From NCBI RefSeq assembly GCF_003258595.1, contig NZ_QHHQ01000001.1, positions 558,001-622,000 on the forward strand: DNA of 64,000 bases. The letters are read 5' to 3'. This document shows positions 1 through 64,000 of this stretch, piece by piece. The DNA comes from Acuticoccus sediminis. GTDB lineage: Bacteria > Pseudomonadota > Alphaproteobacteria > Rhizobiales > Amorphaceae. The position numbers and the translations under genes were made by a program. The notes below the pieces were generated by a model. That model did not search any database. It saw only the letters and a program-made list of their open reading frames with translations, and was not told the DNA's origin. Within the stretch, counting starts at the first letter, position 1. Every line of letters begins with the position of its first letter.

Positions 1-413
1 AGACCCTCGCCTCCTACGGGATCGCCCCGCCCCGGCATGAGGCGGCGGAGGAGCTGTCGGACATCGCCGCCGCGCTCGCCGAGGCGATGGGCGACCACGT
101 CGCGCTGCTGCGCCAACGCCTGATGCGCTACCTCGTGAGCGGGGACGTGGTGTTCGTGCACGCCGACCTGGAGCCGCGGGTCGACCTCGATGCGCAGGAC
201 GAGCGGGTGATGCTGTGGGGCCATCCGACCGACCCCGGCGCGCCGTGGCGGCCGGGCAAGCTCGTTGTCCACGGTCATTATGCCGAGCCGAAGCCGGTGC
301 GGAGCGAGGGCCGCATCGGCGTCGACACGGGCGCCTACTTCACCAACACCCTCACAGCCGTTCGCCTCGACGAGAGTGTCGGGTTCATCCGGAGCAGCGA
401 CCCGGCGCCGTAG
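1..413 (+). CDS. Metallophosphoesterase (Ser/Thr phosphatase-like), C-terminal part only
   Basis: The reading frame is open from base 3, so the gene is cut by the left window edge and only about 136 C-terminal residues are seen. The sequence holds the late metal-binding blocks of the calcineurin-like phosphoesterase fold: VFVHADLEP, then LLWGHP-like MLWGHP, then KLVVHGH, followed by IGVDTGAYF near the end. This arrangement (FVHAG...LW...VVHGHT...IDTGA) is typical of bacterial PrpA/PrpE-type phosphatases of about 230 to 260 residues. The physiological substrate cannot be told. It converges on dadA, separated by a shared hairpin. Confidence 0.75.
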   Translation, partial: TLASYGIAPPRHEAAEELSDIAAALAEAMGDHVALLRQRLMRYLVSGDVVFVHADLEPRVDLDAQDERVMLWGHPTDPGAPWRPGKLVVHGHYAEPKPVRSEGRIGVDTGAYFTNTLTAVRLDESVGFIRSSDPAP

Positions 414-433
414 GCACGGCGGCGGGCCACACG

Positions 434-464
434 AAAAAAGGCCCCGCCCGATGGACGGAGCCTT
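434..464 (-). terminator. Rho-independent terminator of dadA
   Basis: Read on the minus strand, a nine-base stem with one mismatch (AAGGCTCCG / CGGGGCCTT) is followed directly by a run of six T. It starts seven bases after the dadA stop codon. It may also end the convergent phosphoesterase transcript, though the plus-strand side lacks a T run. Confidence 0.8.
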
Positions 465-470
465 CGTCGG

Positions 471-1721
471 TTACGCGGCGAGGGCAAGCGCCGGGCGGGC
501 CGCCGGACGCTCCGGGCGGAGCTCGGCGGCGACGCTGTCGGCCACCATCTCGGCGGTCGCGGCGGAGAGGGTCCAGCCGAGGTGGCCGTGGCCGGTGTTG
601 TAGAAGACGCCCGCGTGCTTGCCGCGGCCGACGCGGGGCAGCATGGAAGGCATCATCGGCCGCAGGCCCGCCCACGGCACGGCGTGCTCGGTGGAGAGCG
701 CCGGGAAGTACTTCTCGCACCAGGACACCAGCGGGCGGATGCGGTCGGCGCGGATGTCGAGGTTGTCGCCGTTGAACTCGGCGGTGCCGGCGATGCGCAG
801 GCGGTCCTCGCCGAGCCGGCTCGCCACGATCTTGGCGCGGTCGTCGAGGAGGCTCACCCACGGCGCGGCCGCACGGCTCAGCTCGTCCTTCAGCTCCACG
901 GTGATGGAGTAGCCCTTCACCGGGTAGATGTTGACCGTATCGCCGAGGGAGCGGGCGATGTCGCGGCTCTTGATGCCTGCGGCGACGACGACGCCATCGA
1001 ACATCTCCTCCACGCCGTCCGCGCGGACCCGCGCGCCGCCATCGACGGCGGCCACGTCCTCGACGATCACACCGAAGCGCAGGCTGGCACCGCGGCGCAC
1101 GCAGGCGCGGGCGAGGCCCATGGTGAACTTGTGGATGTCACCCGACGCGTCGCTCTCGGTGAAGAAGCCACCGACGAAGTCGCCCTTGAGCGCCGGCTCG
1201 ATCTCGCGGATCTCGGAGGCCGACAGCTCGCGGCGGTCGAGGCCGCCCTCGGCGAGGAGGACGTTCACGTCGCGGGCGTGCGCCATGTCCTTCGGGGTCG
1301 AATAGAAGTGCAGGATGCCGCGCTTCTCGAGGTCGAAGTCGATGCCCTCGCGCTCGGCCATGTCGAACAGCACCGAACGGGCGGCGATGGCGAGACGGAC
1401 GGTCTCCACCGTGTTGGCGCGGTAGTTCGGGATGTTGGCCAGGAACTCGGCCATCCAGCGCATCTTGTGGAGCGACGGGCGCGGGTTGACGAGGAGCGGA
1501 GCGTCCGCCTGGAGCATCCACTTGAGGCCCTTCAGCACGGTGCCCCACTGGGTCCAGGTCTCGGCGTTGGAGGCGGAGAGCTGGCCGCCGTTGGCGAAGC
1601 TCGTCTCCATCGCGGCATAGCGGTTGCGCTCGTAGACGGTGACGTCGAAGCCACGGTCGAGGAGGGCATAGGCGGTCGTGAGGCCGGTCACGCCGGCACC
1701 GATGACGGCAATATGGGTCAC
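471..1721 (-). CDS. dadA: FAD-dependent D-amino acid dehydrogenase (DadA family)
   Basis: 416 residues. Oxidises D-amino acids, and possibly glycine, to the 2-oxo acid and ammonia, passing electrons to the membrane respiratory chain. The N-terminus has the FAD dinucleotide-binding motif IAVIGAGVTG followed by YERN, and the family's SFANGGQ block; near the C-terminus GHGHLGWT is the usual FAD-contacting segment. The start is a GTG at 1721, because AGGAG lies six bases upstream and the FAD motif begins three codons later; the frame stays open far upstream but that part is riboswitch. E. coli DadA is 432 residues, so the length fits. The tandem glycine riboswitch just upstream implies that glycine induces or controls this enzyme, which suggests a role in removing excess glycine or D-alanine (inference). 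Confidence 0.88.
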   Translation of the reverse strand: MTHIAVIGAGVTGLTTAYALLDRGFDVTVYERNRYAAMETSFANGGQLSASNAETWTQWGTVLKGLKWMLQADAPLLVNPRPSLHKMRWMAEFLANIPNYRANTVETVRLAIAARSVLFDMAEREGIDFDLEKRGILHFYSTPKDMAHARDVNVLLAEGGLDRRELSASEIREIEPALKGDFVGGFFTESDASGDIHKFTMGLARACVRRGASLRFGVIVEDVAAVDGGARVRADGVEEMFDGVVVAAGIKSRDIARSLGDTVNIYPVKGYSITVELKDELSRAAAPWVSLLDDRAKIVASRLGEDRLRIAGTAEFNGDNLDIRADRIRPLVSWCEKYFPALSTEHAVPWAGLRPMMPSMLPRVGRGKHAGVFYNTGHGHLGWTLSAATAEMVADSVAAELRPERPAARPALALAA

Positions 1722-1765
1722 AGAGGGCTCCTGCAGCACGGGCGGCGTCGATGGTTGCCGCGTTG

Positions 1766-1945
1766 CCCCCTCCGTGCTGGAACCTGAGAGCTTCGCCCCG
1801 AGGGGCTTTCTCCTTCGGTGGGCCGTCCGATGGCGGACGACCGCTTTCCGGAGTGTGGAGACGACACCGGTCCTGGGACCTGAGAGTTTCCGGGGCGGTT
1901 GCTCCTTCGGCGGTGGGGCGGACCCCACCTTCTCCCGGTGCCGTC
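1766..1945 (-). promoter_or_regulatory. Tandem glycine riboswitch in the dadA leader
   Basis: On the minus strand two glycine aptamers lie head to tail. Aptamer 1 (about 1945 to 1861) carries CGGGAGAAG, then GCCGAAGGAGCAA, then ACTCTCAGGT, closed by an outer stem (ACACCGG-type pairing). Aptamer 2 (about 1860 to 1766) repeats the hallmarks: ACTCCGGAAAG, CACCGAAGGAGAAA, GCTCTCAGGTTCC, and CGGAGG closing on CTCCG. The CCGAAGGAG and CTCAGGT blocks are the diagnostic conserved cores. About 44 bases separate the second aptamer from the GTG start, holding the AGGAG site and no clear terminator, so control is more likely at translation initiation or through another route than by a classic intrinsic terminator (inference). 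Confidence 0.9.
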
Positions 1946-2098
1946 TTAATACTGCGCACATAAGATATCGGCCCGAAATCCGCAAGATCTCGACGGTGAT
2001 ATTCTTGCCGTCCGAACGGGGCCACGGCGCGCCCCGCGCGGCGAGGTTCGATCCGGTCCAGCCACCACGCTCCGATCGGACATCGACGAAAGTTCCAT

Positions 2099-2119
2099 GG
2101 GTCATGTCTGGCATGACCC
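2099..2119. promoter_or_regulatory. Perfect 8-bp inverted repeat, candidate operator
   Basis: GGGTCATG-TCTGG-CATGACCC is a perfect inverted repeat in the 608-base gene-free stretch (1722 to 2329) between dadA and the divergent quinoprotein genes. It lies about 150 bases upstream of the dadA riboswitch and about 210 bases upstream of the GTG at 2330. A second smaller hairpin (GGCG-GTAAAAAA-CGCC) follows at about 2125. A regulator-binding site is the simplest reading; no regulator gene is adjacent. Apart from this and the riboswitch, nothing recognisable was seen in the stretch. Confidence 0.4.
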
Positions 2120-2329
2120 TTGGCATGGCGGTAAAAAACGCCGCGGATCCCGGGCGGTTTTCGCCGGAAGGACCAAAGTCCTCCTATATCATGGGATAGT
2201 GAACCATTGGCCGCCTCACGCGTTGGCCTAGCACACATTCACGGTGATCGAGTTCCGCGGGGCCTGAGCCAGAGCCCGACCTTGTGCGGACCCGACGCCG
2301 TCCGAAACCATCCGAAGTGAGGGATTATC

Positions 2330-2704
2330 GTGGCGTACGCATCCGAGCCGCACTCGCGGCCTCGCGGCCACTGGGCAACGACCATACTTGCCGTGGTCGT
2401 CGCCCTTCTGGGCCTCCCGCTGCTGGGCCTTGGCGCCTGGCTCATCGTCCTCGGCGGCAGCTGGTACTACGGCCTCGCCGGCCTCGGCCTGATCATCGTC
2501 GCCGTGCTTCTCGCGCAGCGCAGCATGGCCGCCATCTGGCTCTACCTGCTCGTCTGGCTCGGCACGCTGGGATGGGCCTACTGGGAGGTGGGCACCGACT
2601 GGTGGGCGCAGGTCCCGCGCGTCGTCGCGCCGACGGTGCTCTTCGTCATCATCCTCCTCTTCACCCCCCTCCTCGGCCGTCGCACACGCGAAGGTGCACT
2701 GTGA
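2330..2704 (+). CDS. Membrane domain of PQQ glucose-type dehydrogenase as a separate protein
   Basis: 124 residues with four hydrophobic segments (about 17-40, 45-63, 66-88 and 98-115). The blocks GGSWYY, AAIWLYLLVWLGT and YWEVGTDWWAQVPR match the N-terminal membrane domain of the membrane-bound quinoprotein glucose dehydrogenase (Gcd), where the E. coli sequence has GGSWYY, AALWLYAALLLGT and VWEVGFDFWALTPR. In Gcd this domain is fused to the catalytic propeller and binds ubiquinone; here it ends at a TGA overlapping the GTG of the catalytic gene (GTGA). Start GTG at 2330 has GAGGG six bases upstream. The overlap suggests coupled translation and a two-protein quinone-linked enzyme. A frameshift in an ancestral fused gene is the alternative. 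Confidence 0.8.
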   Translation: MAYASEPHSRPRGHWATTILAVVVALLGLPLLGLGAWLIVLGGSWYYGLAGLGLIIVAVLLAQRSMAAIWLYLLVWLGTLGWAYWEVGTDWWAQVPRVVAPTVLFVIILLFTPLLGRRTREGAL

Positions 2705-5070
2705 TCCGTACCACTCCGCTCCATTCGAAGCTCGCCGCCGCGCTCATCGTCACGAGCGCGCTCACCGCCCCCGCCCTCGCGCAGGACACGCAACCCGCGC
2801 CCGCCGCGACCGAGGCACCCGCCTCCCCCGCCACCACGGACACCGCCCCGGACGCGACCGCCGCCCCGGACGCTCCAGCGGCCGCCGAGGCCACCCCGGA
2901 CGCTCCGGCCGCTCCGGCCGCCGCCGAGGCCGAAGCGCCCGCCGCCGCGCCCGATGCGGCTGCCACCGGTGCCACCGCCGCAACGTCCCCGGAGGACGGT
3001 GCCACGGATGCCGGCGCGACCGATCAGGCTGCAACCGGCGAGGCCGGCACCGCCGCGACCGAGGGTGCCGAAGCGGCCCCGGCGGCCGAAACGCCGGGCG
3101 CCACGACGCAGGTCGCCGCCGAGAGTGATGAGCGCGCCCCGCAGCCGCAGCCCGAGGTCGGCCAGGACTGGCCGTTCTGGGGCGGCGACGCGAACGCGCA
3201 GCGCTACTCCCCGCTCGACCAGATCACGCCGGAGAACGTCGGCAACCTCGAGCGCGCCTGGACCTTCCATACCGGCGACCTCCCCGAGGGCGCGGCCATC
3301 GGCAAGTACTCGCCGGAGAACACCCCGGTGAAGGTCGGCGATGCGCTGCTCATGTGCTCGGCGATGAACATCCTCATCTCCATCGACGCCGCCACCGGCG
3401 AGGAGAACTGGCGCTACGACCCGAAGGTCTCGCCCGACGCGATCCCCTACGGCGCCACCTGCCGCGGCGTCTCCGTCTACACCGCGCCGGAGCTGCCGGA
3501 GGACGCGCCCTGCAAGACGCGCGTGATCGAGGGCACCGTCGACGCGCGCCTGATCGCCGCCGACACCCGGACGGGCGAGCTCTGCCAGGACTTCGGCGAC
3601 AGCGGCCAGATCGACCTCTGGGACGGCATCGGCGAGAAGGTGCCGGGCTGGTACGCCGTGACGGCCCCGCCCGCCATCGTGCGCGGCATCGCGGTCACCG
3701 GCGCGCAGGTCAAGGACGGACAGGCCGAGGACGCGCCGTCCGGCGTCATCCGCGGCTATGATGCCGTGACGGGCAAGCTCGCCTGGGCCTGGGACCTCGG
3801 CGCCCCCGAGGCGATGAAGAACGGCCCGCCGGAAGGCGAGACCTACACCCGCGGCACGCCCAACATGTGGACCACCGCGACGGCGGACGAGGAGCTCGGC
3901 CTCGTCTACCTGCCACTCGGCAACTCGTCGGTCGACTACTGGGCGTCCAACCGCTCCGAGGCGGAGAACGACTGGTCGACGTCACTCGTCGCCATCGACG
4001 TTCTGACCGGCGAGCCGAAGTGGTCCTTCCAGACCGTGCACAAGGACGTCTGGGACTACGACCTCGGCAGCCAGGTGACGCTGATCGACTACCCGAACGG
4101 CGACGGCGGGACGGTGCCGGCGGTCATTCTGCCGTCGAAGCAGGGCGACATCTACATCCTCAACCGCGAGACGGGCGAGGCGCTGACCCCGGTCGGCGAG
4201 GTCGACGTGCCGACCACCGGCGAGCTGGAGCCGGACACGCTGTCCAAGACGCAGCCGGTGTCCGAGTGGCACACACTGCGCAAGGATCCGCTCCAGGAAA
4301 AGGACATGTGGGGCTTCACCCCCATCGACCAGCTCTGGTGCCGCATCCAGTTCCGCCTGTCGAGCTATGACGGCTTCTACACGCCGCCGACCGCCGACAA
4401 GTTCTGGATCCAGTACCCCGGCTATAACGGCGGCAACGACTGGGGCTCGATCGCCTACGATGCGGACGCCGGTCTCATCATCGCCAACTACAACGACATC
4501 CCGAACCACAACCGCCTGATCCCGCGGGAAGAGGCCGACGAACTCGGCATCAAGCCGATCTACGAGCAGGGCAACCAGGGCGCCAACGCGGAAGGCGCAG
4601 GCGATGCGCAGGCCGGCTCGCCGTACGCGATCAACGTCAACGCCGGCTGGCGCAACGACGTGACGGGCGTTCCCTGCACCGCGCCGCCCTACGGCGGGAT
4701 CCGCGCGATCGACATCAAGACCGGCGAGACCGTGTGGGACCGTCCGCTGGGCACCGCGCGCCGCAACGGGCCGTTCGGGATCCCCTCGCACCTCCCGTTC
4801 ACCATCGGCCTGCCCAACAACGGCGGCTCGGTCGTGACGAAGGGCGGGCTCATCTTCATCGGCGCCGCGACGGACAACCTCTTCCGCGCCATCGACGTGA
4901 AGACCGGCGAGACGGTGTGGAGCGACGTGCTCGACCAGGGCGGCCAGGCCAACCCGATCACCTACGAGGTGAACGGCGAGCAGTTCGTCCTCATCGGCCC
5001 GGGCGGCCACCACTTCATGGAGACGCCGATTGGCGACGAAGTGATCGCCTACAAGCTGCCGAAGGGCTGA
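2701..5070 (+). CDS. gcd: PQQ-dependent glucose/quinate/shikimate-type dehydrogenase, catalytic protein
   Basis: 789 residues starting at a GTG that overlaps the previous stop codon. Residues 1 to 27 form a signal peptide or fifth membrane anchor ending in APALA-QD. Residues about 28 to 156 are a low-complexity Ala/Pro/Thr/Glu linker, absent from E. coli Gcd. From W157 the eight-bladed quinoprotein propeller begins (WPFWGGDANAQRYSPL) and follows Gcd closely: TCRGVS, SGVIRGYDAVTG, TVHKDVWDYDL, MWGFTPIDQLWCRI, IGAATDNLFRA and GGQANPITYEVNG. It oxidises an aldose or cyclic polyol in the periplasm with PQQ as cofactor and delivers electrons to ubiquinone. No PQQ synthesis gene is in the window, so the cofactor must come from elsewhere in the genome or the environment. 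Substrate is uncertain. Confidence 0.88.
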   Translation: MIRTTPLHSKLAAALIVTSALTAPALAQDTQPAPAATEAPASPATTDTAPDATAAPDAPAAAEATPDAPAAPAAAEAEAPAAAPDAAATGATAATSPEDGATDAGATDQAATGEAGTAATEGAEAAPAAETPGATTQVAAESDERAPQPQPEVGQDWPFWGGDANAQRYSPLDQITPENVGNLERAWTFHTGDLPEGAAIGKYSPENTPVKVGDALLMCSAMNILISIDAATGEENWRYDPKVSPDAIPYGATCRGVSVYTAPELPEDAPCKTRVIEGTVDARLIAADTRTGELCQDFGDSGQIDLWDGIGEKVPGWYAVTAPPAIVRGIAVTGAQVKDGQAEDAPSGVIRGYDAVTGKLAWAWDLGAPEAMKNGPPEGETYTRGTPNMWTTATADEELGLVYLPLGNSSVDYWASNRSEAENDWSTSLVAIDVLTGEPKWSFQTVHKDVWDYDLGSQVTLIDYPNGDGGTVPAVILPSKQGDIYILNRETGEALTPVGEVDVPTTGELEPDTLSKTQPVSEWHTLRKDPLQEKDMWGFTPIDQLWCRIQFRLSSYDGFYTPPTADKFWIQYPGYNGGNDWGSIAYDADAGLIIANYNDIPNHNRLIPREEADELGIKPIYEQGNQGANAEGAGDAQAGSPYAINVNAGWRNDVTGVPCTAPPYGGIRAIDIKTGETVWDRPLGTARRNGPFGIPSHLPFTIGLPNNGGSVVTKGGLIFIGAATDNLFRAIDVKTGETVWSDVLDQGGQANPITYEVNGEQFVLIGPGGHHFMETPIGDEVIAYKLPKG

Positions 5071-5133
5071 CGCGGCCGGGCCGGTCCCCCGGGGACGCCA
5101 GCTCCCCTGCCCTTTCGGCCCGGTCGGGCCTCG

Positions 5134-5162
5134 ACGCCGCCCCTTCGCGGGGCGGCGTTTTG
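5134..5162 (+). terminator. Rho-independent terminator after gcd
   Basis: A perfect ten-base stem ACGCCGCCCC / GGGGCGGCGT with a five-base loop is followed by TTT(T)G. It lies 64 bases after the gcd stop codon and before trpS. Confidence 0.8.
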
Positions 5163-5261
5163 CCTTGTCCGGCTCCTCCCGGCCGGTCCGATGACGCTCT
5201 GCGGGTTGCCGTGGCGGCCCCCGGGCGATAAAGGGCGGCATCATTTCCGAATACCGATCCC

Positions 5262-6296
5262 ATGCCCTTCACTCCCCGCGTCTTCTCGGGCGTCCAGCCC
5301 ACCGGCAACCTGCACCTCGGCAACTACCTCGGCGCCGTGCGCCGGTTCGTGGCCATGCAGGACGAATATCCGTGCATCTACTGCGTGGTCGACCTCCACG
5401 CGATCACGGTCTGGCAGGATCCGGTGGAGCTGACGCAGGCGACACACAACGTCACCGCCGCCTACCTCGCCGCCGGCATCGACCCCAAGCGCTCGATCGT
5501 CTTCAACCAGAGCCGCGTCACGGCGCATGCCGAGCTCGCCTGGATCTTCAACTGCGTCGCGCGCATGGGCTGGCTCAACCGCATGACGCAGTTCAAGGAG
5601 AAGGCCGGCAAGGACCGCGAGAACGCCTCGGCGGGCCTGTTCGTCTACCCGAACCTCATGGCGGCGGACATTCTCGCCTACCAGGCGACGCACGTGCCCG
5701 TGGGCGAGGACCAGAAGCAGCACCTCGAGCTGACGCGCGACATCGCGCAGAAGTTCAACCACGACTACTCGGAGCGCCTCGCCTCGCTGGGCTACGGCGA
5801 GGATGGCATGTTCCCGATGACGGAGCCGATCATCCAGGGTCCGGCCACCCGCGTGATGAGCCTGCGCGACGGGTCGAAGAAGATGTCGAAGTCGGAAGCC
5901 TCCGACGCCTCGCGCATCAACCTGACCGACGACGCCGACATGATCGCGCAGAAGATCCGCAAGGCGAAGACCGACCCCGAGCCGCTTCCGTCCGAGTTGA
6001 AGGGGCTGGAAGGCCGCGCCGAGGCGGACAACCTCGTCGGCATCTACGCCGCGCTTGCCAACACCACCAAGGACGCCGTGCTGGCGCAGTATGGCGGCCA
6101 GGGCTTCTCGGCCTTCAAGCCGGCCCTTGCCGAGCTCGCGGTCGAGGTGCTGGCGCCGATGAACGACGAGATGCGCCGCCTCGTCGCCGATCCCGGCCAC
6201 CTCGACGCCGTCCTCGCCGACGGTGCCGCGCGGGCCAACGAGATCGCCGCGCCGATCCTGCACGACGTCAAGCGCGTGGTCGGCTTCGTCACGTGA
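5262..6296 (+). CDS. trpS: Tryptophanyl-tRNA synthetase
   Basis: 344 residues, a normal length for a bacterial class I TrpRS. It charges tRNA-Trp with tryptophan using ATP in the cytoplasm. The N-terminal [17 protein letters not shown] contains the HIGH-type signature, and KKMSKS near residue 200 is the KMSKS loop that stabilises the transition state. [15 protein letters not shown] is the usual tryptophan-pocket segment. The gene follows the gcd terminator and is followed ten bases later by a hemerythrin gene, so the two may share a transcript. Confidence 0.97.
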
Positions 6297-6306
6297 GCGT
6301 CCCGGC

Positions 6307-6885
6307 ATGACCGGCATGCCGCTTGGCCTGTTCGACCGCGGTCCCATCGACGATGAGGTCGCGGTCCTTCGGGCCCGCTACCCGCGCGAGATCTGGCCGA
6401 CTCACCACAATCTCGGCGAGACCGCGCAGTTCTGGCTGCAGCGTCACGACATGTTCCGGGAGCTGGGGGAAATGCTGCGCGCCGGCTCCGTGGAGTTCGC
6501 GGAAGGGCGCGTCGAGGCGGGTCCGTTCATGGGCTGGCTGGCGCCGCGGCTCAACGTCTTCCTCCAGCAGCTCCACTCGCACCACCACGTCGAGGACGAG
6601 CATTACTTCCCGATCTTCCGCGCGGCCGATGCGCGGCTCGGAGCCGGGTTCGACCTGCTCGACGCCGACCACCACGTCATCGACGCCCTCCTCCACGAGC
6701 TGGCCGACGCCGGCAACGCGCTCCAGCTCGGCCTGAAGGGGCGCGGCGACGTCCCCGGCGCCTCGGCACACCTCGCGGACCGGCTGGCCCGCGCGTCCAC
6801 CGGACTGATGCGCCATCTCGACGACGAGGAGGACATCGTCGTCCCGCTGATCCTCGATCGGAGCGAACCCGGCCTCGGCCTCTAG
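6307..6885 (+). CDS. Hemerythrin HHE-domain protein
   Basis: 192 residues with a four-helix hemerythrin-like pattern of His and Glu: TRxxPTHHN near residue 30, then QLHSHHHVEDEHYFPIF around residue 83, DADHHVIDALLHEL around 115, and MRHLDDEEDIVVPLIL near the C-terminus. These are the expected ligands for a non-haem di-iron centre that binds oxygen or senses redox change. The ATG at 6307 was chosen because it lies just after the trpS stop and the fold begins soon after; a longer in-frame extension would run into trpS. It has no fused signalling domain, so a role in oxygen or iron handling is only inferred. Confidence 0.85.
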   Translation: MTGMPLGLFDRGPIDDEVAVLRARYPREIWPTHHNLGETAQFWLQRHDMFRELGEMLRAGSVEFAEGRVEAGPFMGWLAPRLNVFLQQLHSHHHVEDEHYFPIFRAADARLGAGFDLLDADHHVIDALLHELADAGNALQLGLKGRGDVPGASAHLADRLARASTGLMRHLDDEEDIVVPLILDRSEPGLGL

Positions 6886-6917
6886 GACTTCGCGACGCGC
6901 GCCCCGCAGGCGATGCC

Positions 6918-7469
6918 TCAGGTCTTCGGGCCGCGCAGGCGGACGTAGAGGGCGCCGTCGCCGCCATGGGCCGCGTGCGCCGGGCCGAACGTGACGACGT
7001 GACGGGCGAGGTCGCGGCTCGCCAGCCAGTGGGGCACGTTGCGGCGCAGCACCCCCCGGCCCTCGCCCTCCCCCATTCCCTTGCCGGTGATCACCAGCAC
7101 CACCCGCCGGCGCATCCCGGCCGACGAGGTGATGAACCTGATGAGCGCGCCGTGCGCCTCCTCCTGGGTCATGCCGTGAAGGTCGATGCGCGCGTCGATG
7201 CTGAGGACGCCGCGCGCCAGCTTCCGACGCATCTTGCGGTCGATGTCGGCTGCGGGGCGGACCTGCGGACCGACCTTCTTCGGCTTGGGCTGCGGCTGCG
7301 GCGCTTCCGCCGCAACGCGAGGCGGCTTGCCGGGCTTCTCGGCTTCCGGCGTGGGCGTGGCCGCCTCGATGGCGGGGACCGACGTCTCCGGGCGCAGCGG
7401 CACGACCGTGCGGGCGATCTTCTCCCACAACGCCTTTTCGGTCGAACTGAGCTGGCGTTTGCGCGTCAC
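6918..7469 (-). CDS. Smr domain protein (MutS2-type C-terminal nuclease-like)
   Basis: 183 residues. The C-terminal half is a standalone Smr domain: IDLHGMTQEEAH, then VVLVITGKGMGEGEGRGVLRRNV, then HGGDGALYVRLR, the LDLHG and TGKG hallmarks of a domain linked to DNA or RNA nicking. The N-terminal half is basic and Pro/Ala-rich (KKVGPQVRPA) and probably disordered. The GTG at 7469 overlaps the mltA stop codon as GTGA and starts the conserved TRKRQLSSTEKALWEKIA segment; a longer frame would extend into mltA. The gene ends the Tim44-mltA-smr transcript, an order conserved in Rhizobiales, where its function is unknown. Confidence 0.85.
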   Translation of the reverse strand: MTRKRQLSSTEKALWEKIARTVVPLRPETSVPAIEAATPTPEAEKPGKPPRVAAEAPQPQPKPKKVGPQVRPAADIDRKMRRKLARGVLSIDARIDLHGMTQEEAHGALIRFITSSAGMRRRVVLVITGKGMGEGEGRGVLRRNVPHWLASRDLARHVVTFGPAHAAHGGDGALYVRLRGPKT

Positions 7470-8497
7470 GGCGCGATGCCCCTGGGCAAGAACATGGTCC
7501 ACGTCGCGGCGGCCTTCACCCGTCCCGCGATGTCTCCCGCCGCGTCCCCGGTGCCGATGAAGAGATCGCCGCGTGCCGGGCCGACGATGGCCGACCCCGC
7601 ATCCTCGGCGATAGTGGCGGCCGCGAACGATCCGATGTCCGGCAGGTCCGTCTCGACATATATGGGCGTTCCGAGCCCGATGCGCGTGCGGTCCACGGCA
7701 AGGCTGCGTCGCGGCACCAGGGGGACTCCGCCCGCCGCGACCGGGCCCAGCGCCGGATCGCCCAGCGGGCGCTCGCGGAAGAAGACGAACGAGCGGTTGG
7801 CGTTCAGCGTCTCGTCGACGATCCCGGGGTTCGCGGCGAGGACGGCGCGGATAGACTGCATGGTGGCTCCGCCCTCGGGGAGCCAGCCGCGGTCGATCAG
7901 GACTCGGCCGATGGCCGTGTAGGGGTGGCCCGTCTTGCCGTGGTAGCCGATCCGCATCTCGCCGCCGTCGGTCAGGCTGAGCCGCGCCGATCCCTGGACC
8001 TGGGCGAAGAAGGCGTCGACCGGATCCGCCACGTAGGCAAGCTCCAGGCCGCGCCCGGCGAGCGCGCCGCCACGGATGGCCGCGCGGTCGGGATAGGGCT
8101 CGAGGCGTCCGTCGCCGGCCCGACGCGCCCAGGTGCCGTCGCCGGGGAGACCGGCACGGGCGGGGACCCGCACCAGGTCTTGCGGGCGGCGGTATATCGG
8201 GGTCTGGAACGGGCCGGTGCGGTGGCGCGACGCGGCGATGACGGGCTCGTAGTAGGCCGTCAGCAGGCCCGTCTCGGGAAGGCGCCAGACGGTGAAGGCG
8301 TCCGCCACGGTCTCGGTGTGAGATCGGCCCCGGCGGGCGAGCGCGGGGCCGATGGTCCTGAGCCAGGGGGCCTGGGCGGGTCGCTCGAGGACGCGCGGGT
8401 CGAGGTGACGCGCTACGCCCGATAAAAGCGCTTCGGCTTCCGCCTCGGACCAGCCGGGAAGTCCGGCGATGGGAACTGTGACCGCCGGGCCGCCCAT
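7466..8497 (-). CDS. mltA: MltA-type membrane-bound lytic murein transglycosylase
   Basis: 343 residues with the MltA barrel and the C-terminal 3D domain: GLLTAYYEPVIAAS is the start of the catalytic domain, VQGSARLSL and GKTGHPYTAIGR follow, and AEDAGSAIVGPARGDLFIGTGDAA is the 3D (Asp-Asp-Asp) signature. It cleaves peptidoglycan glycan strands to 1,6-anhydro-muropeptides. No signal peptide or lipobox is visible: the protein begins MGGPAVTVPIAGLPGW and the upstream frame is closed by the stop codon of the Tim44 gene 15 bases away. So either export is unconventional or a leader is lost. Linked to smr by overlap. Confidence 0.9.
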   Translation of the reverse strand: MGGPAVTVPIAGLPGWSEAEAEALLSGVARHLDPRVLERPAQAPWLRTIGPALARRGRSHTETVADAFTVWRLPETGLLTAYYEPVIAASRHRTGPFQTPIYRRPQDLVRVPARAGLPGDGTWARRAGDGRLEPYPDRAAIRGGALAGRGLELAYVADPVDAFFAQVQGSARLSLTDGGEMRIGYHGKTGHPYTAIGRVLIDRGWLPEGGATMQSIRAVLAANPGIVDETLNANRSFVFFRERPLGDPALGPVAAGGVPLVPRRSLAVDRTRIGLGTPIYVETDLPDIGSFAAATIAEDAGSAIVGPARGDLFIGTGDAAGDIAGRVKAAATWTMFLPRGIAP

Positions 8498-8512
8498 TCC
8501 TGGAACGCCGTC

Positions 8513-9223
8513 TCAGGCCGATTCGGTAGCGACCAGCGTCCAGTTCGGATTGTCGACGTCCACCCGGCGCTCGAAGGTCCAGACGTCGACCACGTCGGCG
8601 ACCTTGTTGGGGTCTCCGTCGACGAGGTTGCCGTCCCGGTCGTAGGTGGCGGAAATCATCTGGCTGTCGATCCGCGTCGTCACGCGGGCGACCTTGGCCT
8701 TCAGCGACGCGTCGGTGATCGACATCTTGTCGATCCCGATGAGGGTCGTGGACATCGACTGGCCGTGCGCCTCGCGGTCGGAGATGGCGGCGGAGAAGCC
8801 CTCCATCACCTCTTCCGAGAGAAGCGGACGCAGCGTGTCGCGATCGCCACCGGCGAAGGCGGTGACGATCATCTCGTACGCCATCTGCGCGCCGTTCAGG
8901 AACTGCTTCGGCTCGAACGACGGATCGGCGACGACGATCTCCTTCAACGCGTTGTAAAGCGGGGTGTCCTTGGTCGCGACGGGCTTGAGACGCTCCTCGA
9001 CCACGCTCGGCTCGGGGCCGCCGGCCTGGGCGTTGGCGCCCTGGCGCGGCAGCGAGACGACATTGTCGTTCCCGCGCGACTCGTTGCCGCTGCGTGCGGT
9101 GTACGGATCATAAGGAGGACGCTCATTCCCGGTGCGACGGCCCAACACGCTCCGCAGGCGCAGGAAGATCGCGATGGCGAGCGCCAGGATCATCAAATTG
9201 TAGATGTCGAAGAATTCACTCAT
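8513..9223 (-). CDS. Tim44-like domain protein
   Basis: 236 residues. A single hydrophobic segment at about residues 9 to 22 (YNLMILALAIAIFLRL) anchors the protein in the membrane. A polar linker with Arg, Asn and Pro follows, and from about residue 90 comes the Tim44/TimA-like domain (FLNGAQMAYEMIVTAFAGGD, then DVWTFERRVDVDNPNWTL). In mitochondria Tim44 tethers the import motor; the alphaproteobacterial homologue sits beside secB and is thought to be an inner-membrane protein of unknown role. It is the first gene of the minus-strand run with mltA and smr, and is divergent from fxsA. Confidence 0.9.
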   Translation of the reverse strand: MSEFFDIYNLMILALAIAIFLRLRSVLGRRTGNERPPYDPYTARSGNESRGNDNVVSLPRQGANAQAGGPEPSVVEERLKPVATKDTPLYNALKEIVVADPSFEPKQFLNGAQMAYEMIVTAFAGGDRDTLRPLLSEEVMEGFSAAISDREAHGQSMSTTLIGIDKMSITDASLKAKVARVTTRIDSQMISATYDRDGNLVDGDPNKVADVVDVWTFERRVDVDNPNWTLVATESA

Positions 9224-9297
9224 CCACTGCTAACCTGTCAGCCCGGTTTGGGAACTCCGCCGCGGCCCATGCCGCTCCGGTCGCTCCATTTAACACA

Positions 9298-9319
9298 TAA
9301 GACGCCTTCCAGCGTCTTA
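9298..9319. promoter_or_regulatory. 8-bp inverted repeat between Tim44-like gene and fxsA
   Basis: TAAGACGC-CTTCCA-GCGTCTTA is a perfect inverted repeat inside the 213-base divergent intergenic region. It could be an operator for either gene or a leader hairpin. No T run follows. Confidence 0.3.
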
Positions 9320-9436
9320 CAGGTCTTGATCGCGGAACGGCATGCGGCGGACCGTATCGGACTGAGACAAGCCGGTCTACGTCTGCCGGTCGAAATCACA
9401 ATCGCGCGTTCCCATATTTAACCGACGAAAAGGGAA

Positions 9437-9940
9437 ATGCTTGTGATCCGAACCGTCCTATTCGCAATTTTGCTCATCATCCCGATCGCGGAGATCGCCG
9501 TCTTTTTGACGGTCGGTAGCATCATCGGCGTCCTGCCGACGCTGCTGATCATCGTTCTGACAGCAATCCTCGGTGCCGCACTATTGAAGCGGCAGGGTCT
9601 TTCGGCCTTCGCAAAACTGCAGGAGGACGTGCGCGCCGGCCGCGTTCCGACGGCCGCCATCGGTGAAACCATCACCGTCGCCATTGCAGGCATGCTGCTT
9701 CTGACCCCGGGGTTCATCACCGACACCATCGGCTTCCTGCTCTTCGTGCCCTCGGTCCGAAGCTGGCTCTGGAAGCAGATCTCCGGCTCGGTGCAGATCC
9801 ATAGCGCCGGCGGCACGACCGGCGGGATGGGACCGGGCGGCGGGCCGCGCCGCACCGGCGGACCGCCGCCGGTCATCGACCTCGAGTCGAGCGAGGTGCG
9901 CCCCGACCCGACGACACCCTGGCGCGAAGAGCAGCGCTGA
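9437..9940 (+). CDS. fxsA: FxsA family membrane protein
   Basis: 167 residues. The first 100 residues hold three to four hydrophobic segments with the FxsA pattern: VLFAILLIIPIAEIAVFLTV, then LPTLLIIVLTAILGAALLKRQG, then AGMLLLTPGFITDTIGFLL. In E. coli FxsA overexpression relieves F-plasmid exclusion of phage T7; the normal role is unknown. The C-terminal 50 residues are Gly/Pro-rich and probably disordered. AAAAGGG precedes the ATG. It sits in the conserved Rhizobiales position between the Tim44-like gene and secB. Confidence 0.9.
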   Translation: MLVIRTVLFAILLIIPIAEIAVFLTVGSIIGVLPTLLIIVLTAILGAALLKRQGLSAFAKLQEDVRAGRVPTAAIGETITVAIAGMLLLTPGFITDTIGFLLFVPSVRSWLWKQISGSVQIHSAGGTTGGMGPGGGPRRTGGPPPVIDLESSEVRPDPTTPWREEQR

Positions 9941-10096
9941 CCGGCAAGCGCCGCGTTCCGGCCCGTGCCGGGGCGCGCCGCGCCGTTGCCACCCCGCGTC
10001 ATATTCGCGCTCCCGTCATGGCATTGGGCCTAGGATTGTCCTGGCCAAAATGTTAGCCCGCGCCAGAACTCAAACACGTTCACGAACGGACTCACC

Positions 10097-10585
10097 ATGA
10101 CTGACGCCACCACCGGCGCGCCAGAAGGACAGGTTCAACCCTCGGTTCGCGTTCTCGCGCAGTACGTCAAAGACCTGTCGTTCGAGAATCCCCGGGCGCC
10201 TGCCTCGCTCCAGACCCGCGATGCCAACCCGAAGATCAACATCGCCGTCAACGTCGCCGCCAAGCCGCTCGCCGAGAACGACTTTGAAGTGACGCTGACC
10301 CTCGACGCCAAGGCGGGCGAAGAGAACGATATCGCCTTCCAGACCGAGCTGCAGTACGCGGGCGTCATCCGCGTCGCCGGCATGAAGCCGGAGCACGTCC
10401 AGCCGTTCCTGCTGATCGAGGGTCCGCGTCTGCTCTTCCCGTTCGCGCGGCAGATCGTGGCCGAGGCGGTCCGCAACGGCGGCTTCCCGCCGCTGATGAT
10501 CGACCCGATCGACTTCGTGGCGCTCTACCGCCGCAACCTTGAGCGGGCGCAGCAGCAGCACAACGCGACGCCGGTCACCAACTGA
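10097..10585 (+). CDS. secB: Protein-export chaperone SecB
   Basis: 162 residues. A cytoplasmic tetrameric chaperone that keeps preproteins unfolded and delivers them to SecA. The SecB core is plain: [14 protein letters not shown] at residues 19 to 32, then NINVAVNV-type [22 protein letters not shown], and [23 protein letters not shown] near the C-terminus. The N-terminal 18 residues are a short polar extension. It converges with dnaQ with only three bases between the stop codons and no visible terminator. Confidence 0.96.
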
Positions 10586-10588
10586 CCC

Positions 10589-11305
10589 CTACTCCGCCGC
10601 AATCGGCGCGGCACCGTCGGTCTGGGCCGTCAGCTTGGCCCAGATCGAATCCGAGAAGGTCGCCATGAACTCGGCATGGGCGACGCGCTCCGCCTCGGTG
10701 AGGCGCGGCGCGAGCGGCACCGGCCGCGGCTTGTGGCGGACCGGGCCGGACGACTGGTCCGCGCCGCTACCCGACCCGGCGAGGACGAAGGTCGCCTGCC
10801 GGCCGCCGGTGAGCTCCAGGTAGACCTCGGCGAGAAGCTCGGCGTCGAGGAGCGCGCCGTGCTTGGTCCGGCGCGAGGAATCGATGCCGTAGCGCGAGCA
10901 GAGCGCGTCCAGCGAGTTGGCGCCGCCGTGCTTGCGGCGGGCGATCGACAGCGTGTCGACCACCTGATGCGGTGCGATCTCGACCTTGCCGCAGCGCCGC
11001 AGCTCGTGGTTGAGGAAGTTGACGTCGAACGAGGCGTTGTGGGCGACCAGCTTGTCGCTGCCGAGGAAGGCGCAGAAGTCGTCGACGATGTGCGCGAACA
11101 CCGGTTTGTCGGCCAGGAAAGCGCTTGAGATCCCGTGGACGCGGAACGCCTCCTCCGGCATGTCGCGTTCGGGGTTGATGTAGACGTGGAAGACGTTGCC
11201 GGTCGGGATCGCGTTCAGCACCTCGACCGCGCCGATCTCGACGACGCGGTCGCCGGTGGCAGGGTCGAGCCCCGTGGTTTCCGTGTCGAGAACGATCTCG
11301 CGCAA
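10589..11305 (-). CDS. dnaQ: DNA polymerase III epsilon subunit (3'-5' proofreading exonuclease)
   Basis: 238 residues from a TTG start at 11305, chosen because AGGAGG lies six bases upstream and the family N-terminus ([14 protein letters not shown]) starts there; an upstream ATG would add 12 unconserved residues. All DEDDh exonuclease motifs are present: DTETTG (Exo I), [14 protein letters not shown] (Exo II) and [17 protein letters not shown] (Exo III epsilon). After about residue 170 there is a linker and a C-terminal segment that would bind the alpha subunit. It removes misincorporated bases during replication. It is the last gene of the ppsR-aroE-coaE-dnaQ run read away from the putative origin. 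Confidence 0.95.
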
Positions 11306-11388
11306 CGCTGGCCTCCTGGAGTATGTCGCGGAGAATGCCACAGCCGGCCGCGGATTTCACCGCCGGCGGGGCGATTTCCAGAGGCGGC

Positions 11389-11982
11389 TCAGCCGAGCGC
11401 CATCAGCGCCTTGCGTGCCGCGGCGACCTGCCGGGCCGCATCCTCGACGCAGCTCCCCGTGTCGATGACGAAGTGGGCGCCGGCGCGCTTCTCGGCATCC
11501 GGGGTCTGCTTGGCGAGGATCGCCTTGAAGGCGGCCTCGGTCATGCCGGGCCGGGCGAGGACGCGCGTGCGCTGCACGTCGGCCGGCGCGCTGACCACGA
11601 CGACGGCGTCGACGCTCCTGTTCCGGCCGGTCTCGAAGAGTAGCGGTACGTCGAGGACCGCGAGGCGCGCGCGGCCCTCGCGCGCCGCCGCGAGGAACGC
11701 GTCCTGCTCCGCCCGCACGAGCGGGTGGACGATGGCCTCCAGGCGCGCCATCGCGTGCGGGTCGCCGAGCACCATCTCGCGCAGCACCGCGCGGTCGATG
11801 GCGCCGTCGAAGATGGTGCCGGGAAACGCCGCGCCCACCGGCTCCACCGCAGCGCCGCCGGCCGCGTAGAGGCGGTGGACGGCGGCATCGGAATCGTAGA
11901 CCGGGTCGCCGGCGGCCCGGAACAGGGCAGCCGTGGTGGACTTGCCCATGCCGATCGAGCCGGTGAGGCCGACCGTCCTCAT
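11389..11982 (-). CDS. coaE: Dephospho-CoA kinase
   Basis: 197 residues. Catalyses the last step of coenzyme A synthesis, phosphorylation of dephospho-CoA. The P-loop [12 protein letters not shown] is at the N-terminus, followed by [14 protein letters not shown], the usual CoaE lid-side block, and [10 protein letters not shown], the conserved substrate-binding strand. Length is typical. It starts ten bases after aroE and belongs to the same transcript. Confidence 0.95.
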
Positions 11983-11992
11983 CGCTCCGGAC

Positions 11993-12802
11993 TCATAATG
12001 TGGCGATCACCTTGGACCGGAGCGCCTCGTCGACCTCCGGCGTTTGTCCGAACCATTTCTCAAATCCCACGGTCGCCTGATGGAGCAGCATGCCGAGGCC
12101 GTCGACCGTCGCAAGCCCCCTCGCCTCCGCCTGCTTCAGCAGCGGCGTATTGAGAGGGTTGTAGACGATGTCGGAGACGACCGCGTGCGCCGGGAGCGGC
12201 GAAAGGTCGATCTCGAGCGGCGACGAGCCTTCCATGCCGAGCGAGGTCGTGTTCACCAGGAGGTCGACGTGCGGCAGTTCCCGGGGGATCGCGGACCACA
12301 GGACCGCCTCGCCGCCGACGCGCGCGGCCAGCGTCTCCGCCCGCTGCGCCCGCCGGTTGGCGATCCTGATGGAGACGCCCGCGGTCGCCAGCGCGTCGGT
12401 CACGGCGATGGCAGCGCCGCCGGCACCGATGACGAGCGCGGTCTTCGCACTGCGCCAGGACGGGGCCTGCTCGTCGAGGCTGGCGATGAACCCTGCCCCG
12501 TCGCTCGACGTCGCCCGAAGCTTGCCGTCCTCGCGCCAGATCGTGTTGATCGAGCCGAGGCGCTGGCCGACCGGGTCGAGATCGACGAACTGCGCCGCCG
12601 AGATCTTGTGCGGCACGGTCACGTTGAGGCCGACGAAACCCATCGTGTCGAAGTCCGCGAAGAACTGCTTGAGGCCGTGATCCTGGACCGGCAGCAGCTC
12701 GTAGCGCGCGTTGATCCCGTAGCGCTGGAACCAGTGGGCGAAGATCACGGGCGAGCGGGAATGGGCCACGGGCCAGCCGAGAAGCCCCACACGGCGGGTC
12801 AT
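11993..12802 (-). CDS. aroE: Shikimate dehydrogenase
   Basis: 269 residues. Reduces 3-dehydroshikimate to shikimate with NADPH. Recognisable blocks are [10 protein letters not shown] (shikimate binding), NVTVPHK with the catalytic Lys, the NADP-binding GAGGAAIAV, and NTTSLGM. The ATG at 12802 overlaps the last base of the ppsR stop codon (TGATG), so the two are coupled. In most Rhizobiales a maf gene lies between ppsR and aroE; it is absent here. Confidence 0.95.
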
Positions 12803-13662
12803 CAGAAGTCCTCTGCAAGTCCGCCGGAGCCGTACCGGCGGTCGGATAGGAGCGCGACGATCGCCGCCGCGGTCTCCTCGATGGAGCGGCGCGTCACGTC
12901 GATCAGCGGCCAGCCGTTCTCGGCGCACAGCTTGCGTGCGTAGGTCACCTCCTTGGCGACCGCCTGGCGGTTCACATAGGAGGAGCCCTTGCGCTCCGCG
13001 TTCATCGAGATCAGGCGGTTCTCGCGCAGCGCGACGATGCGCTCCGGGCTCGCGGTCAGGCCGACGATCAGCGCGCGGCGCGCCTCGAACAGGTTGGACG
13101 GCAGCGGCAGGTCGGTGACGATCGGCAGGTTCGTCGCCCGCACGCCGCGATGGGCGAGATAGATGGACGTCGGCGTCTTCGAGGTGCGCGAAACGCCGAT
13201 GAGGACGACGTCGGCCTCGTCGATATCGTCCGGCAGGGCGCCGTCGTCGTGGCGCATGGCGAAGTTCAGCGCCTCGATGCGGCGGAAGTAGCCGGCGTCG
13301 AGCTCGTGCTGCGCGCCGATGCGCGAGGCCTTCTGCACATTGAGATAGGACTGGAACACCGCGACGAGCGGGTCGAGCACGTCGATGCAGGGCAGGCCGA
13401 GCTCGTTGCAGGTCGCCTGAAGGCGCGTGAGAATGTCCGGGTCCACCAGCGTGAACATGACGATGCCGGGGGCATCCTCGATCTCGGCGAGCACGCGGTC
13501 GAGCTGACGGTCCGAACGCACGAGCGGATAGACGTGCTCGATCGCCTCGACATCCTCGTAACGGGCGACGGCGGCGCGAGAGGCCGTCATCAGGGTCTCA
13601 CCGGTCGAGTCCGACACGAGATGCACGTGGACAAATGTGCGTTTTCGGTTCACGGACGCCAT
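12802..13662 (-). CDS. ppsR: PEP synthase / PPDK regulatory protein (DUF299 kinase-pyrophosphorylase)
   Basis: 286 residues. Bifunctional ADP-dependent kinase and phosphate-dependent pyrophosphorylase that switches PEP synthase or pyruvate phosphate dikinase off and on. The family signatures are HLVSDSTGET near the N-terminus and the unusual P-loop GVSRTSKTPTSIYLA followed by RGVRATNLPIV near residue 155. It begins the leftward run ppsR-aroE-coaE-dnaQ and faces hemE across the putative replication origin, the same ppsR(duf299)-ori-hemE arrangement known in Caulobacter. Confidence 0.93.
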   Translation of the reverse strand: MASVNRKRTFVHVHLVSDSTGETLMTASRAAVARYEDVEAIEHVYPLVRSDRQLDRVLAEIEDAPGIVMFTLVDPDILTRLQATCNELGLPCIDVLDPLVAVFQSYLNVQKASRIGAQHELDAGYFRRIEALNFAMRHDDGALPDDIDEADVVLIGVSRTSKTPTSIYLAHRGVRATNLPIVTDLPLPSNLFEARRALIVGLTASPERIVALRENRLISMNAERKGSSYVNRQAVAKEVTYARKLCAENGWPLIDVTRRSIEETAAAIVALLSDRRYGSGGLAEDF

Positions 13663-14050
13663 CTCAATCTGAGGATCACTGTGGAGAACGTCGTGACGGG
13701 TGAGAGGCCCGGGCGCAAGCCTGTGGATTCACCTGTCGGTCATCCACCGATCGATCCCCCGACGGCGGGGCGTGGATAGGGACGGAATATTTAACAGCGG
13801 GTTAATCGACGGATCACATCTTTGCCACGGTGATCCACACCCGGCCGGGTGCGCCCGCAGTGCCAAAAGGCGAGCGAAACTGCCGTGTCCAGCGGTACTT
13901 GCGGAGCGATGCTCCAACGTGTGAACAGTGGCCGCTCGGCAACTGAGGGACGGGACCAGAAACGCGCAAGGCGGTGAAAAGTTCCGTCGTCCCCGCGATC
14001 AGACGCCCAACAGAATCATCAGGTCTTCTAGAATAAAGATTGAAAGATTG
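13663..14050. other. Putative chromosomal replication origin (oriC)
   Basis: A 388-base gene-free stretch between ppsR and hemE, the place of the Caulobacter origin. It contains a TTAA-N7-TTAA CtrA-type site (13791 to 13805), two DnaA-box-like nonamers with one mismatch to the E. coli box (TGTGGAGAA at 13680, TGATCCACA at 13831), weaker ones (TGTGGATTC at 13722, TCATCCACC at 13740, CGTGGATAG at 13771), and two GANTC CcrM methylation sites (13726 and 14013). The segments 13785-13808 and 14010-14050 are clearly less GC-rich than the surroundings. Genes on the two sides are mostly read away from it, and parA, parB and parS lie within 12 kb. Confidence 0.72.
13791..13805. promoter_or_regulatory. 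CtrA-type binding site TTAA-N7-TTAA
   Basis: TTAACAGCGGGTTAA matches the TTAA-N7-TTAA consensus of the alphaproteobacterial cell-cycle regulator CtrA exactly. In Caulobacter CtrA sites in the origin block replication initiation. Here it sits between two clusters of DnaA-box-like sequences. Confidence 0.6.
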
Positions 14051-15088
14051 ATGGACGGTAAATTCGACGGCATACCGATGCTCGTTCAGGTTCTGCGGGG
14101 CGAGCGGGTCGGGCCGGCTCCGGTGTGGTTCATGCGTCAGGCGGGGCGCTACCTCCCGGAGTACCGCGAGCTGCGGAAGAAGGCCTCGTCCTTCCTCGAG
14201 TTCTGCTACACCCCCGACCTCGCCGTCGAAGCGACCCTGCAGCCGATGCGGCGCTACGCGTTCGACGCCTCCATCGTGTTCTCCGACATCCTCGTCGTTC
14301 CCCACGCGCTGGGCCAGGACACTTGGTTCGTCGAGGGCGAGGGTCCGCGACTGGAGCCGCTGAGCGACCCGAGCGGGCTGTCGATGAAGGGGTTCGACGC
14401 CCACCTCACGCCGGTCTACGAGACGATCTCGCGGCTGCGGGAGGCGCTGCCCCCCGAGAAGGCGCTGCTGGGCTTCTGCGGGGCGCCCTGGACGCTGGCG
14501 ACCTACATGGTGGCGGGGAAGGGCGGCGGAGAGCAGTTCCCCGCCCGCAAGGCCGCCGCCCGCGACCCCGAGGCCTTCCAGGCGATCATCGACCTCCTCG
14601 TGGAGGCGTGCTCGCGCCACCTCGTCGCGCAGGCCCGGGCCGGGGCGGACGCGCTGCAGATCTTCGATTCCTGGGCGAGCGCCCTCGACGAGGACGGGTT
14701 TTCCCGATGGTCCATCCAGGCCATCGGGGAAATCGTGAACAAGGTCCGCGCCGAGACGAATGTGCCCATCATCGGCTTCCCGCGGGGGGCCGGGGCGGGC
14801 TACTCCCGGTTCGTGGCGGAGACGGGTGTCGACGCCGTGTCGCTGGATTGGTCGGTGCCGATGGACTTCGCCAGGGAGCTGCAGCAGCGGGTGTGCGTGC
14901 AGGGCAACCTCGACCCGGCGCGGCTGGTGGCGGGCGGGCCGCAGCTCGACGCGGCCGTCGACCGGATCTGCGACGGGCTGGGGGAAGGACCGTTCGTGTT
15001 CAACCTCGGCCACGGCATCTCGCTCGAGACCCCGCCCGAGCACGTGACCCGCGTGATCCGGCGTGTGAAGGAAAGGACCGCGCGATGA
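14051..15088 (+). CDS. hemE: Uroporphyrinogen decarboxylase
   Basis: 345 residues. Decarboxylates the four acetate side chains of uroporphyrinogen III to give coproporphyrinogen III in haem synthesis. The first signature PVWFMRQAGRYLPEYR is intact, as are FSDILVVPHALG, GFCGAPWTLATYM and the C-terminal FNLGHGI. The ATG at 14051 gives the usual MDGK-type start; the frame is open further upstream but that part lies in the putative origin. The stop overlaps the hemJ start (ATGA). Confidence 0.96.
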   Translation: MDGKFDGIPMLVQVLRGERVGPAPVWFMRQAGRYLPEYRELRKKASSFLEFCYTPDLAVEATLQPMRRYAFDASIVFSDILVVPHALGQDTWFVEGEGPRLEPLSDPSGLSMKGFDAHLTPVYETISRLREALPPEKALLGFCGAPWTLATYMVAGKGGGEQFPARKAAARDPEAFQAIIDLLVEACSRHLVAQARAGADALQIFDSWASALDEDGFSRWSIQAIGEIVNKVRAETNVPIIGFPRGAGAGYSRFVAETGVDAVSLDWSVPMDFARELQQRVCVQGNLDPARLVAGGPQLDAAVDRICDGLGEGPFVFNLGHGISLETPPEHVTRVIRRVKERTAR

Positions 15089-15516
15089 CCGAGTACTACA
15101 CCTGGATCAAGGCGGCGCACCTCGTCTCGGTGATCTCGTGGATGGCGGCGCTCCTCTACCTGCCGCGGCTGATGGTGTACCATGTGGCCGCCGAGAAGGG
15201 CTCGGTGCAGTCCGAGACGTTCAAGGTGATGGAGCGGCGGCTGCTGCGCGGCATCGCCAATCCGGCGATGGTCGCGACGTGGGTGTTCGGCCTGATGCTC
15301 GCCTACGTGCTGGACGCCTGGTCGATGGGCTGGTTCCACGCCAAGCTGGCGCTCGTGGTGGCGCTGACGGTCATCCATCACATGATGGTGAGGTGGATGA
15401 AGGCGTTCCGCCGCGACGAGAATACCAAATCGGCGAAATACTTCCGCATAGCGAACGAGATACCCGCGGTACTGATGATCGGGATCGTCATCCTCGTGAC
15501 GGTCAAACCGTTCTGA
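15085..15516 (+). CDS. hemJ: Protoporphyrinogen oxidase HemJ
   Basis: 143 residues with four membrane helices. Oxidises protoporphyrinogen IX to protoporphyrin IX in bacteria that lack HemG and HemY. Diagnostic features are WIKAAHLVSVISWMAALLYLPRL with the essential His and the following Arg, ANPAMVATWVFG, KLALVVALTVIHHMM and the C-terminal RIANEIPAVLMIGIV. It starts within hemE (ATGA overlap), so haem synthesis steps are co-expressed. The hemE-hemJ-rho order is conserved in Rhizobiales. Confidence 0.93.
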   Translation: MTEYYTWIKAAHLVSVISWMAALLYLPRLMVYHVAAEKGSVQSETFKVMERRLLRGIANPAMVATWVFGLMLAYVLDAWSMGWFHAKLALVVALTVIHHMMVRWMKAFRRDENTKSAKYFRIANEIPAVLMIGIVILVTVKPF

Positions 15517-15615
15517 CGCGATTCTGGGCGAATTTTGCCCAACATGCCCTTGCGAATGTGGCGCGGCGACTGTAAGTTAGGCGTATCCAGCGGTCGTTGG
15601 TTATGAACGGGGCGA

Positions 15616-15671
15616 TTTCTCCCTCCGCCCCCGAAACGACCGCCCGGACCCTTCCTTCCTTTTTGCCCCTT
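15616..15671 (+). promoter_or_regulatory. Pyrimidine-rich, G-poor rho leader, candidate rut site
   Basis: The 56 bases before the rho gene are dominated by C and T (for example TTCTCCCTCCGCCCCC and CCCTTCCTTCCTTTTTGCCC). Such unstructured C-rich, G-poor RNA is what Rho binds. As rho is autoregulated by attenuation in its leader in E. coli, this could serve the same feedback (inference). Confidence 0.4.
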
Positions 15672-15706
15672 GTTAGCGGCTGATGTCCGTCATCCAGGAC
15701 AACCAA

Positions 15707-16969
<1,263 letters not shown>

Positions 16970-17006
16970 CGCACTGTATCGTGACGCGATCCTTTGGCCG
17001 GGCCGC

Positions 17007-18254
17007 TCACTCCGCCGGAGTGGGCTGGCCGGTCAGATGGCCGCGCCACACCACGGCGATGGCGCAGAGCGCCGTGACACCGACGATCGACGCGAATACG
17101 AACGGCCCGGAATCGGCCTCCGTCCCGAACAGCCCGCCCGCGAGCGAGGCTACCGCGGAGGCCAGCGTGAACAACGCGATCGAAACCCCCATCACCCAAC
17201 CCTGGTCCTCCGCGCTCGCCGACTGCGAGTAGAGCCCGAAGAAAATCGGCAGCAGCACCGCGTGCAGGGCGCCCATCAGCGCGATCACGATGAACGCGAC
17301 TGCCACGTTGTCGACCGTCGCGAATACGCCAACGATCGCCACTTCCAGGACAATGCCACGCACGATCAGCCCCGACGGGCTGGCGAGGCGATTGAAGAAT
17401 GGCAGCAGGAAGAGGCTCGTCAGGGCGAGCGTCGCTCCCATCACAAGCATTCCCACGCTCTGGCCCTCGGTTGAATAGCCGAACCGCTCCTCCAGAGACG
17501 TGTCGAAGAAGATGTAGAACGTCACGAAGCTCAGCATGTAGAGCGTGTAGACGATCGAGATGCGCATCGTCATGGGATGGCGCGTAATGGCCCAGAGAAG
17601 CGACAGGATGGCCTGCGGCCGGATGTCGAGGGGCACACGGGTGTTTGACGTCTCGTGGAAGACCAGGGCCACGAAAACCAGCGTGGCGAGGACGACCGCT
17701 GCCCCGGCGACGAATGGCGGCACCATGGACAGCTGCACGGTTGCCGCGAATGGACCCCCGGAGAACAGGCCACCCAGTATGGGTCCGCTGACAAGCCCCA
17801 GACTCGCGCCAAGGACAGCCAGTCCGAGATTGCGTTGCTTCTCGTCATCGTCCTGCGCGAGATCGATGAGGGCGGCCTGTGCGATGGGTTGGTTGCCGGC
17901 GGTGAACCCGGTGATCACACGGCTCACGACGAGCAGCCAGAAGCTCGACAGGATGATCGCGAGGATCGTCAGCGCATATCCCGCCAGCGCGCCGGTGAGG
18001 CAGAGGAGGATACCGCGACGGCGGCCGACGCTGTCGGAGATGCGGGCGATATAGATCGACCCGAAAAACCAGGCAATGAAGAAGACGGCGATGACGAGCC
18101 CGTAGAGCAGTTGCCGGGTCGAGGCGCTGGTACCGCTCGCCACCATGGATGATGTCTCGCTCAGCATCAGCGCGCTGAAGATCGGGAAGGCAAGTCCCTG
18201 ACCCATGACGTCGATCAGGATGACGAGCACAAGGGCGATCTTGGTGGCGAGCAT
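17007..18254 (-). CDS. MFS transporter, 12-helix drug/metabolite efflux type
   Basis: 415 residues with about twelve hydrophobic segments. The cytoplasmic loop between helices 2 and 3 has the major facilitator signature as ARISDSVGRRRGILL, and RVITGFTAGNQPIAQAALIDL marks helices 4 and 5, a pattern of the TetA/MdtG-like exporter group. The start ATG at 18254 precedes the first hydrophobic segment (LATKIALVLVILIDVMG). The substrate cannot be told. It is read toward rho and stands alone. Confidence 0.85.
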   Translation of the reverse strand: MLATKIALVLVILIDVMGQGLAFPIFSALMLSETSSMVASGTSASTRQLLYGLVIAVFFIAWFFGSIYIARISDSVGRRRGILLCLTGALAGYALTILAIILSSFWLLVVSRVITGFTAGNQPIAQAALIDLAQDDDEKQRNLGLAVLGASLGLVSGPILGGLFSGGPFAATVQLSMVPPFVAGAAVVLATLVFVALVFHETSNTRVPLDIRPQAILSLLWAITRHPMTMRISIVYTLYMLSFVTFYIFFDTSLEERFGYSTEGQSVGMLVMGATLALTSLFLLPFFNRLASPSGLIVRGIVLEVAIVGVFATVDNVAVAFIVIALMGALHAVLLPIFFGLYSQSASAEDQGWVMGVSIALFTLASAVASLAGGLFGTEADSGPFVFASIVGVTALCAIAVVWRGHLTGQPTPAE

Positions 18255-18426
18255 CACGGCCTCCGCGTGGCAAGCGGGCAGCATCGGCGCAATAATCGCA
18301 TCGGATCGGGGTAATTCTGGGACCACCGGCAACGCGTGCCGCAACGCACGCCGCCACACGGCTGGTCAATGAGTTACCCGGCAAGCTCGCGGCCGTGTGG
18401 CGTATGCTCGGATGCGTTGAACTGGG

Positions 18427-20385
18427 TTAGCCCGTCTTTAACCATATTTCATCCCGCAGCGCGGCAGCGTCTCTCAGGGCCAGCCCGCAGGTCATGTGAC
18501 GGCAAACGACTGCGGCGCCGACGGGCGGTGAGGAGGTGCGGAGCGGGTGTCCCTCGGGAGGGGTGTCGACCAGCACCGCAGCCGGATGGGCGGCGACGAC
18601 GGCACGTAGGGCCGGAGCGTCGTTGATGGTCACCGTCGGTGCGGAGAGCTGGTCGAGGCCGTTCACCATGCTCGCGCAGCCGAACACGTTGGCGGCGATG
18701 GCGCGGGCATGGACCCTGAGGGCCGACCGGGCGCGGACCTCGTAGCTGTCGTCCCCGGTGAGGGCCCAGAGCGTCGCAAGGTTCTGGACCATGAGGCCGT
18801 TTGCGTTGGGGACGGCTTCGTCGAGCGGACTGTCGGGGCGCATGATCAGCGCGTCGGCATCGTCGGCGGTCCAGTAGTAGCCGCCGTCGGGCGCGGCGTA
18901 GTGCAGCTCGAGCGTCTCGCACCAGGCCCTGGCGTCGTCGAGGCAGCGCCCCGGGCGTCCTGCGGCGACGAGGGCGAGGGCGGCGTGGATCATCGCCGCA
19001 TAGTCGAGCGCGAACCCCTGTTCGAGGCGCACCTTGCCGCGCACCGCGTGGATGAGCCGTCCGCCGTGGCCAAAGGTGGACCGCGCTGCAGCGTACGTGG
19101 TCTCGGCGAGATCGACCCAGTCCGTCCGGCCGAGCGCGGCGCCGGCGCGGGCGAGGCCGGCGATCATGAGGCCGTTCCAGTCGGCGAGGGCCTTGTCGTC
19201 CCGGGCGGGCCGGGGTCGACGTTCGCGCGCCTCGAGGAGCCGTTCGCGGCAGGCGGCGAGGAAGGCCTCTGTCCCGGCGTCGGCGAGGTCGGCCTCGGCG
19301 AATCGGTGGAGGACGTTGGTGCCTTCCCAGTTGCCCTCGGCGGTGGCGCCGTAGTGCCGGGCGAAGCGCGCCGCATCGGTGCCCAGGACGTCCGTGAGGG
19401 CCGCCATGGACCAGACGTAGAACCGGCCTTCCTCGCCCTCGGAGTCGGCGTCGAGGCTCGCGGCGAAGAGCCCGCCCACGTCCATCTCGCGGATCAGCCA
19501 GTTGACCGTCTCCTCGCAACGCACGGCGAGGAGGCTCGAGCCCGTCGCCGCTCCGACTTCGCCCATCAGCGCGAGGATCTGGGCGTTGTCGTAGAGCATC
19601 TTCTCGAAGTGCGGCACGTGCCAGCGGGAGTCGACGGAATAGCGCGCCAGACCGCCGCCGACGTGGTCGTAGATGCCGCCCATGGCGATGCGGTTGAGGG
19701 CCGTGGTCACGGCCTTGAGGTACGCCTCGTCGCCGGTACGGGCGTAGGCGCGCCACAGGACGCCGAACAGGGAGGCGTTGGGGAACTTCGGAGCGCCGCG
19801 GGTTCCACCGTTCTCCGGGTCCATCAGCGACAGGAGCTGGCGGGCGGCCTTGTCGGGCGTGTCCGCCGGAAGCTCGCCGGGCTCGGCGGTCGCGCCGATG
19901 CGCTGGCGCAGGGCCGCGACGTTGCCTTCGACGACCTCGGCCCTGTCGCGATAGGCGTCGGCGACGGCGTTGAGGACGTCGACGAACCGGGCCCGTCCGA
20001 AGCGGGCGTCCTTCGGGAAATAGGTCCCGCCGAAGAACGGTTCGCCCCCGGAGGTGAGGAACATGGTGAGGGGCCAGCCGCCTTGCTCGCCCGTGGCGTG
20101 GAGGGCGGCCATGTAGATCTGGTCGATGTCCGGGCGCTCCTCGCGATCGACCTTGATATTGATGTAGCGGGCGTTCATGACGGCGGCGGTGTCGTCATCC
20201 TCGAAGCTTTCGTGGGCCATGACGTGGCACCAGTGGCATGCGGCGTATCCGACGGACAGGAGGATGGGCTTGCCGGTCCGTTCCGCTTCGGCGAGCGCAT
20301 CGGCGGACCAGGGCCACCAGTCGACGGGATTGTCCGCATGCTGCAGCAGGTAGGGGCTGGCTTCTTGCGCCAGTCGATTGGCCAT
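18427..20385 (-). CDS. DUF255 / YyaL thioredoxin-domain protein (SPATA20 family)
   Basis: 652 residues. The N-terminal thioredoxin-like domain starts at once with [22 protein letters not shown] and has the family motif [13 protein letters not shown], whose CHWC pair resembles a redox or metal site. The rest is an (alpha/alpha)6 barrel like those of glycoside epimerases ([28 protein letters not shown]). Biochemical role is not established. The ATG at 20385 faces the mnmE start with 11 bases between, so the two genes' promoters must lie within each other's coding sequence. Confidence 0.88.
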
Positions 20386-20396
20386 CGAGTGTCTCC

Positions 20397-21680
20397 ATGC
20401 AGGTATCGGGAACAATTGTGGCGCTGTCCTCAGGTCGGCCACCTAGCGCGATCGCGATTATTCGCGCCAGTGGGCCAGCGTCGCTGTCCCTTGCGCAAGC
20501 GTTCGGCGTAACGGCGCTCCAGCCACGCCGCGCCAGCCTTCGCGGGCTGGTGTCTCCGGTGGACGGTGCGCTGATCGACCGCGCGCTCTGCCTCTACTTT
20601 CCCGCACCTCTCACGGCGACGGGAGAGGCGGTGGTGGAGTTCCACTGCCACGGCGGCCCTGCGGTCGTGGAGCGTGTCCTGGCGGACGCGGTGACGGTTC
20701 CCGGCGTGCGCATGGCGGAGCCGGGGGAGTTCACCCTGCGCGCGGTCCTCAACGGGCGGATGGGCATCTCCGACGCCGAGGCGCTGGCGGACGTGATCGA
20801 AGCCCGCACCGAGGCGGAGCGGCGGCGCGCGGTGCGGCTCGCGGAGGGGGCGCTGTCGCGTCTCGTCGCGGGTTGGCGGAGCGAGGTCATCGCGCTGCTC
20901 GCCGACGCAGAGGCGCGCCTCGACTTCGCCGACGAGGGGGACGTGCCGGACGACCTCGCCGATCTCGCCCGCCGTTGCGCGGCCCTGGCGGATGCCGTCG
21001 AACAGGTCCTCGCCGGGAGCGTGGAGGCGGACAAGCTGACGGACGGGTACCATGTCGTCCTCGTCGGTCCGCCCAATGCGGGGAAATCGAGCCTCCTGAA
21101 CGCCCTCACGGCGAGCGAGGCGGCGATCGTGACGCCGGAAGCGGGGACGACGCGCGACGTGGTCTCCGTGACGATCGATCTCGGCGGATATCGCGTCACG
21201 CTGTCCGACACGGCGGGACTGCGGGATGGGGCAAGCGGTGTCGAGGCGATCGGCATCGAGCGGACGCGCCGATGGATCGAGGACGCAGATCTGGTGATTG
21301 CGGTCCGCAGTCCGGACACCGAGGCGGCCGACGTCCCGGCGGATCTGGTGATCCACCACAAGGCCGACATCTCGGGCGGGGAGGGGCTGGCGACATCCGT
21401 CCACGACCCGGCGTCCATCGGGCGCCTGCGCGACCGGCTGGCGGAGATCGTGGCGGAGGCGATGCGCCCGTCCGAGGCGGCGCTGGTGACCCGGGCCCGG
21501 CAGCGTTCCGCGCTCGGCGCATTCGCGGCGCGCGTGCGGGATGCTGCGGACGAGGGTGCGTTGGAGCTCCAGGCCGAGGCATTGCGCTTGGCCTGCCACG
21601 AAATGGCGCGTATGACGGGAGAAATCGGGATCGAGGACGTCCTCGACGACGTCTTCGGCCGCTTCTGCATCGGCAAGTAG
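20397..21680 (+). CDS. mnmE: tRNA modification GTPase MnmE
   Basis: 427 residues. With MnmG forms the enzyme that adds the carboxymethylaminomethyl group to U34 of some tRNAs. The formyl-THF binding N-domain is present ([41 protein letters not shown]), then a G domain with [26 protein letters not shown], and the C-terminal FCIGK with the functional Cys. The G4 motif is HHKAD instead of the usual NKxD (LVIHHKADI), a modest departure. Start ATG at 20397; mnmG follows six bases after the stop. Confidence 0.95.
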
Positions 21681-21685
21681 GGTCA

Positions 21686-23542
21686 ATGTTTCACGTGAAA
21701 CACGACGTAGTCGTCGTCGGCGCAGGGCACGCCGGCTGCGAAGCCGCCGCCGCGTCGGCGCGTCTGGGTGCCCGCACGGCACTCGTCACGCTGTCCGCCG
21801 AGGCGATCGGGCGGCTGTCCTGCAATCCGGCGATGGGCGGGATCGGCAAGGGTCACCTCGTGCGCGAGGTCGACGCGATGGACGGCATCATCGGCCGCAT
21901 TTCGGACCTCTCCGGCATCCAGTTCCGGCTGCTCAACCGGAGCCGCGGCCCGGCCGTGCGCGGGCCAAGGGCGCAGATCGACCGCGCCGCGTATGCCTCG
22001 GCGATGCAGGCCGAGCTTGCTGGCAGCCCCGGTCTCGACATCGTCGAGGGTGAGGTGGAGGACCTGATCGTCGATGCGGGCCGGGTGCGGGGCGTGGTGC
22101 TGCGCGATGGCCGGCGGATCGACGCGGGAGCCGTCGTCCTTACCACCGGCACCTTCCTGGGCGGCGTGATCCACCTGGGGGACAGGACGTGGCCCGCGGG
22201 GCGCATGGGGGAGGCGGCGGCGACCGCCTTGTCCACACGCCTCGGCGCTCTCGGACTGCCGCTGAAGCGCCTCAAGACCGGAACGCCGCCGCGGCTGGCG
22301 GCAAGGTCCATCGACTGGGCGGCCCTGCCCGGGCAGCCGGGCGACGACGACCCGGTGATGCTGAGCGCGATGAGCGATTCTCCCGCTCTGGAGCAGCGCC
22401 CGTGCCACATCTCCGGCACGAACGCGGCGACGCATGAGATCATCCGCGCAAACCTCGGCCGTTCGGCCCTCTTCGGCGGCGGGATCACCGGCGTCGGACC
22501 GCGTTACTGCCCGTCCATCGAGGACAAGGTGGTCCGGTTCGCGGATCGCGACGGCCATCAGGTGTTCCTGGAGCCGGAGGGGCTGACGAGCGACCTCATC
22601 TATCCCAACGGCATCTCCACCTCGCTCCCCGAGGACGTGCAGGTCGCCTTCGTGCGAACGATGGCGGGCTGCGCCCGCGCCGAAATCGTCCAGCCGGGCT
22701 ATGCCATCGAGTATGACGCCGTCGACGCGCGCGCTCTCTCGCCGAGCCTCGAGCTGCGGGCGCTGCCGGGGCTTTTCCTGGCAGGGCAGATCAACGGGAC
22801 GACAGGGTACGAGGAGGCTGCAGGGCAGGGGCTTCTCGCGGGGCTCAACGCCGCACGCCTCGCGGGCGATGGCGAGCCGGTCACGATGGACCGGTCGACG
22901 TCCTACATCGGCGTGATGGTGGACGACCTCGTCACCAACGGTGCGGACGAGCCCTATCGCATGTTCACCTCGCGGGCCGAGAACCGCCTCGCCCTCCGGG
23001 CCGACAACGCGACCGAGCGCCTTACTCCGTGGGCGGATGCCGTCGGCCTCGTCGGACCGGCCCGCCGGGCGCATCATCGCACCGCGGTGGAGGCGAAGGC
23101 CGGCGCGGATGCCACCCTTCGCGCGCTCGCCGTGTCCCCGACGGAGGCGAGCGAGGCCGGCATCAGCGTCAACCGTGATGGACGACGACGGGACGGCTAC
23201 GCCCTGCTTGCCCATCCGGACGGCGGCTGGCACGTGCTCGACCGCTTACGCCCCGAGCTTCGGGCGCTGCCCCGGGACGTGCGCGACAGCATCGAGGCGG
23301 ACGCTCTCTATCGCACCTACACCGACCGCCAGCGCTCCGTCGCGGAGGAGACGCGGGCGGCCGACTCCCTCCCCATCCCCTCGAGCCTTGCGGAGACCCC
23401 CATCCCCGGCCTTTCCAACGAACTGAGGCAGAAGCTTCAGGCCCGGCGACCCGCCACCATCGGCGAGGCGCGACGCATCTCCGGCATGACCCCGGCCGGC
23501 CTCGCCCTCATCGCCGCACACGCCAGACGCGCCATTGCTTGA
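21686..23542 (+). CDS. mnmG: tRNA uridine-5-carboxymethylaminomethyl modification enzyme MnmG (GidA)
   Basis: 618 residues, full length. FAD-binding partner of MnmE. The Rossmann motif VVVGAGHAGCEAAAAS follows the parS-encoded start MFHVKH; SCNPAMGGIGKGHLVREVDAMDG and CPSIEDKVVRF are family signatures, as is GQINGTTGYEEAAGQGL. C-terminal helical domain ends SGMTPAGLALIAAHARR. The stop codon lies inside the start of rsmG. Confidence 0.97.
   Translation: MFHVKHDVVVVGAGHAGCEAAAASARLGARTALVTLSAEAIGRLSCNPAMGGIGKGHLVREVDAMDGIIGRISDLSGIQFRLLNRSRGPAVRGPRAQIDRAAYASAMQAELAGSPGLDIVEGEVEDLIVDAGRVRGVVLRDGRRIDAGAVVLTTGTFLGGVIHLGDRTWPAGRMGEAAATALSTRLGALGLPLKRLKTGTPPRLAARSIDWAALPGQPGDDDPVMLSAMSDSPALEQRPCHISGTNAATHEIIRANLGRSALFGGGITGVGPRYCPSIEDKVVRFADRDGHQVFLEPEGLTSDLIYPNGISTSLPEDVQVAFVRTMAGCARAEIVQPGYAIEYDAVDARALSPSLELRALPGLFLAGQINGTTGYEEAAGQGLLAGLNAARLAGDGEPVTMDRSTSYIGVMVDDLVTNGADEPYRMFTSRAENRLALRADNATERLTPWADAVGLVGPARRAHHRTAVEAKAGADATLRALAVSPTEASEAGISVNRDGRRRDGYALLAHPDGGWHVLDRLRPELRALPRDVRDSIEADALYRTYTDRQRSVAEETRAADSLPIPSSLAETPIPGLSNELRQKLQARRPATIGEARRISGMTPAGLALIAAHARRAIA
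21687..21702. promoter_or_regulatory. parS centromere site (ParB-binding)
   Basis: TGTTTCACGTGAAACA is a perfect 16-base match to the bacterial parS consensus. It overlaps the mnmG start codon so that the protein begins MFHVKH, a coding solution seen in several bacteria. parA and parB are 2.5 kb downstream and the putative origin about 8 kb upstream. No other copy was noticed in the window. Confidence 0.93.
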
Positions 23543-24158
23543 CGAAGCTGAGGAAAACGCACGCGAGACCGTCCGTTCCCGCGTGACGCCGAGCGTCTTT
23601 GACGCGATTGAAAGGTTTGTGGGGGCTTGCTCGCGTTGGGGGCGCGTCTCGAACCTCGTCAGTGCGGCGGACCGAGCCCGGCTGTGGGAGCGCCATGTTC
23701 TGGACAGCCTGCAACTCGTCCCGCTCGCCGAGGGCGCCGGCCCGGTGTGGGTGGACCTTGGATCGGGGGGTGGCTTCCCCGGCATCGTCGTCGCCATCGC
23801 GCGCGAAGGAACGGACATGACCTTGATCGAGGCCAACAGGAAGAAGTCCGCATTCCTGCTTCAGGCCGCCGCCGAGGCGGGGGTGAAGGTGCGCGTGCGG
23901 CCGCAGCGGATCGAGGCCGTCGAGCCCTTCGTCGCCGACGTGGTCTCCGCCCGCGCCCTGGCCTCGCTCGACACGCTGATCCGGCTCGCCGCGCCCTTCT
24001 TCGGACCGGACACGATCGGCCTCTTCCCGAAGGGCAAGGACGCGCCGCTGGAGACCGACACGGCGCACCTGCGACACGATTTCACCGCGAGTCTGATCCC
24101 GAGTCTCACGGAAGATTCATCGATTGTTAGGGTTACCGGTCTGAGGACAGTGTCATGA
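23535..24158 (+). CDS. rsmG: 16S rRNA (guanine-527-N7) methyltransferase RsmG
   Basis: 207 residues from a TTG start that overlaps the mnmG end by eight bases. Methylates G527 of 16S rRNA with S-adenosylmethionine. The SAM motif is VDLGSGGGFPGIVVA, followed by LIEANRKKSAFL and VVSARALASLDTLI. There is no alternative ATG before the fold, so the TTG is required. The stop overlaps the parA start (ATGA), placing rRNA modification and partition genes in one transcript, as is common near origins. Confidence 0.95.
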   Translation: MLDEAEENARETVRSRVTPSVFDAIERFVGACSRWGRVSNLVSAADRARLWERHVLDSLQLVPLAEGAGPVWVDLGSGGGFPGIVVAIAREGTDMTLIEANRKKSAFLLQAAAEAGVKVRVRPQRIEAVEPFVADVVSARALASLDTLIRLAAPFFGPDTIGLFPKGKDAPLETDTAHLRHDFTASLIPSLTEDSSIVRVTGLRTVS

Positions 24159-24961
24159 CGCTCCCTGTACGTCCGCGGGTCATCGCGGTTGCCAATCAGA
24201 AGGGCGGTGTCGGCAAGACGACGACCGCCATCAATCTCGCCACCGCGCTGGCCGCCACCGGCCAGACGACCCTGCTCGTCGACCTCGACCCTCAGGGAAA
24301 CGCCTCGACCGGCCTCGGCGTCGACCCGGACGCCCGCCGGGTGACGACGTACGACGTGCTCACGCGGGTGAACACGCTGCAGGAGGCCATGCACGAGACG
24401 GGCATCCCCGGCCTGTCGCTCGCGCCGGCGACGATGGACCTCCTCTCCATCGACATCGAGCTTTCGGCCCAGTCCGACCGCGCGCGGCGGCTGGCCGACG
24501 CCATCCTCGCGATGTCGCAGACGGACGCCTGTCCGAGCTACGTGGTCATCGACTGCCCGCCATCGCTGACGATGCTGACGGTCAACGCGCTGACGGCGGC
24601 GCACGCGGTCCTGGCGCCGCTGCAGTGCGAGTTCTTCGCCATGGAGGGCCTGTCGCAGCTGCTGCGGACGATTTCCGAGGTGCGCGACAGCGTGAACCCC
24701 GAGCTCGCCATCCACGGCATCGTCCTGACGATGGTGGACGGGCGCAACAACCTCTCGAATCAGGTGGAGGCGGACGTGCGCTCGACCATGGGCGATCTCG
24801 TCTACGCGACGACGATCCCGCGCAATGTCCGCCTGTCCGAGGCGCCGTCGTACGGCAAGCCGGCTCTTTTGTATGACATTAAGTGCGCGGGCAGTCAGGC
24901 GTACCTGCGCCTGGTGTCGGAGCTGATGGATCGTGAACAACGGATGATGGGAGCGGCCTGA
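24155..24961 (+). CDS. parA: Chromosome partitioning ATPase ParA
   Basis: 268 residues. Deviant Walker-A ATPase that binds DNA and, with ParB, moves the origin region toward the poles. The motif ANQKGGVGKTTTAINLA has both signature lysines, and LLVDLDPQGNASTG and VVIDCPPSL are the Walker A' and B. Chromosomal (Soj) length. It overlaps rsmG by four bases and parB by one base. Confidence 0.97.
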   Translation: MTLPVRPRVIAVANQKGGVGKTTTAINLATALAATGQTTLLVDLDPQGNASTGLGVDPDARRVTTYDVLTRVNTLQEAMHETGIPGLSLAPATMDLLSIDIELSAQSDRARRLADAILAMSQTDACPSYVVIDCPPSLTMLTVNALTAAHAVLAPLQCEFFAMEGLSQLLRTISEVRDSVNPELAIHGIVLTMVDGRNNLSNQVEADVRSTMGDLVYATTIPRNVRLSEAPSYGKPALLYDIKCAGSQAYLRLVSELMDREQRMMGAA

Positions 24962-25836
24962 TGGAGCAGGACACCAAGAAGCGCCTCGGCCGCGGCCTGT
25001 CCGCGCTGCTGGGCGACACCGGGCTGCCACCGGCGGCTGGGAACGGCGGCGTCGAGCGCACGCCGACCCGCGTTCCGATCGACCGCCTGGTCCGCAGTGA
25101 CAAGAACCCTCGTTTTACCTTCAGCGACGAGTCGCTGGAGGAGCTCGCTGACTCGATCAAGTCGCGGGGCATCATGCAGCCGCTGCTGGTCCGCCCGACC
25201 GAGGACGGACGCTACATGATCATCGCCGGCGAGCGGCGCTGGCGTGCGGCGCAGAAGGCGGGCCTGCACGAGGTGCCGGTCGTCGTGCGCGAGGCGACCG
25301 AGGGCGAGGCGCTCGAGCTCGCCATCATCGAGAACGTGCAGCGCACCGACCTCAACCCGATCGAAGAGGGGATGGGCTACCAGAAGCTCATCGAGGAGTT
25401 CCAGCACCGGCAGGAAGACCTCGCGAAGATCATCGGCAAGAGCCGCAGCCACGTCGCCAACACGCTGCGTCTTCTGAACCTGCCGGCGTCGATCCGGGCG
25501 AGCGTTGCCGAGGGGGCGCTGACGGCGGGCCATGCCCGCGCGCTGATCGGCACGGCGAACCCGGACGCGGTGGCCGACGAGGTGATCCGTCTCGGCCTCT
25601 CCGTGCGGGCGACCGAGGCGCTGGTGGCAAAGCTCGCCCGAGAGGCCGACGCACCGAGGCCGGAGCGACGGGAGCAGGAGAACGCGGACACGCGCGCGCT
25701 GGTGAACCGCCTTTCCTCCCGCCTCGGCCTCGCCGTCAATCTGAAGCACAAGGACAACGAGAGCGGCGTGCTGACGATCAAGTACACGTCGCTCGACCAG
25801 CTCGACGCCGTCTGCCGGATGCTCGGCGAAAGCTGA
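24961..25836 (+). CDS. parB: Chromosome partitioning protein ParB
   Basis: 291 residues. CTP-hydrolysing DNA clamp that loads at parS. The N-terminal CTPase domain has IIAGERRWRAAQKAGL (the GERR box) and ENVQRTDLNPIEEG, the central helix-turn-helix is KIIGKSRSHVANTLRLLNLP, and a C-terminal dimer domain follows (LTIKYTSLDQLDAVC). A short N-terminal segment KKRLGRGLSALLG is the ParA-stimulating peptide with its Arg. Starts on the parA stop (TGATG). Confidence 0.97.
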   Translation: MEQDTKKRLGRGLSALLGDTGLPPAAGNGGVERTPTRVPIDRLVRSDKNPRFTFSDESLEELADSIKSRGIMQPLLVRPTEDGRYMIIAGERRWRAAQKAGLHEVPVVVREATEGEALELAIIENVQRTDLNPIEEGMGYQKLIEEFQHRQEDLAKIIGKSRSHVANTLRLLNLPASIRASVAEGALTAGHARALIGTANPDAVADEVIRLGLSVRATEALVAKLAREADAPRPERREQENADTRALVNRLSSRLGLAVNLKHKDNESGVLTIKYTSLDQLDAVCRMLGES

Positions 25837-25860
25837 GCCGTCTCGGTGCGCGGCGCGCCT

Positions 25861-26499
25861 CTAGCCCTTGAAGGCCGGGGCTGCGTAGAGCGCCAGCATC
25901 ATCATGGCGATCGCGAGGGTCCATGCGCCGAGGACGCGCCGCGCGATCGCCCCGATCATCGCTCCCAGCAATCGCTGCACGAGGGCGAGGAGGGCCGCCA
26001 GCAGGCCCATCCCGAGGAGCGCTCCGCCGAGGGTCCCGGCGATCGAGGCGATGACGGCGCCCGTTGAGCCGTGCTCGGGCGCCGTCGCGATGCCCATGGC
26101 CCAGCCGAGCACAAGCGCCAGACCCTCCGCCAGCGGCCGCGGCATGCGCGCCGTCGCGACGAGCACCGCGCCGACGGCCCCGGCGGTGCCGAGGAGCGCC
26201 GGCATCATCCACAGCATGTACTGGAGCGGCGGTGTCGCGAGGCCCGCCACGAAGCCGGCGACGAGGCAGACGGCGGCGGTCGTCGCGACGCGTCGCTCCA
26301 TGGCGCTGGCGGCGATCGCCCCGGCGGCCAGTGCGAACGTCAGGTTCGAATAGAGGACGAGCTGGGTCGCTCCGGCGGTGACGCCCGCGAGGCCCTCTGG
26401 CGGCACGTGGGCGCTCGCACAGGCGGGGAGGAGTGCCGCCGGGGTCAGGATTGCGGTGCAGAGGCGACGCCGCCACAGGGGCCTGTCAGGGCCACGCAC
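25861..26499 (-). CDS. HupE/UreJ-like membrane protein
   Basis: 212 residues from a GTG at 26499 that gives a signal peptide (WRRRLCTAILTP then ALLPACASA-H). About six hydrophobic segments follow. The order AH after the signal peptide, Gly/Ala-rich helices, LGWAMGIATAPE and the C-terminal RRVLGAWTLAIAMM resemble the HupE/UreJ family, whose members move nickel or cobalt or assist hydrogenase and urease. The usual metal-binding HPxxGxDH block is not seen. The neighbours are parB and pyrB, not hydrogenase or urease genes, so metal transport is uncertain. Confidence 0.55.
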   Translation of the reverse strand: MRGPDRPLWRRRLCTAILTPAALLPACASAHVPPEGLAGVTAGATQLVLYSNLTFALAAGAIAASAMERRVATTAAVCLVAGFVAGLATPPLQYMLWMMPALLGTAGAVGAVLVATARMPRPLAEGLALVLGWAMGIATAPEHGSTGAVIASIAGTLGGALLGMGLLAALLALVQRLLGAMIGAIARRVLGAWTLAIAMMMLALYAAPAFKG

Positions 26500-26522
26500 G
26501 GGGTGCCGTCCGCCGGGCGTGC

Positions 26523-27539
26523 TCAGAGTTCCGGAAGCTGGATGCGATCGTCGACGCCGAACAGCATCGTCAGCACCGCCGCGCGGACCCACATGCCGTT
26601 GCGCTCCTGCCGCCAGTACTTGGCGCGCGGGTCGTGGTCGATCTCCGGGTCCAGCTCGTCGCGGCGGGGCAGCGGGTGCATGATCACGCAGTCGTCCCGC
26701 AGGCTCGGCAGGTGCTCGGCGCGCAGGTGGTACTTCGAGTAGTCGAGCGCGCCGGACTCGTCGCCGACGTCGTACTCGTCCTGGATCCGCGTCATGTAGA
26801 CGGCATCCGCCTCGGCGATCGCCGGGAGGAAGGCGTCGGTCTCCTCGAACGCGACACCCGCGGCGGCAAGGTCGGTGCGCAGGTCCTGGGCGATCCGGAA
26901 GGCGGGCGGGGAGGAGAAGATGATCCGCACACCCTCGTAGTTCGCGAGCAGCCGGGCGAGGGAGCGGACCGTGCGGCCGCGGCGCAGGTCGCCGACCATG
27001 CAGATCGTCTTGCCGTCGATCCCGCCGCGCATCCGCAGCGATCGGGTGAGGGTGTAGATGTCGAGGAGGGCCTGCGTCGGATGCTCGTCGGGGCCCGAGC
27101 CGGCGTTGATGATCGGCACCGGGCGCGGCGTCGCGTCGAGAAGCTGGGCCGTCCGGTCGCACAGGCCCGGGATGGGCGAGCGCATGATGATGAGGTCGAC
27201 GTAGGACGAGAAGGTCCGCAGCGAGTCCTCGACGCTCTCGCCCTTGCGCTCCGACGAGGTTGCCGAGTCGCGGATCTCCGAGGCGGTGATGCCGAGGATG
27301 TGGCAGGCGGAGTGGAACGAGAGGAAGGTGCGCGTCGAGGGCTGCGTGAAGTACAGCATCGCGCGTTTGTGCGAGAGCAGCGACCCGAGGTAGGCGAGGC
27401 CCTCCCGGCTCTTGTCGAACCGGCGGATCGTGTTCGTCAATTGGCAGAGGTAATTGAGGAACCGCCTGTCGAACTGACTGGATGTCAGCACATGTCGCAG
27501 AGGTGTCTCGGGTGGCTCGGCGATGGTGAAGGCGTCCAT
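26523..27539 (-). CDS. pyrB: Aspartate carbamoyltransferase catalytic chain
   Basis: 338 residues. Condenses carbamoyl phosphate and aspartate to carbamoyl-aspartate, the first committed pyrimidine step. The carbamoyl-phosphate site is FTQPSTRTFLSFHSA, the 80s loop follows (SSERKGESVEDSL), then NAGSGPDEHPTQALLDIYT and HPLPRRDELDPEIDHDPRA. The sequence is longer and differs in spacing from E. coli PyrB (311 residues), especially at the N-terminus. The dihydroorotase gene pyrC, commonly adjacent, is absent here, so this could be a second, non-clustered form. Confidence 0.88.
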   Translation of the reverse strand: MDAFTIAEPPETPLRHVLTSSQFDRRFLNYLCQLTNTIRRFDKSREGLAYLGSLLSHKRAMLYFTQPSTRTFLSFHSACHILGITASEIRDSATSSERKGESVEDSLRTFSSYVDLIIMRSPIPGLCDRTAQLLDATPRPVPIINAGSGPDEHPTQALLDIYTLTRSLRMRGGIDGKTICMVGDLRRGRTVRSLARLLANYEGVRIIFSSPPAFRIAQDLRTDLAAAGVAFEETDAFLPAIAEADAVYMTRIQDEYDVGDESGALDYSKYHLRAEHLPSLRDDCVIMHPLPRRDELDPEIDHDPRAKYWRQERNGMWVRAAVLTMLFGVDDRIQLPEL

Positions 27540-27644
27540 GGCAGCCCCTCGGTAGCTCCGGGCTCTCTTATCCCTTCCGTGAAAGGTACGCTAGGGCGGA
27601 AAGGCCGTGGATGGCGGCATTGCACCGATGGGTGCCGTGACCGC

Positions 27645-28544
27645 CTATGTGCTCACGCCCATCGCCTCGCGGGCCATGAGGTGGAGGATCGCGTGGCGGC
27701 GGGCCAGCGTCTCCACGTCGGTCATGTAGCCGCCGCCGAGGACGCCGACGAACGGCAGCCCGCGCCGCTGCACCGCGGCGATGACGCGGCGGTCGCGCTC
27801 GGCGAGGCCGCGGTCCGTCAGCGCGAGGCGGCCGAGGCGGTCGTCGCGGTGCGGGTCGACGCCGGCGTTGTAGAAGACGATGTCGGCCGGCATGGCGAGC
27901 GCGGCTTCCAAGGTCTCGTCGAGCACGGCGAGGTAGGCCTCGTCCTCCGTCCCGTCGGGAAGCGGGACGTCGAGCGTCGAAGGCGCCTTGCGGACGGGGT
28001 AGTTGTGCTCGCCATGGATCGAGACCGTGGAGACGGCCGGGTCGCGCTCGAAGATCCAGGCGGTTCCGTCGCCCTGGTGGACGTCGCAGTCGAACACCAG
28101 CGCGCGGCCGATGGCGCGGTCCGCCTGCAGGACGCGGATCGCCACGGCAACGTCGTTGAAGACGCAGAAGCCCGCGCCCTGCTCGCGCCGTGCGTGATGG
28201 CTGCCGCCGGCAGTGTTGCAGGCGATGCCGTGCTCGAGGGCGAGGCGGGCGGTGAGCGTGGTCCCGGCGGACGCGGTGCGGGCACGAAGGGCGACGCTGT
28301 CGGTCATGGGAAAGCCGATCTCGCGGGCGACCTTCGCCGGCACGTCGGCGGAAAGGACCTGGTCGACGTAGGCGCGGTCGTGGGCGAGGGCGATCCACTC
28401 GGCCGGCGCGGGGGCCGGTTCGTAGAACGGGCCGAAGCCGAGGTCGGCGAGGACGCGCGCCACGGCGCCGTACTTGCCCATCGGGAAGCGGTGTCCCGGG
28501 GGGAAGACGGCCTGGTAGCGGGGATTGTGGACGACGGGAAGCAA
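27645..28544 (-). CDS. Histone deacetylase-like amidohydrolase (acetoin utilisation / AcuC family)
   Basis: 299 residues from a TTG at 28544 that gives the family start LLPVVHNPRYQAVFPPGHRFPMGK; two further TTG codons lie upstream at 28566 to 28571 and no ATG fits. Zinc-dependent deacetylase or deacetylase-like amidohydrolase. The active-site blocks are GGSHHARREQGAGFCVFND with tandem His, DCDVHQGDG (zinc ligands Asp and His), NAGVDPHRDD, and the catalytic GGGY. Native substrates of bacterial members are acetylated polyamines or acyl-lysines; which one applies is unknown. Confidence 0.83.
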   Translation of the reverse strand: MLPVVHNPRYQAVFPPGHRFPMGKYGAVARVLADLGFGPFYEPAPAPAEWIALAHDRAYVDQVLSADVPAKVAREIGFPMTDSVALRARTASAGTTLTARLALEHGIACNTAGGSHHARREQGAGFCVFNDVAVAIRVLQADRAIGRALVFDCDVHQGDGTAWIFERDPAVSTVSIHGEHNYPVRKAPSTLDVPLPDGTEDEAYLAVLDETLEAALAMPADIVFYNAGVDPHRDDRLGRLALTDRGLAERDRRVIAAVQRRGLPFVGVLGGGYMTDVETLARRHAILHLMAREAMGVST

Positions 28545-28599
28545 GGGCCGCTCGCTGGTTCGCTGCAACAAGCTAGGGCGAAGTGGCGGCCGTGAAAAG

Positions 28600-28631
28600 G
28601 CGGCGGGAGGCGGCCGGGTGGCCGCCTCCCG
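28600..28631 (-). terminator. Terminator of the DUF1328 gene
   Basis: A perfect twelve-base stem CGGGAGGCGGCC / GGCCGCCTCCCG with a four-base loop lies eight bases after the DUF1328 stop codon on the minus strand. CCGCCTTTTC follows, so the T run is short and slightly displaced. Confidence 0.6.
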
Positions 28632-28638
28632 AGTTGGG

Positions 28639-28866
28639 CTAGACGAGGACGGCGGGCGCTGCCGCGACGGCCGCGAGTGCGGCGGGGGCGGCGACGGCCG
28701 CACCGCCCACCAGCATGAGGATCAGGAAGATCACCGCGATGACCACGAAGATGAAGAAGAGGATACGCGCGACGGTCGCCGCGCCCGCTGCGATCCCGGT
28801 GAAGCCGAACACGCCGGCGATGACCGCGATCACCGCGAAGATGATAGCCCAGGTCAGGAAGTCCAT
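28639..28866 (-). CDS. DUF1328 small membrane protein
   Basis: 75 residues. Two hydrophobic helices with the DUF1328 pattern: FLTWAIIFAVIAVIAGVFGF-type start, FTGIAAGAATVARILFFIF and VVIAVIFLILML. The last 22 residues are almost only Ala, Val and Pro, an unusual tail compared with typical members of 50 to 60 residues. Function is unknown; such proteins are often induced by stress, which agrees with a possible EcfG-type promoter upstream. Confidence 0.8.
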   Translation of the reverse strand: MDFLTWAIIFAVIAVIAGVFGFTGIAAGAATVARILFFIFVVIAVIFLILMLVGGAAVAAPAALAAVAAAPAVLV

Positions 28867-28904
28867 GTGACACCGTTCAGGTAGTGAAATCGTATTGCTC
28901 GATT

Positions 28905-28930
28905 AACTAACGGACTTCCTTCTGGGTTCC
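28905..28930 (-). promoter_or_regulatory. Possible EcfG general-stress promoter for the DUF1328 gene
   Basis: On the minus strand GGAAC is followed after 18 bases by GTT, close to the GGAAC-N17-CGTT pattern of EcfG sigma factors, with A in place of the C before GTT. It lies about 39 bases upstream of the start codon. One mismatch makes this tentative. Confidence 0.3.
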
Positions 28931-29030
28931 CTGCGACGTGCGAACTCCGCCGGGTACTCGCCATTTTGCCCCGTCCTGAACTATCGTCACCCCAACGATG
29001 CGGCCTAGCCGTTGCGAAAGGGACACCTCG

Positions 29031-29447
29031 ATGACGAAGACACTGACGGGCGCCGCGTTGATGGCGCTCATGACCCTCCTGGCGACCACGGCGGTACAGG
29101 CACAGACGTCGAGCGACACGACCGTGCCGACCGTCGCGTCGGACGGGACGCCGACCAATCCGGCGGACGAGTCGACGGTGACGACGACGATCCCCACCGT
29201 GGACGATCCCGGCACGCCGCCGGCCGAGGGGCCGAAGCTGACGCTGGAAGGGCGGATCGGTCCGGGCGACGAGTGCCCGGTGATCCACACCAAGGAGGGG
29301 AAGGTCTACGCGCTCGAGGGCAACATCGACGCGACCGACGACGGCGCCTACGTGCGCCTGACCGGCACCATCGACCCGTCGGCCAACTTCTGCCTCGAGA
29401 GCAAGGAAGTCATCCTTGTCGAGACGCTCGAGCACATCAAGAAATAA
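29031..29447 (+). CDS. Small secreted protein of unknown function
   Basis: 138 residues. A clear signal peptide (residues 1 to about 26, TGAALMALMTLLATTAVQA-Q) is followed by a Thr/Ser/Asp/Pro-rich stretch and, from about residue 70, a compact beta-rich domain with two cysteines (DECPVIHTKEGKVYALEG, then SANFCLESKEVILVETLE). The pattern LEGRI...DECPVI...G..YAL.G resembles small periplasmic domains such as DUF5818, which I cannot confirm. It is divergent from the DUF1328 gene. Confidence 0.6.
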   Translation: MTKTLTGAALMALMTLLATTAVQAQTSSDTTVPTVASDGTPTNPADESTVTTTIPTVDDPGTPPAEGPKLTLEGRIGPGDECPVIHTKEGKVYALEGNIDATDDGAYVRLTGTIDPSANFCLESKEVILVETLEHIKK

Positions 29448-29460
29448 GGCCCGGGCCTTT

Positions 29461-29491
29461 CGCGCGGCGCCGGGGTCACCGGTGCCGCGCG
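29461..29491. terminator. Hairpin between convergent genes, likely bidirectional terminator
   Basis: A thirteen-base stem with one G-T pair (CGCGCGGCGCCGG / CCGGTGCCGCGCG) and a five-base loop lies between the two convergent stop codons. No T run on either side, so it may only stabilise the 3' ends. Confidence 0.45.
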
Positions 29492-29504
29492 GCTCCGGCT
29501 CGCG

Positions 29505-31118
29505 TCAGCTCGCGAGCTCCTTCGCGCGCTGACGTAGCGCGAACTTCTGGATCTTGCCGGTGGACGTCTTCGGCATCGGCTCGAACACGACCTTCTTCGG
29601 CGCCTTGTAGTGGGCGATGCGCTCGCGCACCCAGGCGATCAGCTCGGCCTCGTCGGCCTGCGCGCCCTCCACCAGCTCCACGAAGGCGCAGGGCGTCTCG
29701 CCCCACCGCTCGCTCGGCATCGCCACCACCGCGGCCGAGGCGACCGCCGGGTGCGCGTAGAGCGCGTCCTCCACCTCGATGGAGGAGATGTTCTCGCCGC
29801 CGGAGATGATGATGTCCTTGGCGCGGTCCTTGATCTCGACGTAGCCGTCCGGGTGGCGCACGGCGAGGTCGCCGGAGTGGAACATGCCGCCGGCGAAGGC
29901 CTTCTGGGTCGCCTCCTCGTCCTTCAGGTAGCCCTTCATGACGATGTTGCCGTACATCATGATCTCGCCGACCGCCTCGCCGTTGGAGGGGACGTCCTCC
30001 ATCGTCTCCGGGTCGCGCACGCTGAGACCCTCCTGGAGCGTGTAGTTGACGCCCTGGCGGGCCTTGATGCGGGCGCGCTCCTCGACCGGCTTCTCGTCCC
30101 ACTCCGGCTTCCAGGCCGACACGACGCACGGGCCGTAGACCTCGGTGAGGCCGTAGACGTGGGTGACGTCGATGCCGACCTCCTCCATGCGCTGGATCAC
30201 GACGGCGGGCGGCGGGGCGGCGGCGGTCATCATGCGGATGGTGTGCGGGGACTTGAAGCCGCGCTTCTGGCATCCCTCGACCGCCATCTGCATGACGATG
30301 GGCGCGCCGCAGAAGTGGGTTACGCCGTACTTCTCGAATGCCTCGACGATGGCGTCGGCGGAGACCTGGCGGCAGCACACGTTGACGCCGGCCTTCATCG
30401 CGATGGTGAATGGGAAGCACCAGCCGTGGCAGTGGAACATCGGCAGCGTCCACAGGTACACGGGGAAGTGCGGCATCGCCCAGTCGAGGGCGTTGGAGAT
30501 CGCGCCCATGGCGACGCCGCGGTGCGAGTAGACCACGCCCTTGGGCCGGCCGGTCGTGCCCGAGGTGTAGGAGAGGGTGAACGAGGTCCACTCGTCCTTC
30601 GGCGGCACGTAGGCCATCGGCTCGTCGGCGAAGAGCTCTTCGTAGGTGAGATCGTACGGGCCCTCGGTCGGCTTGGCGAGGATGTCCTCGATGCGCACGA
30701 TGAGGGGGCGGCTCTCCATCTCCTCGACGGCCTCGCCGAGGCGCGACGCGAGTTCGGAATCGACCAGCACCATCTTCGTCTCGGAATGCTCCAGGCAGTA
30801 GCGGAGCGTTCCGGCGTCGAGGCGCGTGTTGAGCGTCAGGATGACGGCGCCGGCGATCGGCACGGCGAAGCTGGCCTCGACGAAGGCCGGGGTGTTGGGG
30901 GCCAGGATCGCGACCACGTCGCCCGGCTCGATCCCGCGTGCGCGGAGGCCGGCGGCGAGGCGGCGGGCGCGCACGTCGGTCTCGCCCCAGGTCTGCGAGA
31001 AGTCGCCGTGGACGATGGCGGTCTTCTCGGGAAATACGGCGGCGGTCCTGGCAAGGAAATTCAGCGGTGTGATCGCACGGAAGTTGGCGTCACACTTCTC
31101 AAGGCCGCGTTCATCCAT
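29505..31118 (-). CDS. AMP-forming acyl-CoA ligase (medium-chain fatty acid / DmdB-like)
   Basis: 537 residues. Activates a carboxylic acid as an acyl-adenylate and then as the CoA thioester. The P-loop-like A3 motif is [21 protein letters not shown]5 is [10 protein letters not shown]7 is [13 protein letters not shown]8 is [17 protein letters not shown], and the catalytic Lys is in [11 protein letters not shown]. The sequence resembles fatty-acid CoA ligases of the group that includes 3-methylmercaptopropionyl-CoA ligase DmdB; the exact acid is unknown. No beta-oxidation gene is adjacent. Confidence 0.87.
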
Positions 31119-31286
31119 GGTCGTTGCGTCTCCTCATCGCGTCTCGGCGGCGCTGGCGATGGCGGCCGCGCGTCGGGCCGAAAGCAGAGTTGCGCCGAAC
31201 TCGCCCCGACCAACAAGCCCCGGTCCATCGTCCTGGTGAAGGTTGGGCCAGCACCGAGGGATCATTATCAGAATTTGGATGAAATT

Positions 31287-33005
31287 ATGCTCCTGAATCG
31301 GCTCTCCATTGCCGCGAAACTTTGGGGTCTGACCGGGATCAGCGTTCTGACGCTGGCCGGCCTGGCCCTTGCGATCATTCCCCAGGCGCATCGGTACGCG
31401 GTGGAGCTCGAGGCCGACAAGGCCCGGGCCATCGCCGAGGTCGCCCGCAATCTCGGCCTGCAGCTCGCCGGGGAGGCAGAGGCCGGCCGGATGACCGAGG
31501 AGGCGGCGAAGGACGAGTACAAGCGGGCGATCCGGGCCATGTGGTACGACGACCACAAGGAGTATCTGTTCGTCTTCGACGAGCAGGGGATCAACGTCGT
31601 CCACCCCGCGAAGCCGGAGCTCGAGTCGCGCAACCTGTGGGGCCTGACCGACCCGAAGGGCAACAAGGTGGTGCAGCGCCTCGCCGCGGCGGCAAGCGAC
31701 GGCGGCGGGCGGGCCGACTACTGGTGGGAGCCGGCAGGCTCGAAGACGCCGGAGCACAAGCTCTCCTACGCCTACCCGATCAAGCCGTGGGGCTACTTCG
31801 TCGGCACCGGCATCTATACCATCCGCGTCGACGCGAAATTCGCGCACCTGACATGGGTCGCGACGGGCATCACCCTCGGCGCCATGCTGATCGTCGCGTT
31901 CGCCTCCTGGCTGGTCGCCCGCGACCTGTCGCGTCCCGCCTCGAGGATCGCCGACACGGTGGAGCGCATCGCCAACAACGAGGTGGTCGAGGACACCGGT
32001 TACCAGGACCGCGCCGACGACATCGGCAAGATCGCACGGGCGGTCGGCTCGCTGCGCGACGGCGTGATCGAGCGGATGGAGATGCAGAGGGCCCGGGAGC
32101 GGCAGGAGGGCGAGCGGGCCGCCGAGCGGGCGCGGGAGATGAACGCGATGGCCGACGCGCTCGACGCGAAGGTCTCGTCCGAAGTCGGCGGCATGGACAG
32201 CGAGGTCGGCTCGATGGTCGAGCGCGCCGAGCTGCTCCGCACGCTGTCGGAGAAGATGCGGCGCATGGCCAACGACACCTTCCTCGTCTGCGAGGAGGGG
32301 ATGGCGAGCGTGGAGACGGTCGCGACGGCCGCCGAGGAGCTCTCCTCCAGCGCTCAGGAGATCAGCCGGCAGGTCGACGGCACCGCCACGACGACGCGGC
32401 AGGCCGTCACGATGGCGGAAGGGGCGACCACCTCGGTCAACGCGCTGATGGAGAAGAGCCGCAGCATCGGGGAAGTCACCCAGCTGATCAACTCGATCGC
32501 GGAGCAGACGAACCTCCTCGCCCTCAACGCCACCATCGAGGCGGCACGGGCCGGCGAGGCGGGCAAGGGCTTCACCATCGTCGCGCAGGAGGTGAAGGGC
32601 CTCGCCGAGCAGACGGCGAAGGCGACAGCGGAGATCGAGGGCCAGATCCGCGCCATCCAGGCCGAGACCGACCAGAGCGTCAATGCGATCCACGGAATCG
32701 TCGAGATCATCAACCAGGTCTCGACGAACACCGACGCGATGGCGAGCGCGCTCGACCAGCAGGTCGAGGCGATCCAGGAGATCGCCAAGAGCATCTCTGA
32801 CGCGTCGACCTCGTCCAAGACCATCGGCGACAACATGAGCCACCTGCGGATGAGCGCGGAGGAGACGGGCGAGGCGATCGACGTCCTGTGGTCCGCGTCG
32901 TCATCGCTGCGCGGGCGCAGCACCGGTGTCGCCGGGGCCGTGCACGGCTTCCTGGACAGCCTGCGCCACTCCAACGACGACCACGCGGGGCGGATGGCGG
33001 GCTGA
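31287..33005 (+). CDS. Methyl-accepting chemotaxis protein with single Cache domain
   Basis: 572 residues. Helix 1 at about 10 to 32, a periplasmic single Cache domain ([49 protein letters not shown]), helix 2 at about 190 to 212, then HAMP and a cytoplasmic signalling domain with the conserved hairpin [24 protein letters not shown]. Cache domains of this type bind small carboxylates, amino acids or related molecules. The ATG at 31287 begins right before helix 1; the frame is open much farther upstream only as an antisense shadow. No C-terminal CheR-tethering pentapeptide. No che genes are near. Confidence 0.9.
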
Positions 33006-33063
33006 CGCCTCGCCGGCCTGCCCCGTCGCGTCGGCCGGAGCAGGGTGCGGCGGTCGGCCGGGA

Positions 33064-33828
33064 TCAGGAGAGGCGGTCGATGGGGCCGCCGATGCGTCTC
33101 GCGAGGGCCGGCGGCAGACCGATCGACGGCTTGGCCGGCGGGCGCGCGTAGGCCCCCTTCAGCGGCGCCGAGAGTCCGAGGCGGACCAGCATTTCGGCAT
33201 AGAGCACGCCGGCGACAACGGGGTCGATGACGGGGACCGCGACGCGGTCCTCCACCGTGGCGGCGAAGCCCGCCAGCGGGGCGCCGCCGATGATCACGAC
33301 GTCCGCCTTGTCGGTGGTGACGGCGGTGTCGACCAGCTCCACCAGCTGATCGCCGAGCGTCTCCTGCACGGTGTCGATCCCGCTCGGGGGCGCGGGCTGC
33401 GAGGGGACGCGCACGCCGGTGAAACGGGCGTCGAGCCGGGCCCGCGAGACCGAGTCGAGGTACCAGGTCGACATCACCTGCGAGAAGGTCACGATGCCGA
33501 ACCGGTCGCCGACGGCGCAGGCGGTCAGGATCGCCGCCTCCGCGACACCGACGATGGGGATGTCGTAGAGCTCGCGCGCCGAATAGAGGCCGGGGTCGCC
33601 GAACGCGGCGACGACGACGGCGTCCACGTCGCCCTCATGCTCGGCGATCATCTCCAAGACTATGGAGGCGGAGACGTCCGCCTCCGCCCGCGAGGAAATG
33701 TAGGGAAACCCCCGCGCCGCGGTCGCGGGGACGAGCTCGGTCGTGGGCGCGAGGTAGGGGCGCACGGCGCTCGCCATGCGGTCCGTGAGGCTGGTGGACG
33801 TATTGGGATTGAGGAAGAGCAGCCGCAC
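33064..33828 (-). CDS. Asp/Glu/hydantoin racemase-family protein lacking catalytic cysteines
   Basis: 254 residues with the racemase fold signatures LFLNPNTSTSLTDRM at the start, VVVAAFGDPGLYSAREL, PIVGVAEAA and VVIIGGAPLAGFA. In cysteine-dependent racemases of this family the two catalytic residues sit in ACFxDPGL and LGCAGM; here Ala and Gly/Ala stand in their place, and the only Cys (ILTACAVGD) is elsewhere. The gene starts six bases after dctM and closes the TRAP operon, so it probably acts on the imported compound. Reaction cannot be named. Confidence 0.75.
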   Translation of the reverse strand: MRLLFLNPNTSTSLTDRMASAVRPYLAPTTELVPATAARGFPYISSRAEADVSASIVLEMIAEHEGDVDAVVVAAFGDPGLYSARELYDIPIVGVAEAAILTACAVGDRFGIVTFSQVMSTWYLDSVSRARLDARFTGVRVPSQPAPPSGIDTVQETLGDQLVELVDTAVTTDKADVVIIGGAPLAGFAATVEDRVAVPVIDPVVAGVLYAEMLVRLGLSAPLKGAYARPPAKPSIGLPPALARRIGGPIDRLS

Positions 33829-33834
33829 GGGAAC

Positions 33835-35136
33835 CTATCGCATCATGGTCTGCGGCAGGATCGTCACGATCTGCGGCACCAGGGTGATGATGACGAGGCC
33901 GAGCATCATCAGGAAGAAGAACGGCATCGCGGCCTTGGTGATGTGAAGGATATCCCGTCCGCTCATCCCTTGCAGCACGAAGAGGTTGAAACCCACCGGT
34001 GGCGTGATCTGCGCCGCCTCCACGACGATCACCGCGAAGATGCCGAACCACAGGAGGTCGATCCCGGCGGCCTTGACCATCGGCAGCACCACCGTTGCCG
34101 TCAGCACCAGCATCGACACGCCGTCCAGGAAGCAGCCGAGGATGATGTAGAAGATGCCGAGCACGAAGAGCAGCGCGTAGGGCGAAAGGTGCAGTGAATC
34201 GACCCAGGTCGCGAGGTGCCGCGGGATGCCGGTGAAGCCCATCGCCATCGACAGGAACGCGGCCGTCACCAGGATGAAGGTGATCATGCACGAGGTGCGG
34301 ACGGCGCCGAGCAGAGTGTCCATGAAGGTCTTCGGCGTCAGGCTGCGCGAGAAGCCCGCGAGGATCAGCGAGCCGATCACGCCGACGGTCGCCGCCTCGG
34401 TCGGCGTCGCGAACCCGCCGTAGATCGAGCCCAGCACGGCGATGATGAGGAGCATCACCGGGATCAGGTAGCGCGAGCGCCAGAGCTTCTCCTTCAGCGA
34501 CAGCTTCTCGGTGTCGGCCGGGGTCAGCTCGGGGCGGAGCCAGGACCAGATCATCACGTAGCCCATGAAGAGGGCGATGATGAGGATGCCCGGAAGCACG
34601 CCGGCCATGAAGAGGCGCGAGATCGACTGCTGCGAGATGACGCCGTAGACGATCAGCATGATCGACGGCGGGATGAGGAGCCCGAGGGTGCCGGAGCCGG
34701 CGAGGGTGCCGAGGATCATCCGCTCGTCGTAGCCGCGGGCCTTCAGCTCGGGCAGCGAGATGCGGCCGACCGTGGCGCAGGTGACCGCCGACGAGCCGGC
34801 CACCGCCGCCATGATCCCGCAGCCGACGATGTTGACGTGGACGAGGCGCCCCGGCAACCACGACAGCCATGCCGAGAGGCCGAGGAACATGTCCTGCGAG
34901 AGCCGGGTCCGGAAGAGGATCTCGCCCATCCACACGAACAGCGGCAGCGCGGTAAGCGCCCAGTTCCAGGACGAATCCCAGACGGTGGAGGCGAGCAGCG
35001 AACCGGCCGGAGCCGGGGTGAAGAATTCGAGGGCGACCCACCCGACGATCCCGAGCGAGACGGCGATCCACACGCCTCCCGCGAGCAGGATCAGCATGAC
35101 GGTGAAGAGAATGGTCGCGAGTACGCCGGCAGCCAT
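33835..35136 (-). CDS. dctM: TRAP transporter large permease (DctM family)
   Basis: 433 residues with about twelve membrane segments. Signature blocks are VWMGEILFRTRLSQDMF, VGCGIMAAVAGSSAVTCATVGRI, LAGSGTLGLLIPPSIMLIVYG, GSIYGGFATPTEAATVGV and AAQITPPVGFNLFVLQG. It forms the ion-coupled transport core of a tripartite carboxylate-type uptake system. The ATG sits on the dctQ stop (TGATG). Confidence 0.93.
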   Translation of the reverse strand: MAAGVLATILFTVMLILLAGGVWIAVSLGIVGWVALEFFTPAPAGSLLASTVWDSSWNWALTALPLFVWMGEILFRTRLSQDMFLGLSAWLSWLPGRLVHVNIVGCGIMAAVAGSSAVTCATVGRISLPELKARGYDERMILGTLAGSGTLGLLIPPSIMLIVYGVISQQSISRLFMAGVLPGILIIALFMGYVMIWSWLRPELTPADTEKLSLKEKLWRSRYLIPVMLLIIAVLGSIYGGFATPTEAATVGVIGSLILAGFSRSLTPKTFMDTLLGAVRTSCMITFILVTAAFLSMAMGFTGIPRHLATWVDSLHLSPYALLFVLGIFYIILGCFLDGVSMLVLTATVVLPMVKAAGIDLLWFGIFAVIVVEAAQITPPVGFNLFVLQGMSGRDILHITKAAMPFFFLMMLGLVIITLVPQIVTILPQTMMR

Positions 35137-35729
35137 CAGATGGAACGCTCCACGTCGGCCGGCATTCCGGCATCGGGGTTGGTCGAGTCGATCGGCTTGC
35201 CGGCGAGGACGCCTTCCTCGGTCTGGTAGCCGGGCATCTCCCCCTTCAGCACCAGGATCAGCTCGTCGACGAAGGCGATGACGAGGAGGCCGCCGCCGAT
35301 GGCCATGCCGGTCTGCGGGATCCAGAACGGGGCCGCGATCAGTCCGGGCGAGACGTCGCCGAACTGGTAGGACTGCATGGCAAGGCGGATCGAGAAGTAG
35401 GTGAAGTAGGCGGAGGCGGCGAGGCCGATGAGGCAGCACAGCACCTCGACGACCTGCTTGATCCCCGCGGGCAGCCCACGCGTCGCGAGGTTGACGCGCA
35501 CGTGGGTGCCGCTTTTCAGCGTGTAGGCGAGGCCCAGGAAGGTGGAGGCGGCCATGCAGAAGCCGGCCAGCTCCGTTCCGTCAATGGTCACGCCGACAAA
35601 GCGGCCGATGATCTGCGCGATGATGCTGAGCGCGATCCCCATGAGAAACAACCCGGCGAGAACGCCACTCACGAGATAGACCCCGTCGAGCGTGTGACGA
35701 AGGGGTCCGGTTCGGCCGCTTTGGGTCAT
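35136..35729 (-). CDS. dctQ: TRAP transporter small permease (DctQ family)
   Basis: 197 residues with four membrane segments (about 17-40, 55-73, 92-112 and 138-160). The DctQ pattern is seen in GTELAGFCMAASTFLGLAYTLKSGTHVRVNL, where an acidic residue and the GxHVRV motif are typical. It pairs with DctM. A hydrophilic tail of about 35 residues follows the last helix. It starts five bases after the dctP stop. Confidence 0.9.
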   Translation of the reverse strand: MTQSGRTGPLRHTLDGVYLVSGVLAGLFLMGIALSIIAQIIGRFVGVTIDGTELAGFCMAASTFLGLAYTLKSGTHVRVNLATRGLPAGIKQVVEVLCCLIGLAASAYFTYFSIRLAMQSYQFGDVSPGLIAAPFWIPQTGMAIGGGLLVIAFVDELILVLKGEMPGYQTEEGVLAGKPIDSTNPDAGMPADVERSI

Positions 35730-35733
35730 CAGA

Positions 35734-36732
35734 TTACTCGAGGCCCTTCGACTTGAAGAACGGGGTGACGGCTTCGACCGCCTCGGGGCTGGCCGACTCC
35801 TTCCAGGTCACGAGCATCTTGCCGCCGATCTCGGTCATCTTCTCGACGAGCGACTCGGGAGCTTCGGTGACGGTCATGCCGTGCTCCTTGAGGATGCCCT
35901 TCTGCTCGGTGGTGGTCGCCTCGGACATTTCCCAGGCGCGCTTCTCGGCCGTCTTGGCGGCCTCGAGGATGACCGTCTGGGTCGCCTCGTCGAGCGCGTC
36001 GAAGGCGGCCTTGGAGACGATCACGGCATTCTTGGAGTAGAGGGCGCCGACGTCGGTGTAGTAGTCGGTGTTGTCCCACGCCTGGATGTCGATGCCGGTC
36101 TGCGGGCTTGTGAACAGCGCCTCGATCAGGCCGGTGGAGAACGCCTGCGGGATCTCGGCGAACGGCAGGATGGTCGCCTGGAAGCCGAGGAGCTCACCCA
36201 TCTCCTGGGTCGAGGTCGAGTAGATGCGCAGCTTCACGCCCGCGAAGTCGTCCGGACCGTTGACCGGAAACTTGGTGTAGAAGCCCTGGCCCGGCCACGG
36301 CGAGTAGAAGAGGACCTTCATGCCCGCTTCGTCGAACAGCTTGTCGAAGTAGGGCTTCTGGGCGTCCTTCAGCTCCCATGCGGCCTCATAGGTCGGGGCG
36401 ATGAAGGGCAGGCCCGCGAGGATGTACATCGGGTCTTCGTTGCCATAGACGCCGAGGCGGATCTCGCCGATCGGGATCTGGCCGGACTGCACCGCACGCT
36501 TGATCGAGTCGAGCTTGATGAGCGAGTCGTTCGGCTGGAGGTCGATGGTGAGCTCGCCGCCGGACTTGTCCTCCACCTCGTCGATGAACATGCGGATGTT
36601 CTTCGTGTGGAAGTTCTCTTCCGGATAGCCCGACGCCATCAGCCAGGTGGTGGCTGCACTCGCCGGGACGGCCGCTGCCAGGACGGCAACACCCAGCGCG
36701 GCTGCGATGGTGCGCGTTCCGCTCAGTTTCAT
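35734..36732 (-). CDS. dctP: TRAP transporter substrate-binding protein (DctP family)
   Basis: 332 residues. Signal peptide (TRTIAAALGVAVLAAAVPASA-A) followed by the DctP fold: TWLMASGYPEENFHTKNI, IPIGEIRLGVYG, YSPWPGQGFYTKFPV and FAGVKLRIYSTSTQEM, where the Arg of KLRIYS is in the place of the carboxylate-binding Arg. Two ATG codons are adjacent (36735 and 36732); the second has the better spacing to GAGGAG. It is the first gene of the operon dctP-dctQ-dctM-racemase, so the ligand is likely a carboxylate or amino-acid-like compound (inference). Confidence 0.9.
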   Translation of the reverse strand: MKLSGTRTIAAALGVAVLAAAVPASAATTWLMASGYPEENFHTKNIRMFIDEVEDKSGGELTIDLQPNDSLIKLDSIKRAVQSGQIPIGEIRLGVYGNEDPMYILAGLPFIAPTYEAAWELKDAQKPYFDKLFDEAGMKVLFYSPWPGQGFYTKFPVNGPDDFAGVKLRIYSTSTQEMGELLGFQATILPFAEIPQAFSTGLIEALFTSPQTGIDIQAWDNTDYYTDVGALYSKNAVIVSKAAFDALDEATQTVILEAAKTAEKRAWEMSEATTTEQKGILKEHGMTVTEAPESLVEKMTEIGGKMLVTWKESASPEAVEAVTPFFKSKGLE

Positions 36733-36790
36733 CATGCACTCCTCGTTCTGTTGATATCGGCCCGGGGGCACGGATCGCTCCGCCTTGGTG

Positions 36791-36809
36791 CATTTGGCAT
36801 GCCACAATG
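36791..36809. promoter_or_regulatory. Palindrome upstream of the TRAP operon, candidate operator
   Basis: CATTTGGCATGCCACAATG contains the perfect palindrome TGGCATGCCA with near-symmetric CATT/AATG flanks, the size of a GntR-type operator. It lies 59 bases before the dctP start in the 326-base divergent region (36733 to 37058). The other half of that region holds a possible promoter TTGACC-N17-AGATTC (36973 to 37001) ahead of thuE; nothing else was recognised. No regulator gene is adjacent. Confidence 0.4.
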
Positions 36810-37058
36810 GTGGGGACGCGGATTGCGATCCACGCTCCGGTCGGAAAGGTGGCCGACGCATCGGGGGTCCGTCCAGTCAAAGCGTGCGGGGACGTGAGAT
36901 TTTTCCGGCTCCGGCGCGGATTGGTCCGCCCGCTCACGGACATGGCCAAGTGCAGAAAACGCAACGACGCAGTTGACCCGTGGCCAAAGCGCGGCAGATT
37001 CGGAACGAAATGGCGTGAGATCATAAGAACAGGCCATAACGACCCGGGAGACAACGCG

Positions 37059-38333
37059 ATGGCGGGACGGCGAGCGGCAGCTCTTGGCGGCGTGTTGTCG
37101 ATCGCGTGGGTGCTGTTGCCGCTGCCTCCGGCCCGGGCTGCGACGATCTCTCTCGCCTGCAGCGCGCTCGGCATCGAACTCACCCTCTGCACCGAAGCTG
37201 CCCGACAATGGGGCAGTGATACCGGAAACGACGTCAAGATCGTGTCGACGCCGAATTCGGCGACCGAGCGGCTGGCCCTCTATCAGCAGATCCTGTCCGC
37301 CCGCGGCAGCGACATCGACGTCTACCAGATCGACGTCATCTGGCCCGGTCTCCTCGGCGACCACCTGGTCGATCTCGCGCCGCTGATGGGCGGCGCCGAG
37401 GCGCAGAACTTCCCCTCGCTGATCGAGGCTGCGACGGTGGACGGGGAGCTGAAGGCGATGCCCTGGTTCGCGGACGCGGGGCTGCTCTACTACCGCGCCG
37501 ACCTGCTTGCCGCCTACGGCGCCGAGCCGCCCGCGACCTGGGACGAGCTGACCGAGACGGCGCGCACCGTGATGGACGGCGAGCGGGCCGCCGGCAACCG
37601 CGACATGTGGGGCTTCGTCTTCCAGGGCCGCGCCTACGAGGGCCTCTTCTGCAACGCGCTCGAATGGATCGACAGCTATGGCGGCGGCACGGTGGTGGAC
37701 GAGACGGGCGCGGTGACCGTCGACAACCCGGAGGCCGCGGCGGCGCTCACCACCGCGGCGGGCTGGGTGGACACCATCACGCCGAAGGGCGTCCTCAACT
37801 ACGCCGAGGAGGAGTCGCGCGGCGTCTTCCAGTCCGGCCAGGCCGTCTTCATGCGCAACTGGCCGTATGCCTACGCGCTCGCCAATGCCCCGGAGAGCCA
37901 GGTGGCCGGCAAGGTTGAGGTCGTGCCGCTGCCGCACGGGCCGGAGGGGCATCCGACGGGCACCCTGGGCGGCCAGCTCCTCGCGGTGTCGCGCTACTCG
38001 AACCATCCGGAGCTCGCGGCCGACCTCGTCAGGTATCTGACGTCGCAGGAGGTTCAGAAGCGCAGGGCGCTGGAGGGCGGCTTCAACCCGACGATCGAGG
38101 CCCTCTATGACGACCCCGACCTGAAGGCGAAGCTTCCCTACCTCGAGGCGATGGCCGAGACCTTCGCGCACGCGGTGGCGCGGCCGTCGGCGGTGACGAA
38201 GGACAAGTACAATCGCGTCTCGAACGCGGTCTTCAACGCGGTCCACGACGTGCTGTCGGTCGGGGCCGAGCCGGAGGCGGCGCTGGGGCGCCTCGCGGGC
38301 GAGCTGAACCGCATCAAGCGGCGCGGCTGGTAG
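37059..38333 (+). CDS. thuE: ABC transporter sugar-binding protein, ThuE (trehalose/maltose) type
   Basis: 424 residues. Signal peptide of about 26 residues ending PPARA-A, then a periplasmic binding fold close to rhizobial ThuE: ISLACSALGIELTLC, VKIVSTPNSATERLALYQQIL, DIDVYQIDVIWPGLLGDH and AMPWFADAGLLYYRADLL. GGAG lies eight bases before the ATG. In Sinorhizobium ThuEFGK imports trehalose, maltose and sucrose; here no thuA or thuB catabolic gene is seen, so the sugar is not certain. First gene of the four-gene transporter. Confidence 0.82.
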   Translation: MAGRRAAALGGVLSIAWVLLPLPPARAATISLACSALGIELTLCTEAARQWGSDTGNDVKIVSTPNSATERLALYQQILSARGSDIDVYQIDVIWPGLLGDHLVDLAPLMGGAEAQNFPSLIEAATVDGELKAMPWFADAGLLYYRADLLAAYGAEPPATWDELTETARTVMDGERAAGNRDMWGFVFQGRAYEGLFCNALEWIDSYGGGTVVDETGAVTVDNPEAAAALTTAAGWVDTITPKGVLNYAEEESRGVFQSGQAVFMRNWPYAYALANAPESQVAGKVEVVPLPHGPEGHPTGTLGGQLLAVSRYSNHPELAADLVRYLTSQEVQKRRALEGGFNPTIEALYDDPDLKAKLPYLEAMAETFAHAVARPSAVTKDKYNRVSNAVFNAVHDVLSVGAEPEAALGRLAGELNRIKRRGW

Positions 38334-38338
38334 GGGCG

Positions 38339-39277
38339 GTGGCTGGCGGCGGTCCCACGGTCGTCAGGCAGACGGGCGAGCTGACCCGCGCAAAGGTGCG
38401 CTCCGCCGCGCTTCTTCTGGCGCCGATGCTGGTGGTGCTGGCGGCGGTGGCGGCCTGGCCGCTCGCCCGGACGATCATGTTCGCCTTCACCGACGCGACG
38501 CTGAACTCACTGGACAGCTACAGTTTCGTCGGCTTCGAGAACTTCGCCAACGGCACCTGGGGCGGCCTGATGGCGGACCCGGTCTGGTGGACCGCCGTTT
38601 GGAATACCATCCGCTTCACCCTCGTCTCGGTCAGCCTCGAGCTGGCATTCGGCCTCGTCGTTGCGCTGACGCTGAACGTGCCGTTCCCGGGGCGCGGGCT
38701 GGTGCGGGCGGTCGTGCTCATTCCGTGGGCGGTGCCGACCATCGTGTCGGCGCAGATGTGGGCCTGGATGCTCAACGACCAGTTCGGGGTCATCAACGCG
38801 ATGCTCCTCGGCCTCGGGATCATCGCCGCGCCGATCGCCTGGACGGCGGACCCCAATACAGCGATGGCCGCCGTCATCATGGTGGACGTGTGGAAGGCGA
38901 CGCCGTTCATGGCGCTCCTCATCCTCGCCGCGCTGCAGCTCCTGCCGGGCGACTGCTACGAGGCCGCCCGGATCGACGGCGTCCACCCGACGACGGTGTT
39001 CTTCCGCGTGACGCTGCCGCTGATCTACCCCGCGATCGCGGTGGCGGTGATCTTCCGCGCGCTCGACGCGCTGCGCGTCTTCGACCTCATCTACGTGCTC
39101 ACCTCGAACGCGGAGGACACGATGTCGATGTCGGTCTATGCGCGCCAGCAGCTCGTCGACTTCCAGGACGTCGGCTACGGATCGGCCGCCGCGACGCTGC
39201 TCTTCCTGATCATCGCGCTGCTGACGATCGCCTACATCGTGCTCGGCCGCGTCGACCTCGCGGGGGAGCGGTCGTGA
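38339..39277 (+). CDS. thuF: ABC transporter permease, ThuF type
   Basis: 312 residues with six membrane helices, starting at a GTG five bases after thuE. The permease EAA loop is YEAARIDGVHPTTVFFRVTLPL, followed by helices ending near VLGRVDLAG. MalF-like family, with a long first periplasmic loop (FVGFENFANGTWGGLMADPVWWTAVWNT in two blocks). The stop overlaps the start of the next permease gene (GTGA). Confidence 0.85.
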   Translation: MAGGGPTVVRQTGELTRAKVRSAALLLAPMLVVLAAVAAWPLARTIMFAFTDATLNSLDSYSFVGFENFANGTWGGLMADPVWWTAVWNTIRFTLVSVSLELAFGLVVALTLNVPFPGRGLVRAVVLIPWAVPTIVSAQMWAWMLNDQFGVINAMLLGLGIIAAPIAWTADPNTAMAAVIMVDVWKATPFMALLILAALQLLPGDCYEAARIDGVHPTTVFFRVTLPLIYPAIAVAVIFRALDALRVFDLIYVLTSNAEDTMSMSVYARQQLVDFQDVGYGSAAATLLFLIIALLTIAYIVLGRVDLAGERS

Positions 39278-40104
39278 CGGGGTGGAGCCTGCCGGCACGG
39301 GTGGCGTTCGCGGCGCTGGTCACGCTGATCGCCGTCGTGGCGCTGTTCCCGTTCTACTACGCCGTCGTGTCGAGCTTCACGCCGCCGTCGGAGCTCTTCG
39401 CGGTGCACCTCCTGCCGCAGCCCACGCTGGAGAACTACCGCGCCGTCTTCCGCGACCAGCCGTTCGCGCGGAACATCCTCAACTCGGTCGTCGTCGCGTT
39501 CGCGGTGGTCGCGATCGCGCTGGCGCTCGGCGTGACGGCGGCCTTCGCGCTCGCCCGCGTGGCCTTCCGGGGCCGGACGCTTCTGCTGATGACGATCCTC
39601 GCGGTGTCGATGTTCCCGCAGGTGGCGGTGCTGTCGGGCATGTTCGAGCTGGTGCGCTGGCTCGGCATCTACAACACGCTGTCGAGCCTCGTGCTCGCCA
39701 ATCTCATCCTGACGCTGCCGTTCACGGTGTGGGTGCTGACGACCTTCATGCGCCAGCTTCCGAGGGAGCTGGAGGACGCCGCCTACGTCGACGGGGCCAG
39801 CCCCATCGAGGTGATCGTGCGGGTGTTCCTGCCGCTCCTGTGGCCGGCGATGGTCACGACCGGGCTCCTCTCCTTCATCGTCGCGTGGAACGAGTTCCTG
39901 TTCGCGCTGACGTTCACGCTGTCGAACGAGGTGCGCACGGTCCCGGTGGCGATCGCGCTGCTGTCAGGCAGCAGCGGCTACGAGCTGCCATGGGGGAGCA
40001 TCATGGCGGCGTCGGTGGTGGTGACGGTACCGCTGATCGTCCTCGTTCTGGTGTTCCAGGGGAAGATCGTCGGCGGTCTCGCGGCAGGGGCGGTGAAGGG
40101 ATGA
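39274..40104 (+). CDS. thuG: ABC transporter permease, ThuG type
   Basis: 276 residues, six helices, MalG-like. EAA loop LEDAAYVDGASPIEVIVRVFLPLL; helix 1 is VTLIAVVALFPFYYAVVSSF. GTG start overlapping the thuF stop shows coupled translation. Confidence 0.86.
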   Translation: MTGWSLPARVAFAALVTLIAVVALFPFYYAVVSSFTPPSELFAVHLLPQPTLENYRAVFRDQPFARNILNSVVVAFAVVAIALALGVTAAFALARVAFRGRTLLLMTILAVSMFPQVAVLSGMFELVRWLGIYNTLSSLVLANLILTLPFTVWVLTTFMRQLPRELEDAAYVDGASPIEVIVRVFLPLLWPAMVTTGLLSFIVAWNEFLFALTFTLSNEVRTVPVAIALLSGSSGYELPWGSIMAASVVVTVPLIVLVLVFQGKIVGGLAAGAVKG

Positions 40105-40123
40105 GCGGGCGGGGGGCGGCACC

Positions 40124-41218
<1,095 letters not shown>

Positions 41219-41420
41219 AAAAGTTATAGTTATATTTGCGCCATTGCCCAAAATTTGGACACGAAATGTACCATTTGTGCGATATGTTTGCATAAATCGC
41301 TCACGATGAGTGTTCGATACCCAGCCCAAAGCGGCTATGACACCTGCGATCCACACACGCTGTTTCATTCCTAATCTTGGAGTCGTGGATCCTCTTTGTG
41401 TCCTATCCAACGGGGAGCTT
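41219..41420 (+). promoter_or_regulatory. AT-rich promoter region of the peptide ABC operon
   Basis: 202 bases that are far less GC-rich than the surroundings (for example AAAAGTTATAGTTATATTTG). It includes the odd palindrome CCAAA-A-TTTGG. The first binding-protein gene begins at its end; no exact promoter could be assigned. Confidence 0.45.
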
Positions 41421-43013
41421 ATGTCTTTCAAAACCATGCTGGCCGCCCTCGGCGTCGCCGTCGGCCTGGCGGTGACGCCCGTCGCCGCCCAGGAAAGCGG
41501 CGGCACCATGGTCATGCTCGTGCAGCCCAAGCCGCCGAACCTCGCGCCGTACCTGTCGACCTCCGGGCCGATCGGGCAGATCACCAGCAAGATCTACGAG
41601 GGTCTGATCACGGTCGGCGAGGATTACGCGATCGAGCCCAGCCTCGCCAAATCCTGGGAGGTCAGCGACGACGGCCTCACCATCACCTTCCACCTCCAGG
41701 ACGGCGTCACCTGGCACGACGGTGAGCCGTTCACCTCCGCCGACGTGCAGTATTCCATCATGGACGTCCTGCGGGAGGTGCACCCGCGCGGCGCGCTGAC
41801 GCTCAGCGTCGTCGACTCGGTCGACACGCCCGACGACATGACGGCGGTGTTCCATCTCTCCGAGCCGGCGCCGTACCTGATGGTCGCGCTGAACGGCTAC
41901 GAGAGCCCGATCGTCGCCAGGCACCTCTTCGAGGGGACCGATCCGCGCCAGAACGAGACGGCCAACAAGCCGGTCGGCACGGGTCCGTTCAAGTTCGTCG
42001 AATGGAAGAAGGGCCAGTACGTCCGCCTCGACAAGAACGAGGACTACTGGCAGGAGGGCAAGCCCTACCTCGACCGGATCGTCGCCCGGTTCATCTCCGA
42101 CGCCGCCACCCGCACCGCGGCGATGGAGAGCGAGGAGGTGCACTACGGCGCCTTCGGCGCGATCCCGAACTTCGACGTCGAGCGCCTCGCGGAGCTGCCG
42201 TACATCGAGACCACGACGAAGGGCTACGGCTACATCGCGCCTCTGATGCAGATCCAGTTCAACACCGCGAACAAGCCGTTCGACGACAAGCGCGTGCGTC
42301 AGGCGGTGTCCTATGCGCTGGACCGGCAGTTCGTGATCGACAACATCTGGTTCGGCTTCGGCAAGCCCGCGACCGGACCGATCGCGTCCCTGTTCGAGGC
42401 GACGGACCTCTACTCGGACGACGTGATGGACTACGGGGTCGAGGACCGTGTCGAGCGGGCCGAGGCGCTCCTCGACGAGGCCGGCTATCCGCGCGGTGAC
42501 GACGGCGTGCGCTTCCGCGTGACGCACGACATCATGCCCTACAACGAGGAGTTCGTCCGGCTCGGCGAGTACGTCAAGCAGGCCCTCGGCGAGGTCGGCA
42601 TCGAGGTCGAGCTGCGCCACGAGGACGTGCCCACCTGGCTCAAGCGCCTCTACACGGACTACGACTACGAGTTCAGCTCGAACTACCTCTACACGCTGCC
42701 CGACCCGGTGCTGGGCGTGCACCGCCAGTTCCACTCCGACCAGATCCGCCCGGGCACGGTGTTCGTGAACGCCATGAACTGGTCCTCGCCGGAGACAGAC
42801 GAGCTGATGGACAAGGCCCGCACCGAGATCGACCCCGCCAAGCGGGCCGCCCTCTACGCCGAGTTCCAGAAGAAGGTCGTCGAGGCGGCGCCCATCGCGT
42901 TCATGCACGAGATGGAGTTCGCGACCGTCTACAACGCGTCGCTGAAGAACGTGGAGTCGAACGGCCCGCTGGGCGTCTACTCGAACTTCGCCGATCTCTG
43001 GCTGGAACAGTAG
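41421..43013 (+). CDS. Peptide/nickel-type ABC transporter substrate-binding protein, copy 1
   Basis: 530 residues. Signal peptide (TMLAALGVAVGLAVTPVAA-QE), then a family 5 (DppA/OppA) binding protein: APYLSTSGPIGQITSKIYEGL, LAKSWEVSDDGLTITFHLQDGVTWHDGEPFTSADV in two blocks, NKPVGTGPFKFVEW. GGGGAG lies three bases before the ATG, as in copy 2. Roughly four of five residues agree with the product of the next gene, so the pair arose by duplication. The downstream amidase and dimethylformamidase-like genes suggest an amide-bearing ligand (inference). Confidence 0.88.
   Translation: MSFKTMLAALGVAVGLAVTPVAAQESGGTMVMLVQPKPPNLAPYLSTSGPIGQITSKIYEGLITVGEDYAIEPSLAKSWEVSDDGLTITFHLQDGVTWHDGEPFTSADVQYSIMDVLREVHPRGALTLSVVDSVDTPDDMTAVFHLSEPAPYLMVALNGYESPIVARHLFEGTDPRQNETANKPVGTGPFKFVEWKKGQYVRLDKNEDYWQEGKPYLDRIVARFISDAATRTAAMESEEVHYGAFGAIPNFDVERLAELPYIETTTKGYGYIAPLMQIQFNTANKPFDDKRVRQAVSYALDRQFVIDNIWFGFGKPATGPIASLFEATDLYSDDVMDYGVEDRVERAEALLDEAGYPRGDDGVRFRVTHDIMPYNEEFVRLGEYVKQALGEVGIEVELRHEDVPTWLKRLYTDYDYEFSSNYLYTLPDPVLGVHRQFHSDQIRPGTVFVNAMNWSSPETDELMDKARTEIDPAKRAALYAEFQKKVVEAAPIAFMHEMEFATVYNASLKNVESNGPLGVYSNFADLWLEQ
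42321..42383 (+). repeat. 63-base exact direct repeat, copy in first binding-protein gene
   Basis: The stretch beginning GACCGGCAGTTCGTGATCG is identical over 63 bases to 44288 to 44350 in the second binding-protein gene. It codes for the same residues (DRQFVIDNIWFGFGKPATGP). Identity at third codon positions points to recent duplication or gene conversion. Confidence 0.85.
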
Positions 43014-43024
43014 GCGACCTGCCC

Positions 43025-43050
43025 CGGCCGTCCGTTCCGGCGGGCGGCCG
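43025..43050 (+). other. Hairpin after first binding-protein gene
   Basis: CGGCCGTCCG-TTCCGG-CGGGCGGCCG, a ten-base stem with one G-T pair and no T run. It probably protects or attenuates the transcript, as is common after binding-protein genes; a near-equivalent lies after copy 2. Confidence 0.4.
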
Positions 43051-43078
43051 ATTGCGTTGGCGGTCAATCAGGGTACAT

Positions 43079-43128
43079 CTTAAACGGCATGCCATCGCGC
43101 GTTCGCGCGGTGGCGGCGGGCGTTTAAG
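43079..43128. promoter_or_regulatory. Two nested inverted repeats between the binding-protein genes
   Basis: CTTAAACG and CGTTTAAG (43079 and 43121) flank a second stem GCCATCGCGCG-TT-CGCGCGGTGGC (43091 to 43114). Together they span 50 bases of the 371-base gap (43014 to 43384) between the duplicated genes. The outer arms could be an operator, the inner stem an RNA hairpin. The rest of the gap is relatively AT-rich around 43200 to 43320 and likely holds a promoter for copy 2. Confidence 0.4.
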
Positions 43129-43384
43129 TACACGTTATGACCGTGGCAGACTGCGAGGTCCGCCCGAACGGATGTGACGACCTGAAAAGCAGTTACGCCT
43201 TCAGGCTGTTCAATGTTTGGACGGATTGCCTAGCGTTTTTGGTAAAATTTGTGCAGTTCCGGCCAGGGGCGCCCGTTCGTGATCAATATGAAAGCGGATA
43301 AGAATCGCGTGATCGCCCGCTGATGTCTCACAACACCGATGAGATCGGGCGGGCATTCGCGACGTTTTTCGAAATGGGGAGCCT

Positions 43385-44980
43385 ATGTCGTCTTTGAAGA
43401 CTCTGCTGGCCGCCGTCGGCGTTGCCGTCGGCCTGGCGGTGACGCCCGTCGCCGCTCAGGAAAGCGGCGGCACTTTGGTGATGGTCGTGCAGCCGGAGCC
43501 GCCCAACCTCGCGCCGTACCTGTCGACCTCCGGCCCCATCGGTCAGGTCGCCAGCAAGGTGTACGAAGGTCTCATCACGGTCGGTCCCGACTTCAAGATC
43601 ATGCCGGGCCTCGCCAAGTCCTGGGAGGTCAGCGACGACGGCCTCACCATCACCTTCCACCTCCAGGAAGGCGTGAAGTGGCACGACGGCGAGCCGTTCA
43701 CCTCCGCCGACGTGCAGTACGGCATCATGGACGTCCTGCGTGAGATCCACCCGCGCGGCGGCTCCACGCTGAAGGTCATCGAGTCGGTCGACACGCCCGA
43801 CGACATGACGGCGGTGTTCCATCTCGCCGAGCCGGCGCCGTACCTGATGGTCGCGCTCAACGGCTACGAGAGCCCGATCGTCGCCAAGCACCTCTTCGAG
43901 GGCGGCAACCCGCGCGAGAACGAGACGGCCAACAAGCCCATCGGCACCGGCCCGTTCAAGTTCGTCGAGTGGAAGAAGGGCCAGTACGTCCGCTTCGACA
44001 AGAACGAGGACTACTGGCAGGACGGCAAGCCGTACCTCGACCGGATCGTCGTTCGCTTCATCGCCGACGCGGCCACCCGCACCGCGGCGGTGGAGAGCGA
44101 GGAGGTCCAGTACGGTGCCTTCGGCGCGGTCCCCTACTTCGACGTCGAGCGCCTCTCGCAGCTGCCGTACATCGACGTGACGACCGAGGGCTATGGCTAC
44201 ATCGCCCCGATCATGCAGGTCCAGTTCAACACCGAGGTGAAGCCCTTCGACGATCCGAAGGTGCGGCAGGCGATCGCCTATGCGCTCGACCGGCAGTTCG
44301 TGATCGACAACATCTGGTTCGGCTTCGGCAAGCCCGCGACCGGACCGATCTCCTCGCTGTTCAAGCCGACCGGCCTCTACACCGACGAGGTCATCGACTT
44401 CACCGTCGACGACCGGATGGAGAAGGCCGCCGCGCTCCTCGACGAGGCCGGCTACCCGGTCGGGTCGGACGGCGTGCGCTTCACCGTGACCCACGACATC
44501 ACGCCCTACGGCGAGGAGTGGAGCCGTCTCGGCGAGTACGTGAAGCAGGCTCTCGGCCAGCTCGATATCGCGGTGGACCTGCGCTACGAGGACGTCGCGA
44601 CCTGGCTGAAGCGCGTCTACACGGACTACGACTACCAGTTCAGCTCCAACTTCCTGTACGGTCTGCCCGACCCGGTGCTCGGCGTTCACCGCCAGTTCCA
44701 TTCGAACCAGATCCGTCCGGGCACCGTGTTCGTGAACGGCATGAAGTGGTCGTCCCCGCGCACGGACGAGCTGATGGACGCTGCGACGACGGAGACCGAT
44801 CCCGAGAAGCGGGCGGCGCTCTATAAAGAATTCCAGCAGCTGGTCGTCGAGGCCTCGCCGATCGTCTTCATGCATGAGATGGAGTTCGTCACCGTCTACA
44901 ACGACATGGTGAAGAATCTGGAATCCACAGGTCCGCTCGGCGTTTACACCAACTTCGCCGATGTCTGGATGGAGCAGTAA
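43385..44980 (+). CDS. Peptide/nickel-type ABC transporter substrate-binding protein, copy 2
   Basis: 531 residues, a paralogue of the preceding gene with the same signal peptide design (AAVGVAVGLAVTPVAA-QE) and the same family 5 fold. Differences cluster in parts likely to shape the pocket (for example YGAFGAVPYFDVERLSQLPYI against YGAFGAIPNFDVERLAELPYI). GGGGAGCCT precedes the ATG. It lies directly before the permease genes, so it is the copy in the standard place; copy 1 could widen the substrate range or the expression level (inference). Confidence 0.88.
   Translation: MSSLKTLLAAVGVAVGLAVTPVAAQESGGTLVMVVQPEPPNLAPYLSTSGPIGQVASKVYEGLITVGPDFKIMPGLAKSWEVSDDGLTITFHLQEGVKWHDGEPFTSADVQYGIMDVLREIHPRGGSTLKVIESVDTPDDMTAVFHLAEPAPYLMVALNGYESPIVAKHLFEGGNPRENETANKPIGTGPFKFVEWKKGQYVRFDKNEDYWQDGKPYLDRIVVRFIADAATRTAAVESEEVQYGAFGAVPYFDVERLSQLPYIDVTTEGYGYIAPIMQVQFNTEVKPFDDPKVRQAIAYALDRQFVIDNIWFGFGKPATGPISSLFKPTGLYTDEVIDFTVDDRMEKAAALLDEAGYPVGSDGVRFTVTHDITPYGEEWSRLGEYVKQALGQLDIAVDLRYEDVATWLKRVYTDYDYQFSSNFLYGLPDPVLGVHRQFHSNQIRPGTVFVNGMKWSSPRTDELMDAATTETDPEKRAALYKEFQQLVVEASPIVFMHEMEFVTVYNDMVKNLESTGPLGVYTNFADVWMEQ
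44288..44350 (+). repeat. 63-base exact direct repeat, copy in second binding-protein gene
   Basis: Identical to 42321 to 42383; see that entry. It lies at the same relative position in the paralogous gene. Confidence 0.85.
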
Positions 44981-45000
44981 GCTCCAATAGCCTAAACGTT

Positions 45001-45024
45001 GGCCGCCCGATCCGTCGGGCGGTC
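45001..45024 (+). other. Hairpin after second binding-protein gene
   Basis: GGCCGCCCGA-TCCG-TCGGGCGGTC, ten-base stem with one G-T pair, followed by AATTCT. Such hairpins let the binding-protein message exceed that of the permeases downstream. Confidence 0.45.
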
Positions 45025-45071
45025 AATTCTGTCGGGCCCTACGGGCCGCACATCACCAAATCGGAGGGCTG

Positions 45072-46052
45072 ATGCCCAACGCACGACTGCGCTACGTCGC
45101 GCGCCGGATCGTTCAAGCGATCCCGATCCTCCTGGCGATCATCATTCTGAATTTCTGCCTGTTGAAGCTCGCCCCCGGCGATGCCGTCGACGTGCTGGCC
45201 GGCGAGGCCGGTTCGGCGACGCCGGAGTACATGGAGCAGCTTCGCGCCAAGTTCGGACTCGACCAGCCGCTGCCGATCCAGCTGGCCAACTATGTCGGCC
45301 GCATCGCCGTCGGTGACTTCGGCTACTCCTTCCGGCACGAGATGCCCGTCTGGGACCTCATCGTCGACCGCCTCGGCCCCACCATGATCCTCATGGTGAC
45401 GACGATCGTGCTCGCCGTCGGTCTCGGGATCCTCTTGGGCCTGCTCGCCGCCGTGAACCTCAACACCTGGCGCGACAGCCTCATCTCGGTGCTCGCCCTC
45501 GTCTCCTACGCGACGCCGCTCTTCTGGGTCGGGCTGATGCTGATCGTCGTCTTCTCGATCAACCTCGGCTGGTTCCCGACATCGGGGATGGAGAACGTCG
45601 CCGCCTTCAACGAAGGCTGGGACCGCGTCTGGGACATCGCGCACCACCTGGTGCTTCCGGCAATCACGCTCTCGCTCTTCTACCTCGCGCTCTACACGCG
45701 CCTGATGCGCGCCTCGATGCTGGAGCAGGCGGGCATGGACTACGTGACGACGGCCCGCGCCAAGGGCGTCACCGAGGGCCGCATCACCTTCAAGCACGTG
45801 CTGCGCAACGCGCTCCTGCCCGTGGTGACGATGGCCGGCGTCCAGGTCTCCGCCATGATCGGCGGGTCGGTGATCGTCGAAACCGTGTTCGGCTGGCCGG
45901 GCCTCGGTCAGCTCGCCTTCGAGTCGCTCTTCGCGCGCGACCTCAACCTCCTGCTCGGCATCTTCTTCCTGTCTGCCGTGCTCGTTCTTGTGGTGAACCT
46001 TTTGGTCGACATCCTCTACACGTTCCTCGATCCCCGGATTGAGCTGTCGTGA
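45072..46052 (+). CDS. ABC transporter permease, DppB type
   Basis: 326 residues, six helices. Starts with RYVARRIVQAIPILLAIIILNFCLLKLAPGD, the usual DppB opening, and has the EAA loop DYVTTARAKGVTEGRITFKHVLRNALLPVV and the ending LNLLLGIFFLSAVLVLVVNLLVDILYTFLDPRI, each in recognisable blocks. Moves the peptide-like substrate across the inner membrane together with the next gene's product. Stop overlaps the next start (GTGA). Confidence 0.92.
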   Translation: MPNARLRYVARRIVQAIPILLAIIILNFCLLKLAPGDAVDVLAGEAGSATPEYMEQLRAKFGLDQPLPIQLANYVGRIAVGDFGYSFRHEMPVWDLIVDRLGPTMILMVTTIVLAVGLGILLGLLAAVNLNTWRDSLISVLALVSYATPLFWVGLMLIVVFSINLGWFPTSGMENVAAFNEGWDRVWDIAHHLVLPAITLSLFYLALYTRLMRASMLEQAGMDYVTTARAKGVTEGRITFKHVLRNALLPVVTMAGVQVSAMIGGSVIVETVFGWPGLGQLAFESLFARDLNLLLGIFFLSAVLVLVVNLLVDILYTFLDPRIELS

Positions 46053-46927
46053 CGGACGCCGCAGTGTCCACCGTTCCCGCGCCGCCGAAGCGCCTCGGCT
46101 TCTGGCGCCGCTTCGCCCGGAACAAGTCCGCGCTCGTCGGTCTCGGCTTCCTCCTGCTCGTGGTGCTGATGGCGGCGCTCGCGCCGATCATCTACCCGCA
46201 GGATCCCTTCGCGCTCGCCGGCCGGCCGATGCTGCCGCCGCTGTCGGAAGGCTTCCCGCTCGGCACCGACACGCTCGGCCGTGACATCGCCGCCGGCATC
46301 GCGCACGGCGCCCGCACGTCGCTGATGATCGGCCTCGTGGCGACGCTCGTCGCCGTCGCCGTCGGCACCATCATGGGTGGCCTCGCCGGCTACTATGGCG
46401 GCTGGATCGACGACATCCTGATGCGCGTGACGGAAGTCTTCCAGACGATCCCGTCCTTCATCTTCGCTATCCTGCTCGTCGCGATCCTGACGCCGTCGAT
46501 CGAGAACGTCGTGATCGCCATCGCGGTCGTCTCCTGGCCACCGCTGGCGAGGCTGGTGCGCGGCGAGTTCATCTCGCTGCGCAACCGCGAGTTCGTGCAG
46601 GCCAACGTGCTGATGGGGATGCCGGACTGGAAGATCATCGTCGTCCAGATCCTGCCCAACGCCATATCGCCGATCATCGTCGCCGGCTCGCTGCTGGTCG
46701 CGACGGCGATCCTGATCGAGAGCGCGCTCGCCTTCCTCGGCCTCGGTGACCCCAACATCATGAGCTGGGGCTTCCAGGTCGGCGCCGGCCGTACCGTGCT
46801 GCGCCGCGCGTGGTGGATCTGCACCTTCCCGGGCATCGCGATCCTCCTGACGGTGCTCGCCATCAACCTCTTCGGCGAGGGGCTCAACGATGCCCTGAAC
46901 CCGCGGCTCCGGGAGCGCTCGTCATGA
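46049..46927 (+). CDS. ABC transporter permease, DppC type
   Basis: 292 residues. Hydrophilic N-terminus with RRFARNKSALVGLGFLLL, then GTDTLGRDIAAGIAHGARTSL, the DppC hallmark, six helices, and EAA loop REFVQANVLMGMPDWKIIVVQILPNAISPIIV in two blocks. GTG start at 46049, overlapping the DppB stop; its own stop overlaps the ATPase start (ATGA). Confidence 0.92.
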   Translation: MTDAAVSTVPAPPKRLGFWRRFARNKSALVGLGFLLLVVLMAALAPIIYPQDPFALAGRPMLPPLSEGFPLGTDTLGRDIAAGIAHGARTSLMIGLVATLVAVAVGTIMGGLAGYYGGWIDDILMRVTEVFQTIPSFIFAILLVAILTPSIENVVIAIAVVSWPPLARLVRGEFISLRNREFVQANVLMGMPDWKIIVVQILPNAISPIIVAGSLLVATAILIESALAFLGLGDPNIMSWGFQVGAGRTVLRRAWWICTFPGIAILLTVLAINLFGEGLNDALNPRLRERSS

Positions 46928-48564
46928 CCGCGCCGCTTCTCGATGTCCGCAATCTCTCGATCGCGCTGCCGAAGGGCGCGGACCGCGCCTACGCCGTCGA
47001 GGGCCTCAACATCACCGTCAACCCGGGTGAGATCACCTGCGTCGTCGGCGAGTCCGGATCCGGCAAGTCGCTGACCGCGCGCGCCGCGATGGGCCTGCTG
47101 CCGCCGAAGGTGGAGATCGCCGGGGGCGAGATCCTCTTCGAGGGCCGCGATCTCCTCACGCTGCCGGCCAACGAGCGCCGCCTCATGCGCGGCGAGAAGC
47201 TCTCGATGATCTTCCAGGAGCCGATGACGGCCCTGAACCCGCTGATGACGGTGGGCAAGCAGATCGACGAGGTGCTGACGATCCACACCAGGCTCGGCGG
47301 CCGGGCACGGCGGGAGAAGATCCTCGACCTCTTCAACGAGGTGAGCCTTCCGAACCCCAAGCGCATCGCCGCGGCCTATCCGCACCAGCTCTCGGGCGGG
47401 CAGCGTCAGCGCGCGATGATCGCGATGGCGCTGATCCTCGACCCGAAGATCCTGGTGGCGGACGAGCCGACGACCGCGCTCGACGTGACCACCCAGGCCC
47501 AGATCCTGCGCCTCATCCGCGAGCTGCAGGAGAAGCACGGCACCGGCGTCATGTTCATCACGCACGACTTCGGCGTGGTGGCGGAGATCGCCGACCAGAT
47601 CGTGGTGATGCAGCACGGCAAGCTGGTCGAGGCGGGCAAGGCCGACCAGATCCTCAACGACCCGCAGGCCGAGTACACCAAGGCGCTGATCGGCGCCGTG
47701 CCGAGCCTGACGCCCCGCCCGCCGCGCACCAAGTTCGGCCGGCGCATGCTGACGGTCGACAAGCTGAACAAGGTCTACCGCTCCGGCGGCGGCCTCTTCG
47801 GCAAGGGCACGGCCTTCCACGCCGCCAAGGACGTCTCCTTCACGCTCGACCGTGGCGAGACGCTGGGCGTCGTCGGCGAGTCGGGGTCGGGCAAGACGAC
47901 CGTGGCGCGCTGCCTGGTCCGTCTCCTGCAGCCCGATACCGGCAGGATCGACCTCGACGGGATCGACCTCGCGCCGATGTCGAAGGGGCAGCTCAAGCCG
48001 TACCGCAACCGCGTGCAGATGGTCTTCCAGGACCCCTACGCCTCGCTGAACCCGCGCCGGCGCGTGGCGGACATTCTGGTCGAGGGGCCGATCACCCAGG
48101 GCAAGTCCGCGAAGGCCGCGCACGAGCGGGCGCGCGAGCTGCTCGACCTCGTCGGCCTCGACCCGAAGGTGGCCGAGCGCTACCCGCACGAGTTCTCCGG
48201 CGGCCAGCGCCAGCGCATCGGCCTCGCCCGCGCGCTCGCGCTGGAACCGGAGGTGCTGGTCGCGGACGAGCCGGTCTCCGCGCTCGACGTGTCGGTCCAG
48301 GCGCAGGTGCTGAAACTGATGGACGAGATCCGCGAGCGCTTCGGCCTCTCGGTGGTCTTCATCACCCACGACCTGCGGGTCGCGGCGCAGGTGTGCGACA
48401 AGATCATCGTCATGCAGCGCGGCGAGGTCGTGGAGGCGGGCCTGACGGCGGAGGTCTTCGCCGCGCCCCGGCACGCCTACACGAAGGAGCTCTTCGCCTC
48501 GATCCCGGGGCGGGAGTGGTCCTCGCGCGGCGACGGGCCGGCAGCCGCGGCGGCCGGCGCATGA
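46924..48564 (+). CDS. ABC transporter ATP-binding protein, fused DppD-DppF type
   Basis: 546 residues with two complete ATPase domains in one chain. Domain 1: Walker A GESGSGKSL, signature LSGGQRQRAMIAMAL, Walker B ILVADEPTTALDV. Domain 2 (from about residue 280): Walker A GESGSGKTTVARCL, signature FSGGQRQRIGLARAL, Walker B VLVADEPVSALDV. Both keep the H-loop His (ITHDFGV and ITHDLRV), so both sites look active. Powers the DppBC pair. Its last bases overlap the start of the 61-residue protein. Confidence 0.93.
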   Translation: MTAPLLDVRNLSIALPKGADRAYAVEGLNITVNPGEITCVVGESGSGKSLTARAAMGLLPPKVEIAGGEILFEGRDLLTLPANERRLMRGEKLSMIFQEPMTALNPLMTVGKQIDEVLTIHTRLGGRARREKILDLFNEVSLPNPKRIAAAYPHQLSGGQRQRAMIAMALILDPKILVADEPTTALDVTTQAQILRLIRELQEKHGTGVMFITHDFGVVAEIADQIVVMQHGKLVEAGKADQILNDPQAEYTKALIGAVPSLTPRPPRTKFGRRMLTVDKLNKVYRSGGGLFGKGTAFHAAKDVSFTLDRGETLGVVGESGSGKTTVARCLVRLLQPDTGRIDLDGIDLAPMSKGQLKPYRNRVQMVFQDPYASLNPRRRVADILVEGPITQGKSAKAAHERARELLDLVGLDPKVAERYPHEFSGGQRQRIGLARALALEPEVLVADEPVSALDVSVQAQVLKLMDEIRERFGLSVVFITHDLRVAAQVCDKIIVMQRGEVVEAGLTAEVFAAPRHAYTKELFASIPGREWSSRGDGPAAAAAGA

Positions 48565-48746
48565 GCGGGCCGGACTGGCGCGCGGTGCTGACGGCGCAGG
48601 GCGTCGACGCGGCCGTCGTGGATCAGGCGGAACAGACGGCGGGCGCGATGGCGGCGGTTGCCGCCGCCATCCCCCACGACCCGACGGTGGCGACCATGCC
48701 GGCCGACATCGTCCGACTGCTCCTTGAACGGCGGGACGACACGTGA
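48561..48746 (+). CDS. 61-residue protein before the amidase, possible AtzG/GatC-like partner
   Basis: Short gene tied to both neighbours by four-base overlaps (ATGA with the ATPase gene, GTGA with the amidase gene), which argues that it is translated. The product (VLTAQGVDAAVVDQAEQTAG, then TMPADIVRLLLERRDD) is predicted helical, with an Ala-rich middle. Small helical proteins of this size just before amidase genes (AtzG, GatC) act as partner subunits; the sequence does not clearly match either, so this is an inference from position. Confidence 0.6.
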   Translation: MSGPDWRAVLTAQGVDAAVVDQAEQTAGAMAAVAAAIPHDPTVATMPADIVRLLLERRDDT

Positions 48747-50152
48747 GCAAAACCTGCGGGGCCTCGCTGGAGGCCATCGTGACCGCCGTCGCCGGGCGCA
48801 AGGTGACGGCGCTGGAGCTGGCGGACACGCACCTCGCGGCGCTCGCCCGGGTCAACGGCGAGCTCAACGCGGTGGCGCGGCTCGAGCCGGACGCGGCGCG
48901 CGCCCGGGCCGAGGCGCTGGACCGGCGGATCGCAGCGGGGGAGGCGGTCGGTCCTCTCGCCGGCGCGCCGCTCGCCCACAAGGACCTCTACGACCGCCAG
49001 GGCTGGCTCTCCGAGGCCGGATCGAAGATCGCCAGGGGCCGCGTCGCGGAGACCACCGCGACGACCATCGCGATGCTCGACGCGGCCGACGCGCTCGACC
49101 TCGGGCGCCTCAACACGGTGGAGTTCGCGCTCGGCGCCGAGGGGCGCAACGTCCATACCGGCCCGCCGCGCAACCCGTGGAACACGGCGCACGCGACCGG
49201 CGGCTCCTCCAGCGGGTCAGGTTCGGCGGTCGCCTCCGGAGCGATCCCGGCGGCGATGGGCTCGGACACCGGCGGCTCGATCCGCCTTCCTGCCGCCGCG
49301 TGCGGCATCGTCGGGCTGAAGCCGACAGCCGGGCGGGTCGGACGGTCGGGGATCTTCCCGCTGTCCGGCAGCCTCGACACCGCGGGGCCGCTCTGCCGCA
49401 CGGTGCGCGACACCGCGCTGATGCTGGCCGCCCTCGCCGGTCCGGACGCGGGCGACCCGCAGTCCGTCGACATGCCCTTCACCGACCCCCTCGCCGGGAT
49501 CGAGGACGGGTTCGGCGACCTCAGGATCGGCATCGCCCGAACCTACTTCTTCGACCCGGTGACCGCGACCGTCGGCGCGCGGCTCGAGGCGGCGATCGCC
49601 GCGATGATCGGCGAGGGGGCGCAGGTCTCGGACGTCGCCCTGCCGGGGATCGAGATCGCCAACCGCCTCAACATGATGATCATCGCGGTCGAGGCCTGCG
49701 GCCAGCACCGCGCGTGGCTGGAAGAGCGTGCCGCCGACTACGGGCCGGAGACGCTCGCCCGCCTGCTCGGCGGCTTCTTCGTGCCGGCGCAGGCGTACCT
49801 GACCGGGCTGATGGAGCGCACCCGGCTCCTCGCCGCCGCGCTCGACGGACCGTTCGCCGAGGTCGACGTCATCGCGACGCCGGCGTGGCCGATGGAGGTG
49901 CCGCCCGTCGCACCTGACAACGCACCGGGTTTCGCCGCGAAGGTGGAGGATATCGGCCACTGCTCCCGGCCGTTCAACTTCCTCGGCCTGCCGGCGATCG
50001 TCCTGCCGGTCGGCCTCGACGGGAACGGCGTCCCGGTGGCGATCCAGCTCGTCGCCCGGCCCTATGCCGAGCGGACGCTGCTGCGGGTGGCGCGCGCGCT
50101 GGAGCGGACGCTGGCGTTCGCCGAAAGCCACAAGCCCGCCGTCACGACCTGA
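48743..50152 (+). CDS. Amidase (amidase signature family, GatA/AtzE-like)
   Basis: 469 residues from a GTG overlapping the previous stop. The Ser-cisSer-Lys triad is visible: Lys in GAPLAHKDLYD, cis-Ser in GGSSSGSGSAVASG, nucleophile Ser in GSDTGGSIRLPAAACG. It hydrolyses a linear amide to acid plus ammonia or amine. The position at the end of a peptide-type uptake operon suggests it cleaves the imported compound or its intermediate. Substrate not determinable. Confidence 0.9.
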   Translation: MSKTCGASLEAIVTAVAGRKVTALELADTHLAALARVNGELNAVARLEPDAARARAEALDRRIAAGEAVGPLAGAPLAHKDLYDRQGWLSEAGSKIARGRVAETTATTIAMLDAADALDLGRLNTVEFALGAEGRNVHTGPPRNPWNTAHATGGSSSGSGSAVASGAIPAAMGSDTGGSIRLPAAACGIVGLKPTAGRVGRSGIFPLSGSLDTAGPLCRTVRDTALMLAALAGPDAGDPQSVDMPFTDPLAGIEDGFGDLRIGIARTYFFDPVTATVGARLEAAIAAMIGEGAQVSDVALPGIEIANRLNMMIIAVEACGQHRAWLEERAADYGPETLARLLGGFFVPAQAYLTGLMERTRLLAAALDGPFAEVDVIATPAWPMEVPPVAPDNAPGFAAKVEDIGHCSRPFNFLGLPAIVLPVGLDGNGVPVAIQLVARPYAERTLLRVARALERTLAFAESHKPAVTT

Positions 50153-50159
50153 AACGCAA

Positions 50160-50183
50160 ACGGCCCGGCGGGTGCCGGGCCGT
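50160..50183. terminator. Hairpin between the convergent amidase and DMFase-like genes
   Basis: Perfect ten-base stem ACGGCCCGGC / GCCGGGCCGT with loop GGGT. On the minus strand it is followed by TTTGCGTTT, so it fits a terminator of the dimethylformamidase-like gene, and it lies seven bases after the amidase stop. Confidence 0.65.
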
Positions 50184-50235
50184 GCGGGTTGATATGCGAG
50201 GGCGGTGCCGGGACCGGCGCCGCCCTCGACCTGGT

Positions 50236-52404
50236 TCAGGGCATCGCGAACGGCGCCGGGTCGATGAACCGGCGGATGACGTTGGCGAGCATCCGCGCCG
50301 TCCCCGGTTCGCCGCCCTCGTCCGGCAGGCTGCCGCAGAAGGTGATGGAGCCGGTGGAGAAGACGGCGCCGCCCTTCGGCGTCTCGAAGAACACGATTTC
50401 GGCTCGAACCAGGTCGTGCGCGGGCTCCTGCGGCACCGTGGTGAGGTGCGTCAGCATCTCCTCGTGGACGACGATGAAGGCGTCCGAGTGGCCGAAAGAG
50501 CGGGCGAGGATCACCGTGTGTTCGGGCGTGCCGAGGCGGACGTCCGCGCGGTCGAGCTCGAAGCCCGCCGCTCCGCCGCCCGAAAGGCCCGCGTCGCCGA
50601 TCACCTCCTGCTCCACGCCCTCGAAGATCCAGGAGACGCGCGGGTCCCTGGCCGCCGGCAGGATCCGGTAAGGCGCGCCGTCGAGCGGCCCCTGCGAGGA
50701 GAAGCCGACACCCGCCAGCGCCTGCGGCGGCCGGCCGGAGCGGCGCCAGAGGCCGCCGTACGCGCCGTCGAACGCGTTGTGGTACTCGCCGGGTTCGGCC
50801 GCCCAGGCACGGATGCCGCCTTCGCCGCGCCGGATCTCGATCGCCTCCGGCACCTCCGGATGCCGCGCGACGCGCCAGTAGAACCCGTTGCCGCCGAGGT
50901 AGATGAAGCGGCCGCCCTCGTTGCGGTACTCGAGCAGGGCGTCGAGCGTCGTCTCGGTGTGGTACTCGGGATGGCTCGTCGTCGTCACGCAGGGGTAGTC
51001 CGCGATCAGCGCGAGGCCCTCCTCGTCGAGGTCGTGGTCGGTGACGATGTCGTACTCGATCCCCTCCGCCTCCAGGAAGTACAGGAGATGGGTGTCGGCC
51101 GAATAGTGCCGGAGGCCCGAGCCGCGATAGTCGAGGTAGGACAGGTGCCCCGGCCGCATCGTCAGGAACGGCCGCAGGTGGCTCGAGTGGCAGACGCCGC
51201 TTCCGTCAGAATGCAGGTTGTAGGTGGAGAAGGCGTACTCGGGGTGGTCCGCCGGGAAGGACGGCGTGCCGCCGAGCTGGGCGACCCGCTCGCGGTAGGC
51301 GGGGCCGAAGTCCGGCCGGGCGAAGTTCTGGTAGACCACGTAGGTCAGCGTCGGGATCAGGACGCAGAGGTCCGCCGTGCGCGTGCCGCGCGGGGGCACG
51401 ACGTAGAAGGGGATGGAGTCCTCCTCGGCGCCGCAGGTCAGGCGCATCGCGTAGGCGCCGCTCCTGAGCCCCTCGGGCACGGTGAAGGTGAAGTCGGTCT
51501 CCCAGCCGCAGTCGGAGAGGTCGGTGTCGTGGAAGTGGATCGCGCCGTAGTCCGCCGGCGCATTGGTCCAGGCCATCTCCTTCGCGGCCCAGAGCGAACC
51601 GGTCATGCCGCGGGCGGGGAGATTGACGATCGACCCGTGGCAGGCGTGCGGTCCGGTGTCCTCCAGCATGGTCGAGGAGATCTGGCGCGAGAAGTCCCAC
51701 GCGGCGATCGCCTCGCCCTCGGGCGGCACGTCGTAGGCGCCGGCGATGATCGCGGGGGCCTCGATCTTGCCGTTGTAGAGCCCGGAGACGGGGGCGCCCG
51801 AGCGGGCCGCGAAGGTGACGACCTCGGGCCATTCGATCGCGCCGACGGTGCCGGTGGTGGAGGCGCCGACCGGCGGTTCGGCGCCGAAGGGCGGGTGGAT
51901 GGCGTGCTGGCCGACCGTCAGCTTGCCCGCCGAGGGGTCCCAGCTCGCCCACACGCGGTACCAGTTGTGCGCCGAAAGCGGCGCGCCGGTGGACACCGAG
52001 AGCGTGCCTTCGCCGGTGACGACGGCGTTGGTGCAGCCGTCCGCGCCGACGGTCAGGGCGAAGCCTGTCGGGCCGAGGGCGCAGACGATGCCCTGCTCGC
52101 CCTTCTTCGGCGAGGTCGGCCAGATGGTGGCGCTGAGCGTGACCGGGCCCTCAGGCATCGGCGGCAGCGGCGCGGTGCCCCAGGAGCCGACGGTGTGCGT
52201 CTGGACGCGCGAGGGCACGGAGGTGGTGAACACCTCCGACAGGTCGTGCTCGATGATGCCGGGACCGGCGGGGTTCGGGTCGGCGCTGACGACACGCACG
52301 AGGCGCACGCTGACCGGATCCGTACCCGTGCTGGAAAGCTTGAAGGCGATGTCCTCGCCGGGGCGGGCGGACAGTCGGTCGATATAGCCGGTCAAGGCAA
52401 GCAT
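50236..52404 (-). CDS. N,N-dimethylformamidase large (beta) subunit-like protein
   Basis: 722 residues, close to the 760 of known DMFase large subunits. The N-terminal part includes a concanavalin/LamG-like domain (about 70 to 250), and the C-terminal half is the catalytic part with blocks such as IPTLTYVVYQNFA, STYNLHSDGSGVCHSS, TDHDLDEEGLALI, TTTSHPEYHT and GGRFIYLGGNGFYWRV; Tyr and Glu residues in this half are candidates for the mononuclear iron site reported for DMFase. The small alpha subunit gene that accompanies characterised DMFase is not seen here. It faces the amidase gene, supporting an amide-degrading locus. Real substrate may be another formamide or amide. Confidence 0.72.
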   Translation of the reverse strand: MLALTGYIDRLSARPGEDIAFKLSSTGTDPVSVRLVRVVSADPNPAGPGIIEHDLSEVFTTSVPSRVQTHTVGSWGTAPLPPMPEGPVTLSATIWPTSPKKGEQGIVCALGPTGFALTVGADGCTNAVVTGEGTLSVSTGAPLSAHNWYRVWASWDPSAGKLTVGQHAIHPPFGAEPPVGASTTGTVGAIEWPEVVTFAARSGAPVSGLYNGKIEAPAIIAGAYDVPPEGEAIAAWDFSRQISSTMLEDTGPHACHGSIVNLPARGMTGSLWAAKEMAWTNAPADYGAIHFHDTDLSDCGWETDFTFTVPEGLRSGAYAMRLTCGAEEDSIPFYVVPPRGTRTADLCVLIPTLTYVVYQNFARPDFGPAYRERVAQLGGTPSFPADHPEYAFSTYNLHSDGSGVCHSSHLRPFLTMRPGHLSYLDYRGSGLRHYSADTHLLYFLEAEGIEYDIVTDHDLDEEGLALIADYPCVTTTSHPEYHTETTLDALLEYRNEGGRFIYLGGNGFYWRVARHPEVPEAIEIRRGEGGIRAWAAEPGEYHNAFDGAYGGLWRRSGRPPQALAGVGFSSQGPLDGAPYRILPAARDPRVSWIFEGVEQEVIGDAGLSGGGAAGFELDRADVRLGTPEHTVILARSFGHSDAFIVVHEEMLTHLTTVPQEPAHDLVRAEIVFFETPKGGAVFSTGSITFCGSLPDEGGEPGTARMLANVIRRFIDPAPFAMP

Positions 52405-52603
52405 TCAGACACTCCTCAAAGTCCAGGCCCAGACCTAGCGCATCGGCGGCGGCGATTGAATTGACCGAACCCGGGGATGCGCGACGGATCGCGGGCGCGA
52501 CCGCCGTGAGCGGCGGGCGTATCGTTCCCGAAGGCAGGACCGGGGCCACCCGGGGTGCCGCCCGCGCATTGCTCCCGCGCTGGCGGCCTCCGGTGCGGCC
52601 GGC

Positions 52604-54754
52604 TCAGGTCTGCGCGCCCTCGAGCATGGCGGTGAATTCCTTGAAGGGCAGCGGGAAGGAATAGAGGTAGCCCTGCACGTAGCGGCAGCCGATCTCGCGA
52701 AGCGCCTCCTGCTGCTCCACCGTCTCGACCCCCTCGGCGATCACATGCAGGCCCATCGACCGCGCGATCTGGATGATCCCCTTCACGATCGCTCGCTTGC
52801 GCCGGTCGGTCTCGATGCCGAACACGAACTGCTTGTCGATCTTGATTTCCTTGATCGGGAAGCTCGTGATGTGGATCAGCGAGGCGTACCCGGTGCCGAA
52901 GTCGTCGAGCGAGAACTCCACGCCCGAGGAGGCGAGGTAGGAGATCTTGTCATGCAGGGTCTGGTCGTCGACGCCGATGATGACGTCCTCGGTGATCTCG
53001 ATGATGAAGTCGTTCGGCTGAAGGTTCTCGTTGCGCGCCTTCTCGAGGAATGTGTCCAGGAAGTCGTTGCGCAGCACCTCGGTGCGCGAGGCGTTGACGG
53101 AAATGCGGAAGGGCCGCTGCGTCATCGCCCGCAGCTTGCCGATGTCGGCGATCACCCCGTCGAGCACGGCATGGCCGACCTCGCCGCCGACCTCATGGTC
53201 GTCGAGGACGTAGGCGAAGTCCTTGGCGTCGAGCAGGACGTCCGCCGTCTGCCAGCGCACCAGCGCCTCCGCGCCGACGATCTGGTTGGTCTCGATGTCG
53301 ATCTGCGGCTGGTAGTAGGGGACGAACTCGCCCTTCTTCAGGCTTTCGCGGGCGCGGGCGAGGATCGTCTGGCGGCGCTTGGCGATATCGTTGGCGATCT
53401 GGTGGTCGAAGATGCGCACCGGGTCGTTGGGCGTGCGGCGGGACTGCGCGAGCGCCATCTCGGCGGCACGGGTCAGCTCCTCCGCGCCGGTCGCGTGCTC
53501 GGGGTAGAAGGCGACGCCGACATTGGCGACGACGTCGATCCCCGGATCCTCCCGCCGCATCGCGCTGACCTGGGCCTGCAGGCGCGACAGGGCCGGCTTC
53601 AGCGATTCCCGGTCCTTCACGTCCGACAGGATGAGAGCGAACTCGTTCAGTGACAGACGCGCGATCGTGTCCGACCCGCGCGTCACGCCGGAGAGGCGCG
53701 CCGACACGTCGAGCATCAGCTTGTCCGGCAGGGTGAAGCCGGACATCGTGGTGGTGTGGTTGCGGTTGGCAAGCTCGATGATGAGGAGGGCGAAGGTCCG
53801 GTCGTCGCGCCGTGCCCGCTGCACCGCCGTCTCGATCCGGTCCTCGAACAGGAGGCGGTTGGGGAGCTTGGTGACGGTGTCGTGGTTTGCCGCCCACCAC
53901 TGCCGCCGCTCGGCCGACATCTGCGATGTGACGTCCTGCGTGATGCCGTAGAGGATCGGCCCGTTCGGCCCCATCTCGGCCCGGCCGACGGTGCGCACGA
54001 TGCGCTGGTCGCCCGACGCGGTGCGGATCGGCATGGTGACGTCGAAGCCCGAGCGCTCGGCGGCGGCCCGTTCCAGCTCCATGGTCAGCCGCTCGCGCGC
54101 TGGCGAGGGGTAGAGCGCCAGCATCCGGTCGAGCGTGATGCTGCCGTCCTTCTCGAGCCCGTGCATCCGGTACACTTCGTCGGACCACAGCATGCGTCCG
54201 GAGGCGAGCGTCTGCTCCCAGCCGCCGACCTTGGCGAGCTCCTCGACGTGGTGGAGGAGGTTGGCGGACTGGAGCAGCTTGTGCCGCTCCGCCCGCAGGT
54301 CCTCGAGGCGGTAGAGGATCGGCAGGGCCGAGACGGCGGCGCGGCGGAAGCGCGTGGTGTCGATCTCGCGGCCGGCGGGCGCGAGGTGGAAGACGGTGAC
54401 CTCGGTCTCGGGAAAGAAGAGCGCGCCGATGGTGCCGCCGAGGTCCGGCTCTTCGAGCGTGATGAGCTGGCTCGAGAGGGTGACGTAGGCGTCGTACTCG
54501 GCGGTCAGGACGGCGTCGGACAGCGCGTTGACGATCCGCCGCTTCACGTCCTCGGGCAGGTACCAGAATTCGCTGGAGGAGGCGCGCAGGCTCGCGTCGT
54601 CGGCGTTGACGACCCCGCAGTAGCGAACACCAAGGCTGTCAGCGAGAAGATTGCAGGCAGAGGACGCCAGCTCCTCGAAAGGATCGTCGTCGCCGAAGTC
54701 CGGTCTGTTCAGCATCCCCACGATCCGTGACACCACCGCGTAGAGACCTAGCAT
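52604..54754 (-). CDS. PAS-GGDEF-EAL protein, c-di-GMP phosphodiesterase with degenerate GGDEF
   Basis: 716 residues. An N-terminal sensory part of about 170 residues, a short helix, a PAS domain (GGWEQTLASGRMLWSDEVYRM, then RTASGDQRIVRTVG), a GGDEF-fold domain (about 285 to 450) and an EAL domain (about 465 to 710). The cyclase motif is SLNEF, so cyclase activity is not expected. The EAL domain keeps GAEALVRW, NASRTE, EITEDV, DDFGTGYASL, IKIDKQF and AEGVET with QGYLYS. So it should hydrolyse c-di-GMP, with the GGDEF part perhaps regulatory. No membrane segment is visible. Confidence 0.88.
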   Translation of the reverse strand: MLGLYAVVSRIVGMLNRPDFGDDDPFEELASSACNLLADSLGVRYCGVVNADDASLRASSSEFWYLPEDVKRRIVNALSDAVLTAEYDAYVTLSSQLITLEEPDLGGTIGALFFPETEVTVFHLAPAGREIDTTRFRRAAVSALPILYRLEDLRAERHKLLQSANLLHHVEELAKVGGWEQTLASGRMLWSDEVYRMHGLEKDGSITLDRMLALYPSPARERLTMELERAAAERSGFDVTMPIRTASGDQRIVRTVGRAEMGPNGPILYGITQDVTSQMSAERRQWWAANHDTVTKLPNRLLFEDRIETAVQRARRDDRTFALLIIELANRNHTTTMSGFTLPDKLMLDVSARLSGVTRGSDTIARLSLNEFALILSDVKDRESLKPALSRLQAQVSAMRREDPGIDVVANVGVAFYPEHATGAEELTRAAEMALAQSRRTPNDPVRIFDHQIANDIAKRRQTILARARESLKKGEFVPYYQPQIDIETNQIVGAEALVRWQTADVLLDAKDFAYVLDDHEVGGEVGHAVLDGVIADIGKLRAMTQRPFRISVNASRTEVLRNDFLDTFLEKARNENLQPNDFIIEITEDVIIGVDDQTLHDKISYLASSGVEFSLDDFGTGYASLIHITSFPIKEIKIDKQFVFGIETDRRKRAIVKGIIQIARSMGLHVIAEGVETVEQQEALREIGCRYVQGYLYSFPLPFKEFTAMLEGAQT

Positions 54755-54886
54755 ATAGGGACGACCGGGCCATCACAGAATCGGAACCCGCTCGTCTGGT
54801 CGCTTTCAGATCATTTCAATCGTCATACCTTAATGGCGACCAAAGATCCGGCCGCGGTCCGGCGACGACCGGGGCGAGGCCCGCGG

Positions 54887-55642
54887 TCAGCTGTTGCCGA
54901 GGGCGTAGACGCGGTTGCGGCCCATCAGGTGAAGCTCGGGCCGGGTGGTGGGCCAGAGGCTGGCGAAGACCGGGTCGCTTACCGGCAGCCCGCCGGTGAG
55001 GCAGCCCATGGCGGGCATGACGAGGCGCCGCGCGCAGCCGACGAAGCAGCGCCGCTTCAGCGTGCGGCCCTTGAGCGAGATCCGCGCCGCCGGGTGCAGG
55101 TGGCCCGCGACTTCCCGCTCCTCCGCCGGCTCCGCTGAGGGGATGTGGCGGAAGGTGGTCCCGGCGATGGTGATCGCCTCGTGGACGCTGCCGCCGAGGG
55201 CCGCCGCGCCGTCCTTTTCATGGTTGCCGGTGATCCAGATGAACTCGGCGATGTCCATCAGGGAGGCGAGCATGTCCCGCGCGGGTCCGGCGAGGCGCTC
55301 GGCCCCGAAGGGGTCGTGGAAGGTGTCGCCCAGGGACAGGACACGCGACGGGCGGTGACGCCGGACCGCCTCGGCGAGGGCGGCAAGGGTGATCGCGGTG
55401 TCGTAGGGCGGCAGCATCTGCCCCGTCCGGGCGTAGGACGAGCCGGTCTCGAGGTGAAGGTCGGAGACCACGAGGAGGTCCTCGGCGGGCCAGTAGAGCG
55501 CGCCGGTCGGGTCGAGCAGGACGTCCATCCCGGCGAGCGTCGCGCGGCCGAGCGCGACGGGGGCGCCTTCAGCGGGGCGCGGCAGCTTCGGGCCGGGGAA
55601 GGTGAAGGCAGACATGGCGGCCATGCCGAATGGTGTATCCAT
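54887..55642 (-). CDS. pdeM: Ligase-associated DNA damage response endonuclease PdeM
   Basis: 251 residues. Calcineurin-like phosphoesterase with VVSDLHLETGSSYARTG, LSLGDTFHDPFG, ITGNHEKD, and GHLHPAARI, the metal ligands of the fold. The SYARTGQMLPPYDT and SLKGRTLKRRCFV blocks and the ending NRVYAL are typical of PdeM, which is found with an ATP-dependent ligase, an exonuclease and a DEXH helicase. GGAGGGG lies six bases before the ATG at 55642. The helicase is nearby at 56758. Confidence 0.87.
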   Translation of the reverse strand: MDTPFGMAAMSAFTFPGPKLPRPAEGAPVALGRATLAGMDVLLDPTGALYWPAEDLLVVSDLHLETGSSYARTGQMLPPYDTAITLAALAEAVRRHRPSRVLSLGDTFHDPFGAERLAGPARDMLASLMDIAEFIWITGNHEKDGAAALGGSVHEAITIAGTTFRHIPSAEPAEEREVAGHLHPAARISLKGRTLKRRCFVGCARRLVMPAMGCLTGGLPVSDPVFASLWPTTRPELHLMGRNRVYALGNS

Positions 55643-56016
55643 TTCGTTCCCCTCCGCAACCCGTCGCCATGTGCGGCGAATTGGTTGACAGGGGGTTAAC
55701 GGAGCTGTCCACCGCGCGCGGCGTCGCATCGCGGGGGCCGTGGCACGTTGCCCCCGTTGTCCACCGCCCGGGTTCGCCGTGGGTGCATCGCCGGCAGGGC
55801 ATTGCGCCGTGGCAGGCGGCCGATGCGGCGGTGCCGGAGCGGCCGGCGAAAGGAGTGTGGGCCGAGCGGCCGGGAGCGGCGGGGCGGGCTCGCCAAGGTG
55901 CGAGCCGAGGGACTAAAGTCGGGCTGACCGCCGCGCCCCGGCCCCGACGGGGCGGAGAGAAACCCCCGAGGACCCCGCATGCCGGTCCTCGCCGACGCTA
56001 GGCAAAGACCCCCGCT
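55643..56016. other. Gene-free stretch of 374 bases, no feature recognised
   Basis: Very GC-rich region between divergent pdeM and the 51-residue gene. A frame of 123 codons crosses it but is Arg/Pro/Gly-rich with no fold. Only short GC hairpins were seen, such as GGCCCCGACGGGGC-type pairing near 55945. No tRNA was found. Confidence 0.6.
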
Positions 56017-56172
56017 ATGATGAGCGTACCCTTCTTCACGGCCACCCTCGCCATGGTGCTGGGCTGGTGCGGCCTGCGCATGGCGGCCGCGTGGCTCACC
56101 ATCCTGACGGTCGTCGTCACCTTGGCGCTGTTCGCCGCCCACGCGACCAGCTCGCTCAACATCGAGCTCTGA
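56017..56172 (+). CDS. DUF5993 family small membrane protein
   Basis: 51 residues (MMSVPFFTATLAMVLGW start, ending SSLNIEL) with two hydrophobic helices. Two adjacent ATG codons; the second at 56020 is an alternative start. The gene sits eight bases before dsbB, the usual partner of DUF5993 genes as far as I know. It is too short for most gene callers. Role unknown, perhaps a small subunit or assembly partner of the DsbB-like protein (inference). Confidence 0.65.
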   Translation: MMSVPFFTATLAMVLGWCGLRMAAAWLTILTVVVTLALFAAHATSSLNIEL

Positions 56173-56180
56173 GGCACGCC

Positions 56181-56738
56181 ATGTCCCAACGACTCGCCCA
56201 GCAGCTCAACGTCCTCGGACTCTTCGCCCTTTCGGCGGTGCTCGGGGTCGCGTTCTACGACCAGTTCGTCAACGGCTCGCTGCCGTGCCCGCTCTGCATC
56301 CTGCAGCGCGCCGGGTTCGCGGCGGTCGGCGCTGGCCTCGCGCTCAACGTCCTTCGCGGGCCGACGCCGCGGGGCTACGGCATCATGATCATCGGCGCGA
56401 TCGCGGGTGGGGCGGTGGCGCTCCGGCAGATCGCGCTCCACGTGGTGCCGGGGACCGGCGCCTACGGGCCGCCCTTCCTGGGGCTGCACTTTTATACGTG
56501 GGCGTTCATCGTGTTCGCGGTGATCGTCCTTGGCTGCGGTCTCATGCTGTTCCTGCAGCGCGAGTACGGGATCGCCGGGCGGCCGGGCATCTTCGGCACG
56601 CTGGCGGTGCTTCTTTTCGTGCTCTTGGTGCTCGGCAACGGCGTGTCGACGCTCGCCGAGTGCAGCACGGGCCTCTGCCCCGACGATCCCGTCTCCTACG
56701 AGGGATACGAGGCCTTCAGGGCCTGGCTCGGCAGGTAG
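56181..56738 (+). CDS. dsbB: Disulfide bond formation protein DsbB
   Basis: 185 residues with about five hydrophobic segments. The quinone-side CxxC is in SLPCPLCILQRAGF with the Arg that follows, and the second pair is in ECSTGLCPDDP near residue 160 rather than the long E. coli loop. Re-oxidises a DsbA-type oxidase and passes electrons to quinone. No dsbA is adjacent. Downstream is the DEXH helicase on the other strand. Confidence 0.88.
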   Translation: MSQRLAQQLNVLGLFALSAVLGVAFYDQFVNGSLPCPLCILQRAGFAAVGAGLALNVLRGPTPRGYGIMIIGAIAGGAVALRQIALHVVPGTGAYGPPFLGLHFYTWAFIVFAVIVLGCGLMLFLQREYGIAGRPGIFGTLAVLLFVLLVLGNGVSTLAECSTGLCPDDPVSYEGYEAFRAWLGR

Positions 56739-56757
56739 CCGGCGCCACGCCGCACGG

Positions 56758-59331
56758 TCAGCCCATGGCCTCGCGGACGAGCTCCTCGGCGGCGTCGGCG
56801 AGGAGCTGCTCGGTGCCCTCGCCCTGCACCGGCTCGCGGCCGATCTCCAGCATGATCGGCACCGCGAGCGGGGAGATGCGCGGCAGGCGCACGTGGACGA
56901 TGTCGTGCTTCACGCGCGCCAGCATCTGGCCGAGGCGGCGGATGTCGAGGAGGCCGGTCGCCGCGTCCTGCCAGGTGGCCCGCAGGAGGATGTGGTCCGG
57001 CTCGTGCGAGCGCAGGACGTCGTAGATGAGGTCCGTGGAGAGAGTGATCTGCCGGCCCGTCTTCTCCTGTCCGGGGTGGCGGCGCTCCACCAGGTGGGCG
57101 ATCTGCGCGACGGCCCGGAAGGTGCGCTTCATCAGCATGGAATCGGCGAGCCACTCGTCGAGATCGTCGCCCAGCATGTCCTCGCTGAAGAGGTCGGACA
57201 TGGTGTTGGGCGCATCGTCGAAGTGGGCCGACAGGTCGGAGAGCGCCCAGACGGCGAGGGCGTAGTCCGACGCGACGAAGCCCATCGGGTGGAGGCCGGC
57301 GCGTTCCATGCGGCGCGTGAGGAGCATGCCGAGCGTCTGGTGGGCGAGGCGCCCCTCGAAGGGGTAGGCGACCAGATAGTGGCGCTGGCCGCGCGGGAAG
57401 GTCTCGACCAGGAGCTCGTCCGCCTTCGGCAGCCGCGAGCGGGCACCCTGAAGTTCGAGCCAGTCACGGACCTGCTCCGGCAGCGCGGTGCGGTTGTCGG
57501 GGTCGGCGAGCATCTGGCGCACGACCGAGGCGAGGTAGGTCGTCAGCGGGAACTTCGACCCGCCGTAGTAGGGGATCTTGGGCTCGGACTGGGCCGTCTT
57601 CGTGACGAGCACCTCGTTGTCCCGCACCGCCTCGAGCTTCAGCACCTGGCCGGAGAAGAGGAACGTGTCCCCCGGCGCGAGCGACGACAGGAAATACTCT
57701 TCGAGCTGCCCCAGGATCGGCCCGCGCTTCGACAGGATCCCGCGGCGCCATGAGACGAGGCGCACCGGCAGCATCGCGAGCTCGACGATGGTGCCGACGT
57801 TGAGCCGGTACTGCTTGGCGACGTCCGGGTGGGTGATGCGCCAGAGGCCGTCCTTGCGGCGGCGGATCTTGGCGTAGCGCTCGTAGGCCCGGAGCGCATA
57901 GCCACCGGTGGCGGCGAAGTCGACCACGCGCTCGAACGTCTCCCAGTCGAGCGTGCGGTAGGGATAGGCCGAGCGGATCTCCTCGTAGAGGTCGATGGCG
58001 TCGAAGGCGTCGGCGACGGCCATGCCGACGACGTGCTGGGCGAGCACGTCGAGCGCCCCGTCCTTGATCGGCGGCGTGTCCTGATGGCCCAGGTAGGAGG
58101 CGTCGAGGGCCGCCTGGCACTCCATCACCTCGAACCGGTTGGACGGGACGAGGATCGCCTTGGATGGCTCGTCCATCCGGTGGTTGGCGCGGCCGATGCG
58201 CTGGGCGAGGCGCGAGGCCCCCTTCGGCGCGCCGACGTGGATCACGAGGTCGACGTCGCCCCAGTCGATGCCGAGGTCCAGCGTCGAGGTGCAGACCACC
58301 GCGCGCAGCGCGTTGCGGGCCATCGCCGCCTCGACCTTGCGGCGCTGCTCGCGCTCCAGCGAGCCGTGATGGAGGGCGATCGGCAGCGTGTCCTCGTTGA
58401 TGCGCCACAGCTCGTAGAACAGCGTCTCGGCCTGGGAGCGCGTATTGACGAACACCAGCGTGGTGCCGTGCTCCTTGATGAGGCGGTAGACGTCGCCGAC
58501 CGCCCAGCGCGTCATGTGGCCCGACCAGGGGACACGCTGGTCGGTCTTGAGGATCGAGAGGTCCGGTTTCGCGCCGCCTTCGACGACGATGAGATCGGCG
58601 AGGCCCGACGCGGGCGCGGCGGGCCGGCGCTTCGGGACGCCGCGGCCGTCGTCCTCGCGTGACGACGGGTCGGCCGGCACGAAGGGGACGAGCCAGCCGC
58701 GCAGGTCGTCCGGCTCGGCGACGGTGGCGGAGAGGCCGATCGTTCGCACCTCCGGCGCATGCCGGCGCAGACGCGCAATGCCGAGCGAGAGAAGGTCGCC
58801 GCGCTTCGACGTCACCAGCGAATGCAGCTCGTCGACGATGATGACCTTCAGCTCGGAGAAGAAGCGGGCGGCGTCCGGCTGACTGACCAGGAGGGCGATC
58901 TGCTCGGCGGTCGTGAGGAGGATGTCGGGCGGGACCTCCTTCTGTCGCCGCCGCCGGTTCTGCGGCGTGTCGCCGGTGCGCGTCTCGTGGGCGATGGGAA
59001 GGCCCATCTCGGTGATCGGGCGCTCGAGGTTGCGCGCGATGTCGACCGCGAGCGCCTTCAGTGGCGAGATGTAGAGGGTGTGAGGGCCTTCCCGCAGCGG
59101 GGCGTTGCGGCGACGGTTCTCGTCGGTGATCTCGATCAGGCTCGGCAGGAAGCCGGCGAGCGTCTTGCCCGCACCGGTCGGGGCGATGAGGAGGGTGGAC
59201 CTACCCTCCTCGGCCTTCTCGATCAGTGCGAGCTGGTGGGGGCGCGGAGTCCATCCCTGAGCGGAGAACCATTCGGCGAACGGTTCCGGCAGGGCGCCCT
59301 CGGCGCGGATGGTGTCGGGCGAAGTGAGCAC
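56758..59331 (-). CDS. Ligase-associated DNA damage response DEXH-box helicase
   Basis: 857 residues, Lhr-like. Motif I is APTGAGKTLAGFLPSL, motif Ia ISPLKALAVDI, motif Ib LLTTAEQIALL, motif II VDELHSL (DELH), motif III SATVAEPDDL, later VNTRSQAE, STLDLGIDWGDVDLVIH and QRIGRANHR (motif VI). The long C-terminal region (about 480 to 857) is the Lhr-type extension. GTG start at 59331. The family goes with PdeM, an exonuclease and an ATP-dependent DNA ligase. Confidence 0.92.
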   Translation of the reverse strand: MLTSPDTIRAEGALPEPFAEWFSAQGWTPRPHQLALIEKAEEGRSTLLIAPTGAGKTLAGFLPSLIEITDENRRRNAPLREGPHTLYISPLKALAVDIARNLERPITEMGLPIAHETRTGDTPQNRRRRQKEVPPDILLTTAEQIALLVSQPDAARFFSELKVIIVDELHSLVTSKRGDLLSLGIARLRRHAPEVRTIGLSATVAEPDDLRGWLVPFVPADPSSREDDGRGVPKRRPAAPASGLADLIVVEGGAKPDLSILKTDQRVPWSGHMTRWAVGDVYRLIKEHGTTLVFVNTRSQAETLFYELWRINEDTLPIALHHGSLEREQRRKVEAAMARNALRAVVCTSTLDLGIDWGDVDLVIHVGAPKGASRLAQRIGRANHRMDEPSKAILVPSNRFEVMECQAALDASYLGHQDTPPIKDGALDVLAQHVVGMAVADAFDAIDLYEEIRSAYPYRTLDWETFERVVDFAATGGYALRAYERYAKIRRRKDGLWRITHPDVAKQYRLNVGTIVELAMLPVRLVSWRRGILSKRGPILGQLEEYFLSSLAPGDTFLFSGQVLKLEAVRDNEVLVTKTAQSEPKIPYYGGSKFPLTTYLASVVRQMLADPDNRTALPEQVRDWLELQGARSRLPKADELLVETFPRGQRHYLVAYPFEGRLAHQTLGMLLTRRMERAGLHPMGFVASDYALAVWALSDLSAHFDDAPNTMSDLFSEDMLGDDLDEWLADSMLMKRTFRAVAQIAHLVERRHPGQEKTGRQITLSTDLIYDVLRSHEPDHILLRATWQDAATGLLDIRRLGQMLARVKHDIVHVRLPRISPLAVPIMLEIGREPVQGEGTEQLLADAAEELVREAMG

Positions 59332-59388
59332 ACGCGTAACATAAGTGCCCCGCAGCGCTCCGACACCACCGCGGCCGACGGCCGGCCG

Positions 59389-60480
59389 TCAGCGGCCGAT
59401 ACGCCACCAGGGGCGTTTCTGGGTGATGGCGGTCGTGCGGGCGTGACTGCGGATGAGGTCGTGCACGAAGCCGAGCTTCTCCTCGACCGGCTTGTTGAGG
59501 ACGAACGGGTAGAGGTCCGGCTGCCCCATGGAGCGGTTGATCGCGTTCATCGCCACCGTGACGGGCACCCAGGCGTGCAGGAGGTCGCTGATCGCGCCCT
59601 GGGTGTAGGGGTCGAAGTCGACGTGGTGGCTGCCGTTGTTGCCGAGCCCGGTCGTGCGCAGGCCGAACGCGGCCGCCGTCTCCAGCGCGTCGACGATATG
59701 GATGTAGTGGGCGAACGTCTCGGCCCAGTCCTCCCACGGGTGCGCGGTGGCGTAGGAGGAGATGTAGGCGTTCGCCCAGTCCACCGGCGGCCCGCTGGCG
59801 TAGTGGTTCTGCAGCGCGGCGGCGTAGTCGGCCCGCTCGTCGCCGAACACGGCGCGGTAGGCGTCCTCCTTGCCTGCGTCGCGCACCAGGCGGTCCCAGT
59901 AGTAGTGCCCCACCTCGTGGCGGAAGTGGCCGACGAGGGTGCGGTAGGGCTCGCCCATCTCCGTGCGGCGCCGCTCGCGCTCGGCATCGTCGCCCTCGGC
60001 GATGTTGATGGTGACGAGCCCGTCGGCATGGCCGGTCAGCACCGGCGTGACGGTACCGTCGCCATTCTGCTGGTCGGCGAGGAAGTCGAAGGCGAGGCCC
60101 CGGTCGGGATCCTCGGCCACCGTCGGCTGCGGCAGGTTCCAGCGGATGATGGAATAGAAGAGGTAGCGCTTGGCCTGCTCGAGGTTGCGCCACAGCTCGA
60201 CCGCCTCGGGGTCGGAGAGGTCCGGTATGGTCCGGTTGTGCGAGCAGGCCTGGCACAGCGTGTTGCCGCTGGAGGCCGGGACCAGCCAGTTGCAGGCGAG
60301 GTGCGCGGCGTTGGCGCACGCGTTGTACGTGGTTTGCCCGTTGGACCACGGCGAGCCCTGCGGGGTGGACAGCATGTTGCCGGTGACGGCGTCGAACCCG
60401 AGCGCATTCCCGCAGCGAACGCACTGCGTGGACTCAAAGTGAACCTCGTTGCCGCAGTTCCGGCACGAAAACCGCTTCAT
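59389..60480 (-). CDS. Zinc-ribbon putative zinc metallopeptidase
   Basis: 363 residues. N-terminal zinc ribbon with CRNCGNEVHFESTQCVRCGN, a second Cys pair in LCQACSHNRTIP, and HEVGHYYWDRL, a HEXXH-type motif with a third ligand likely in WEDWAETFAHYIH. This matches the bacterial putative zinc-binding peptidase group (Zn peptidase 15). The C-terminal HDLIRSHARTTAITQK is unassigned. Cytoplasmic by absence of a signal peptide. Substrate unknown. Confidence 0.78.
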   Translation of the reverse strand: MKRFSCRNCGNEVHFESTQCVRCGNALGFDAVTGNMLSTPQGSPWSNGQTTYNACANAAHLACNWLVPASSGNTLCQACSHNRTIPDLSDPEAVELWRNLEQAKRYLFYSIIRWNLPQPTVAEDPDRGLAFDFLADQQNGDGTVTPVLTGHADGLVTINIAEGDDAERERRRTEMGEPYRTLVGHFRHEVGHYYWDRLVRDAGKEDAYRAVFGDERADYAAALQNHYASGPPVDWANAYISSYATAHPWEDWAETFAHYIHIVDALETAAAFGLRTTGLGNNGSHHVDFDPYTQGAISDLLHAWVPVTVAMNAINRSMGQPDLYPFVLNKPVEEKLGFVHDLIRSHARTTAITQKRPWWRIGR

Positions 60481-60770
60481 AGATCGGGTATCCGTTGTGG
60501 TGCGCCCGGCCTGGCGGGGGGATGGGCGCCTGTTCGCCCACCAACGCGCGGCACCGGAAATAGGTTGCGGAAGGGCCCCGCTGCAATCGCGCTGCGATGA
60601 TTGGCGCGATCATTCAGGACGAGACGGCGTCGCCGCGAGTCGTAGGGCCGTCGCATTTGCGGATTCGCGTGCCCATCTGGGGTCCGGGGAGGCAAGGTTC
60701 TCGCCACGGGCGGATGGACACATGGTGTCATCTCCGCCATTACACGCGCCAGTCTCTAGGAGTTAGGCAG

Positions 60771-61805
60771 ATGGGCTACACGGTAGCAGTCGTCGGCGCG
60801 ACGGGGAACGTCGGCCGCGAAATTCTCGATATCATGGCCGAGCGCGGCTTCCCGGCCGACAAGGTCGTCGCGGTCGCGTCGCGTCGCAGCCAGGGGACCG
60901 AGGTCTCCTTCGGCGACAAGACCCTGAAATGCGAGGCGCTGGAGACTACCGACTTTTCGAACGTGGACATCTGCCTGATGTCCGCGGGCGGTGACGTGTC
61001 GCGCGAGTGGGGCCCGAAGATCGCCAAGCAGGGCGCGGTGGTGATCGACAACTCGTCCGCCTTCCGGACCGACCCGGACGTGCCGCTGATCGTTCCCGAG
61101 GTGAATGCCGACGCGGTCGCGGGCTTCACGAAGAAGAATATCATCGCCAACCCGAACTGCTCGACGGCGCAGCTCGTCGTGGCGCTGAAGCCGATCCACG
61201 AGCGCGCGAAGATCAAGCGCGTCGTGGTGTCGACCTATCAGTCGGTTTCGGGCGCCGGCAAGGAGGCGATGGACGACCTCTTCGCGCAGACGCGGGCCGT
61301 CTTCGTCTCGGACGAGGTGCAGTCCAAGAAGTTCCCGAAGCGCATGGCCTTCAACGTCATTCCTCACATCGACGTCTTCATGGACGACGGTTCGACGAAG
61401 GAGGAGTGGAAGATGGTGGTCGAGACCAAGAAGATCCTCGACCCGAAGATCAAGCTGCATGCGACCTGCGTGCGCGTGCCGGTCTTCATCTCCCACTCCG
61501 AGGCCGTGAACATCGAGCTCGAGGAGCCGCTGTCGGCGGACGAGGCACGGGACATCCTGCGCGAGGCGCCGGGTTGCCTGGTGATCGATAAGCGGGAGCC
61601 AGGCGGTTACATGACGCCGTACGAGGCGGCCGGCGAGGACGCCACGTACATCAGCCGCATCCGCGAGGACCCGACGGTCGAGAACGGCCTGGCGATGTGG
61701 GTGGTGAGCGACAACCTGCGCAAGGGTGCCGCGCTGAACGCGGTGCAGATCGCTGAACTTCTCGTGAACCGGAAATTGCTGACGGCCCGCGCCGAGGCCG
61801 CATAA
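60771..61805 (+). CDS. asd: Aspartate-semialdehyde dehydrogenase
   Basis: 344 residues. Reduces aspartyl phosphate to the semialdehyde on the lysine, threonine, methionine and diaminopimelate path. NADP motif VAVVGATGNVGREIL, catalytic Cys in NPNCSTAQLV, SVSGAGKEAMDDL, and HATCVRVPVFISHSEAVNIE. AGGAG about eight bases before the ATG. The 290 bases upstream have no gene. It is followed by a clear hairpin terminator. Confidence 0.97.
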   Translation: MGYTVAVVGATGNVGREILDIMAERGFPADKVVAVASRRSQGTEVSFGDKTLKCEALETTDFSNVDICLMSAGGDVSREWGPKIAKQGAVVIDNSSAFRTDPDVPLIVPEVNADAVAGFTKKNIIANPNCSTAQLVVALKPIHERAKIKRVVVSTYQSVSGAGKEAMDDLFAQTRAVFVSDEVQSKKFPKRMAFNVIPHIDVFMDDGSTKEEWKMVVETKKILDPKIKLHATCVRVPVFISHSEAVNIELEEPLSADEARDILREAPGCLVIDKREPGGYMTPYEAAGEDATYISRIREDPTVENGLAMWVVSDNLRKGAALNAVQIAELLVNRKLLTARAEAA

Positions 61806-61813
61806 CGTCGCAT

Positions 61814-61844
61814 CAGGGTGCGGCGGAGCGTCGCACCCTGTCTT
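61814..61844 (+). terminator. Terminator after asd
   Basis: Perfect nine-base stem CAGGGTGCG / CGCACCCTG with a nine-base loop, followed by TCTT. It lies eight bases after the asd stop. Confidence 0.65.
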
Positions 61845-61867
61845 GCCGATTTGCAGGACTGCAGTCC

Positions 61868-62203
61868 TTAGATTGCAACCGGCCAGATTTTTCCGGGCAA
61901 CGGAATGATGGCGCGGACGTCGCTCATCTGCAGCGGGCGATAGAGGTGCGGGAACAATTGCCCGCCGCGCGACGGCTCCCAGACCAATTTCGCAGTCCCG
62001 ATTAAAAGGCTGCAATCCAGCGCAAAAATGTTCGAATCTCGGGAAAAGTGTTTCTCGAGAGTGCCGGACATCTGACCTTCGGTCGACAGGTGGATGAAGC
62101 CGTCGCGGACGTCATCCTCCGATCCTTCAAAAGTCCATTTTGTGACGAATGTCGCAAGCTCTGTAGGGCGCAGGAGCTTGTAGATCGTTCCGGATTCTTC
62201 CAC
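61868..62203 (-). CDS. DUF952 domain protein
   Basis: 111 residues from a GTG at 62203 with AGGA five bases upstream. The DUF952 blocks are IYKLLRPTELATF, DGFIHLSTEGQM, KLVWEPSRGGQLFPHLYRPL, with the conserved FIHLS and FPHLY. DUF952 resembles nucleotide-binding ADP-ribosyltransferase-type or metalloenzyme folds; the function is not established. Its base composition is visibly lower in GC than its neighbours, as is the 5' part of the S24 regulator gene opposite. Divergent from that gene. Confidence 0.8.
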   Translation of the reverse strand: MEESGTIYKLLRPTELATFVTKWTFEGSEDDVRDGFIHLSTEGQMSGTLEKHFSRDSNIFALDCSLLIGTAKLVWEPSRGGQLFPHLYRPLQMSDVRAIIPLPGKIWPVAI

Positions 62204-62335
62204 GGGGATCCTAAGGGTCTGGAGAGGGCGTGGTTTGCGGCGGTCGAGCGGCAAACCCAGGTTCCTCGCACGCGTTACATATGCTACATCAATCCAGAAC
62301 AAACTGAATTTTCGACGGGCGCTTTTACGTCGAGG

Positions 62336-62350
62336 AACCTTCTCGAGGTT
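62336..62350. promoter_or_regulatory. AACCT-N5-AGGTT repeat before the S24 regulator, candidate operator
   Basis: AACCTTCTCGAGGTT, a 15-base inverted repeat 37 bases upstream of the regulator start. It has the size of an XRE-type operator and might serve autoregulation. Low confidence. Confidence 0.25.
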
Positions 62351-62387
62351 ACTCCAAGTGGTGTTCGCCTGTGAGCAGGAGGGGGCA

Positions 62388-63023
62388 ATGCTCGCTCATA
62401 ACGACGTGTGGAACGCGATCGACGAGCTTGCGGCGAAGCACGGGATGTCCCCCTCAGGACTTGCCCGCCGTAGTGGACTTGATCCTACAACTTTTAATAA
62501 GAGCAAGCGCTTCGCGTCGGATGGCCGGCCGCGCTGGCCCTCGACCGAATCGATCGCCAAGATCCTGAAGGCGACGAATACTTCGATCTCCCAGCTGTTC
62601 GGCTTCGCGGACACCGGCCGTCAGGCGCCGCACGTGTCGATCCCGCTGATCGGCGAGGCCCACGCCGGGTTCGAAAGCTCGCTCCCCGCCGGGACGGACA
62701 GTGTCGCCGTTCCCAGCCCGCCGCGCATCATCTCCTTCCCCGACCGCCGGCACGAGCCGCTCTACGCCCTGTCCGTCGTCGGCGATTCGATGCAGCCCCT
62801 CTACCGTGATGGCGACGTGCTCTTCATCTCGCCGAACGCGGCGGCCAACGCCGGCGATCGCGTCGTGGTCAAGCTGACCAACAACGAGGTCGCGGTGAAG
62901 GTGCTGAAGGAGATCCGCGACGACGGGTACGAGTTCCACGCCGTCAATCCGGACCATTCCGACGTGTCGCTGCGCACCTCCGACGTCGACTGGATCGCAC
63001 GGATCGTCTACGCGACCCAGTAA
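62388..63023 (+). CDS. XRE-family regulator with S24 (LexA/CI-like) peptidase domain
   Basis: 211 residues. N-terminal helix-turn-helix (MSPSGLARRSGLDPTTFNKSKR, STESIAKILKATNTSISQLFGF), then an S24 domain with the catalytic Ser in VVGDSMQPLY and Lys in NNEVAVKVLK. An Ala-Gly pair for cleavage lies in EAHAGFESS. AGGAGGG lies before the ATG. It resembles phage CI-type and cellular PrtR-like repressors that self-cleave in DNA damage, but no prophage genes surround it. It lies 35 bases from the convergent end of a repair exonuclease gene. Confidence 0.85.
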   Translation: MLAHNDVWNAIDELAAKHGMSPSGLARRSGLDPTTFNKSKRFASDGRPRWPSTESIAKILKATNTSISQLFGFADTGRQAPHVSIPLIGEAHAGFESSLPAGTDSVAVPSPPRIISFPDRRHEPLYALSVVGDSMQPLYRDGDVLFISPNAAANAGDRVVVKLTNNEVAVKVLKEIRDDGYEFHAVNPDHSDVSLRTSDVDWIARIVYATQ

Positions 63024-63058
63024 TCCGGCCTCCCAGCCACCCGTCGTCCGCACCGGCC

Positions 63059-64000
63059 TCAGGGCGCCGGCGCGTTGTCCTGCGTCAGCGTCTCCTCCGG
63101 GCCGTCGTCGCCGTCGCCGTAGCCGAGGAGGTGCAGCGGGCGGCAGTCGATGCCCTTGGTGCGCGCCCAGTGACACAGCGCATCCTCCTGACCGTGCGTG
63201 ACCCAGACCTGCTCGGCCCCGGTCTCCACGATCGTGGTGCAGAGGTCTTCCCAGTCCGCATGGTCGGAGATGACCAGCGGCAGCTCGACGCCGCGCTGCC
63301 GTGCCCTCGCCCGCACGCGCATCCAGCCCGATGCGAAGGCGGTCACCGCGTCGCCGAAGCGCTGCGCCCAGCGGTCGTTGAGCGAGCCGGGCGGGCACAG
63401 GACGATCTCTCCCGCGAGAGACTTGCGGTCGACGTCGCGCACCGGCAGCAGCGTGCCGAAGTCCTGCCCCTCGGACTCGTAGTGCGCCGTCAGCCGCTCC
63501 AGCGCGCCGTGCAGGTAGACGGGACGGTCGTAGCCGGCGGCCCGGATCAGCGCGAGGACGCGCTGCGCCTTCCCGAGCGCGTAGGCGCCGACGAGGTGCG
63601 GCCGGTCCGGGAACAGGCCGACGGACTGGAGCAGCGTCGCCACCTCGTCCGCCGCGTCGGGATGGCGGAACACCGGCAGCGCGAACGTCGCCTCCGTGAC
63701 GAAGTGATCGCACGGGACGAGCTCGAACGGCGCGCACGTCGGATCCGTCTGCCGCTTGTAGTCGCCGGAGACGACCGCGCGACGCCCTCCCGCCTCGAGC
63801 GAGATCTGCGCCGAGCCGAGCACGTGGCCGGCAGGGTGGAAGCGCACGGTGACGTCGCCGATCCGGACAGCCTCGCCGTAGCCGATCCCCTGGCGCGTGC
63901 CGGCGAAGGCCTCGCCGTAGCGAACGGCCATGATGCCCAGTGTCTCGGGCGTGGCGAGCACGGCGGCGTGGCCCGGTCGGGCGTGGTCGGCGTGACCGTG
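63059..64000 (-). CDS. Ligase-associated DNA damage response exonuclease, truncated by window edge
   Basis: The C-terminal 313 residues of a metallo-beta-lactamase / beta-CASP nuclease. The right edge (63983 to 64000) encodes HGHADH, the metal-binding HxHxDH motif, so only the N-terminus is missing. Further blocks: HPAGHVLGSAQISLE, VVSGDYKRQTDP, TEATFALPVF, LPLVISDHADWEDL, and the C-terminal QVWVTHGQEDAL. These match the exonuclease of the ligase-associated repair set. The family is usually about 330 to 350 residues. It is convergent with the S24 regulator gene. Confidence 0.9.
   Translation of the reverse strand, partial: HGHADHARPGHAAVLATPETLGIMAVRYGEAFAGTRQGIGYGEAVRIGDVTVRFHPAGHVLGSAQISLEAGGRRAVVSGDYKRQTDPTCAPFELVPCDHFVTEATFALPVFRHPDAADEVATLLQSVGLFPDRPHLVGAYALGKAQRVLALIRAAGYDRPVYLHGALERLTAHYESEGQDFGTLLPVRDVDRKSLAGEIVLCPPGSLNDRWAQRFGDAVTAFASGWMRVRARARQRGVELPLVISDHADWEDLCTTIVETGAEQVWVTHGQEDALCHWARTKGIDCRPLHLLGYGDGDDGPEETLTQDNAPAP

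Follow-up and report, generated by a model that had tools for sequence, protein, structure and literature searches.

A very probable oriC between ppsR and hemE in Acuticoccus sediminis, and the recurrence of CtrA-type sites in the corresponding gaps of its relatives

The replication origin of Caulobacter crescentus provides the closest described model for the locus considered here. The G-box to which its name is attached has the sequence TGATCCACA (PMC4285127), and GANTC motifs in the same origin have been published (PMC3973325). What is said about CtrA outside Caulobacter depends on the source. An in silico study from 2007 lists CtrA sites in the origins of Wolbachia and its relatives (PMC1914354). 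According to a 2015 review, no alphaproteobacterial origin besides that of Caulobacter shows CtrA sites, with Rickettsia as a possible exception (PMC4468827).

The locus in question is a 388-bp intergenic gap (58.8% GC) at positions 13663..14050 of the window, by which I mean the 64,000-nucleotide stretch C1:558001-622000 that was analysed; on the contig the gap occupies C1:571663-572050. The genome amounts to 7.76 Mb in 44 contigs and is 97.25% complete. Judging from sequence comparison, this gap is very probably oriC, flanked as in Caulobacter and Rickettsia, and I am highly confident that the main chromosome has its DnaA-dependent origin here. The evidence consists of its position, a switch in skew and KOPS, a cluster of DnaA boxes, box positions that recur among relatives, the presence of genes for CtrA, GcrA-family proteins, ParA and ParB, and one perfect parS.

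The gap, its neighbours and the switch of strand polarity

To the left of the gap lies ppsR (12802..13662, minus strand), encoding a kinase-PPPase of the DUF299/COG1806 family (PF03618), and to the right hemE (14051..15088, plus strand; URO-D, PF01208). The ATG at 14051 was picked by reading as the putative hemE start; the frame is open from 13928. The gap thus sits between hemE and the COG1806 gene, the Caulobacter-like setting that had been claimed for it. Leftward, in order, come ppsR, aroE, coaE and a dnaQ-type exonuclease gene, then secB, fxsA, Tim44 and mltA genes; rightward come hemE, rho, an MFS gene, DUF255, mnmE, mnmG, rsmG, parA (24155..24961, plus) and parB (24961..25836, plus). 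The original prediction, that genes read mostly away from the gap, holds for the nearest of them (ppsR through the dnaQ-type gene leftward, hemE and rho rightward); farther out, orientations are mixed. Relatives presumably carry maf between ppsR and aroE; at 12802-12928 there is no space for it, and the listed aroE frame overlaps the end of ppsR. A comparison of the gap with plasmids matched 22 records, and among the 20 matches listed all fell within hemE only.

The arrangement is widespread. Of 61 genomes, 55 gave a ppsR match; the 30 best of these matches were taken as loci, and a second set was formed from 80 of 596 confirmed ppsR matches in contigs. A divergent hemE adjoins ppsR in 29 of the 30 loci and 67 of the 80 (27 and 65 by the strict motif); ten of the 13 misses among the 80 are titled Bradyrhizobium, Bradyrhizobiaceae or Rhodopseudomonas. 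Each gap was taken to run from the PpsR motif to the HemE motif, except that L017, L024 and L027 were ended at 560 bp. Because they are measured motif to motif, the gaps contain some coding ends. Together the 30 and the 65 give 95 gaps, 50.7 kb in all.

If the gap is an origin, strand polarity should switch there. The motif KOPS, GGGNAGGG, which I take to be as in E. coli, served purely as a marker of polarity. Over 400 contiguous kb of C1, cumulative GC skew reaches its minimum at C1:568604 (window position 10604), 3 kb from the gap, and rises after it; a minimum here over the whole chromosome was the check that the original prediction had proposed. KOPS in the same 400 kb number +5/-34 to the left of the gap and +10/-6 to the right. 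The best changepoint falls between C1:570491 and 572516, that is, from 1.2 kb left to 0.5 kb right of the gap, and misplaces 11 of the 55 KOPS. In a set of 40 blocks of C1 (20 contiguous, 20 spread) the counts are +6/-46 left versus +47/-15 right (Fisher p 2e-12), and GC skew by block is negative in 11 of 15 on the left and positive in 18 of 25 on the right (p 0.0014). GC skew alone is shallow: its sum over the 40 uneven blocks has its low point in block 511851-531850, which lies 40-60 kb to the left.

In two genomes of the same genus the contrast between left and right KOPS has the sign seen in A. sediminis (p 8e-6 and 4e-6). The counts are +3/-23 and +18/-6 on the 5.13-Mb contig of G004 (19 of 20 sampled blocks) and +4/-22 and +21/-5 on the 4.95-Mb contig of G007 (17 of 20), after four blocks past the presumed terminus were dropped at limits chosen after viewing the block data; the dropped blocks held +0/-4 in G004 and +0/-3, +1/-1 and +0/-2 in G007. 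Close to the gap the picture is coarser. In the surrounding 400 kb of G004, KOPS number +12/-17 left and +10/-5 right, a switch that is not sharp; the local skew minimum is displaced from the gap by 72 kb and the KOPS changepoint by 12-19 kb, and the coarse sampled minimum is the 2.42-Mb block. The corresponding stretch of G007 gives +7/-28 left and +12/-17 right (within 200 kb on the right), with the skew at its lowest 13 kb from the gap and the KOPS changepoint 56-62 kb away. The polarity switch that belongs to a hemE/COG1806-type oriC is therefore found in A. sediminis, and it is offset in two relatives.

Outside Alphaproteobacteria, an origin near dnaA is common, and this is the one point in favour of placing the origin there in A. 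sediminis as well. A switch near dnaA would have spoken against the gap. The gene lies on contig C5, where KOPS are one-sided, +2/-49 to its left and +1/-20 to its right (+3/-69 over 400 kb), and GC skew drops through dnaA, apart from a single rise at 153-213 kb, and is lowest at C5:443673, close to where the 400-kb stretch ends. In these 400 kb no cluster of DnaA boxes matches that of the gap in strength. An origin near dnaA has next to no chance of being right, and was rejected for want of any polarity switch in the C5 stretch. Another DnaA-family match, an open frame of 447 aa scoring 85.8 bits (G000:C3:842032-844026, partly L002), has the second of the genome's two GcrA-family matches about 1 kb away and is itself some 16 kb short of a C3 contig end.

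Caulobacter parS lies about 8 kb from the origin, and a similar distance had been predicted here. A genome search puts it at 7.6 kb: parS, TGTTTCACGTGAAACA, occupies 21687..21702 at the mnmE-mnmG junction and is the sole perfect copy found, the only other match within two mismatches having two. At that junction mnmE ends at 21680 and the mnmG domain match starts near 21704, so parS perhaps overlaps the start of mnmG.

DnaA boxes and the hemE-side core

Several DnaA-box-like nonamers had been predicted in the gap, two of them with one mismatch. Counting as box-like any nonamer with at most two mismatches to TTATCCACA, there are six, none perfect and two with a single mismatch. These two are TTCTCCACA (13680..13688, minus) and TGATCCACA (13831..13839, plus), the latter identical to the Caulobacter G-box. 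The others, each with two mismatches, are TGATCCTCA (13670..13678, minus), GAATCCACA (13722..13730, minus; overlapping the GANTC at 13726..13730), TCATCCACC (13740..13748, plus) and CTATCCACG (13771..13779, minus). Across eight same-genus gaps the sequence between sites has largely diverged, yet several box offsets recur. Counting the gap of A. sediminis itself, GAATCCACA (offset 98) shares its place with boxes in 6 of the 8, and TGATCCTCA (offset 46), TCATCCACC (offset 116) and CTATCCACG (offset 147) in 5 of 8 each. The offset of TTCTCCACA is found in 3 of 8, the other two being the nearest relatives, and that of the G-box (205-207, within 2 bp) also in 3 of 8. Two of the same-genus relatives are very close to this genome (98% PpsR identity). 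The L009 gap has two boxes at up to two mismatches, and that of L010 has one, at none of the recurring offsets. L010 groups with Hyphomicrobiales rows; L173, titled 'uncultured Rhodobacteraceae', is probably the same contig misnamed, PpsR identity being 82% in both.

How unusual is such a cluster? Boxes were scored 4, 2 or 1 for zero, one or two mismatches over 1.2 Mb, sampled as two stretches of 400 kb plus 20 blocks of 20 kb each. Only windows starting at C1:571444-571670, which cover the gap and the adjoining end of ppsR, come up to the 8 that the gap scores, so the gap has the box cluster that goes with a hemE/COG1806-type oriC. The 30 gaps hold 169 boxes at up to two mismatches against 31 expected.

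Directly before hemE lies an AT-rich stretch (14008..14049), the proposed DNA unwinding element, one of the less GC-rich segments that had been noticed. Of its 42 positions 29 are A/T, as many as in 0.025% of the 42-bp windows in 400 kb; sampled blocks of the contig are 66-72% GC. The stretch overlaps a conserved core. A motif of 39 columns, seeded with the L022 gap and fitted to 90 distinct gaps out of 92, attains a log-likelihood ratio of 893 versus 152-169 for three shuffled sets (same seed; 30 rounds, not 60), and scores at least 15 bits in 67 of the 92. Its order is weak tandem DnaA boxes, an A-rich run (52% A on the plus strand in the 67), AGANTC and a T-rich part. The gap of A. sediminis scores 20 bits, and its boxes there are degenerate: aligned by eye to the 90-gap motif, the tandem positions read TCGTCCCCG then CGATCAGAC (13987..14004, plus), followed by the A-rich run CCAACAGAATCATCAGG (14007..14023, plus), which holds GANTC at 14013-14017. 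This hemE-side core looks like an unwinding element.

My first reading of the core was as a basal unwinding system of the Bacillus type, with DnaA-trios. It has an A-rich run of period three beside tandem DnaA-box positions, and PMC8287927 finds potential basal unwinding sequences in 1755 of 2070 predicted origins. The criterion applied, by eye, was a DnaA box followed within 16 bp by at least three 3'-NAN-5' trios on the stated strand. The box reads ATCCAC on the plus strand, so that the scaffold (trios on the 5' tail, 3'-GAT-5') wants NTN on the plus strand, which by eye shows NAN instead. Because the A-rich run is on the opposite strand to the one implied by the scaffold of PMC8287927, the reading was set aside. 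I consider it rather improbable. The layout is nearer to that of E. coli R1 and its T-rich strand.

The two GANTC sites of the gap (13726 and 14013) are present as predicted, though two in 388 bp is no more than chance, and over the 30 whole gaps GANTC is barely enriched (109 vs 83 expected, the highest of 20 shuffles being 105). Binned by distance in 92 gaps, with no selection by the core motif, GANTC occurs 126 times in 74 gaps at 60-140 bp before the HemE motif, versus 40.7 expected and at most 58 in 200 shuffles; other palindromes number 46-53 in this bin. Bins 140-220 (54 vs 31.8, maximum 47) and 220-300 (63 vs 30.6, maximum 46) also exceed the shuffles. An earlier count of 91 in 54 of 67 gaps came from gaps selected by a motif that already contains part of GANTC. 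In the last 60 bp before the HemE motif, the first hemE codons, GANTC is scarce (5 vs 29 expected, 92 gaps), which codon constraint could explain. In Agrobacterium tumefaciens, depletion or overproduction of CcrM left ori1 duplication without clear change (PMC11514494), a result that speaks against methylation control in that organism.

It might be argued that the gap is merely the promoter region of ppsR and hemE, with sites for transcription factors (promoters, too, are places where DnaA, CtrA and GcrA/CcrM act), and that the origin lies elsewhere. The two genes are divergent, the AT-rich stretch with its GANTC runs up to the start codon of hemE, and a GANTC peak 60-140 bp before the HemE motif (92 gaps) is also what GcrA-dependent promoters would produce. 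Against this stand the switch in skew and KOPS, the lone perfect parS and the strongest DnaA-box cluster in the sampled genome, and dnaA is excluded as the alternative origin. I regard the promoter explanation as very improbable by itself, while a hemE promoter within an origin is quite possible.

CtrA-type sites here and among relatives

Taking the gap, then, as the origin, its candidate CtrA site is TTAACAGCGGGTTAA (13791..13805), an exact match to the predicted TTAA-N7-TTAA. It is the sole such match in the window and one of 8 in the 7.76-Mb genome. A reversed control pattern occurs 16 times, so TTAA-N7-TTAA is not enriched genome-wide. The best match in the genome to the C. crescentus CtrA sequence used as query is C6:233670-234272, 81% identical overall and fully identical over residues 147-201, part of the DNA-binding domain; 45 weaker matches are by their scores other response regulators.

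Could the site be a chance match, with CtrA making no contact at this origin? The exact site occurs in none of the nine same-family relatives' gaps, hence in one of ten for the family, and gaps are less GC-rich than genes. On the other side, an even spread of 8 sites over 7.76 Mb would put about 0.0004 in 388 bp. The 95 gaps contain 29 exact sites in 27 gaps, mostly Hyphomicrobiales, where 200 shuffles have a mean of 0.42 and a maximum of 3; flanks totalling 428 kb contain 2. The spacing is almost solely 7: spacers of 5, 6, 8, 9 and 10 yield 1, 2, 0, 0 and 0 sites. Of the two controls the spacers are to be preferred, since most of the flanking DNA is coding. Add to this the identity of the resident CtrA to its Caulobacter counterpart over residues 147-201, and chance becomes a doubtful account of the site, though one to be kept in mind.

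The gaps with the site are scattered across a PpsR tree of 92 rows (L024, L027 and L173 excluded). The site as a label requires 19 changes, at least 14 of them forced by well-supported branches; shuffled labels require 23.5 on average, and 5 of 500 shuffles go as low as 19. Neither an exact site nor an excess at one mismatch (5 vs 3.6 expected) is seen in a clade of 26 rows that includes Rhizobium, Mesorhizobium and Shinella; the Nitratireductor row L249, just outside it, carries a site. In the family of A. sediminis, sites with up to one mismatch number 6 in 5 gaps versus 0.1 expected. On the Caulobacter side the site is present in L241, L248 and L250, and absent from L246 and the Maricaulis row L234. 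The distribution suggests that a CtrA-type site at the origin has been gained or lost many times among these relatives.

I am inclined, if only slightly, to go further. Direct control of the origin by CtrA may have been gained and lost repeatedly across Hyphomicrobiales (Methylobacterium, Enterovirga, Alsobacter, Stappia, Pleomorphomonas, Lutibaculum, one Nitratireductor and the present genome) and be missing from the Rhizobium/Mesorhizobium/Shinella clade, in which case it would not be peculiar to Caulobacter and a few intracellular lineages. The concentration of GANTC in the presumed unwinding element, parallel to GATC in E. coli oriC, may in the same way tie opening to methylation by CcrM.

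As an origin the gap is ordinary, lying where the known alphaproteobacterial pattern places it, and this much is well supported. Its interest lies in the recurrent CtrA-type site; the conserved GANTC-bearing core likewise goes beyond the original prediction. Sites in 27 of 95 gaps contrast with the restriction of CtrA sites to Caulobacter, Rickettsia possibly apart, in the 2015 review (PMC4468827). Among the titles and abstracts listed in a search that covered mainly the open literature, none reports CtrA sites in Hyphomicrobiales origins, which does not imply novelty. With the site in so many gaps, mostly of Hyphomicrobiales, how often CtrA became a brake on replication is a question that can be tested in, for example, Methylobacterium.

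A model and its counterparts in described origins

I propose that the binding of DnaA and CtrA, the site of opening and the order of events are as follows. DnaA would load onto the array of weak boxes at 13670-13839, which includes one G-box of the Caulobacter type, and spread as far as the degenerate tandem pair at 13987-14004, where it would begin to open the AT-rich DNA at 14008-14049, directly before hemE. Phosphorylated CtrA could bind at 13791-13805, 25 bp from the G-box, and so hold back initiation. ParB, bound to parS 7.6 kb away, would then move the new origin.

Cori of C. crescentus resembles this gap in its hemE and COG1806 flanks, its G-box TGATCCACA, its TTAA-N7-TTAA and an AT content above the level of the genome (PMC1914354, PMC4285127 and PMC4468827). 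It differs in having five CtrA-type sites versus one here, and the gap has its own spacing of boxes and no IHF match at up to one mismatch to the consensus used, which is a form other than that of PMC1914354. The predicted origins of Rickettsia and Wolbachia also adjoin hemE and have DnaA- and CtrA-type sites (PMC1914354); unlike the present gap they are far more AT-rich, and that of Wolbachia has no COG1806 side. Hyphomonas neptunium is comparable by description, with CtrA binding beside the origin by ChIP-seq (PMC7200025). E. coli oriC, read in reverse, shares with the core a TTATCCACA box, a short spacer and an A-rich strand leading into AT-rich DNA with methylation sites. Those sites are GATC in E. 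coli and GANTC here, and the boxes of the present core are degenerate; the likeness is one judged by eye and does not imply homology.
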